Below are positions 1-34,254 of a stretch of DNA of 34,254 nt, piece by piece. A model generated the notes under the pieces. The model was not told where the DNA came from. It saw nothing but the letters and a program-made list of their open reading frames with translations, and searched no databases. Position 1 is the stretch's first letter. Each line of letters starts with the position of its first letter. The stretch is from an uncultured Clostridia bacterium (GTDB lineage Bacteria; Bacillota; Clostridia; Oscillospirales; Acutalibacteraceae). The position numbers were made by a program, and so were the translations under genes. The stretch lies in contig CALWIW010000024.1 in assembly GCA_944380855.1 (NCBI GenBank), positions 1 through 34,254 on the forward strand, written 5' to 3'.

Positions 1-90
1 CCTCCAAGAGGGCCTTTGGCAGGCAGTTTGGAGGACAGAGGCCTCCAAGAGGGCCTTTGGCAGGCAGTTTGGAGGACGGAGTCCTTCAAG
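1..90. repeat. 41-bp tandem repeat with inverted ends
   Basis: Two adjacent 41-bp units (1-41 and 42-82) match at 39 of 41 positions, and 83-90 looks like the decayed start of a third unit. Each unit begins with CCTCCAA and carries the reverse complement TTGGAGG at its positions 28-34, so each can fold as a hairpin or pair with its neighbour. The DNA is much richer in G+C than nearby intergenic DNA. The array begins at the window edge, so more copies may lie upstream. The unit length is not a multiple of three, so it is unlikely to be a coding repeat. Confidence 0.8.
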
Positions 91-106
91 GAAAAGGAGG
101 AAATGA

Positions 107-853
107 ATGATTATCAGATTACAGAAAATGCTGGCGGACTGCGGTGTGGCTTCCAGAAGGAAATCAGAGGAGCTTATCGCACAGGGAAAAGTAAAGGTAA
201 ACGGCGTTGTAGCTGAAATAGGCGATAAGGTTGACCCTTACAGGGATAAGGTTTTTGTAAACGGAAAAAGAATAACCGTTGCGGCAAAGCCGAAATACAG
301 ATATATTATGCTTCACAAGCCGAGAGGCTACATAACAACAATGAGCGACGAAAGAGGCAGAAAATGTGTTGCGGAGCTTGTAAAGGATGTTCCCGAAAGG
401 ATTTATCCTGTGGGAAGGCTTGACAGAGATTCCGAGGGTATGCTTTTGATGACCAATGACGGAGAATTTGCAAATATAATCACTCACCCTAAAAAACACA
501 TATACAAGGTGTACAGAGTTACCGTTCGCCCGGGTATTACCGAAGACCAGATTGTTGAAATGTCGGTAGGTATGGAAATTGACGGCTATAAGACTGCACC
601 TGCGGAGGTCAGAGTTATCCAAAAGCAGGAGGGCAGAGCGGTTTTGGAAATTGTTTTGAGAGAGGGCAGAAACCGTCAGATAAGAAAAATGTGTGAAAAG
701 CTTGGTATTGAGGTTGCAAGGCTTAAAAGAACGGCGGTAGGACAGGTAAAGCTGGGGATGCTTCAGCCGGGAAAATGGAGAGAGCTTACAAAAGAAGAGG
801 TTAAAAAGCTTACCGCAAACCCAAACCCCTCAAGACACTTAGCGAAAAATTAA
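107..853 (+). CDS. rluB: Pseudouridine synthase, RsuA/RluB family
   Basis: This enzyme converts a specific uridine of ribosomal RNA, most likely 23S rRNA, to pseudouridine. The N-terminus (RLQKMLADCGVASRRKSEEL, residues about 4-23) is an S4 RNA-binding domain. The catalytic domain follows, with the family signature GRLDRDSEGMLLMTNDGEF near residues 103-121, whose aspartate in RLD is the expected nucleophile. Near residues 184-197 the REGRNRQIRKM motif is also typical. At 248 residues the length is normal for the family. The ATG at 107 follows AAGGAGG; a methionine is not available closer to the conserved RLQKML segment. It is followed after 14 bases by a small GNAT-like gene, probably co-transcribed. 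Assignment to RluB rather than RsuA rests on overall resemblance to Firmicutes RluB. Confidence 0.93.
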   Translation: MIIRLQKMLADCGVASRRKSEELIAQGKVKVNGVVAEIGDKVDPYRDKVFVNGKRITVAAKPKYRYIMLHKPRGYITTMSDERGRKCVAELVKDVPERIYPVGRLDRDSEGMLLMTNDGEFANIITHPKKHIYKVYRVTVRPGITEDQIVEMSVGMEIDGYKTAPAEVRVIQKQEGRAVLEIVLREGRNRQIRKMCEKLGIEVARLKRTAVGQVKLGMLQPGKWRELTKEEVKKLTANPNPSRHLAKN

Positions 854-867
854 AGGCAGGGGAAAAA

Positions 868-1248
868 ATGCTTACGATTTTACCATCAAAGGATAAGGAA
901 ATAATAGAGAAATGCCGTCCGGAAACAGACTTGGCAGAAGCTCTTGTTTCAAGGGAAAAAGGACAGGAGCTTGGATATATCTGTGTAGAGCAGGTCGGAG
1001 ATGTTTTGAAAATTATAGGCATGGAGCTTTATTATTGTGCCGATATGAAAAAACTCAGCCAAAAGGACAGAATTGACGGGGACTGTCTTGTGCGTGCCGC
1101 CGGCTCCTATGCGTTAAACAGAAATATTTCCATAATGGAAAGTGAAAAAGAGGAGTTATTTGATTTATTATTGCAGCTGGGTTTTCGGCAAATTGACGAT
1201 AAAGTAAGGATAAATTTAAGTCAATTATTTAAGCCCTGTAAAAATTAA
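868..1248 (+). CDS. Small GNAT-like protein, function unknown
   Basis: The protein has 126 residues and no signal peptide or membrane segment. Its pattern resembles a divergent GNAT acetyltransferase: a strand carrying GYICVEQVGDVLKIIGMEL (residues 36-54), then a helix beginning DGDCLVRAAGSYALNR, then a short strand and a final helix ending in LLQLGF, the usual closing element of GNAT domains. The central glycine-rich acetyl-CoA loop (Q/RxxGxG/A) is not obvious, so it may be a degenerate member or a GNAT-fold protein without acetyltransferase activity. It lies 14 bases after rluB and is probably translated from the same message. The fold call is inference from pattern only; substrate unknown. 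Confidence 0.7.
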   Translation: MLTILPSKDKEIIEKCRPETDLAEALVSREKGQELGYICVEQVGDVLKIIGMELYYCADMKKLSQKDRIDGDCLVRAAGSYALNRNISIMESEKEELFDLLLQLGFRQIDDKVRINLSQLFKPCKN

Positions 1249-1274
1249 CAAAAAGATAAATTTTTTCTTGTGCT

Positions 1275-1303
1275 TTGACAGAATTTATAATATAATATAC
1301 TAT
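1275..1303 (+). promoter_or_regulatory. Promoter of the carboxyl-transfer operon
   Basis: A perfect -35 box TTGACA (1275-1280) lies 17 bases before TACTAT (1298-1303), a sigma-A type promoter. The leader of about 75 bases ends in the GGAGG site at 1372-1376 ahead of the ATG at 1385. Confidence 0.75.
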
Positions 1304-1384
1304 GTGATATTTTGGGGGTAATTTGTTTTACTTATTGCCCATGAGAATAAATTCTGACAAAGAGTTAAACGGAGGAATATTAAA

Positions 1385-2695
1385 ATGAGTATTGAACAAA
1401 TGGCCAAGGCAAGGGAAGCTGCTCAGAATACATCTGCGTATAAAAACCTGCTGAAGTTTTTTGACGAAAACAGCTTTTGCGAAATAGACAGCTTTGCAAA
1501 ATCCGGCAAGAACTACGCTGAGGTTGTTGCAGGCTTTGGTATGGTAGAGGGTATGCCTGTATATGCATTTGCCCAAAACAGAGATGTTTGCGGCGGTGCA
1601 ATGAGCAAGGCTCATGCCGCAAAGGTTAAAAAGATTTACGATTTGGCACTTAAAACAGGTGCTCCTGTTGTAGGTTTTTATGACAGCATCGGCGGTAAGC
1701 TCAAAGAGGGCAACGAGCTTTTGGCAGGCTACGGCGATGTTTTAAAGGCTTCAGGTCAGCTTTCCGGAGTTGTTCCGCAGATTTCCGTAATTCTCGGAAA
1801 CTGCCTGGGAACAGGTGCTTTGACTGCTGCTAATGCTGACATTATAATAATGAATAAAAAAGCAACTCTTTCCCTTTCTACAATGGGTACAGAGGGCAGT
1901 GCAGAGGAAAACGCAAAGAAAGGCGTTTCCGCTTTGACTGTAGAAAACAACGCAGAGGCTATTGCTAAGGCAAGAGAGCTTGTTACATATCTTCCTTCAA
2001 ATAACCTCAGTTCTGCTCCGGCAGCTTTTGAGGCTGCTCCTGCTGCGGCTGCAAAATGCCCTGCCGAAACTGTTGCAGACGAGGGCACTCTCTTTAAGCT
2101 TTACGAAGATTACGGCACTCAGGCAGTTGTAAGCCTTGGAAGAGTTGACGGAAGAGTTGTGGGCTTTGTAGGTACAAAGGGCGAAAGCATCGGATACCAT
2201 GCAGGCGATAAGATTGCAAAGTTTGTACGTTTCTGCGACGCTTTTTCAATCCCTGTTATCACTTTTGTAAACAGCGAGGAATTTACTTCCATCAAAGCTG
2301 CTTCAAGAGTTACAAGTGCATACGCCGAGGCAACAACAGTTAAGATTTCCGTAGTTACAGGAATTGCCGTAGGTGCATTGTATATAGCAATGGCTGGAAG
2401 CGGTGCAAACACAGATGTTACTTTTGCTCTTCCCGACAGCATTATTTCTCCTGTTACTCCTGAGGCTGCTGCATTTATTATGGCTCCCGAGAAGATGAAT
2501 GTTGTTCCTGCCAAGCAGAAAGAAGCTGCTATGAAATTTGCTCAAACTGAGCTTTCAGCTTTCAAGGCTGCTGAAAACGGCTTTGTTGAAGATGTAATCA
2601 CCGAAGAAGAGCTTAGAGTGAAGATTGCTTCTGCTTTGGAAATGCTTGAGGGCAAGAGAGTTCCTACACTTGCAAAGAAACATTCAACAATCTGA
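1385..2695 (+). CDS. Acyl-CoA carboxyltransferase subunit (12S/MmdA-like)
   Basis: This is the acyl-CoA-side carboxyltransferase of a biotin-dependent enzyme. It shows the two tandem crotonase-like halves of the family: the N-half has DLALKTGAPVVGFYDSIGG (about 87-105), matching the ALKTGRPVVGLNDSGG region of the 12S and MmdA proteins, and the C-half has GDKIAKFVRFCDAFSIPVIT (about 272-291). An Ala-rich linker joins the halves (about 208-230). At 436 residues it is shorter than usual (about 510-525), and the normally conserved DSGGAR is DSIGGK, so the acyl-CoA substrate is uncertain. The biotin carrier and keto-acid carboxyltransferase follow in the same operon. Methylmalonyl-CoA and malonyl-CoA are the likeliest substrates by family, but the sequence does not settle this. 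Confidence 0.88.
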   Translation: MSIEQMAKAREAAQNTSAYKNLLKFFDENSFCEIDSFAKSGKNYAEVVAGFGMVEGMPVYAFAQNRDVCGGAMSKAHAAKVKKIYDLALKTGAPVVGFYDSIGGKLKEGNELLAGYGDVLKASGQLSGVVPQISVILGNCLGTGALTAANADIIIMNKKATLSLSTMGTEGSAEENAKKGVSALTVENNAEAIAKARELVTYLPSNNLSSAPAAFEAAPAAAAKCPAETVADEGTLFKLYEDYGTQAVVSLGRVDGRVVGFVGTKGESIGYHAGDKIAKFVRFCDAFSIPVITFVNSEEFTSIKAASRVTSAYAEATTVKISVVTGIAVGALYIAMAGSGANTDVTFALPDSIISPVTPEAAAFIMAPEKMNVVPAKQKEAAMKFAQTELSAFKAAENGFVEDVITEEELRVKIASALEMLEGKRVPTLAKKHSTI

Positions 2696-2794
2696 TTTTA
2701 AAAACAGAAAGAAATTTAACTATAAATTAAATATAACATTTCCTGCATTAAAGATACCTTTACTGCGTGGGTTTAGAAAAGGGGATTATATATC

Positions 2795-3154
2795 ATGAAA
2801 AATTTAAGAATTACAGTTAACGGCACAGCATATGATGTTCAGGTTGAAGAGCTTGGTGCAGGTGCAGCTCCTGCTCCTGTTGCAGCACCGGCTCCGAAAG
2901 CAGCGCCTGCACCAAAGGCAGCTCCTGCTCCTGTTGCAGGCGGCACAGAAATTACTGCTCCTATGAACGGAACAATCGTTAATGTTCCTGTTTCCGTTGG
3001 TCAGGCAGTTAAGAAGGGCGATGTATTGGTAATTCTTGAGGCTATGAAGATGGAAAACGAAATCATGGCTCCGCAGGACGGAACAGTTGCTTCTATCCTT
3101 GTAAACAAGGGCGAGGCTGTTGACTCAGGAAAGGTTCTTCTTACTTTGAAATAA
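2795..3154 (+). CDS. Biotin carboxyl carrier protein
   Basis: This small protein (119 residues) carries biotin that shuttles CO2 between the two carboxyltransferases. Residues 1-22 form a short N-terminal segment like that of OadA/1.3S carriers, residues about 23-48 are an Ala-Pro-Lys swinging linker with repeats of APAPKA, and residues 52-119 are the biotinyl domain. The biotin-accepting lysine sits in the canonical EAMKMEN motif (about 87-93). It lies 99 bases after the carboxyltransferase gene and 24 bases before the oadA-like gene. The size and layout resemble the 1.3S subunit of propionibacterial transcarboxylase and the free carriers of sodium-pump decarboxylases. Confidence 0.95.
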
Positions 3155-3178
3155 TCTGAATGTTAAGGATGATATAAA

Positions 3179-4582
3179 ATGGCTAAAAAGATAAAGATTA
3201 CAGAAACAGTATTGCGTGACGCTCATCAGTCACTCATTGCTACAAGAATGACAACGGAAGAAATGCTTCCTATCCTTGAGAAAATGGACAAGGTAGGTTT
3301 TTATTCTCTCGAGTGCTGGGGCGGTGCGACTTTTGACAGCTGTCTTAGATTTTTAAACGAAGACCCATGGCAAAGACTCCGCATTATCAGAGAAAAGTGT
3401 CCTAATACAAAGCTTCAGATGCTTTTCCGCGGTCAGAATATGCTGGGTTACCGTCATTACGCTGATGATGTTTTGGAATATTTTGTTCAGCGTTCAGTTG
3501 CAAACGGTATCGACATTATCAGAATTTTCGACGCACTCAACGATATTAAAAACCTGAAAACAGCTATTAAGGCGGCTAAGAAAGAGGGAGCACATGCTCA
3601 GGTTGCTATAAGCTACACCACAGGTCCTGTGTTTACAGACCAATATTATGTTGACTATGCAAAGAGAATTGCAGACGCAGGTGCAGATTCAATCTGCATT
3701 AAGGATATGGCTGCACTTTTGACACCATACAACACAGAAAGCCTTGTAAAGGCAATTAAATCTGCTGTTGATTTGCCTGTTCAGCTTCACACACACTATA
3801 CATCAGGTCTTGCTTCTATGTGCCTTATGAAGGGTATCGAAGCAGGTGCTGATATTGTTGATACAGCGATGAGCCCTCTTGCTTTGGGAACTTCACACGC
3901 TCCTACAGAGTCAATAGTTGCCGCATTGCAGAGTACAGAGTACGACACAGGCATTGACCTTGTTGCTCTTACAGAAATCAGAGATTACTTTATGACTCTC
4001 CGTGATAAGTACATAAAGAGCGGACTTCTTGACCCGAAAATGCTTGCTACAGACGCAAACGCCCTTATCTATCAGGTTCCGGGCGGTATGCTTTCAAACC
4101 TTTTGAAGCAGCTTAAAGACGCAGGCAAGGAAGACAAGCTTACAGAGGTTCTCAACGAAGTTCCGAGAGTTCGTAAGGATTCCGGTTATCCTCCACTTGT
4201 TACACCTACATCACAGATTGTTGGTACACAGGCTGTATTCAATGTAATCATGGGTGAGCGTTATAAGATGTGTACAAACGAGTTTAAGGACCTTGTTGCA
4301 GGCAAGTACGGCACAACTCCAATGCCTATCGACCCTGAGTTCAGAAAGAAGATTATCGGTGACATGAAGCCTGTAAACTGCCGTCCGGCAGATTTGCTCA
4401 AGCCTGAGCTTGAGAAGCTCAGACAGGAACTGCCTGCACAGTATCTGGAGCAGGAAGAGGACGTTCTTTCCTATGCTCAGTTCCCGAAGGTATCCCTTGA
4501 TTTCTTCGAGAAGAGAAGAAACGCAAAGGTCGGAATCAATTCCGATGTTGTGGACATGGAAAATCAGGTTCATCCAGTATGA
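3179..4582 (+). CDS. oadA: Oxaloacetate/pyruvate carboxyltransferase (OadA/5S type)
   Basis: This subunit transfers the carboxyl group between oxaloacetate (or pyruvate) and carrier-bound biotin. It is an HMGL-like TIM barrel followed by the conserved PYC/OADA C-terminal domain. Visible marks are TVLRDAHQSL at the N-terminus (metal-binding Asp), the LQMLFRGQN segment, CIKDMAAL (the carbamylated metal-bridging lysine) and LHTHYTSG (metal-binding histidines). At 467 residues it lacks the C-terminal biotin domain of classical OadA (about 590 residues), because biotin is supplied by the separate carrier just upstream. The length is close to the 5S subunit of transcarboxylase. No oadB or oadG membrane subunit lies in the window, so a sodium pump is not supported here, although oadB could be elsewhere. 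Confidence 0.93.
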   Translation: MAKKIKITETVLRDAHQSLIATRMTTEEMLPILEKMDKVGFYSLECWGGATFDSCLRFLNEDPWQRLRIIREKCPNTKLQMLFRGQNMLGYRHYADDVLEYFVQRSVANGIDIIRIFDALNDIKNLKTAIKAAKKEGAHAQVAISYTTGPVFTDQYYVDYAKRIADAGADSICIKDMAALLTPYNTESLVKAIKSAVDLPVQLHTHYTSGLASMCLMKGIEAGADIVDTAMSPLALGTSHAPTESIVAALQSTEYDTGIDLVALTEIRDYFMTLRDKYIKSGLLDPKMLATDANALIYQVPGGMLSNLLKQLKDAGKEDKLTEVLNEVPRVRKDSGYPPLVTPTSQIVGTQAVFNVIMGERYKMCTNEFKDLVAGKYGTTPMPIDPEFRKKIIGDMKPVNCRPADLLKPELEKLRQELPAQYLEQEEDVLSYAQFPKVSLDFFEKRRNAKVGINSDVVDMENQVHPV

Positions 4583-4635
4583 TTTAAATCCGACTTGCAA
4601 AGCTTACTTTAAGAAATGAAATTCGGTTCAAGGGG

Positions 4636-4740
4636 AGCGAAACCTCTTTTATATCTCCGACGTGCAGGACTTAGTTTTATAGTTTAACGTCATTTCACGT
4701 CGGGCTAGACGATTTGTTAAACGTTTTGGAATGGTTCGCT
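4636..4740 (+). ncRNA. Candidate structured 3' RNA with pseudoknot
   Basis: Between the oadA-type stop codon and the operon terminator, three complementary pairs nest into one fold. An outer stem joins 4636-4644 with 4733-4740 (AGCGAAACC with GGTTCGCT, one bulged A). Inside it, CCGACGTG (4657-4664) pairs perfectly with CACGTCGG (4696-4703). In the loop of that hairpin, GTTTAAC (4682-4688) is complementary to GTTAAAC (4716-4722) beyond it, which would form a pseudoknot. No promoter is evident, so it may be part of the mRNA 3' end or a processed small RNA. It matches no RNA family that I recognise. Confidence 0.4.
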
Positions 4741-4762
4741 TACAATTGGGTTGGCTTTATTT

Positions 4763-4795
4763 AAGGCTGTGGTTAAAAAACCACAGCCTTTTTTA
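4763..4795 (+). terminator. Terminator of the carboxyl-transfer operon
   Basis: A perfect 12-bp stem (AAGGCTGTGGTT with AACCACAGCCTT) with loop AAAA is followed by a run of six T. It ends at the last codons of the opposite-strand ribbon-helix-helix gene. Confidence 0.92.
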
Positions 4796-4993
4796 TGCGT
4801 TATCGTCTTCCGGTTCATCTACAAATTCCAAATTTTCAAAAGCGTAACGTAAAGACATATTTATCAGCTCGTTTCGTGAACGGTTGCTTTTTAAGGATAG
4901 CTCGTCCAGCTTGTCACTGATTTCGCTGTCTATTCTGATTGTCATAGTGACCGACCGTGTTTTCTTTGGTTTTATTACAAATTTATCTTTCAT
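4793..4993 (-). CDS. Ribbon-helix-helix DNA-binding protein
   Basis: This 66-residue protein has a basic N-terminus (KPKKTRS), then the ribbon strand VTMTIRIDSEIS and the two helices DKLDELSLKSNRSRNELIN (about 29-47), which is the CopG/Arc-type ribbon-helix-helix pattern with the conserved SRNELI turn. Such proteins dimerise, bind DNA through the beta ribbon and often repress their own promoter. The acidic tail (EPEDDNA) is short. GAGGTG lies upstream of the ATG. It is divergent from the small membrane protein gene at 5175. No toxin partner follows it, so a toxin-antitoxin role is not supported. Target unknown. Confidence 0.85.
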   Translation of the reverse strand: MKDKFVIKPKKTRSVTMTIRIDSEISDKLDELSLKSNRSRNELINMSLRYAFENLEFVDEPEDDNA

Positions 4994-5100
4994 ACAGTAT
5001 TCACCTCTGTTTATAGTATAGTTTTTTTATATCTGTATTAATAGAACACATTTTGTGTTGAAAAAATAATCATATTATTATGTTTTGCAATTAAAAAAAA

Positions 5101-5129
5101 TTGCATTTTATAATATTATGTGATATAAT
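5101..5129 (+). promoter_or_regulatory. Promoter of the small membrane protein
   Basis: TTGCAT (5101-5106), 17 bases, then a perfect TATAAT (5124-5129). Confidence 0.65.
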
Positions 5130-5174
5130 GTTCCTGTATTTAAAGATAAATCTACAATGAAAGGGGTGATAATT

Positions 5175-5441
5175 ATGGTAAGTTCGGTTGCTAAAGCTTT
5201 GAGATCAACAGGAATAGTTTGTGCTGCAGGGGGTCTTCTCTGTATATTTATTAGCTTGGCATCAAGAGATGATTTTTGGATATACTTTTCTCTTTTAGCC
5301 ATAATATCCGGTTCTGTATGCTGGGGCTGCGGAGAAATAGTGCAAATTTTGTATGAGATCAAGCAAGAGGTAGTAAATATTCGTCTCGGTAAGAGCAATG
5401 AAAGCCTGGTAGACCGATTTTCAAAAGGCGGCAGACTGTGA
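5175..5441 (+). CDS. Small two-pass membrane protein, unknown function
   Basis: The protein has 88 residues. Two hydrophobic segments are visible, at about 8-28 (beginning TGIVCAAGGLLCIFISLA) and 35-55 (IYFSLLAIISGSVCWGCGEI), separated by a short polar turn, followed by a charged cytoplasm-like tail. I place the start at the ATG at 5175, which follows AAGGGGTG at ideal spacing, rather than the upstream ATG at 5157 that precedes that site. It has its own promoter and terminator, so it is a single-gene unit. Several cysteines fall in or near the second membrane segment (CWGC). I do not recognise the family; a relation to the divergent ribbon-helix-helix regulator is possible only by position. 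Confidence 0.72.
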   Translation: MVSSVAKALRSTGIVCAAGGLLCIFISLASRDDFWIYFSLLAIISGSVCWGCGEIVQILYEIKQEVVNIRLGKSNESLVDRFSKGGRL

Positions 5442-5454
5442 TTAAAATCAAAAA

Positions 5455-5484
5455 AATCCTCGGGTATATCCCGGGGATTTTTTG
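5455..5484 (+). terminator. Terminator after the small membrane protein
   Basis: The stem AATCCTCGGG / CCCGGGGATT (5455-5464 with 5470-5479, one G-T pair), with loop TATAT, is followed by a run of T. Confidence 0.9.
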
Positions 5485-6299
5485 TTGGGAGATATATCGT
5501 ATATCAAACCGGATATAAATTTACTTAACTAATAGTGTGATATTATTATAAGGTGTAAAATTTATTTTACGTTAATCAAAAAAATGACTGTTTTAAATGA
5601 AAATACACACCGAAATAAAAAAACAACAGTTTTTTTTGAGTGTTATATAATTTATAATTATAATACATAATAAATATGATTATTAATCAAAAAAATATAG
5701 TCATAAATAAGAGAGAGATCGGTAAACTGATAGGATAAAATGATAGTACAAAAAAATTATTGTTAATTTTGATAAATTAAATTTGATTGTATATCGTTGA
5801 TTTCCTAATTTAATAATTAATATTCTGAATAAGGAAGTGGTGTGTATTATATAGTAAGTGTAATAAGTTAAACGAGATATTAACAAAAAAGGAAGGTGAT
5901 AAGTTTATATTAGATATATATAATAGTATTTAAATAGTTTGGTTAGAACGCAGCTTGAAGACAGAAAATCTGTGAATCGTGACAAGGAAGAATGAATTTA
6001 TTAAAACGAAAATACAGGTTAAAACTGAAAGTAAGTATATCAGAGAAAACGATGGAGAAAAATTATGTTGCGGGTATCGTTTCTGATATCACACTTGGTT
6101 TTTTAGTGGTTGAAAAGACAGTATGCGTATAGCTTTAATGTGAGTTTTATCGGATATTTTAATTGTTTGTGTCTGTTTATAGATAAAACTAATTTTGAAT
6201 GAAATATATTTGGATTTTATTAAGCGGGACGGAATTGATAATTCTGTAATGAAAATCCAATACTCTAAACCTATATTATAGAAAACGGGGGTTATTATT
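5485..6299 (+). promoter_or_regulatory. 815-bp A+T-rich intergenic with multi-hairpin leader
   Basis: No credible gene is seen. The first half (5485-5940) is extremely A+T-rich and holds a 14-bp direct repeat, TTAATCAAAAAAAT, near 5572 and 5683. The second half can form successive hairpins: ACAGA/TCTGT (5961-5965 with 5969-5973); a 14-bp stem with a 3-nt bulge (6037-6053 with 6076-6089); AGTTTTATC/GATAAAACT (6143-6151 with 6182-6190); and TTGGATTTT/AAAATCCAA (6210-6218 with 6252-6260) enclosing a small GAATT/AATTC hairpin (6232-6244). They lead directly to the ribosome site of the dockerin gene at 6300, so they probably form its 5' untranslated leader. No clear promoter and no known riboswitch consensus were recognised. 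Confidence 0.45.
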
Positions 6300-8471
6300 T
6301 TGAAAAAAGGATTGAAAAAATGTCTTTCAATAGTCCTTACTATTGCAATGATTTTATCAGTTATGTCCGTATCATTTACTGCGAATGCCGAAGATATTAT
6401 AACAGTAAATGATATCAGAGTTGTACCAGGAGACGAAATCAACTATTATTTTGAAATTGAGGATTCAAGATGGTTCCTTAACGGTGACTACAGAGTTACA
6501 TACGATAACAGAGTTCTTGAATTTACAGCCGGCGAAAAAAATGAATTATATTCTGTTATAAACGACAGCGGTGCTTCTATTATTTTTAACGTTAAGGATA
6601 ACGGAAACGGCACTTCAACAATTTTGATGAACTTTACTACATTGACAGGCGTTAGCTTTGCAAAAATGAGCAAAGTTTTTGCCTATAACTTTAAGGTAAA
6701 GAGCGATGCTCCTGCAGGTGCAAGTAATATTGAAATGTATGTTGATGCAACCTGCGTTTTCACAGGAGAGGGAAGACCTTCTATGGGAACAGTAAATGTT
6801 TCCAATATGCTTAACATTGTTGTAGACGGCGAGGTTAAGGCAGAAAAGGTAAATCTTGTTACAGATCGTATTCCGGGCATTGATGTTTCAGAACTTGAAG
6901 CTCTTATAGCTGAGGCAGAGGCTTTGGTTAAGGAAAGCGGATATACAGCAGACTCCCTATCAGCACTTGAAACAGCTATTGCTCATGCAAAAACAGTTGC
7001 AGAATTCCCTGAAACTCAGCAGGGAGTTACTGATGAGATAGCAGCACTTCAGGCAGCTATTGACGGTCTTGTAATTGATACAGCAGCTCTTGAAGCACTT
7101 ATCGCTCAGGCAAAGGAACTTGATACAGAAGGTTTTACAGCCGAAACTGTAGAAGCATTGAATAGTGCAATCACAGCAGCAGAGGCAGTTGTTGCAAATC
7201 CTGAAAGCGTACAGGCAGTAAAAGACGCAGCAGCAGCTCTCCAGGCAGCTATGGACGGTCTTAAAATTGATACAGCAGCTCTTGAAGCACTTATTGCTCA
7301 GGCAAAAGAGATCGATACAACAGGTTATACAGCTGCAACTGTAGAAGCATTGAACAGTGCAATCACAGCAGCAGAGACAGTTGCTGCAAATCCTGAAAGC
7401 GTACAGGCAGTAAAAGACGCAGCAGCAGTTCTCCAGGCAGCAATGGACGGTCTTGTAATTGACACAGCAGCTCTTGAAGCACTTATTGCTCAGGCAAAGG
7501 AACTTGACACAGAAGGTTATACACAGGAATCAATAGATGCATTGAATAATGCAATCACAGCAGCAGAGACAGTTGCAGCAGCTCCTGAAAGCGTACAGGC
7601 TGTTACAGAAGCAATTGCAGCACTTCGGGCAGCTATTGACGGTCTTGCAGTAGATACAACAGCTCTTGAAGCACTTATTGCTCAGGCAAAGGGACTTGAT
7701 ACAGAGGGCTATACAGCCGCAACTGTAGAAGCATTGAATAATGCAATTACAGCAGCGGAGGCAGTTATCAAAGCACCTGAAAGTGTTCAGGCAGTAAAAG
7801 ACGCTGCAGCAGCTCTTCGGGCAGCAATGGACGGACTTGTAATTGACACAGCAGAGCTTGAAGCTCTTATCGCAGAAGCAGAAGCAATTAATACAGAAGG
7901 ATATACAACAGGAACAGTAAATGCTTTGAAAAGTGCAATTGCTGAAGCAAAGAATGTAGTTGCTAATCCTTCAAGTGTTCAGGCAGTTAAGAACGAGATT
8001 GTAAGACTTCAGAACGTAATGAATAGTCTTATTCCGATAACAAAAGATTTGAGAGCTGCTATTGAAAATGCAGAAAAGAAGCTCAACATGGATATCTATT
8101 CACCAAAGAGCAAAGCTGCACTTCAGGAAAAAGCAGATGCAGGTAAAGAACTTCTTAATGCTATAGATAACGGAGAAAGATTTGTTTCCTATGAGGAAGT
8201 TGTAGAAGCTACCAATGCTATCAATGATGCAATAGCTGCTTTGATTGAGGGAGTTCTTCTCGGTGATGCTGACGGAAGTAATACAGTAAATGTCTTGGAT
8301 GCTACACAGATTCAAAAATTCCTTGCCGACTTAATTTCAGAAGATGAGATAGTAAGGCTTGCAGCTGATGCAAATAAAGACGGAAAGATTTCAATCCTTG
8401 ACGCTACAACGGTTCAGATTCGCCTTTCATTGGGTGAGAAGGACGAATATGTATTCGCCGATGAGGCCTGA
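6300..8471 (+). CDS. Secreted cohesin-like / FIVAR-repeat / dockerin protein
   Basis: Start is TTG after an ACGGGGG site. Residues 1-30 are a signal peptide ending in ANA. Residues about 33-178 form one cohesin-like beta module (RWFLNGDYRVTYDNRVLEF near 57-75; MNFTTLTGVSF near 110-120), the same module that occurs five times in the next gene. Residues 195-580 are six FIVAR-like helical repeats of 64-65 residues, with a divergent seventh to about 650. Residues about 652-715 are a type I dockerin with two calcium loops, DADGSNTVNVLD and DANKDGKISILD. The dockerin predicts docking to a cohesin on a surface or secreted scaffold; the helical repeats probably act as a stalk. No enzyme domain, LPXTG or SLH anchor is present. 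Ligand and partner are unknown. Confidence 0.85.
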   Translation: MKKGLKKCLSIVLTIAMILSVMSVSFTANAEDIITVNDIRVVPGDEINYYFEIEDSRWFLNGDYRVTYDNRVLEFTAGEKNELYSVINDSGASIIFNVKDNGNGTSTILMNFTTLTGVSFAKMSKVFAYNFKVKSDAPAGASNIEMYVDATCVFTGEGRPSMGTVNVSNMLNIVVDGEVKAEKVNLVTDRIPGIDVSELEALIAEAEALVKESGYTADSLSALETAIAHAKTVAEFPETQQGVTDEIAALQAAIDGLVIDTAALEALIAQAKELDTEGFTAETVEALNSAITAAEAVVANPESVQAVKDAAAALQAAMDGLKIDTAALEALIAQAKEIDTTGYTAATVEALNSAITAAETVAANPESVQAVKDAAAVLQAAMDGLVIDTAALEALIAQAKELDTEGYTQESIDALNNAITAAETVAAAPESVQAVTEAIAALRAAIDGLAVDTTALEALIAQAKGLDTEGYTAATVEALNNAITAAEAVIKAPESVQAVKDAAAALRAAMDGLVIDTAELEALIAEAEAINTEGYTTGTVNALKSAIAEAKNVVANPSSVQAVKNEIVRLQNVMNSLIPITKDLRAAIENAEKKLNMDIYSPKSKAALQEKADAGKELLNAIDNGERFVSYEEVVEATNAINDAIAALIEGVLLGDADGSNTVNVLDATQIQKFLADLISEDEIVRLAADANKDGKISILDATTVQIRLSLGEKDEYVFADEA
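7077..7844 (+). repeat. Four near-identical 192-bp coding repeats
   Basis: Repeats two to five of the FIVAR array (64 codons each) are close to identical at the DNA level; for example CTTGAAGCACTTAT and GAAAGCGTACAGGCAGT recur. This suggests recent tandem duplication, and copy number may vary between strains by slippage or recombination. Confidence 0.85.
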
Positions 8472-8552
8472 TAAAACAAGTCTTAAGCTAAAATATTAAA
8501 AAATTGCTCAACAAATATTGAATTAGTGTACTTTCATTAATTATAAAAAAAT

Positions 8553-8584
8553 AAGGAGTCTGTAAATATTGCAGACTCCTTTTT
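8553..8584 (+). terminator. Terminator after the first dockerin gene
   Basis: The stem AAGGAGTCTG / CAGACTCCTT (8553-8562 with 8572-8581) is followed by a T run. Confidence 0.88.
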
Positions 8585-8651
8585 ATATGTAGATATTTTT
8601 TGAGGCTTATTGTAAATAATGTATAAAAAATGTTTTTATTGATATATATTA

Positions 8652-8679
8652 TTGACAAAGAGGTGGAAAATGGTATAAT
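8652..8679 (+). promoter_or_regulatory. Promoter of the five-module dockerin gene
   Basis: A perfect TTGACA (8652-8657) lies 16 bases before a perfect TATAAT (8674-8679), about 60 bases ahead of the start codon. Confidence 0.8.
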
Positions 8680-8740
8680 GAATATGTACAAAATAAATTA
8701 AATTATAATTGTGCGTAAAAAAAGATTGGAGGTTTAAACA

Positions 8741-11700
8741 GTGAAAACGAACTACTTGAAAAAGTGTATTTCCGTACTTCTTTCCATTTCTATGCTTGCG
8801 TCATTGTTTGCTGTATCTTTTACGGCATCAGCGGAAGAAGTTTTGGTTGTTGACGGAAAAAGTTACCAAAAAGGAGATATTGTTGAGCTTAAGGGTGACT
8901 TGCAAATTAACAATTGGCTGATGAACGGACAGGTTGAAATACCATACGATTCTACAAAGCTTCAATTGGTTGACGGACAAACCGAAGAAACTATTTTCCC
9001 CGCACTTTCTGAGCAAAACATTAAGGTTTTCTATAATGATATTGCCGCAGAAAACGTATTCCTTTTTAACTTTTCAAATCCAACCGTTGGTATTGATTTT
9101 ACCGAAAGCAAAACTCTTTACAGCCTGAAGTTTGAAGTAATAGGTACAGGCGATATAAAGTTAGCTGATAATGTAAAAATAGTTGATATGAAATCCTATG
9201 CTTTTGAAGGAAGCCCTGAAGGACAGGATAACTTCGAAATGGTTTCTGTTATTGACGAAAACGGTGCTATTCTTGAAGGCAAAGGAACTGTTACAAATGT
9301 TTCACAGCCAATGGGTCCTGTTGAAGAAACCTTGACAGTTGACGGAAAAACCTACAACATCGATGATACTTTTACTTTTGCAGGTGATCTTCAGGTTAAC
9401 AGATGGGTTATGAATACACAAATTGAGCTTAATTACGATAATACTAAGCTTGAGATTGTTGATACAGTATATCCCGTACTTGAAAAAGCAGGAATAAAGG
9501 TTTATGAGAATTACATAAACGATGAAGGCTGGTATAGCTTTAACTTTTCTGATGTAAGCAATGGTGTTGATTTTACTGAGAAAGGTGAGTTGTACGTTGT
9601 TACATTTAAAGTAGTAGGAAACGGAACAACAACTCTCAACGACAAAATTAATATAATTGAAATGTCAGAGTTCCCGTTTGACGGTTCACCCGCCGAAAAT
9701 CCGGGTGCAGAGCTTATACCGGTAGATATCACAGATGGTAATGGTGGTTTCAACGGAGATAAGGGTTCTTTCGAGAATTCTATAAAAGAAGAAGTTGCTG
9801 AGAAAACACTTACTGTTGATGGCAAAACTTACAATGTAGGTGAGAAATTTACTTTAGTTGGTCAGCTTCAGGCAAACAGATGGCTTATCAATGCACAGTT
9901 TAATCTTGATTTTGATAACACCAAGATTAAGATAGTGGATACTGCTTATCCTGTTTTGGAGGAAGCAGGTATATCGGCAGTTGAAAATTACAACAACGAC
10001 GAGGGTTGGTATACATTTAACTTTACAGATGTTGAAAACGGTGCAGACTTTACTTCAGTGGCAAATCTTTACGAGGTTACATTTGAGGTTATAGACGGCG
10101 GTACAACAACTTTGGCAGATAAGGCTGCTTTTGATGTTATCTGCACATTCCCGTTTGCCGGTTCTCCTGCAGTAAATCCGGGTGCAGAAATAGAAATGGT
10201 GGATATTTCTGACGGTAACGGCGGAATTAAAGAAGGTGAAGGTAAAGTAGAACATATTATCGATCCTGAACCTCCTGTAGTTGATACCTTAGTTGTAGAC
10301 GGTCATTTGTACAAGCTTGGTGATACTGTAAGATTTAACATTGATCTTCAAGCCTATAATTGGATTATGAACGGTCAGTATACACTGAATTTTGATAATA
10401 CAAAGCTTCAGCTTAAATCCGCATATTATCCTGTTCTTGAGGAAGCAGGAATTAATGTAGTTGAAAACATAAACAACGAAGATGGATTCTATACATTTAA
10501 TTTCCTGGATATTGAAAAGGGTGTAGATTTCACAACCAAGAACGTATTGGTTGCAATGGAGTTTAAGGTAATCGGTACAGGAGAAGCAATGCTTGACAAA
10601 AACTCTGTTATTGATGCTTTGAGTACATTTGATTTTGAGGGTTCACCGGCAGATCCTGAAAATGAAGGAAAGCCTATAAATATGGTAGATATTACTGAAG
10701 GCTTGAACGGTGTAAATCCTGAATACGGTGAATTGGAATACTATCAGGGAAAACCTAATATTATAGAAAAATTCACTGTTAACGGACAAGAAGTAAAAGC
10801 CGGAGATATCGTAGAATATCGTGTATGGGTTAAAAATGATAAGTATTGGCTTGTAAACTCAGAATTTGATATTCTTTACACAAATCATTATCTTGATCTT
10901 ATAGAAGTTACATATCCCGGACTTGAGAGTATTGCAGGATATGTTGTAGATAATAATATTGTTGACTCCGGATTGCTTGAGTCACAGGGCAAAACAGCAG
11001 GCGAATTTTTGTTCAATTTCACAAATATCCATTCAGGTGTTGACTTTACACAGGGTGCATATATGGCTGTACTTAAATTTAAGGTACATGAGTCCACAAA
11101 TCCTGAAATACCTGCAACAGGAGCTTCCGTAATTGAACTTAACAATAACGTTGTTAATGACATGAATGTATTCCCGTTTGAGGGCTCAGGTGCTTCACAC
11201 GATATAGAGGATAAGAGAGATCTCGTAAATGTTATTGGTGAAGATGGTTTGCCCACAACTGATGAATTCAGACTTGAAACAGAAGTAATCAGCGAAGTTA
11301 CCCTTGATTGGGAAGCTTTGCAGGAAGCTTATGATAAGTGGGCAGCATTCGATACAGACGGTTACACAGCTGAATCTGTAGCAGCTCTTCAAGAGGCTCT
11401 TACTGAAACAAAGAAAATGCTTGATGATTTCAATGCAGGAAACTTTGACGGTTATACTCAGGATATGATTGACCAGCAGCTTGAAAAACTTAATGCAGCA
11501 GGCGAAGCACTTGTTGTTGATAAATCACAGTTGAAAGCATTGATTGATGATGCTAAAGCAATTCTTGAGGATAAGGATACACTTTATGTACCTGAAACAA
11601 TCGAGGCTCTCAAAGAGGCTGTTGATAAGGCACAAGCGGTTGTAAATAACGAGAATGCTACAGTTCAAGAGGTAAAAGACGAGATAGAAGCACTTCAGAA

Positions 11701-11947
11701 GGCTATTGACGGAGTTAAGAAGGGTGCTTATCTCGGAGATGTTAATTATGATGGCAGAATAACCATTGTTGACGCAACATATATCCAGCTTTTTGCGGCA
11801 GAAATAGAGACTCCGGAAAAATTCTATGAAGAACTTGCAGATGTTGACAAAGACGGCAAAATAAATATCTTAGATGCAACAGAGATTCAAAAGATTTTAG
11901 CATTATATATGCCTTGGGAGATAGTTGAGATACCTGCAGGAGTTTAA
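8741..11947 (+). CDS. Secreted five-module cohesin-like scaffold with dockerin
   Basis: Start is GTG after TGGAGG at 8-base spacing. The protein has 1068 residues: a signal peptide (1-31), then five related beta modules at about 33-185, 196-348, 354-507, 514-668 and 676-850. Each shows a hydrophobic strand with W-x-[MIV]-N, then [YF]D-x-TK[LI], and later FNF followed by G-x-DFT. The YDxTKL pattern and length of about 155 residues are like cohesins of cellulosome scaffolds. Two FIVAR-like helical segments follow (about 855-996), then a type I dockerin (997-1055; loops DVNYDGRITIVD and DVDKDGKINILD). Several cohesin-like modules plus a dockerin on one chain is the plan of an adaptor scaffoldin. 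No carbohydrate-binding or catalytic domain is visible. The modules are divergent, so cohesin activity is inference. Confidence 0.83.
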   Translation: MKTNYLKKCISVLLSISMLASLFAVSFTASAEEVLVVDGKSYQKGDIVELKGDLQINNWLMNGQVEIPYDSTKLQLVDGQTEETIFPALSEQNIKVFYNDIAAENVFLFNFSNPTVGIDFTESKTLYSLKFEVIGTGDIKLADNVKIVDMKSYAFEGSPEGQDNFEMVSVIDENGAILEGKGTVTNVSQPMGPVEETLTVDGKTYNIDDTFTFAGDLQVNRWVMNTQIELNYDNTKLEIVDTVYPVLEKAGIKVYENYINDEGWYSFNFSDVSNGVDFTEKGELYVVTFKVVGNGTTTLNDKINIIEMSEFPFDGSPAENPGAELIPVDITDGNGGFNGDKGSFENSIKEEVAEKTLTVDGKTYNVGEKFTLVGQLQANRWLINAQFNLDFDNTKIKIVDTAYPVLEEAGISAVENYNNDEGWYTFNFTDVENGADFTSVANLYEVTFEVIDGGTTTLADKAAFDVICTFPFAGSPAVNPGAEIEMVDISDGNGGIKEGEGKVEHIIDPEPPVVDTLVVDGHLYKLGDTVRFNIDLQAYNWIMNGQYTLNFDNTKLQLKSAYYPVLEEAGINVVENINNEDGFYTFNFLDIEKGVDFTTKNVLVAMEFKVIGTGEAMLDKNSVIDALSTFDFEGSPADPENEGKPINMVDITEGLNGVNPEYGELEYYQGKPNIIEKFTVNGQEVKAGDIVEYRVWVKNDKYWLVNSEFDILYTNHYLDLIEVTYPGLESIAGYVVDNNIVDSGLLESQGKTAGEFLFNFTNIHSGVDFTQGAYMAVLKFKVHESTNPEIPATGASVIELNNNVVNDMNVFPFEGSGASHDIEDKRDLVNVIGEDGLPTTDEFRLETEVISEVTLDWEALQEAYDKWAAFDTDGYTAESVAALQEALTETKKMLDDFNAGNFDGYTQDMIDQQLEKLNAAGEALVVDKSQLKALIDDAKAILEDKDTLYVPETIEALKEAVDKAQAVVNNENATVQEVKDEIEALQKAIDGVKKGAYLGDVNYDGRITIVDATYIQLFAAEIETPEKFYEELADVDKDGKINILDATEIQKILALYMPWEIVEIPAGV

Positions 11948-12002
11948 ATTTTGTTTCATTAAATACGCACTTAATGGACAAGTAATTTAATTTATTGACG
12001 TG

Positions 12003-12036
12003 GGCCGCAGCATTTATTGCTGCGGTCTTGTTTTTT
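12003..12036 (+). terminator. Terminator after the scaffold-like gene
   Basis: CCGCAGCA pairs with TGCTGCGG (12005-12012 with 12018-12025), extended by two weaker pairs, and is followed by a T-rich tract. Confidence 0.85.
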
Positions 12037-12198
12037 ATATACTCCTAAATTTGTATAAAAAGTTTTAGCAAGAATTAAGTTTAAAATCATATAAAATTCA
12101 TTTTTACTCATTAATATTATATTATTAAGAGTTAGACAAAGAATAATGTAGCTTTATGTGAATAATAAATGAAATTTGTTGTATATTTGAATATTTTC

Positions 12199-12227
12199 TT
12201 GATTTGTTTTCACAAATAATATAAAAT
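12199..12227 (+). promoter_or_regulatory. Promoter of the LRR-dockerin gene
   Basis: TTGATT (12199-12204), 17 bases, then TAAAAT (12222-12227). Confidence 0.5.
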
Positions 12228-12274
12228 TATAATAAGAAATGACTCTAGAATTTATAATGTAAGGGGGACTTAGT

Positions 12275-13204
12275 GTGAGATATTGTAAAAAAATATCCTC
12301 TTTTGCGTCTGTTTTTTTACTTGTATCCATAATTTGTCAGCTTAATGTAAATGCGGAGACATATTTTGCCAGTGAGGATTTTAAATACACATACAGATAT
12401 GACGGCACAATATCTGTAGCGGGATATCTGGGCACATCTTCAAACCTTAATATTCCCGATACTATTTCCGGAGAGAACGTTACCGAAATATCATGGAACG
12501 CATTTAACGGCAACAAGTCCATTGAGAGTGTTAGTTTTCCCGATACATTAAAGATTATCGGTGACAGTTCTTTTGCTAATTGTATCAGCCTTAAAAGTAT
12601 TGTAATACCGTATTCCGTTACAAAGATAGGAGCGAATGCTTTTTACAGCTGTACGGCTGCGTCTGTTATTGAGATAAAAGGGAATTTGGAGTCTGTAGAG
12701 AAATATTCTTTTAACAGATGCAGTTCTGTAAAAGAAATTGTTTTGCCCGAAACAGTAAAATCCTTCGGAGATTATGCTTTTTATGGGTGTAGTTCATTAG
12801 AGTATATATATATTCCCCCTTCAACAACATACATTGAAAAACACGCTTTTGACGAGTGCGGTAAGCTTGTAATTTACGGATACAGCGGTTCCTATGCTGA
12901 AGTGTACGCAGGTGAAAAAAATATAGACTTTGTTTCTGTAGGAGAAGTTGAAAGCCAAAGGTTTTCCGAAAACAAAATAAACAGTGTTCAGGGAAGCTAT
13001 AATAAATTTGAAAACAATAATGCTTGGGATTTAAACAGCGACGGTATAGTTAATAATTTGGATTTTAAAGTGCTGTGTCAATTTTTAGTTAAAACCAAAA
13101 ATTGTTTTTTTGGAGAAAGTAATTACGATTTTAACGGTGACAGGAAATTTAACATAGCTGATGTTACCTGTTTGCAGATAAAAATATCTGTTATTTCTGT
13201 CTGA
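12275..13204 (+). CDS. Secreted BspA-type leucine-rich-repeat protein with dockerin
   Basis: Start is GTG after AAGGGGG. The 309-residue protein has a signal peptide (about 1-27, ending in VNA). Residues about 60-205 are BspA-like (LRR_5) repeats of about 23 residues with the pattern I-x-x-x-A-F-x-x-C-x-S-L-x-x-I-x-I-P; for example FANCISLKSIVIPYSVTKIG and FYGCSSLEYIYIPPSTTYIE. Residues about 248-307 are a dockerin-like pair of calcium loops (DLNSDGIVNNLD and DFNGDRKFNIAD). BspA repeats generally mediate protein or surface binding. It is the third dockerin protein in a row, each with its own start signals and apparently its own transcript. Its repeats show no enzyme motif. Confidence 0.87.
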   Translation: MRYCKKISSFASVFLLVSIICQLNVNAETYFASEDFKYTYRYDGTISVAGYLGTSSNLNIPDTISGENVTEISWNAFNGNKSIESVSFPDTLKIIGDSSFANCISLKSIVIPYSVTKIGANAFYSCTAASVIEIKGNLESVEKYSFNRCSSVKEIVLPETVKSFGDYAFYGCSSLEYIYIPPSTTYIEKHAFDECGKLVIYGYSGSYAEVYAGEKNIDFVSVGEVESQRFSENKINSVQGSYNKFENNNAWDLNSDGIVNNLDFKVLCQFLVKTKNCFFGESNYDFNGDRKFNIADVTCLQIKISVISV

Positions 13205-13224
13205 GTTTTATTTAATTAAAACTC
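13203..13224 (+). terminator. Weak hairpin at the end of the LRR gene
   Basis: GAGTTTTA (13203-13210) pairs perfectly with TAAAACTC (13217-13224), overlapping the stop codon. No good T run follows because the next promoter begins at once, so termination efficiency is uncertain. Confidence 0.45.
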
Positions 13225-13253
13225 TTGACAATCATTATATATAAGCATATAAT
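13225..13253 (+). promoter_or_regulatory. Promoter of the trp transport operon
   Basis: A perfect TTGACA (13225-13230), a 17-base spacer and a perfect TATAAT (13248-13253), placed just ahead of the T-box leader. Confidence 0.85.
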
Positions 13254-13283
13254 ATATACAGTTATTAATTTAATATGTTAAAC

Positions 13284-13536
13284 CATTGATGAGGAGATAA
13301 CGCTGTATACGAACTCACAGAGAGTCTCAGGTGCTGGGATTGAGACAGGAAACGGTATTGCAAATGGACCTCGGAGGGTGCGGGGGAATTTAGTATCCCG
13401 CAACGTGTTCTCACGTTACAGAGATAGAATGTGTTGGCATTCGATGAGTGGGCATTTTGTCAAACAAGGTGGCACCGCAGATATTTTGCATTATCTGTCC
13501 TTGGGTTATATTTATAACCTGAGGGCTTTTTTATTT
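13284..13536 (+). promoter_or_regulatory. T-box riboswitch, probable tryptophan specificity
   Basis: The T-box element AAGGTGGCACCGC (13466-13478) is nearly consensus. Its first bases AAGG can pair with CCTT (13499-13502) to build the antiterminator; the alternative is the hairpin at about 13497-13527 followed by CTTTTTT. Stem I starts with GATGAGGAGATAACG, where GAGG (13291-13294) pairs with CCTC (13369-13372). The 3' specifier loop reads AAATGGA (13362-13368), giving UGG followed by the usual purine; UGG is the Trp codon. Uncharged tRNA-Trp should therefore promote readthrough into the ABC transporter genes, which fits the known Trp T-box control of trpXYZ in Firmicutes. The T-box call is firm; the specifier is read from pairing by hand. 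Confidence 0.92.
13497..13535 (+). terminator. T-box-controlled terminator
   Basis: GTCCTTGGGTTATA pairs with TATAACCTGAGGGC through Watson-Crick and G-T pairs, and a T run follows. Its 5' arm overlaps the bases used by the antiterminator. Confidence 0.8.
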
Positions 13537-13555
13537 TAGAAAAAGGGTGATAATT

Positions 13556-13591
13556 ATGATATTACTTAAAGAGCGATGGCGTATTTTGTAA
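13556..13591 (+). CDS. Possible 11-residue leader peptide with a Trp codon
   Basis: After the T-box terminator, AAAGGGTGATAATT precedes an ATG at good spacing, and the frame reads MILLKERWRIL then TAA. The single Trp codon is at 13577-13579. Immediately after it, the rest of the frame through the stop codon (13580-13591) is one arm of a 12-bp hairpin whose other arm (13618-13629) abuts the ribosome site of trpX. A ribosome waiting at the Trp codon would cover and open that hairpin. Layout is reminiscent of the Bacillus subtilis rtpA leader, where a T-box and a Trp-rich leader peptide act in series. Translation is inferred, not shown. Confidence 0.45.
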   Translation: MILLKERWRIL

Positions 13592-13629
13592 CGGAACTGA
13601 ATCAGAATAGAATAACATTACGAAATACG
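13580..13629 (+). promoter_or_regulatory. Hairpin joining the leader frame and trpX ribosome site
   Basis: CGTATTTTGTAA (13580-13591) pairs with TTACGAAATACG (13618-13629), eleven Watson-Crick pairs plus one G-T pair, with a 26-base loop. The 3' arm ends directly before AAAGG (13630-13634), the probable trpX ribosome site. There is no T run, so this is not a terminator. Confidence 0.6.
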
Positions 13630-13645
13630 AAAGGTTGATTTATAT

Positions 13646-14650
13646 ATGAAAAAGTTTATTGTAACGATTTTATCAGTTTTAATGTGTACATCAATTTTTG
13701 CAGGCTGCGGTTCAAATGATATCGGTGATAAAGGTTCAGATACAGCTCAGGGTGATAAAGCAAAAATAGGTATTATAAAAATAGTAGAGCACCCGTCTCT
13801 GAATACAATTGAAGAATCAATTGTAACAAGACTTGAGGAGTTGGGATATAAGGACGGAGAAAATGCGGAAATTTCCTGTATGTCCGCACAAAATGACCCG
13901 ACAACTATTCCTCTTATGATGGATAAATTTGTGGCAGACGGTTGCGATATTGTAGTTGCCATATCGACACCGGTGGCAACAGCGGCTATGAATTATGCAG
14001 AACAAATACCTATTGTATTTTCTGCTGTTTCTGACCCGGTAGCCGCAAACCTTACAACAACTCTTGAAAATCCTGATAAAAATGTTACAGGTACCTGCGA
14101 CAGCGTTCCGGTAGATAAAATCATTGACATGGCGTTGAAGCTTACTCCTGATATAAAAACTTTCGGATTTATTTATAATTCCGGCGAGGACAGCTCTGTT
14201 GCAAATATTGAGAGAGCAAAACAGTATTGTGAGGAAAAAGGTCTTAGCTATGTTGAAGCCAATGTTGAAAACAGTACGGCTATACAGCAGGCGGCAGAAT
14301 CATTGGTGACAAAGTGTGACGCAATATTTACACCTACCGACAATACAGTTGCTGAAGGTATGAGCGTGCTTTCTCAGATTTGTAAGGATGCAAAAATACC
14401 ATGCTATGTGGGTGCGGATTCAATGGTTATGGACGGAGGCTTTGCTTCTATCGGAATTACTTATGAAGAATTGGGAATTGAAACGGCAAATATGGTGGAT
14501 AAGGTTCTCAAAGGTACAAAGGTTTCCGATATTCCTGTTATGGTATTTGAGGATTTGTTCACATATATAAATACCACAACAGCAGACGCAATCGGTGTTG
14601 AAGTTAAGGAAGACGTTCTGAACAACGAAAAAACCGTTATTTTTGAATAA
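13646..14650 (+). CDS. trpX: ABC transporter substrate-binding lipoprotein, TrpX-type
   Basis: This 334-residue protein begins with a lipoprotein signal whose lipobox is SIFAGC, with the lipidated cysteine at residue 21, so it should be anchored outside the membrane. The remainder matches the ABC_sub_bind (PF04392) family: an N-lobe starting KIGIIKIVEHPSLNTIEES, MDKFVADGCDIVVAISTPVA, and the C-lobe segment KTFGFIYNSGEDSSVANIE. Together with the downstream permease and ATPase it forms a complete importer. Tryptophan is inferred as the substrate from the UGG T-box upstream and from the known trpXYZ group; the sequence of the binding pocket alone would not show it. Confidence 0.85.
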   Translation: MKKFIVTILSVLMCTSIFAGCGSNDIGDKGSDTAQGDKAKIGIIKIVEHPSLNTIEESIVTRLEELGYKDGENAEISCMSAQNDPTTIPLMMDKFVADGCDIVVAISTPVATAAMNYAEQIPIVFSAVSDPVAANLTTTLENPDKNVTGTCDSVPVDKIIDMALKLTPDIKTFGFIYNSGEDSSVANIERAKQYCEEKGLSYVEANVENSTAIQQAAESLVTKCDAIFTPTDNTVAEGMSVLSQICKDAKIPCYVGADSMVMDGGFASIGITYEELGIETANMVDKVLKGTKVSDIPVMVFEDLFTYINTTTADAIGVEVKEDVLNNEKTVIFE

Positions 14651-14743
14651 GAAAATAATAAGAGTCCCGCCGGAAAAACAATTCTGCTTTTTCCGGCGGT
14701 AACATATAGGGGTAATCCTGTATTAAATTGAGAGGTGTTTCTT

Positions 14744-15682
14744 TTGCAGTATTTGACTTTGGGACTCGGCTCTATAGAGCAGGGACTTATTTACGCAATT
14801 CTTGCTTTGGGAGTTTTTGTATCGCTTAGAGTGCTTGATATTCCGGACTTGACGGTTGACGGCTCTTTTGTAACAGGAGCGGCTGTATCTGTTATGTTCA
14901 CACAGCTTCAGGAGCCCTTAGGCGGAGGTATTCTTTTTCCGGTTCTTTCATTGATTATGGCATTTTTGGCAGGTGCAATAACAGGAATAATAACCGGTTT
15001 GCTTCACACAAGGCTTAAAGTGCCTGCACTTTTGGCGGGAATACTTACAATGACAGGCCTTTATTCAATAAATCTCATTATAATGGGGGACAAACCGACG
15101 GTTTCCATAAACGGCATGAACAACATATTTACACCGTTCATGGATATGGTAGGTTCAGACGCAGTTTCGAGAAAACTGGCAATCATACCTGTAATTCTTG
15201 TGGTACTGCTTATTACAACCCTTGCACTTGTATGGTTTTTGCGTACGCAAAAAGGTATGGCTTTGCGTGCCACAGGCGATAATGAAGAAATGGTAAAGGC
15301 AAGCTCTATTAATGCGGACAATATGAAGGTTTTGGGTCTTGCTGTGGCAAACGGTATTGTTGCCTTGTCGGGAGCTGTTCTTGCTCAGGATCAGAATTTT
15401 GCGGACGCCAAGTCAGGCGTGGGAACGGTTGTTGTGGGAATTGCCTCTATAATTATCGGTGAAACAATTTTCGGCAAGCGTTCAATTATCAATAATATTG
15501 TTTCTGCAATTCTCGGAGCAATAGTATACAGAATTTTCATTTCTATAGTTCTTCAGCTGGGTCTGCCGGCATCTTACTTTAAGCTTTTATCAGCTTTAAT
15601 TGTGGTTATTGCAATTTGTGTACAGGTTACAGGTGAAAAGATTGCAAGAAAAAAAGTAAGGAGGGCAAATAAAAAATGTTAA
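14744..15682 (+). CDS. trpY: ABC transporter permease, TrpY-type
   Basis: This is a BPD_transp_2-type membrane permease of about 312 residues with eight or more hydrophobic segments. LGVFVSLRVLDIPDLTVDGS near the N-terminus is typical of this subfamily, as is the RTQKGMALRATGDNEEMVKA cytoplasmic coupling segment. I choose TTG at 14744, eight bases after AGAGG, over the in-frame GTG at 14735 that lies inside the ribosome site. The last seven bases overlap the start of the ATPase gene, indicating translational coupling. Substrate inference follows the T-box and trpX. Confidence 0.88.
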   Translation: MQYLTLGLGSIEQGLIYAILALGVFVSLRVLDIPDLTVDGSFVTGAAVSVMFTQLQEPLGGGILFPVLSLIMAFLAGAITGIITGLLHTRLKVPALLAGILTMTGLYSINLIIMGDKPTVSINGMNNIFTPFMDMVGSDAVSRKLAIIPVILVVLLITTLALVWFLRTQKGMALRATGDNEEMVKASSINADNMKVLGLAVANGIVALSGAVLAQDQNFADAKSGVGTVVVGIASIIIGETIFGKRSIINNIVSAILGAIVYRIFISIVLQLGLPASYFKLLSALIVVIAICVQVTGEKIARKKVRRANKKC

Positions 15683-16464
15683 CTCTTGAAAATATTTATC
15701 TTACATTCAATCCCAATACTGCCAACGAAAAGGTTGCCTTGAACGGTGTTTCATTACAGCTTGAAAAAGGTGATTTTGTAACCGTCATAGGAAGCAACGG
15801 TGCGGGAAAATCCACAATGCTTAACGCTGTTGCCGGAACATATATGACTGACAGCGGAAAGATATCACTTGACGGTGAAGACATAACAAATATGCCCAAT
15901 CATAAAAGAGCCAAACACATGGGCAGGCTTTTTCAGGACCCATTAAAGGGAACGGCTCCCAACATGACTATAGAAGAAAATCTGGCACTTTCCTACGGAC
16001 GAGGCACACGGAGAGGATTCGGTATCGGAGTAAGAAAGAGCGATGAAAAGTTTTACAAAGAAACATTGAGCAGGCTCGGACTGGGACTTGAGGACAGACT
16101 TAAAACGAAGGTTGGACTGCTTTCCGGCGGACAGAGACAGGCACTTACACTGCTTATGGCAACAATAGTAACGCCGAAACTACTTTTGCTGGACGAGCAT
16201 ACAGCGGCACTTGACCCTGTTACGGCTAAAAAGGTCATGGATTTAACAAACAGTATAGTAGCCGAAAACAATATCACGACCTTGATGGTTACACACAACA
16301 TTTCAGACGCATTGAATACGGGAAATAAAACAATTTTGATGTCAGGCGGAAAAATAGTTCTGGTTTTAGAGGGAGAAGAGAGAAAAAATATGACCGTTGA
16401 AAAGCTTATGAAGCTTTATTCCGATACGGCAAACGACGCTTTTTCCGATAAAATGATTCTTTAA
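15676..16464 (+). CDS. trpZ: ABC transporter ATP-binding protein, TrpZ-type
   Basis: This ATPase (262 residues) powers the importer. Walker A is GSNGAGKST (about 39-47), the Q-loop is in LFQDPLKG, the signature motif is LSGGQRQ, Walker B is LLLLDEHTAALDP and the switch histidine lies in LMVTHN. The start overlaps trpY, and a ribosome site GGAGGG lies within the trpY end. It closes the operon before the terminator at 16483. Confidence 0.93.
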   Translation: MLTLENIYLTFNPNTANEKVALNGVSLQLEKGDFVTVIGSNGAGKSTMLNAVAGTYMTDSGKISLDGEDITNMPNHKRAKHMGRLFQDPLKGTAPNMTIEENLALSYGRGTRRGFGIGVRKSDEKFYKETLSRLGLGLEDRLKTKVGLLSGGQRQALTLLMATIVTPKLLLLDEHTAALDPVTAKKVMDLTNSIVAENNITTLMVTHNISDALNTGNKTILMSGGKIVLVLEGEERKNMTVEKLMKLYSDTANDAFSDKMIL

Positions 16465-16482
16465 TTTAATAAACAGTATTCG

Positions 16483-16516
16483 GAGGATAATCAGCATTTT
16501 GATTATCCTCTTTTTT
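16483..16516 (+). terminator. Terminator of the trpXYZ operon
   Basis: A perfect 11-bp stem, GAGGATAATCA with TGATTATCCTC (16483-16493 with 16500-16510), is followed by TTTTTT. Confidence 0.95.
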
Positions 16517-16604
16517 GTAGATCAAGTATGAGTAACTGCCAAGAATATATATAAATATTCATGCTATTTTAATATAAAAAACATATAGTATACAGAAAAA
16601 TATA

Positions 16605-16633
16605 TTGACAATTGCTATAAACTGTGCCAAAAT
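16605..16633 (+). promoter_or_regulatory. Possible promoter of fucO-type gene
   Basis: A perfect TTGACA (16605-16610) lies 17 bases before CAAAAT (16628-16633), a weak -10 box. Confidence 0.45.
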
Positions 16634-16675
16634 AAAGGGGTAGATAAAATATATTCCCTTTAGGAGGAGATACAT

Positions 16676-17824
16676 ATGGCAAACAGAATAGTATTAAACG
16701 AAACATCTTATCATGGTGCGGGAGCAATTGAAAATGTTTCTTTAGAGGCAAAAGCAAGAGGTTTTAAAAAGGCTTTTGTTGTAACCGACCCCGATTTGCT
16801 TAAATTCGGCGTAGCACAAAAGGTTCTTGATGTTCTTGATAAGGATAATCTGGCGTATGAAGTATACAGCAATGTTAAAGCCAATCCTACAATAGAGAAT
16901 GTGCAGACAGGTGTTGCGGCTTTTAAGGACAGCGGTGCCGATTATATTGTTGCAATCGGCGGAGGAAGTGCCATGGACACAGCAAAGGCAATAGGCATTA
17001 TTGTTGAAAATCCTGAATTTGCAGATGTCCGCAGTCTTGAGGGTGTTGCACCTACTAAAAATAAGGCTGTTCCCACAATCGCAATTCCAACCACAGCAGG
17101 CACAGCCGCAGAGGTTACAATAAACTATGTTATTACAGATGTTGAAAAGAACAGAAAATTTGTGTGCGTTGATACCCATGATATCCCTGTTGTGGCTATT
17201 ATTGACCCTGATATGATGTCGTCAATGCCAAAGGGACTTACAGCAGCTACAGGCATGGACGCTTTGACACACGCAATTGAAGGCTTTATCACAAAAGCCG
17301 CATGGGATATGACGGATATGTTCCACCTGAAAGCTATTGAAATCATTTCACAAAATCTCAGAGGGGCTGTTGAGAATACCCATGAGGGAAGAGAGGGAAT
17401 GGCTTTAGGTCAGTATATTGCAGGAATGGGATTTTCAAACGTTGGTCTTGGAATTGTTCATTCAATGGCACACCCACTTGGTGCGGTTTATGATACTCCT
17501 CACGGTGTGGCTAACGCAATAATTCTTCCTACGGTTATGGAGTACAACGCAGAAGCAACAGGTGATAAGTACAAATATATCGCTGCTGCTATGGGCGTTA
17601 GGGGAACAGAGAGTATGACTGTTGAGGAATACAGAAAGGCCGCTGTTGACGCAGTTAAAAAGCTGTCAGCAGATGTTGGAATTCCTGCCGATTTAAAGGA
17701 AATTGTTAAGGAAGAGGATTTGGATTTCCTTGCAGAGTCAGCATATGCCGATGCCTGCCGTCCCGGCAATCCGAGAGATACTTCTGTTGAAGAAATAAAA
17801 GAGCTTTACAAGTCTTTGATGTAA
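16676..17824 (+). CDS. fucO: Lactaldehyde reductase / 1,2-propanediol oxidoreductase
   Basis: This is an iron-dependent group III alcohol dehydrogenase of 382 residues, very close in sequence to FucO, which interconverts L-lactaldehyde and L-1,2-propanediol with NAD(H). The N-terminus MANRIVLNET, the NAD-binding IGGGSAMDTAKAIGII and the segments TTAGTAAEVTINYVITD and GMGFSNVGLG follow the FucO pattern. The iron ligands appear in GMDALTHAIEG (Asp and His) and in HSMAHPLGAVYDTPHG (two His). GGAGGAG precedes the ATG. It is a single-gene unit with no fucose or rhamnose genes nearby in the window; a general role in aldehyde reduction during fermentation is an alternative. Confidence 0.92.
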   Translation: MANRIVLNETSYHGAGAIENVSLEAKARGFKKAFVVTDPDLLKFGVAQKVLDVLDKDNLAYEVYSNVKANPTIENVQTGVAAFKDSGADYIVAIGGGSAMDTAKAIGIIVENPEFADVRSLEGVAPTKNKAVPTIAIPTTAGTAAEVTINYVITDVEKNRKFVCVDTHDIPVVAIIDPDMMSSMPKGLTAATGMDALTHAIEGFITKAAWDMTDMFHLKAIEIISQNLRGAVENTHEGREGMALGQYIAGMGFSNVGLGIVHSMAHPLGAVYDTPHGVANAIILPTVMEYNAEATGDKYKYIAAAMGVRGTESMTVEEYRKAAVDAVKKLSADVGIPADLKEIVKEEDLDFLAESAYADACRPGNPRDTSVEEIKELYKSLM

Positions 17825-17835
17825 TCAAAAAAATT

Positions 17836-17884
17836 GGTTGTATAGCAGATGTGTTGGAAAACAGTTTGCTATACAACCTTTATT
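17836..17884. terminator. Bidirectional terminator between convergent genes
   Basis: The 12-bp perfect stem GGTTGTATAGCA / TGCTATACAACC (17836-17847 with 17867-17878) has T-rich flanks on both strands; the minus strand has the better T run. It serves fucO (plus) and the YgiQ-type gene (minus). Confidence 0.8.
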
Positions 17885-17893
17885 TATATCTTT

Positions 17894-19771
17894 TTATTTG
17901 TGTTTTTTGGAGTTTTTGTTTTTCTTAAAATTAGTCTTTTTAGTGGTTTTATTTTTTTGATTGTTATTCTGAACAAAAGACCTGTCCGGGGTAACAAGGC
18001 AGTTTTTGCCTGTGCCTATTAAATCCATTCTTCCTGCAATTTTCAAAGCCTTTATTACCAAGGCTTTGTTTTTTGGATTGAAATATTGAAGCAATGCCCT
18101 TTGCATGGCCTTTTCTTCCGGAGTTTTCGGAACATATACAGGCTCTAAGGTGTAAGGGTCAAGACCGGTATAAAACATACAGGTGGATATTGTTCCCGGC
18201 GTAGGGTAAAAGTCCTGAACCTGCTCGGGGTGAATTTTTTCTTTTTTCAGAAACAAAGCCAGCTCTACGGCGTCCTTCATGGTAGAACCCGGGTGAGAGC
18301 TCATAAGATAGGGAACGAGGTACTGTTCTTTTCCTATCTTTTTTGTGGTTCTATAAAATTCGTCCTGGAACTTTTTGTAAACCTCAATATGCGGCTTGCC
18401 CATTTTGTCCAAAACAGCGGCTGAGCAATGTTCGGGAGCTACTTTAAGCTGTCCGCTGATATGATGAGCCACAAGTTCTCTGAAAAACTCACGGCTTTCG
18501 TCCTCCATAAGATAGTCAAATCTTATACCGCTTCTTATGAAAACCTTTTTGATTTTCGGCAGGCTTCTAAGCTTTCTGAGCATTTCAATATATTCCGTAT
18601 GGGAAACCTGAAGATTTTTGCATGGTGTAGGGGCAAGGCATTTTTTGTTTTTACAAAGTCCTGCTTTTTCCTGTAATTTGCAGGAGGGCATACGGAAGTT
18701 TGCGGTTGGACCTCCGACATCGTGTATATAACCTTTGAAACGTGGATTTTCAGTGAGCTTTTTTGCTTCGTCAATGACGCTTTCCATGCTTCTGACGGTT
18801 ATGGCTCTGCCCTGATGAAATGCGATTGAGCAGAAATTACAGGCACCGAAACAGCCTCTGTTATGGGTGATGGAAAATTCCACTTCCTGAATACCGGGAA
18901 CACCGCCCAAGGCTTCATATGAGGGGTGATAGTATCTTTCATATGGCAGGGAATACACCTTGTCCAGCTCTTCTGTAGATAAAGGCATCATTGGGGGATT
19001 TTGTATAAGGATTTTTTTGCCGTGGCGTTGTATAACTACTCGTCCTCTCACTGCGTCGGACTCTTCCAATTCTTTTCTCGCGGCTACGGCGTAGTCCTTT
19101 TTGTTTTCCTTTACTCTTTCGTATGACGGCAAATCCACAACAGGACCCGGGGTATAGTCCTTTGTATCTACGGCATAGCAAATGCCCCTTATATCGTAAA
19201 GACTTTCAATGGGAAAGCCGAGGTTAAGTCTGTCGGCAATCTCAACCGTTTGTTTTTCGCCCATGCCGTAGGAAAGAATATCGGCTCCGCTGTCAAAAAG
19301 TATTGAGGGGCGGACTGCGTCGTCCCAATAGTCATAATGGGCAAATCTTCTCAGAGAAGCTTCAAGTCCTCCGATTATTACAGGAGAATCCGGGTAAATA
19401 GACTTTATTTTCTGTGTGTAAACAATAACCGCTCTGTCGGGGCGTTTTCCGGCTTTTCCTCCTGCCGTGTAGGCGTCGTCGCTTCTCTTTCTTTTAGCCG
19501 CAGTATAGTGGGCAACCATACTGTCGATGTTGCCTGAGGAAACCATAAAGCCAAGGCGTGGCTTTCCGAACTGTTTAAAATCCTTGTCGCTGTTTATATT
19601 AGGCTGAGGGAGAACGGCTACCCTGTAGCCCTCTGCCTCTAATACTCTTGAAATTATTGCAGTACCGAAAGAAGGGTGATCAACATAGCTGTCACCGGTA
19701 ACCACAACAAAATCTACGCTGTCCCAGCCTCTTTCTCTCATTTCTTTTTCATTTATAGGTAAAAAAGCCAT
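17894..19771 (-). CDS. YgiQ-family radical SAM protein
   Basis: The 625-residue protein matches the YgiQ family (UPF0313), with the N-terminal pattern DFVVVTGDSYVDHPSFGTAI, a B12-binding-like front part, and the radical SAM cluster motif CFGACNFCS (CxxxCxxC, near residues 309-317) that binds a 4Fe-4S cluster and S-adenosylmethionine. A second cysteine group (CKLQEKAGLCKNKKC) follows near 370-385. The C-terminus ends in a Lys/Asn-rich tail of about 30 residues, probably disordered. GGAGG precedes the ATG. The reaction of YgiQ proteins is not established. It is separated from ftsK by a terminator and so likely forms its own transcript. Confidence 0.93.
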   Translation of the reverse strand: MAFLPINEKEMRERGWDSVDFVVVTGDSYVDHPSFGTAIISRVLEAEGYRVAVLPQPNINSDKDFKQFGKPRLGFMVSSGNIDSMVAHYTAAKRKRSDDAYTAGGKAGKRPDRAVIVYTQKIKSIYPDSPVIIGGLEASLRRFAHYDYWDDAVRPSILFDSGADILSYGMGEKQTVEIADRLNLGFPIESLYDIRGICYAVDTKDYTPGPVVDLPSYERVKENKKDYAVAARKELEESDAVRGRVVIQRHGKKILIQNPPMMPLSTEELDKVYSLPYERYYHPSYEALGGVPGIQEVEFSITHNRGCFGACNFCSIAFHQGRAITVRSMESVIDEAKKLTENPRFKGYIHDVGGPTANFRMPSCKLQEKAGLCKNKKCLAPTPCKNLQVSHTEYIEMLRKLRSLPKIKKVFIRSGIRFDYLMEDESREFFRELVAHHISGQLKVAPEHCSAAVLDKMGKPHIEVYKKFQDEFYRTTKKIGKEQYLVPYLMSSHPGSTMKDAVELALFLKKEKIHPEQVQDFYPTPGTISTCMFYTGLDPYTLEPVYVPKTPEEKAMQRALLQYFNPKNKALVIKALKIAGRMDLIGTGKNCLVTPDRSFVQNNNQKNKTTKKTNFKKNKNSKKHK

Positions 19772-19846
19772 TTCAAACCTCCGTGAATTGACGTTGTAAG
19801 TTTTTAATAATTATATCATGTTTCATGACAAAACTAAAGACCTACA

Positions 19847-19886
19847 TAAAAAAGGAAGAGAAAAGCCTTACGGCATTTCCTCTTCC
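19847..19886 (-). terminator. Terminator of ftsK, overlapping its last codons
   Basis: On the minus strand GGAAGAGGAAATGCC pairs with GGCTTTTCTCTTCC and TTTTTT follows. The ftsK stop codon lies in the loop, so the last codons form the 5' arm of the hairpin. Confidence 0.8.
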
Positions 19887-22609
19887 TCGTTATCGGAAGC
19901 TCCGCTTTCGGGAGCTCTGTCAAATCTTAAATTACTGCGTTCCAGCCATTGGTTATAGGTCATTAAAACTTCTCTGGGCTTTGAACCCTGATAAGGACCT
20001 ACAATTCCCATCTGTTCCATCTCGTCTATCATTCGTCCGGCTCTGGCATATCCTACCTTTATTCTTCTTTGGAGCATGGACGTTGACGCCTGACCTGCTT
20101 CAAGAACGCATTTTATCGCCTCTTCAATAAGCGGATCACGTTCTTCGTCGCCCTCTGTTTCGGCTTTAGTATCAGGCTTATTTTTTGAATTGATTTCCTC
20201 GGCGGCAATTCTTCGGATTTTCTCCTCAATTTCTGTGTTATACGCCGCCTTGTGCATCTTTTTGGTATAGCCTGTTACTCTCTCGATTTCCTCGTCTGAA
20301 GCAAAACAGCACTGCACACGGACGGGCTTTGCCGCTCCCACCGGCATAAAGAGCAGGTCGCCCTTACCGATAAGTTTTTCTGCACCGCCCATATCAAGAA
20401 TTGTTCTGGAGTCCATATTTGAACCAACTTTCAAGGCAATTCTTGATGGGATATTTGATTTGATAACACCTGTAATAACATTTACTGTAGGTCTTTGTGT
20501 AGCAATTACAAGGTGCATACCTGCGGCTCTTGCCATCTGAGCAAGGCGGCAAACAGACTCTTCAACCTCTCCCGGAGCAGCCATCATAAGGTCTGCAAAC
20601 TCATCAATGGCGATAACTATCTGAGGGAATTTCTCCTTGGGAACAGGAAGTCCGTTTATCTCCATAGGGCGTTCTTCTTCGTCCGTATTGTTTTCCTGCA
20701 TAAACTTTATGTTTGCGTCCACAAGTTTATTAAAGGAGTATATGTCCTTGCACTCAAATTCCGAAAAAACCTTATATCTTTGAAGCATTTCGGAAACCGC
20801 CCAGTTTAAAGCACCTGCCGCCTTTTTGGCATCGGCTACAACAGGAATAAGCAAATGTGGTACGCCTTTATATTTTGAAAATTCAACCATTTTCGGGTCA
20901 ATCAAAATCAGCTTTACCTGGTCGGGAGTAGCCTTATAAAGAATACTGAGAAGCAAAGCGTTTACACAGACTGATTTACCTGAGCCTGTAGTACCTGCCA
21001 CGAGAAGGTGGGGCATTTTTGCCAAATCCAAGGTTACTATATCTCCCGTTATATCTCTTCCCAATACGCAGGTAAGCTTGCTTTTTCCGCTTCTGAATTG
21101 GTCGGAGTCTATAAGCTCACGAATGGAAACGGTGTTTACAACCTTGTTCGGCACCTCAATTCCAACTGCCGCTTTGCCCGGAACAGGGGCTTCAATTCTT
21201 ACGCCATCTGCAGCGAGATTTAAAGCGATATCGTCGGCAAGGTTTGTGATTTTGCTTATCTTAACTCCGGGAGCGGGGGAAAGCTCGTATCTGGTAACGG
21301 AAGGGCCTCTGCAAATATTTATTATCTCTGCTTTTACGCCGAAGCTTTCCAATGTGGATACAAGCTTTTTTGCATTGCTGTGAAGCTCTTCTATTGCTCC
21401 CGCGTCGTTGGAAGATGGGGGAGGCTTTAAAAGCTGAACAGGCGGCAATCTGTATTCGGTTTTGTTTTGAACAGAATTGCTTTCATCGTAATTGTTAATA
21501 ATTGCAGTTTTGCTGACGCCTGCAAAAGGGTTTTCGATACCCTGTGATAAGTCCTGAGAACTTTCGGTATTAAAGGTGTTATCCTTTTGTTTTTTTATGG
21601 AAATTTCCCGTGCTATATCTGAAACGCTGGATTTTTTATTTCCTTTTCTCACTGCGTCCACAAGCTGAGAACCCAAGTTTTTGTTTTCTTTAGTCGTTTT
21701 AACAGCAGAACTTTCAGAACCAGAAACACTGCCGTCAACTGGAATATCTATACTTCCGGCATTTCTGCGTTTTTCGTAACCATAGCTTTGTTCTGAATAT
21801 TTTTCAGAAGTATAGTCGTTTTCGTAATCAGCGTCTGATGAATAATCCGTATACTCATATTGGTCGGTATACTGATTTTGGTAAGCTTTTTTATTGCTGC
21901 GTCGTATTTTTGCTTCTTTAGCCTTGTCGAAGGTTTTTCCTACAGCGTCCCTTGATTTTTTCCCGGCTTTCTTTGCAGCTCTTCCTACATCTGACATGGA
22001 GCGGTTTGTTACTATCATGGCCAAAACCACAAGTCCCAATATAAATATTGCAACTGTAGGGAAATATCCCATTGTGTGAAGCATTGGATATCCCAGCAAG
22101 CCGCTTATAACTCCTCCCCGGCAGGTGAACACGCTGGGGGAGGATGCTGACTGCTCGTAAAGCTTGCCCATGGCGGTGAAAAATCCCGTTTCCAAAAACT
22201 GTTCCGAACCGAACAGATAAAACAGACAGTCTAAATCAAAGATAATTCCGGCGATAAGCCACATTTTTTTACTGCCTTTTAACAGAGTCCTTCCTTTTGT
22301 GGTTATGTAAGCCATATACGCAAGAAAGGCGGGAAGACCTACAGAGGCAATTCCGAAAATTCCGAAAAGCAGACCTCTTAAAAATCCCCAGAGAAAACCA
22401 CCGTTTATTATCAGCAGGAGAAAGGAAATCACACAGGCTGCCGAATATAGAATAGCCTTTACTCTTGGACTCATTCCCTCGTGTTTTGTGTTTTTATTGG
22501 AAGATTTTCTGCTGTTTGAAGCTTTTGAACGTGTTTTACTTCTGTTAGATGAAGATTTTGACGAGGAAGAACCTTTTGTTTTTCCTCTTGTTTTTTTGCT
22601 GTCTGCCAA
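19868..22609 (-). CDS. ftsK: FtsK/SpoIIIE DNA translocase
   Basis: This membrane-anchored motor pumps chromosomal DNA through the division or sporulation septum. With start at TTG 22609 it has 913 residues. The N-terminus is a Ser/Lys/Arg-rich basic stretch (to about 45), four membrane segments lie between about 53 and 205, and a long low-complexity Tyr/Ser/Asp-rich linker runs to about 380. The motor domains follow with Walker A GTTGSGKS (about 539-546) and Walker [13 protein letters not shown]. The C-terminal gamma winged helix (about 830-895, with [20 protein letters not shown]) reads polar DNA sequences. I prefer the TTG, eight bases after GGAGG, to the GTG at 22618 that overlaps that site. 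The tepA-uppP-ftsK order resembles the tepA-spoIIIE neighbourhood of Bacillus. Confidence 0.95.
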
Positions 22610-22651
22610 TCTCCTCACCTCCGTTATTTAAATTTCCTTATTTTATCGATT

Positions 22652-23605
22652 TTAAACTATTGGCATTCCGGTAAATACATTTGCACCTGTAATCATTTCT
22701 ATAATGCTTATTATAATTACTGCTACACCAACTATAGCTGTATAAACAATAAATACATACATTTTATTGGTTTTAAGGAGCCATTTAAAAAGAACTATTG
22801 AAAGATATCCCACAACAGCGGCGGCAATCATTCCGGCAATAATAGCCGCAACACTTGTGTCGCCTGCAAGGCCGCCCTCTGCACCTAAAGCGTCTTTAAG
22901 CTCCAAAACAGCGGCGGCAAGAATTGAAGGAATAGCCAAAACAAAAGTGTAGTCAAGCATTTTTTGCTTGTTAATTCCTCTCAGCTCACCTGCTGCAAGA
23001 GTTGAACCGGAGCGGGAAAGTCCCGGGAAAACAGCGGCACAGCATTGTGTAAGACCCACAACAACTGCGTCGGGAGCTTTAAGTCTGCGTCTTCCGGCAC
23101 CGTCGGCACGAAGCTTGCCTGCTCTTTTGTACTTCAATGTAGTTTTCTTATTTTTTATATCTCCCAAGGTGAGAAGTATTGAAGTTGCAAGCAAAGAAAA
23201 TCCCACGATTATAAAATATTTTTGACCTGTCCAAATATCGGCAAGGTCTTTGGCATTTACTCCCGCAAATGGAATGGGGACGAAAAGCAAAAATAACGGA
23301 ATAAGGCCGATAATCAGCATCATTATCATATTTCTTTCTTCGTTCATCTGTTTCCATTTAAACTTTCCTGTAAAAATGTCTTTTACAAGGCTGATAAATT
23401 CTTTTATAAGTCTCCAGATGAGCTTATGATAGAATACGCATACAGCAAATAATGTTCCTATATGCAGCATTACGTTGAAGAATAAATTATTGTCGGTAAC
23501 TCCCAAAATATGCTGAGTAATTGAAAGGTGACCGCTGCTTGATACAGGTAAAAATTCGGTTAATCCCTGCACAATACCGTTAATAATGGCTTCAAAAATT
23601 GACAT
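22652..23605 (-). CDS. uppP: Undecaprenyl-diphosphate phosphatase
   Basis: This integral membrane enzyme (317 residues, multiple hydrophobic segments) removes a phosphate from undecaprenyl diphosphate, recycling the lipid carrier for peptidoglycan and other wall polymers; extra copies confer bacitracin resistance. Both signature motifs of the BacA/UppP family are present: GLTEFLPVSSSGHL (residues 14-27) and FPGLSRSGST (about 193-202) with catalytic Glu, Ser and Arg residues. A basic cytoplasmic loop (KYKRAGKLRADGAGRRRLK) is somewhat long. GGAGG lies before the ATG. It lies 42 bases upstream of ftsK on the same strand and downstream of the tepA-like gene. Confidence 0.96.
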   Translation of the reverse strand: MSIFEAIINGIVQGLTEFLPVSSSGHLSITQHILGVTDNNLFFNVMLHIGTLFAVCVFYHKLIWRLIKEFISLVKDIFTGKFKWKQMNEERNMIMMLIIGLIPLFLLFVPIPFAGVNAKDLADIWTGQKYFIIVGFSLLATSILLTLGDIKNKKTTLKYKRAGKLRADGAGRRRLKAPDAVVVGLTQCCAAVFPGLSRSGSTLAAGELRGINKQKMLDYTFVLAIPSILAAAVLELKDALGAEGGLAGDTSVAAIIAGMIAAAVVGYLSIVLFKWLLKTNKMYVFIVYTAIVGVAVIIISIIEMITGANVFTGMPIV

Positions 23606-23625
23606 TATGTACCTCCGCTTTCACT

Positions 23626-23652
23626 GCCGCAGAAGGCAACGCCTTTTGCGGC
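23626..23652. repeat. Perfect-loop palindrome between tepA-like gene and uppP
   Basis: GCCGCAGAAGGC (23626-23637) pairs with GCCTTTTGCGGC (23641-23652) with one G-T pair and only a three-base loop. The T-rich side is on the plus strand, opposite to transcription, so it is unlikely to be a terminator for these genes. It could be an RNA processing site or a small dispersed palindrome. Confidence 0.6.
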
Positions 23653-23671
23653 TTTTCTGATTTTTGGCAAA

Positions 23672-24439
23672 TTATTGTTTTGACTTCTTTCGTGACGCTG
23701 AAGCTTTTTTACCTATCATTGAATAAAGACACTCCATGGCGTCGCTGACACTTCCTACGCTGTCAATAAGTCCTTCTTCTACTGCGTCCTCACCCTCAAG
23801 AATTGTTCCTACGTCCATCACAAGCTCTCCCGTGTTTAACACAAGCTCGCTGTATCTTTCCTTTGATATATTTGAGTTTGTGCAGACAAAGTTGTTTATT
23901 CTGTCCTGCATTCTTTTAAAATATTCAAAGGACTGGGACACGCCGAGGGTAATACCGTTAGTCCTCACAGGGTGAACGGTCATTGAGGCACTTCGGGCAA
24001 TAAAACTTTTCTTTGCCGCTACCGCCAAGGGAATACCTATTGAATGTCCGCCGCCCAAAACAATAGAAACAGTAGGCTTTTTCATTCCGGAAATAACCTC
24101 CGCAATGGCAAGACCTGCTTCAACATCTCCTCCAACAGTGTTTATAAGTATCAAAAGACCGTCTACGCTGTCGTCTTCCTCAACTGCAACAAGCTGAGGG
24201 ATAACGTGTTCATATTTTGTGGTTTTGTTCTGAGCCGGCAATATAAAATGACCTTCAATTTCACCTATAATAGTAAGGCATCTGATATTTTTTCCCTTGT
24301 GGTTAGCCTCTATCATACCGCAGTCCTGCTGAGGCTGAACGCCTGTTTCTTCTTCTGACGTGACAACGTCCGGCGTTTCCTCCTGAGAAACTGCTCCTGT
24401 TTTTTTGTTTTTTGTATTTTTCTTTTCAGCTTTTGCCAT
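23672..24439 (-). CDS. tepA: ClpP-like serine protease, TepA family
   Basis: This 255-residue protein has a charged Lys/Glu-rich N-terminus (about 1-38) followed by a ClpP/crotonase-fold domain. NTVGGDVEAGLAIAEVI precedes the catalytic serine in GGGHSIGIPLA, and the catalytic histidine is expected in MTVHPVR, close to the usual spacing. A later segment, GTILEGEDAVEEGLIDSVG, is the oligomer-contact helix typical of ClpP proteins. In Bacillus subtilis the TepA (YmfB) protein is encoded next to spoIIIE and has been linked to protein export and to degradation of spore proteins. No signal peptide or membrane segment is seen. A ribosome site GGAGG precedes the ATG. Confidence 0.88.
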   Translation of the reverse strand: MAKAEKKNTKNKKTGAVSQEETPDVVTSEEETGVQPQQDCGMIEANHKGKNIRCLTIIGEIEGHFILPAQNKTTKYEHVIPQLVAVEEDDSVDGLLILINTVGGDVEAGLAIAEVISGMKKPTVSIVLGGGHSIGIPLAVAAKKSFIARSASMTVHPVRTNGITLGVSQSFEYFKRMQDRINNFVCTNSNISKERYSELVLNTGELVMDVGTILEGEDAVEEGLIDSVGSVSDAMECLYSMIGKKASASRKKSKQ

Positions 24440-24593
24440 TTAAAAACACCTCCGAGAAAATTATTCCCGAAAAAATCTTCAAAATGCATAGCTTTAAAGT
24501 TGATTATAACATTATTACACATCTTCTTCAACTGTTTTTTGCTTTTTATTTTGTCCCGTTTCACATAAAGTGTTTTTAAAAATAAAAACTAAA

Positions 24594-24632
24594 AAGACGC
24601 ACATCAAAGTAAATGAATGTACGTCCTTTTTT
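24594..24632. terminator. Terminator of the CorC-type gene
   Basis: GACGCACAT pairs with ATGTACGTC (24596-24604 with 24617-24625, one wobble). Runs of T flank both sides, so it could work in both directions, but the only upstream gene is the CorC-type gene on the minus strand. Confidence 0.75.
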
Positions 24633-24647
24633 AAAATTTAGTATATA

Positions 24648-25949
24648 TTATTTTTTAGTTTCTCTGTTTTCCGCTGACTCCTCTTTGTCGGAATAGCCGG
24701 CAAGAAGTGTGATAATTCTCTGGTCTTCAATTTCCATAACAGTAATTTTTAAGTCGTCAATTTCCAAAAAGTCTCCGGCTTTTGGAATTTCACCTTTTTT
24801 GTCAAGGAAAAATCCGCCCACTGTGACGCTGTCGCTGTCAATATTTCTTGGATTAATTCCGAAAAGTCCGAACATTTCCTCCAAAGGCATATCTCCGCTT
24901 ATTTTGTAGGTTCCGTCCTCTATTTTTGCAAAGAGCTTTTCTTCTTCTTCGTCCTCGTCCCAAATTTCACCTACAATTTCCTCCAGCAAATCTTCCATTG
25001 TGATTATACCCAATGTTCCGCCGTATTCATCGATTACAACCGCCATGTGATGCTTGTTTTTTCTGAACTCGGTAAGAATGTCGGAAAGACGCTGGTTTTT
25101 ATATACGAACTGTGCGGGCTGAATAAGCTTTTTCATGTTGGGCTTAACGCCTTTTGCCAATTCCTCAAGAAAATCCCTGCTGTGAATTATACCGATGATA
25201 TTGTCATAATTGCCCTGATAAACCGGAATTCGTGAGTATCTTTCTTCGAGGATTGTTTTTTTCATGGTTTCAAAGTCGCTGTCTATATCAACGGCTGTCA
25301 TATCAACTCTCGGAGTAAGTATCTCAAAAGCGGTTTTTTCGTCAAAATCCAACGCAGACTGTACAAGCTCCTTTTCCTGCTGTTCCAATACGCCTTCTTC
25401 TTCAATACTGTTGATTATGTATTTCAGCTCGTCTTCGGTAACGGAAGGAGCGTCGTTTTTAATTCTAAGCATTTTTATAACAAGACTTTTAAGGCCTATG
25501 AAGAATAATACAATAGGATAAAAAATGAAAATAAAAGCCTTTAATATTCCGGCAGTATGCAGTGCAATTGTTTCGCTGCTTTCCTTGCCGATACATTTAG
25601 GAATAATTTCGCCAAAGGTAAGAACCAAAAAGGTGGTAGCACCGGTTGCGATTGCCGCTCCCACATCTCCCCAAATATTTATGCACAGAACCGTGGCGAG
25701 AGAAGAACCGCCTAAGTTTACAATATTATTTCCGATTAGAATAGCGGTAATGGTTTTGTCATAGTTATCGCAGATATACAAAGCGGTCTTGGCTTTTTTC
25801 GCCTTTTTGCTGCCGCTGTCGGCATAGCTTTTCAGTCTTACCTGATTAACTGTTGAAAAAGCTGTTTCCGTGCCGGAAAAAAACGCAGAAAATAATATAC
25901 ATATAAATATAACTATACCCATTATCGTATTTTCGTCCAAAAAAATCAC
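24648..25949 (-). CDS. CNNM/CorC-family membrane protein with CBS pair
   Basis: The 433-residue protein has the full CNNM-family architecture: an N-terminal DUF21 membrane domain (about 8-190) with SAFFSGTETAFSTVN, a pair of CBS domains (about 205-335; ILTPRVDMTAVDIDSD and HMAVVIDEYGGTLGIITMED), and a C-terminal CorC_HlyC domain (about 345-425). Members are implicated in divalent cation, mainly Mg2+, export or homeostasis; older annotation as hemolysin is not well founded. The start follows AGGTGATTTTTTTGG on the minus strand. It follows the DUF896 gene by 44 bases, and they may share a transcript. Confidence 0.93.
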   Translation of the reverse strand: MIFLDENTIMGIVIFICILFSAFFSGTETAFSTVNQVRLKSYADSGSKKAKKAKTALYICDNYDKTITAILIGNNIVNLGGSSLATVLCINIWGDVGAAIATGATTFLVLTFGEIIPKCIGKESSETIALHTAGILKAFIFIFYPIVLFFIGLKSLVIKMLRIKNDAPSVTEDELKYIINSIEEEGVLEQQEKELVQSALDFDEKTAFEILTPRVDMTAVDIDSDFETMKKTILEERYSRIPVYQGNYDNIIGIIHSRDFLEELAKGVKPNMKKLIQPAQFVYKNQRLSDILTEFRKNKHHMAVVIDEYGGTLGIITMEDLLEEIVGEIWDEDEEEEKLFAKIEDGTYKISGDMPLEEMFGLFGINPRNIDSDSVTVGGFFLDKKGEIPKAGDFLEIDDLKITVMEIEDQRIITLLAGYSDKEESAENRETKK

Positions 25950-25993
25950 CTCATAATATTTTAAGTTTACAGTTTCATTGTTTTTGTCGTAAA

Positions 25994-26212
25994 TTATTTA
26001 TCATTTCTTTTGTTAAACTCTTTAAATGGTATAACTTTGCCGTCGGGAGTCTTTATACTTACCGAATCAAGCTGTTTGTTGAAATTATCCCGAAAATTTT
26101 TGAGATACACAGCATACAGGGCTTTTTGCTCCTCTTGTTCTTCTTTAGAAAGCCCCTGTTCTCTTTTCTTTTTCGCAAGTTCGTTAATTCTCTTTAGTAA
26201 ATCGTCCTGCAT
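25994..26212 (-). CDS. DUF896 (YnzC-like) small protein
   Basis: The protein has 72 residues and two predicted helices: LLKRINELAKKKREQGLSKE (about 4-23) and the segment EQKALYAVYLKNFRDNFNKQ (about 28-47), then a short VKIPDGK-like end. This is the pattern of DUF896/YnzC proteins, small cytosolic helical hairpins of Firmicutes; the Bacillus relative was found under SOS control, but no LexA box is evident here. The ATG is preceded at longer than usual distance by AGGAG. Function is unknown. Confidence 0.88.
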   Translation of the reverse strand: MQDDLLKRINELAKKKREQGLSKEEQEEQKALYAVYLKNFRDNFNKQLDSVSIKTPDGKVIPFKEFNKRNDK

Positions 26213-26420
26213 ACAATTCTACTGCTCCTGTAATTAATTTTTACAGTGTGGTTTTGTTTTTAATAATTTGCTCAAGTGTTTAAGCAATATTTATTAAATA
26301 AATTCAAAATACACTGCATACCGCTATTCTATCATAAATTTTAGAAAAATGATAGATATTCTGCATAATTTTTTAAACTTGCCACATCTAATATTTTATT
26401 AGTGAATAGGGTTAATTTTG

Positions 26421-26449
26421 TTGACTTCATTGGCGGGTAATTGTATAAT
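26421..26449 (+). promoter_or_regulatory. Promoter of the ectB-type gene
   Basis: TTGACT (26421-26426), a 17-base spacer, and a perfect TATAAT (26444-26449). Confidence 0.75.
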
Positions 26450-26497
26450 GGCAGTTGAATGATAACTTGTATATGTTATAAGAAAGGAAGTATCGGT

Positions 26498-27769
26498 TTG
26501 AATACTTTAGCATTTGAAAAATACGAGTCAGAAGTCCGTTCATATTGCAGACATTTTCCTACCGTTTTCACAAAATCAAAGGGTTCATTTTTCTTTGATG
26601 AGGAAGGTAATAAATATATAGACTTTTTCTGTGGAGCAGGTGCCGTAAACTACGGTCACAATAATGATTATATAAAAGAAAAGGTTCTTGAGTATATTGC
26701 AAATGACGGTATAACACATTCTTTGGATATGTATACCACTGCTAAGAGAGATTTTATTGAGTATTTTGAAGAAAAAATTCTCAAGCCGAGAGATTTGGAC
26801 TATAAGATAATGTTCCCGGGTCCGACAGGTACAAACGCTATTGAGGCGGCTTTAAAGCTTGCCAGAAAATACACGAAAAGAAGAACCGTGTGGGCTTTGA
26901 TGGGAGCTTTCCACGGCATGACTTTGGGTGCTTTGGCTCTTACAACAGATAAAGCATCAAGAAGAGGTGCAGGAGTTCCTCTTGACTCAAACGTTGTGCA
27001 TATTCCCGCTCCTTATATGTTCCCGGAGCTTGACACCGTTAAGTATATGGAAACTCTTCTTAAGGATGACCATTCAGGTGTTGAAAAGCCTGCTGCCTTG
27101 GTAATTGAAACAATACAGGCAGAGGGCGGTATTCAGGTATTTGAAGAGGAGTGGCTTAGAAGAGTAAGCGAGTTCTGCACAAATAACGATATACTTCTTA
27201 TTGTTGATGATATACAGGTTGGCTGTGCAAGAAGCGGAACATTTTTCTCCTTTGAGCGTGCCGGAATTAAGCCTGATATTTTCACACTTTCAAAATCAAT
27301 CGGAGGATACGGTTTCCCCATGGCTTTGACGCTTTTCAAGCCTCACCTTGATGTGTTTACTCCCGGTGAACACAACGGAACTTTCAGAGGAAACCAAATT
27401 GCCTTTATCACAGCAAAGGCAGGACTTGAGTATATGCTCAACAATAATATTGAGGCTGAAACAAGAAGAAAAGGCGAAATAGAAAAGGAATTTATAGAGA
27501 AAGAAATTCTCCCTCTTGACAGCAGAATTAAGATGCGTGGAATAGGCCTTATCTGGGGAATTGATTTTTCCGATATTCCGGTAAAGGGTTTTGCCGACAA
27601 AGTTCAGGATTATGCTTTTGCCCATAATCTTATTATTGAAGGCGCAGGAAGAAAGAACGCAGTGCTTAAGACTATGCCTCCGCTTATTATTGAGGACGAA
27701 ACGCTTCTTGAGGGTCTTAAAATTTTGAGAGACGCTATTAAAGAGATTTTAAAAGAAGAAAATAAATAA
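26498..27769 (+). CDS. ectB: Class III aminotransferase, diaminobutyrate (EctB) type
   Basis: This PLP enzyme (423 residues) resembles EctB, which interconverts aspartate semialdehyde plus glutamate with 2,4-diaminobutyrate plus 2-oxoglutarate. Start TTG at 26498 follows AAAGGAAG at good spacing and gives NTLAFEKYESEVRSYC, matching the EctB start. Further marks are PGPTGTNAIEAALKLARKYT (PLP phosphate region), the GAFHGMTLGALALT segment, DDIQVGCARSGTFFSFE, and the Schiff-base lysine in TLSKSIGGYGFPMAL. In ectoine producers ectA and ectC flank it; here it stands alone with its own promoter and terminator. Diaminobutyrate for another product is possible, and a change of substrate cannot be excluded. 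Confidence 0.85.
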   Translation: MNTLAFEKYESEVRSYCRHFPTVFTKSKGSFFFDEEGNKYIDFFCGAGAVNYGHNNDYIKEKVLEYIANDGITHSLDMYTTAKRDFIEYFEEKILKPRDLDYKIMFPGPTGTNAIEAALKLARKYTKRRTVWALMGAFHGMTLGALALTTDKASRRGAGVPLDSNVVHIPAPYMFPELDTVKYMETLLKDDHSGVEKPAALVIETIQAEGGIQVFEEEWLRRVSEFCTNNDILLIVDDIQVGCARSGTFFSFERAGIKPDIFTLSKSIGGYGFPMALTLFKPHLDVFTPGEHNGTFRGNQIAFITAKAGLEYMLNNNIEAETRRKGEIEKEFIEKEILPLDSRIKMRGIGLIWGIDFSDIPVKGFADKVQDYAFAHNLIIEGAGRKNAVLKTMPPLIIEDETLLEGLKILRDAIKEILKEENK

Positions 27770-27782
27770 AGCTTATAAAATT

Positions 27783-27808
27783 AACGCCCCGAATTTTCGG
27801 GGCGTTTT
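27783..27808. terminator. Terminator of the ectB-type gene
   Basis: AACGCCCCGAA pairs with TTCGGGGCGTT (27783-27793 with 27796-27806), followed by a T run on the plus strand. It may also stop the convergent DUF1048 transcript. Confidence 0.9.
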
Positions 27809-27828
27809 GTTCTGTATTAAATCATTTG

Positions 27829-28218
27829 TTAAATGCAGGTGTCGGCTTTTTTGCTGTTTATTTTTTCTATGTTACGCTTGATTTTGCTGTTTATTCTTTT
27901 CTTTCTATCATCTGTGTATGTTTTATTATTTTTTAAAAGTTCATCGACAAAATCTGCTACATCATCACCGGTCACTTCCAAAACAGATTTTCCCTCAGAA
28001 ATTCCCTCTTCAAACAGATCAATCAAACCATAGTGAAGTTCCATCATATCGTATCCGGCTCCGGAAACAAATTGCCACATATGATTTTGAATTTCTTTAA
28101 ATACATATCTGTAATCCTCCGGCATTGCTTCTACTCTTTTCATTTGATCTTTATATTCTATTTTGCTTTCTATAATTTTTTTTACATTAAAGTAGTCATC
28201 AAAAAATTTTTTCATCAT
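27829..28218 (-). CDS. DUF1048 family protein
   Basis: This 129-residue cytosolic, mostly helical protein (PEDYRYVFKEIQNHMWQFVS, then the segment LLKNNKTYTDDRKKRIN) matches the DUF1048 family, which is nearly always coded next to a PadR-type regulator. Its start overlaps the end of the padR-type gene by 20 bases, so the two are translated together. A ribosome site AAAGGAGA precedes the ATG. The C-terminus is rich in Lys and Asn. Its function is not known; by context it may modulate the regulator. Confidence 0.87.
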   Translation of the reverse strand: MMKKFFDDYFNVKKIIESKIEYKDQMKRVEAMPEDYRYVFKEIQNHMWQFVSGAGYDMMELHYGLIDLFEEGISEGKSVLEVTGDDVADFVDELLKNNKTYTDDRKKRINSKIKRNIEKINSKKADTCI

Positions 28219-28540
28219 ATTTATTCTCCTTTAACATTTCGATTTTTGAAGATATAAACTCCCATTTTTTCCAGAATTTATTTAGTTCTATATGACCTGC
28301 GTCGTTCAAAGAATAAAATTTTCTTTGAGGTCCAACTTCAGATGATTTTTTCTCAACATTTACAAGATTATTCTTTTCCAACCTTAATAATATAGTATAA
28401 ACTGTTCCCTCAACAACATCGGTAAACCCAAGATTGTTCAGCTGTTTTGTGATATCATAACCATAAGTTTCCCTTTTACTAATGATTTCAAGGACACATC
28501 CCTCTAAAATTCCTTTAAGCATTTCCGTTAGATTTTCCAA
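28199..28540 (-). CDS. PadR-family transcriptional regulator
   Basis: The 113-residue protein is a PadR-type winged-helix regulator: EMLKGILEGCVLEIISKRET then YGYDITKQLN and GTVYTILLRLEKNNLV (recognition helix and wing) with GPQRKFYSLNDAG following. I choose the TTG at 28540, eight bases after GGAGG, over the upstream ATG that would include the operator and ribosome site. It shares an operon with the DUF1048 gene. The promoter is overlapped by direct repeats (see below), suggesting self-repression. Ligand unknown; relatives often sense phenolic acids or drugs, but this cannot be inferred here. Confidence 0.9.
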   Translation of the reverse strand: MENLTEMLKGILEGCVLEIISKRETYGYDITKQLNNLGFTDVVEGTVYTILLRLEKNNLVNVEKKSSEVGPQRKFYSLNDAGHIELNKFWKKWEFISSKIEMLKENKYDEKIF

Positions 28541-28573
28541 GAATAATTCCTCCTCTGCATAACAGTAGGTACT

Positions 28574-28627
28574 AAGTAACACTTATTACTGCTGCTATAT
28601 AGTAACACATAGTAGATGCCGTGTCAA
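28574..28627 (-). promoter_or_regulatory. Promoter and probable operator of the PadR operon
   Basis: On the minus strand TTGACA (28622-28627), 17 bases and TACTAT (28599-28604) form the promoter. The 8-base motif GTGTTACT occurs twice as a direct repeat (plus-strand 28601-28608 over the -10 box, and 28575-28582 just downstream), 26 bases apart, which is a plausible site for PadR binding and autoregulation. Confidence 0.55.
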
Positions 28628-28682
28628 GTATAATTAAATGTTTTGTGTTTTATAAAAGAAGAATACGACTGATAAAAAATTA

Positions 28683-28716
28683 CAAAAATAAAAAGCTCTG
28701 ATAATACAGAGCTTTT
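28683..28716 (-). terminator. Terminator of the NrdD-like small gene
   Basis: A perfect 10-bp stem AAAAGCTCTG / CAGAGCTTTT (28691-28700 with 28707-28716) is followed on the minus strand by TTTTTATTTTTG. Confidence 0.88.
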
Positions 28717-28769
28717 CAGGAAATTATATATCAAGGATATTTTGAACTGAAGTAAAAAGAAGTCTAAAC

Positions 28770-29063
28770 TCAGGCGATCTCTTCCATAGAGCAGGAGCAG
28801 CCGAGGCTGTGTTTTACACGGTCGTTTACTTCCGCTTTCTTTGCATTGTTGAAACGGTCAACAGTACCCACAAGATAACCTGTAATTCTTCTGATTCTTT
28901 CAAAGGGAACAGGGTCATATTCATATCTCAGGTCAACAAACTCGCCGTCTACTTTAAGCTCTACAGACTTTATATATTTATCAGGATGAGCAGCTTTGAG
29001 CTGTTCAACATAAACATCTATCTCTTCCTGTGAAAGATTTCCGCCAACTACATTTATATTCAT
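28770..29063 (-). CDS. Free-standing NrdD C-terminal-like glycyl-radical domain
   Basis: The 97-residue protein resembles the C-terminus of anaerobic (class III) ribonucleotide reductase. The segment PFERIRRITGYLVGTVDRFN (about 53-72) contains the RxxGYL motif that holds the radical glycine (here Gly62) in NrdD, and NAKKAEVNDRVKHS matches the usual NrdD C-terminal end. The CPxCG zinc motifs and the catalytic barrel are absent. It ends in GCSCSMEEIA. Databases often call such proteins anaerobic ribonucleoside-triphosphate reductase, but alone this cannot carry out the reaction. A spare radical carrier, comparable with GrcA (YfiD) for pyruvate formate-lyase, is one inference. AGGAGG precedes the ATG. 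Confidence 0.8.
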   Translation of the reverse strand: MNINVVGGNLSQEEIDVYVEQLKAAHPDKYIKSVELKVDGEFVDLRYEYDPVPFERIRRITGYLVGTVDRFNNAKKAEVNDRVKHSLGCSCSMEEIA

Positions 29064-29111
29064 AAGAATTCCTCCTGTACTAAATATTGTGTTTAATTGA
29101 AGTGTAAGCCT

Positions 29112-29140
29112 ATTTTAGCACCATATATAGTAAAAGTCAA
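29112..29140 (-). promoter_or_regulatory. Promoter of the NrdD-like small gene
   Basis: On the minus strand TTGACT (29135-29140), a 17-base spacer and TAAAAT (29112-29117). Confidence 0.65.
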
Positions 29141-29235
29141 TAGTGATTACTGTTTTTTTATTTAAATATGTTGAGATAATCTCAAAGGTCAATGGGGAAC
29201 AGGAAAAAAATATTTAAATAAAAGCTGAAAACCAC

Positions 29236-29264
29236 TTGCATTTACAGGGGAAATCTGTTATTAT
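29236..29264 (+). promoter_or_regulatory. Promoter of rpmB
   Basis: TTGCAT (29236-29241), a 17-base spacer and TATTAT (29259-29264). Confidence 0.55.
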
Positions 29265-29309
29265 AACATAGTTAAATTGTTTATTATGATTTTAAGGAGG
29301 TGCAGAAGC

Positions 29310-29516
29310 ATGGCAAAATGTGATTTCTGCGGTAAGGATATTGCTTTCGGTATCAAGGTTTCCCACTCACACAGACGTTCAAACAGAACATGGAAACCAA
29401 ATGTAAGAAGAGTAAAGGCTGTAGTTAACGGTACACCTAAACACGTACACGCTTGCACCCGCTGCTTACGTTCAGGTAAGGTTACAAGAGCTGTAAGTGC
29501 TCCAAAGGCAGTATAA
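29310..29516 (+). CDS. rpmB: Ribosomal protein bL28, zinc-type
   Basis: This 68-residue protein of the large subunit starts at MAKCDFCGKDIAFGIKVSHS, at an ATG nine bases after AAGGAGG; an upstream in-frame ATG precedes that site. HRRSNRTWKPNVRRVKAVV is the bL28 core. The two CxxC pairs (CDFC at 4-7 and CTRC further on) are the zinc-binding (C+) form. It is a single-gene unit ended by a strong terminator. Confidence 0.97.
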   Translation: MAKCDFCGKDIAFGIKVSHSHRRSNRTWKPNVRRVKAVVNGTPKHVHACTRCLRSGKVTRAVSAPKAV

Positions 29517-29534
29517 TCTTATAATAGTAAATGT

Positions 29535-29565
29535 AAATCCCCGAGCAGGACTCGGGGATTTTTAT
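29535..29565 (+). terminator. Terminator of rpmB
   Basis: AAATCCCCGAG pairs perfectly with CTCGGGGATTT (29535-29545 with 29551-29561), loop CAGGA, followed by T residues. Confidence 0.95.
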
Positions 29566-29634
29566 TATGCAAATTTTACAAACAAAACAAACTTAATAAT
29601 TTTGCGAAAATATTTAAAATTATTACAAATACTA

Positions 29635-29663
29635 TTGACAGTCAAATGAACCCATGATATAAT
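29635..29663 (+). promoter_or_regulatory. Promoter of the DUF1836-SPFH unit
   Basis: A perfect TTGACA (29635-29640), a 17-base spacer and a perfect TATAAT (29658-29663). Confidence 0.85.
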
Positions 29664-29687
29664 CATCTAAACTCGATAAAGGAAGGG

Positions 29688-30254
29688 ATGAACTTGGTGC
29701 TTACAATCCCGGGAACCACAGTATCGTATAAAGAGGGCAACGAAAATAATGTATACGGTTTAATCGAACCTGTTTTAAAGGCTACAGGTGGTCTTACTCT
29801 TGCACAGGTAAGAAAAATTACCGGGCTTGAAACTACCACTATCCAAAATTGGGTCAAGCGTGGCTGGGTTATGAAACCCGAAAACAAGCGGTATAAGGAA
29901 AGGCATATTATCAGAATTATTCTGATAAACAGCGTAAGAGGTGCTTTACATATTGAAAAAATTGTGCGGCTTATGGAATACATAAACGGAGATGTGGAGG
30001 ACACCTCCGACGACCTTGTATCGGACAGCACTCTTTTTAACTTGTTTTTTAAAACTGTTTGGCTGTGCGACAGGGAAAATATATTTGACAGACATCAAAT
30101 GACGAAGATAATAACGGAAGAGATAAAGCCTTTTAATTATCTAAATGACAGTGAAAAAAAACGTCTGACCGATGTTTTGCTTATAATGAACCTTGCTTAC
30201 AGCAGTGCCGTTTTACGGCGTTTTGCGGAAGAAGAAATAAAGAATTTATTGTAA
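29688..30254 (+). CDS. DUF1836 helix-turn-helix-like protein
   Basis: The protein has up to 188 residues. The segment GGLTLAQVRKITGLETTTIQ with NWVKRGWV (about 34-62) is a MerR-like helix-turn-helix, and RYKERHIIRIILINSVRGAL follows, which is the DUF1836 pattern found in Firmicutes. The C-terminal half is helical with unknown ligand. The start is uncertain: ATG 29688 is close to the ribosome site GGAAGGG, while TTG 29694 or GTG 29697 have better spacing. The SPFH gene follows after 38 bases and is probably co-transcribed. Function unknown; DNA binding is inferred. Confidence 0.82.
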   Translation: MNLVLTIPGTTVSYKEGNENNVYGLIEPVLKATGGLTLAQVRKITGLETTTIQNWVKRGWVMKPENKRYKERHIIRIILINSVRGALHIEKIVRLMEYINGDVEDTSDDLVSDSTLFNLFFKTVWLCDRENIFDRHQMTKIITEEIKPFNYLNDSEKKRLTDVLLIMNLAYSSAVLRRFAEEEIKNLL

Positions 30255-30292
30255 CAAATTTAAGTGTAAAAACAAAAAGTGAGGAAATTTTA

Positions 30293-31162
30293 ATGGACGG
30301 ATTTAACAACACTCAAAAAATGAATGCAAAGCTTAAAAAGATTATTCCTGTTGCCGTAATCGTAGTTATTGCGGCGGTGATTCTTTCCTTTTCAGTAGTT
30401 ATCGTGCCGGCCGGCAGCACAGGCGTGGTTATGACCTTTGGAAAGGTATCCGACGATGTTATGCAGGAGGGACTTCATTTTAAAGCTCCGTTTGTGCAGA
30501 AAGTGGCTATAATCAGCAATAAAATACAAAAGCAGGAAGTACAGGCAAATGCGGTATCTAAAGACTTACAGACAGTTGACAGCCAAATCGCCGTAAACTA
30601 CCGTGTGGGACTTGACTCCAGTGCCAACATTTACAAAAACATAGGTGAAAGGTACGAGGAAATCGTGTTGCTTCCTGCGGTACAGGAAAGCATGAAATCC
30701 GTAAGTGCAAAATATACCGCCGAGGAGCTTATAACTCTCCGTGCTCAGGTTGGCGAAGAGATTAAAACCTCTTTGGAGGAAAAAGTAAGCGAATACGGTA
30801 TAGTTATTGAAAAATTCAGTATTGTGAATTTTGATTTTTCCGAAGAATTTAATGCCGCTATTGAGGCAAAGCAGGTTGCGGAACAAAACCTTATAAAGAC
30901 AAAAACAGAACAGGAACAGGCTATTGTTATTGCCGAAGCAGAGGCACAAAAGAAGCTCATCGCAGCACAGGCAGAAGCAGACGCAATCACAGCTAAGGCC
31001 CAGGCTCAGGCAGACGCCAACAGACTTTTGGCAGAATCATTAAACGACGATGTTGTTGAATATGAAAAAATCCAGAAGTGGGACGGAAAGCTTCCGACAG
31101 TTACAGGTTCTGACGCTTTGATAAGCTTCAATCCCGATAGGCTTGAGGAGAATCAGCAATAA
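30293..31162 (+). CDS. SPFH/band 7 (prohibitin-like) membrane protein
   Basis: This 289-residue protein has one N-terminal membrane segment (about 18-37, IIPVAVIVVIAAVILSFSVV), then the SPFH domain (VPAGSTGVVMTFGKVSDDVM, VDSQIAVNYRVGLDSSANIY), then a coiled coil rich in Ala, Glu and Lys (about 190-250, EAEAQKKLIAAQAEADAITA). It resembles prohibitin and HflC proteins, which assemble rings in the membrane and can scaffold FtsH-type proteases or lipid microdomains. No NfeD partner or protease is adjacent, so it may act alone or with genes elsewhere. Confidence 0.9.
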   Translation: MDGFNNTQKMNAKLKKIIPVAVIVVIAAVILSFSVVIVPAGSTGVVMTFGKVSDDVMQEGLHFKAPFVQKVAIISNKIQKQEVQANAVSKDLQTVDSQIAVNYRVGLDSSANIYKNIGERYEEIVLLPAVQESMKSVSAKYTAEELITLRAQVGEEIKTSLEEKVSEYGIVIEKFSIVNFDFSEEFNAAIEAKQVAEQNLIKTKTEQEQAIVIAEAEAQKKLIAAQAEADAITAKAQAQADANRLLAESLNDDVVEYEKIQKWDGKLPTVTGSDALISFNPDRLEENQQ

Positions 31163-31186
31163 TAATTCAGTACAATTAAACTATGG

Positions 31187-31215
31187 ACAGGCGGGCGTAT
31201 ACACCGCCTGTTTTT
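31187..31215 (+). terminator. Terminator after the SPFH gene
   Basis: ACAGGCGG pairs with CCGCCTGT (31187-31194 with 31204-31211), followed by a T run. Confidence 0.88.
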
Positions 31216-31283
31216 CATTGAATTAAAGTAAAAATCACGGATTTTAGGGGAATATTTCGGCAATTATTTTTAATGTGTTGCAC

Positions 31284-31311
31284 TTGACAAAAGTACAATA
31301 CGTGCTATAAT
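31284..31311 (+). promoter_or_regulatory. Promoter of rpsF-ssb-rpsR
   Basis: A perfect TTGACA (31284-31289), a 16-base spacer and a perfect TATAAT (31306-31311). Confidence 0.85.
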
Positions 31312-31315
31312 AATT

Positions 31316-31368
31316 AAAGTTATGTTAATTTTACCTGCATAACTTTCCTTGCGGCATAAGCCGCCAAA
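31316..31368 (+). promoter_or_regulatory. Structured leader of rpsF, possible S6:S18 site
   Basis: Two hairpins lie between the promoter and the rpsF ribosome site: AAAGTTATG / CATAACTTT (31316-31324 with 31338-31346, perfect) and GCGGC / GCCGC with loop ATAA (31351-31355 with 31360-31364). In many bacteria the S6:S18 complex binds a CCG-containing hairpin in this leader and represses the operon. The second hairpin contains CCG in its 3' arm, but match to the published motif is not confirmed. Confidence 0.4.
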
Positions 31369-31390
31369 AGTCCAGAAGGAGGTGCAACAA

Positions 31391-31684
31391 ATGGCAGTAA
31401 AGGCTAATTACGAGACAGTAATGGTTATTTCAATGAAGCAGGGTGAAGAAGGAATCCAGGCAATCGTTGAGAAGTTTAAGGCTTTGATTGAAAAGCACGC
31501 TACACTGCTCAATGTTGACGAGTGGGGCAAGAGAAGACTTGCTTACCTTATCAACAAAGAGAGTGAAGGCTATTACGTTTTGATGAACTTTGAGAGCACA
31601 GCAGAGTTCCCTGCAGAGCTTGACCGTATCTACAAGATTACAGACGGCGTTCTCCGTTCTCTCATCATCAAAAAAGGTGAATAA
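31391..31684 (+). CDS. rpsF: Ribosomal protein bS6
   Basis: This small-subunit protein (97 residues) begins at ATG 31391, after AAGGAGG. It shows NYETVMVISMKQGEEGIQAI, the central VDEWGKRRLAYLINKESEGY segment and the C-terminal YKITDGVLRSLIIKKGE, all typical of bS6. It heads the conserved rpsF-ssb-rpsR operon; bS6 pairs with bS18 on the 30S platform. Confidence 0.97.
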   Translation: MAVKANYETVMVISMKQGEEGIQAIVEKFKALIEKHATLLNVDEWGKRRLAYLINKESEGYYVLMNFESTAEFPAELDRIYKITDGVLRSLIIKKGE

Positions 31685-31705
31685 TTAAGGTAATGGAGAA
31701 TAACT

Positions 31706-32194
31706 ATGTTAAATAGAGTTATTTTAATGGGCAGACTTGTTTCAGACCCGGAACTTAAAACAACAGCTTCAGGAATAAGCGTGACAAGCTTTAGAATTGC
31801 GGTTGACCGCAGTTATGTTAAATCAGGTGCGGAACGCCAGACAGACTTTTTTGATATAGTTTGCTGGAGAAGCACCGCAGAGTTTGTTTGCAGATATTTC
31901 TTTAAAGGCTCTCTTATTGCTCTTGAGGGACAGCTCCAAAGCAGAACCTATCAGGCAAAAGACGGCTCAAACAGATATGTTGTAGAAGTTGTGGCTGATA
32001 ATGTTTCTTTTACCGGTGAACGCAGAGAGGGTGGATATTCACAAGGCGGATATTCACAGGGCGGTTACGGACAGCCTTACGAGGCTCCGCAACGCAGTTA
32101 TGCTGCTCCGTCGGAACCTGCGGCTCCTTCCTACTCTAACGGTTCGGTGGGAGATTTTGAAGAAATGCCCCTTGATGACGACTTGCCGTTCTAA
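31706..32194 (+). CDS. ssb: Single-stranded DNA-binding protein
   Basis: This 162-residue protein has an N-terminal OB fold (about 1-108; MLNRVILMGRLVSDPELKTT, then FRIAVDRSY, FFDIVCWRSTAEF), a Gly/Gln/Tyr/Pro-rich flexible linker with three GGYSQ-type repeats, and the acidic tip DDDLPF at the end that recruits partner proteins in replication and repair. It is located between rpsF and rpsR, the standard order in Firmicutes. Confidence 0.97.
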   Translation: MLNRVILMGRLVSDPELKTTASGISVTSFRIAVDRSYVKSGAERQTDFFDIVCWRSTAEFVCRYFFKGSLIALEGQLQSRTYQAKDGSNRYVVEVVADNVSFTGERREGGYSQGGYSQGGYGQPYEAPQRSYAAPSEPAAPSYSNGSVGDFEEMPLDDDLPF

Positions 32195-32252
32195 AACCTT
32201 AACACCTTAAACAAAGACTTAACGATTAAATATACGAAAGGAGACCTTTACC

Positions 32253-32492
32253 ATGGCTGAAAGACCTATGAACAGAAGCAGAAAGCCACGCAAGAAAGTT
32301 TGCGGTTTCTGCGTTGACAAGGTAGAAAACATAGATTACAAGGATATTGCAAGACTTCGCCGTTATATGTCAGAGCGTGGCAAGATTTTGCCCCGCCGTG
32401 TAACAGGTACTTGTGCAGCACACCAGAGAGCTCTTACAGTAGCAATCAAGCGTGCTCGTCACCTTGCTCTTCTTCCTTACACAACAGACTGA
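32253..32492 (+). CDS. rpsR: Ribosomal protein bS18
   Basis: This small-subunit protein (79 residues) has the basic N-terminus [15 protein letters not shown] followed by VCGFCVDK (a CxxC pair, possible zinc ligand with a later Cys), then [20 protein letters not shown] and the arginine-rich [14 protein letters not shown], typical of bS18. It is the last gene of the operon, 58 bases after ssb, with AAAGGAGAC before the ATG. Confidence 0.97.
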
Positions 32493-32516
32493 TAAAATTC
32501 TATGTGATAAAAAATT

Positions 32517-32552
32517 CACCCTATCGGCTGATAAAGCCGGTAGGGTGTTTTT
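32517..32552 (+). terminator. Terminator of rpsF-ssb-rpsR
   Basis: CACCCTATCGGCT pairs with AGCCGGTAGGGTG (32517-32529 with 32535-32547, one wobble), loop GATAA, followed by TTTTT. Confidence 0.95.
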
Positions 32553-32590
32553 GTATATTTTCTGATAATTATCTATGTTAATTTCAAATT

Positions 32591-32609
32591 TAAAAACAGA
32601 GTTTTCTGT
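32591..32609 (-). terminator. Weak terminator of the metallophosphoesterase gene
   Basis: On the minus strand ACAGA pairs with TCTGT across loop AAAC and is followed by TTTTTAAATTT. The stem is only 5 bp. Confidence 0.35.
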
Positions 32610-32630
32610 AGGGCAGGGAAGAGGTCAAAT

Positions 32631-33530
32631 TTATAACTGATATTGATTTATTTCATTATCTCCGTTATATAATACAATATATATTATCTCCGGCGGATTG
32701 TTAAATCTAAATGGAAATAAACTGTTTCCTATACCTCTGCTGACAATCATAACGGTGTTGTCTTTTTGGTAAATTCCGCCGTCGTATTTCGGCAATAATC
32801 CTTGGTCAGGGGCATATAAACCGCCTATAAACGGCAGTCTGAACTGTCCTCCGTGGGCATGGCCGCTTAATACCAAATCTATATTCTTTTCCGTGTAGGC
32901 TTCAAACAGCTCCGAACGATGGGACAGAAGAATATTATAGCCGTCTGTAATTCCTGCTGCGTCTGTTTCAGCAGAGATAATGCTGTAGTCGGAAGAAAGT
33001 GTACCGTTACGCTTAATGGCAAAATCAGGGTCGTCTACTCCTGCAAGACTGATAGATGAACCGTTTCGGTTTATGCTGACAGATTGATTATGAAGTACGG
33101 TTACTCCCAGTTTTAGAAGCTCATCTTCCAAAATGTCATATTTTTCTCCTATCCTGGATTCATGATTACCTGTAACAAAATAACAAGGTGCAATATCTGT
33201 GATTTTCTCTATTAAAGAAACAGCAATGTTTATATTTGTGTTTCTTGAGTCAACAAAATCGCCTGTAATAACGATTATGTCCGGCTGTTGAGTTTTCAGG
33301 CTTTCTGTTATGGCGGAATTATTCTTTTCGAACTCAGCATTGTGAAAGTCTGATAATTGAGCTATTTTAAACCCGTTAAAAGCTTCGGGTATTTTTTTAT
33401 TATGCAAATCTATTGAAGTAACTCCGATATGTGAGTTTTGAATAATAGTCCAAATAAAGATAATCAAAAGGACAAACAGAATTAAAAGCTTTATTATAAT
33501 TTTTTTATTTTGAGATATTCCTTTTCTCAT
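32631..33530 (-). CDS. Membrane-anchored metallophosphoesterase (YkuE/YaeI type)
   Basis: The 299-residue protein has one N-terminal membrane anchor (about 9-28; IIIKLLILFVLLIIFIWTII), then a calcineurin-like phosphoesterase domain. The binuclear-metal motifs are all present: QLSDFHN (DxH), GDFVDSRN (GDxxD), GNHES and SGHAHGGQ (GHxH). Family members of this type have been linked to lipid or cell-envelope phosphoester cleavage, but the substrate here is not known. AGGAGG lies 11 bases before the ATG. It forms its own transcription unit; the neighbour upstream on the minus strand is set off by a strong hairpin. Confidence 0.92.
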   Translation of the reverse strand: MRKGISQNKKIIIKLLILFVLLIIFIWTIIQNSHIGVTSIDLHNKKIPEAFNGFKIAQLSDFHNAEFEKNNSAITESLKTQQPDIIVITGDFVDSRNTNINIAVSLIEKITDIAPCYFVTGNHESRIGEKYDILEDELLKLGVTVLHNQSVSINRNGSSISLAGVDDPDFAIKRNGTLSSDYSIISAETDAAGITDGYNILLSHRSELFEAYTEKNIDLVLSGHAHGGQFRLPFIGGLYAPDQGLLPKYDGGIYQKDNTVMIVSRGIGNSLFPFRFNNPPEIIYIVLYNGDNEINQYQL

Positions 33531-33718
33531 AGATTATAACCTCCTATAAGGCAAATCAAGCAGGTGCTGATTCAGTGCTTGTTTGGTTTGATTCCAGTTT
33601 TTACCGGTTTATGATAATTAAATCCCTAATTTTTTCAATACAACGTGGTATTCCAAAATATCGGTAGTTTCATTATATGTTGACGCTTTTGACGCAAGTA
33701 TCTATCTTGAATAAAAGA
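33531..33718. other. Intergenic region upstream of metallophosphoesterase
   Basis: The stretch holds a hairpin CAAGCA / TGCTTG (33558-33563 with 33577-33582) in the leader region of the metallophosphoesterase gene and a possible minus-strand promoter (TTGAAA near 33630). No gene is seen. Confidence 0.4.
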
Positions 33719-33750
33719 AAAGAGTCAGAACAAATTTGTTCTGACTCTTT
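33711..33750 (-). terminator. Terminator of the partial gene at the right edge
   Basis: A perfect 16-bp inverted repeat, AAAGAGTCAGAACAAA with its complement (33719-33734 with 33735-33750), is followed on the minus strand by TCTTTTATT. Confidence 0.85.
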
Positions 33751-33790
33751 CTGGAAGGGGTGGACACTTTAGATACCGTCTTCGTCTAAA

Positions 33791-34254
33791 TTAAGTATTG
33801 TCTTCATCTCTTCTAAACACTTCTACAGCCTCAATCAAACCTAATATCAAAGTTTTCGGAAGAAACATTATTCCATCGTGATAGGTAAAAATTAAATCAT
33901 TGCTAAATATTAAAGATGGCGATACGCAAGTTTCATGAATCAAACCACATCTTATACAAAAATATATAATATCTTCAATTTCAGCAAACCCATTGTTATC
34001 AGTTTTCAAGCCTTTGATATTTTTCCCAAATTGAAATTTGCATTTTTGATAGAACTGTACCGGCATACCAAACTGTGTAATGATTGACATATACTCATTT
34101 GAAAAATTACAAATACGATTTCTGTTACCCTTGATATTTCTATATTTGCTATTTGCACAGGCATCTATAGCACAACATATTAAACATAAAGCGGATTCAA
34201 ATTGTCCTTTTTCTAAAAGTATTTTACTTGAAATTATAAAATCATCAATATTCA
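33791..34254 (-). CDS. Unrecognised protein, start at or beyond the window edge
   Basis: The frame stays open from its stop at 33791 to the window edge, giving at least 153 residues. The last partial codon at the edge ends in TG, so the real start codon may lie exactly there (NTG AAT ATT GAT GAT). The N-terminal part reads NIDDFIISSKILLEKGQFES then ALCLICCAIDACANSKY, a helical, cysteine-rich stretch; the middle has KTDNNGFAEIEDIIYFCIRC; the end is EVFRRDEDNT. No signal peptide, membrane segment or known motif is visible in what is shown. The helical, all-cytosolic make-up with a short N-terminal helical region is loosely like HEPN-type domains, but this is a weak guess. Confidence 0.65.
   Translation of the reverse strand, partial: NIDDFIISSKILLEKGQFESALCLICCAIDACANSKYRNIKGNRNRICNFSNEYMSIITQFGMPVQFYQKCKFQFGKNIKGLKTDNNGFAEIEDIIYFCIRCGLIHETCVSPSLIFSNDLIFTYHDGIMFLPKTLILGLIEAVEVFRRDEDNT

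Follow-up and report, generated by a model that had tools for sequence, protein, structure and literature searches.

The trpX-like transporter gene described here very probably carries two tryptophan-responsive elements in series upstream of it, a T-box and, behind the T-box, a conserved leader-peptide frame with a Trp codon. The locus lies in what we call the window, the whole stretch of 34,254 nucleotides analysed, from an uncultured Clostridia bacterium of the Acutalibacteraceae (GCA_944380855.1, contig CALWIW010000024.1). We propose that the two elements act at successive steps, with the T-box likely to control transcription and the leader peptide then controlling translation of trpX. Judged from the sequences, the leader would probably increase translation of trpX under a shortage of Trp-tRNA. 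The comparison below supports a recurrent Trp frame, a (K/R)-CGA-UGG core in one class of leaders (the RW class) and, in many relatives, a covarying pairing between the segment after UGG and the trpX ribosome site; from these patterns we infer that the leader is translated, that ribosomes stall on its UGG, and the sign of the effect on trpX.

The features of the trpX locus all lie on the forward strand. A promoter-like TTGACA-17-TATAAT element at 13225–13253, identified by consensus match only, agrees with the consensus at 12 of 12 positions. It is followed by a T-box leader at 13277–13505, which a covariance-model search with RF00230 recovered at full length (model positions 1–219; 90.5 bits, E 2e-20). 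Because this score lies 2.5 bits below the Rfam gathering score of 93 bits for RF00230, the T-box is missed at that threshold. Reading the sequence by eye together with the Rfam alignment places a probable Trp specifier codon, UGG, at 13365–13367 within AAAUGGACC, an assignment suggested by its place in the specifier loop. The T-box bulge UGGC, read from the sequence, is at 13470–13473, and a terminator scan located the T-box terminator hairpin, followed by a T-run, at 13497–13526. A second transcription terminator was discarded, as the scan of the region gave the T-box terminator alone. Next comes the trpX-like gene for a substrate-binding lipoprotein (13646–14650), whose Shine-Dalgarno sequence AAAGG was read at 13630–13634, and then, from the ORF list and profile matches, an ABC permease in the trpY position (14735–15682) and an ABC ATPase in the trpZ position (15676–16464). 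The lipoprotein scores 293.7 bits against NF041285 (ABC_SBP_TrpX; E 1.5e-87), short of the 390-bit equivalog cut-off, and two profile searches gave no match above this cut-off in any of 391 and 294 genomes, respectively; the T-box and the operon layout still point to tryptophan. Upstream of the locus, the window encodes two secreted-looking proteins, at 8741–11947 and 12275–13204. The first contains internal similar repeats (LTVDGKTYNVG-like), the second has a match to a model of leucine-rich-repeat adhesins, and we take the C-terminal sequence of both to be dockerin-like.

Between the T-box and trpX, a sequence-only reading of the window had claimed an 11-codon frame with a good ribosome site and a single Trp codon right before a 12-bp hairpin, the left arm being the remainder of the frame and the right arm abutting the trpX ribosome site. 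Direct reading confirmed this arrangement. The frame, MILLKERWRIL, occupies 13556–13591 (ATG 13556–13558, stop 13589–13591), and its Shine-Dalgarno sequence AAGGG (13543–13547) was read 8 nt before the ATG. The codons after ATG are ATA TTA CTT AAA GAG CGA TGG CGT ATT TTG TAA, with the single Trp codon at 13577–13579; the CGA-TGG codon pair (Arg-Trp, 13574–13579) is the most conserved element among RW-class leaders. The left arm CGTATTTTGTAA (13580–13591) runs from the nucleotide following TGG through the stop codon, the right arm is TTACGAAATACG (13618–13629), and the arms form 12 bp, one of them G-U. The trpX Shine-Dalgarno sequence is outside this hairpin, directly 3' of the right arm, and folding predicts a pairing between leader codons 2–4 and the ribosome site of the leader itself. 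A 55-nt segment chosen around the hairpin folds at –11.2 kcal/mol, and none of 200 shuffles was as stable (z –4.4); longer stretches fold less strikingly (108 nt, z –2.5, 3/200; 120 nt, z –2.0, 9/200). Since 15 of 200 shuffled versions of this spacer also contain a Trp mini-ORF, the frame is not improbable alone, and the case rests on comparison across species. The 108-bp stretch matches once in its own genome (an assembly 86% complete), and we set aside the idea of a mobile repeat.

The closest relative is Anaeromassilibacillus sp. An172 (Acutalibacteraceae; locus L002, the same contig as G106), with a TrpX 84% identical to that of the window and the only other genome of the window's genus among the genomes compared. 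At the corresponding position, L002 reads MILLKERWRIS. From codon 2 through the one that follows Trp, it shares six codons with the window; the two changes there are synonymous and none is non-synonymous, while the last codon of the frame differs. By eye, eight pairs of the 12-bp helix are unchanged, two are changed on one side yet still pair, one is changed on both sides from G-C to A-U, and one is broken. Farther away, in a genus at 73–75% TrpX identity, a close TrpX is absent from four of six genomes. One of its members (G235, locus L028) has MKLYTKRWRGCICFPRRIKN behind a ribosome site and no such hairpin, and another (G030, locus L027) has kept the T-box and trpX together with a mini-ORF, MMAEYY, that lacks Trp. 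The conservation of homologous leaders that had been put forward as a check holds in part: the frame and its Trp codon are kept in L002, whereas L027 is without the Trp codon and L028 without the hairpin. The leader region of L027 offers a natural contrast to that of the window.

A wider survey comprised 147 loci after removal of duplicates, among which 94 had a T-box motif, picked by text motif and not by covariance model, upstream of trpX or a trpX-like gene. Mini-ORFs in the spacer between T-box and trpX were counted automatically with a ribosome-site rule. A Trp mini-ORF was present in 32 of the 94 loci, compared with a mean of 8.4 and a maximum of 14 in 200 shuffles, and one with the pattern [KR]x?RW in 21, compared with a mean of 0.2 and a maximum of 2 (200 shuffles). 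The distance from T-box to trpX is longer in loci with a W frame (median 157 vs 119 without). In the Erysipelotrichales, the order to which the genome of L012 (Thomasclavelia saccharogumia) belongs, we found 68 TrpX places in 67 of 294 genomes. A T-box motif precedes 66 of the 68, and 37 of these 66 have a Trp leader (the script flagged 38; L155 was dropped because it is trpX itself). The 29 T-box trpX loci of this order without a W leader chiefly have a less similar TrpX and also include L127–L131 (56–61%). Leader examples are MLLKRWCPSFL, MTTKRWCLIF, MKMKRWCNFFNS, MKLDKRWCRCN and MKRWRRCLN. Among the loci examined from the searches of 391 and 294 genomes, 9 of 30 in each had a T-box motif, and none of these 18 had a W mini-ORF. 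For comparison with other T-boxes, 38 control loci were taken (8 own, and 30 of 103 matches in six genomes), 34 of which were readable. Four of the 34 have a W mini-ORF, trpX itself among them, and the other three lack RW; with no RW frame in the readable controls besides that of trpX, a Trp leader as a general property of T-boxes was rejected.

Leaders were compiled by script and by hand, giving 39 (25 RW and 14 others, with D-W, E-W, RMW and similar cores); L133, L138 and L143 were recognised later and stand outside the statistics. L147 is ambiguous: MVRRWIKMIGN was used in the RW statistics, the alternative being MDKDDWKLTEA.., and it does not drive the RW results. In L146 and L147, a Trp frame (MDKDDW...) can be read in frame into trpX with no stop, and an N-terminal extension of TrpX or a fused leader is possible. 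The trpX gene of L011 has a stop one codon after the start codon, unlike the near-identical L012, either a lesion or a draft error.

The pairing of the post-TGG segment with the trpX ribosome site was assessed with a duplex test, in which the 18 nt after the first TGG were paired with the stretch, at most 32 nt long, that precedes the trpX start, in own and in swapped combinations. The set held 33 non-redundant leaders, from 34 with a stop at least 10 nt upstream of trpX. Own combinations averaged –6.55 kcal/mol and swapped ones –4.65 (z –6.2, 0/20,000 permutations), and the 25 RW leaders by themselves gave z –7.3 (0/20,000 permutations). The eight non-RW leaders showed no pairing signal (–3.09 own vs –4.27 swapped, z +1.9). 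As the leaders are related, the test was repeated in 40 draws, each taking a single leader from every one of 11 TrpX clusters (75% identity), with a median z of –3.5 (range –5.0 to –2.3), a median p of 0.0008 and a worst p of 0.016. L141, which is not of the RW class, had its trpX start misplaced in the 33-leader set and right in the clade-wise one. By eye, the leader pairs L119/L122 and L113/L115 each show one double compensatory helix change. The hairpin arms differ in register between leaders.

A stalled ribosome was modelled by forcing open the stretch that a ribosome on UGG would cover and then folding the RNA, a crude stand-in for the ribosome; L153 was grouped with the non-RW leaders in these models. 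Across 24 RW leaders, the mean predicted cost of opening the trpX Shine-Dalgarno sequence fell from 2.9 to 0.65 kcal/mol with the ribosome, and left-arm shuffles without a ribosome cost 1.35. This mean is driven by ten loci (L113–L116 and L118–L123), in which the hairpin starts just after TGG and contains the trpX Shine-Dalgarno sequence, and the cost drops from 4.4–8.1 to 0.07–1.65 kcal/mol. In five of the ten, none of 60 left-arm shuffles was as costly; for L116, L121 and L122, 12–25% were. The cost in the ten other leaders was unchanged at 1.0. When the entire 30S site was considered, stalling lowered the RW mean from 5.6 to 2.7 kcal/mol, with a gain above 2 kcal/mol in 13 of the 24 RW leaders and in none of the ten others, and a gain of at most 2 in the remaining 11 RW leaders. 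The 30S site of L002 went from 11.5 to 7.5 kcal/mol, 7% of left-arm shuffles being as costly. The window did less well: its 30S site cost 7.6 kcal/mol, a value reached by 17% of 40 left-arm shuffles, and dropped to 5.7 on stalling. For the window's Shine-Dalgarno sequence alone, the cost rose on stalling from 2.1 to 4.5 kcal/mol, the wrong direction.

The sequence-only reading had held that slow decoding of UGG opens the hairpin and so raises trpX translation. The models of ten relatives and the covariation across the set agree with this, but in the window the modelled effect is weak or reversed, and some leaders have no hairpin. Because the trpX Shine-Dalgarno sequence of the window lies outside its hairpin and the effect of stalling there is weak or reversed, the mechanism is best illustrated by the relatives. 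Opening of the hairpin would be a reasonable explanation for the window too, although a weaker one, and we put its chances at about even.

The two-step switch that we favour would work as follows. In the T-box step, uncharged tRNA-Trp lets transcription pass the terminator, and in the window it would allow readthrough of the T-box terminator described above. Ribosomes would then start on the mini-ORF just past the terminator. With ample Trp-tRNA, a ribosome would pass UGG, end within a few codons and leave, after which the post-UGG segment would fold with the region of the trpX ribosome site and hold down trpX translation. With Trp-tRNA short, the ribosome would wait on UGG and mask the left arm, and trpX would be translated. 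In the mixed, non-RW class, many frames stop at the trpX ribosome site or past it, and finishing ribosomes may therefore block that site sterically, as in the rtpA leader of Bacillus subtilis.

Steric control of this kind could also be the whole mechanism, without RNA refolding, if a finishing ribosome covers the trpX site, one waiting on UGG does not, and the hairpin is secondary. This would agree with the rtpA mechanism and with L011, L012, L014 and L015, where the hairpin is absent despite a conserved KRW/KQW core. The stops of the 14 non-RW leaders are divided: five lie 16–26 nt before the trpX start (L156, L010, L144, L148 and L016) and five beyond it (L008, L009, L132, L134 and L146), as steric blocking would have it, but the other four lie 33, 36, 82 and 90 nt before it. 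In the RW class the stop is 29–60 nt before the trpX start (54 nt in the window), a long distance for a terminating ribosome to span if it is to mask the Shine-Dalgarno sequence, and the strong covariation of the hairpin arms also speaks against a purely steric mechanism, which we consider unlikely.

Summed over 14 overlapping pairs of related leaders, the codons from the second up to the one that follows Trp show 12 synonymous and 20 non-synonymous differences, which places the constraint on (K/R)-R-W and its codons rather than on the peptide as a whole. A single Trp codon is present in the window and in most RW leaders, and some others have two. Of the 27 Arg codons that immediately precede TGG in the 39 leaders, 25 are CGA, one is CGC and one is CGG; without the ambiguous L147, CGA makes up 24 of 26. 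At other positions of RW leaders CGA accounts for 1 of 19 Arg codons, and in open frames of at least 150 codons at the same loci for 63 of 705. CGA-TGG is present in 10 of 11 clades, though related leaders are included in these counts. Most RW leaders continue after TGG with TGT or CGT, so that YGU is kept across Cys and Arg, which the hairpin explains incompletely.

Decoding of CGA through an inosine-adenine pair is inefficient, and classical leaders need several Trp codons for sensitivity. Tentatively, CGA-UGG could be a tuned sensor in which the I-A pair in the P site slows acceptance of Trp-tRNA, so that a single UGG suffices; we regard this idea as rather unlikely. If true, gut Bacillota would have a one-codon sensor of tRNA-Trp placed after a T-box, in two mechanical versions, one with an anti-Shine-Dalgarno hairpin and one with a steric block. 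CGA-TGG may instead be conserved through an RNA contact that needs CGAUGG.

Conservation reaches past the Trp codon to the residues that directly precede W (KRW, RMW), as would also be expected if the (K/R)-R-W motif caused a nascent-peptide arrest and sensed free tryptophan or a drug, and not the decoding rate of UGG. Arrest-type sensing of free tryptophan or of a drug is found in the TnaC and Erm leaders. Here, however, Arg is kept at the level of the codon (CGA in 25/27), Gln is tolerated in its place (L012) and the residues after W vary, and an arrest at high Trp would work against the T-box, all of which makes such sensing very improbable. We give least credence of all to an untranslated or incidental mini-ORF, with a hairpin that stabilises the mRNA or separates the trpX ribosome site from the T-box, for while the chance frequency of the window frame (15/200 shuffles), the position of the Shine-Dalgarno sequence outside the window hairpin and the variation of the peptides outside the core would all suit it, the purely synonymous changes in L002 up to the codon after Trp, the excess of RW frames over shuffles and the conserved CGA-TGG do not.

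We know of one gene, rtpA, in which the same tRNA is sensed by two RNA elements in series, and no second case emerged from the literature searched. The B. subtilis rtpA (anti-TRAP) leader was reportedly described by Chen and Yanofsky, in 2003 and 2004, as a T-box combined with a Trp leader peptide. It has three Trp codons, a steric mechanism and a stop near the downstream Shine-Dalgarno sequence. The likeness lies in a Trp T-box, then a short frame with Trp codons and a ribosome site, then the gene, with both layers, as proposed here, sensing the charging of tRNA-Trp. The gene that follows, however, is a Trp ABC transporter here and a TRAP antagonist in rtpA; the window and most RW leaders have one Trp codon against the three of rtpA; many of the leaders here pair with the Shine-Dalgarno sequence, whereas rtpA control is steric; and the window stop is 54 nt before the ATG and not near the Shine-Dalgarno sequence as in rtpA, a position that part of the non-RW class approaches. 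The comparison with rtpA drawn in the sequence-only reading, of two Trp sensors in series but before a transporter, is apt in outline. In translational attenuation leaders such as ermC, a stalled ribosome in a mini-ORF likewise frees the next Shine-Dalgarno sequence from a hairpin, but the signal is a drug and there is no T-box.

With rtpA as precedent, the tandem of T-box and Trp leader proposed here stands before a transporter, often with an anti-Shine-Dalgarno hairpin. One paper places anti-TRAP under a T-box and tRNA-dependent ribosome stalling (PMC11255114). For Streptococcus suis trpXYZ, T-box control of the terminator type is described, with a UGGC bulge as in the window and a UGG specifier, which is the probable one here; the text searched mentions no leader peptide, open reading frame or rtpA (PMC9382623). 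Trp T-boxes of ABC transporters are listed in PMC2494555. Histidine leader peptides in Firmicutes replace T-boxes (PMC2965389, PMC9413887). Those of the his attenuators, including Erysipelotrichales his operons, are amino-acid leader peptides from the same bacterial order as leaders here, but they have 3–5 consecutive His codons, are terminator-based and occur where T-boxes are absent, not in series with them (PMC9413887, PMC2965389). That some attenuators hide a ribosome site and do not use a terminator is stated in general terms in PMC9413887. The literature searched, which did not extend to most subscription papers, contained no account of a leader peptide placed between T-box and trpX. If the tandem is shared by relatives of Anaeromassilibacillus and by many Erysipelotrichales, the two-sensor arrangement would be a recurrent design. 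Natural loci with and without the leader allow a comparison that could show what the second sensor contributes beyond the T-box, and the nearly fixed CGA-UGG would let the influence of a codon pair on the sensing of starvation be tested cleanly.

Reuse of the leader before other genes was considered and rejected. The pattern AARCGATGGYGT had 21 matches in 16 genomes, compared with five for the reversed pattern, and 11 of the 21 are trpX leaders by their place. Of the other ten, nine lie inside open frames of at least 172 codons on one strand, and the tenth, L226, is by eye not leader-like. At L206, a mini-ORF with a Trp codon, MVSLVLMGWRDFFYRR, follows a T-box, either by chance or as another leader; the gene behind this T-box, which starts MKMIIVFKPKAKDEDLKRV, presumably encodes a protein resembling DAHP synthase.
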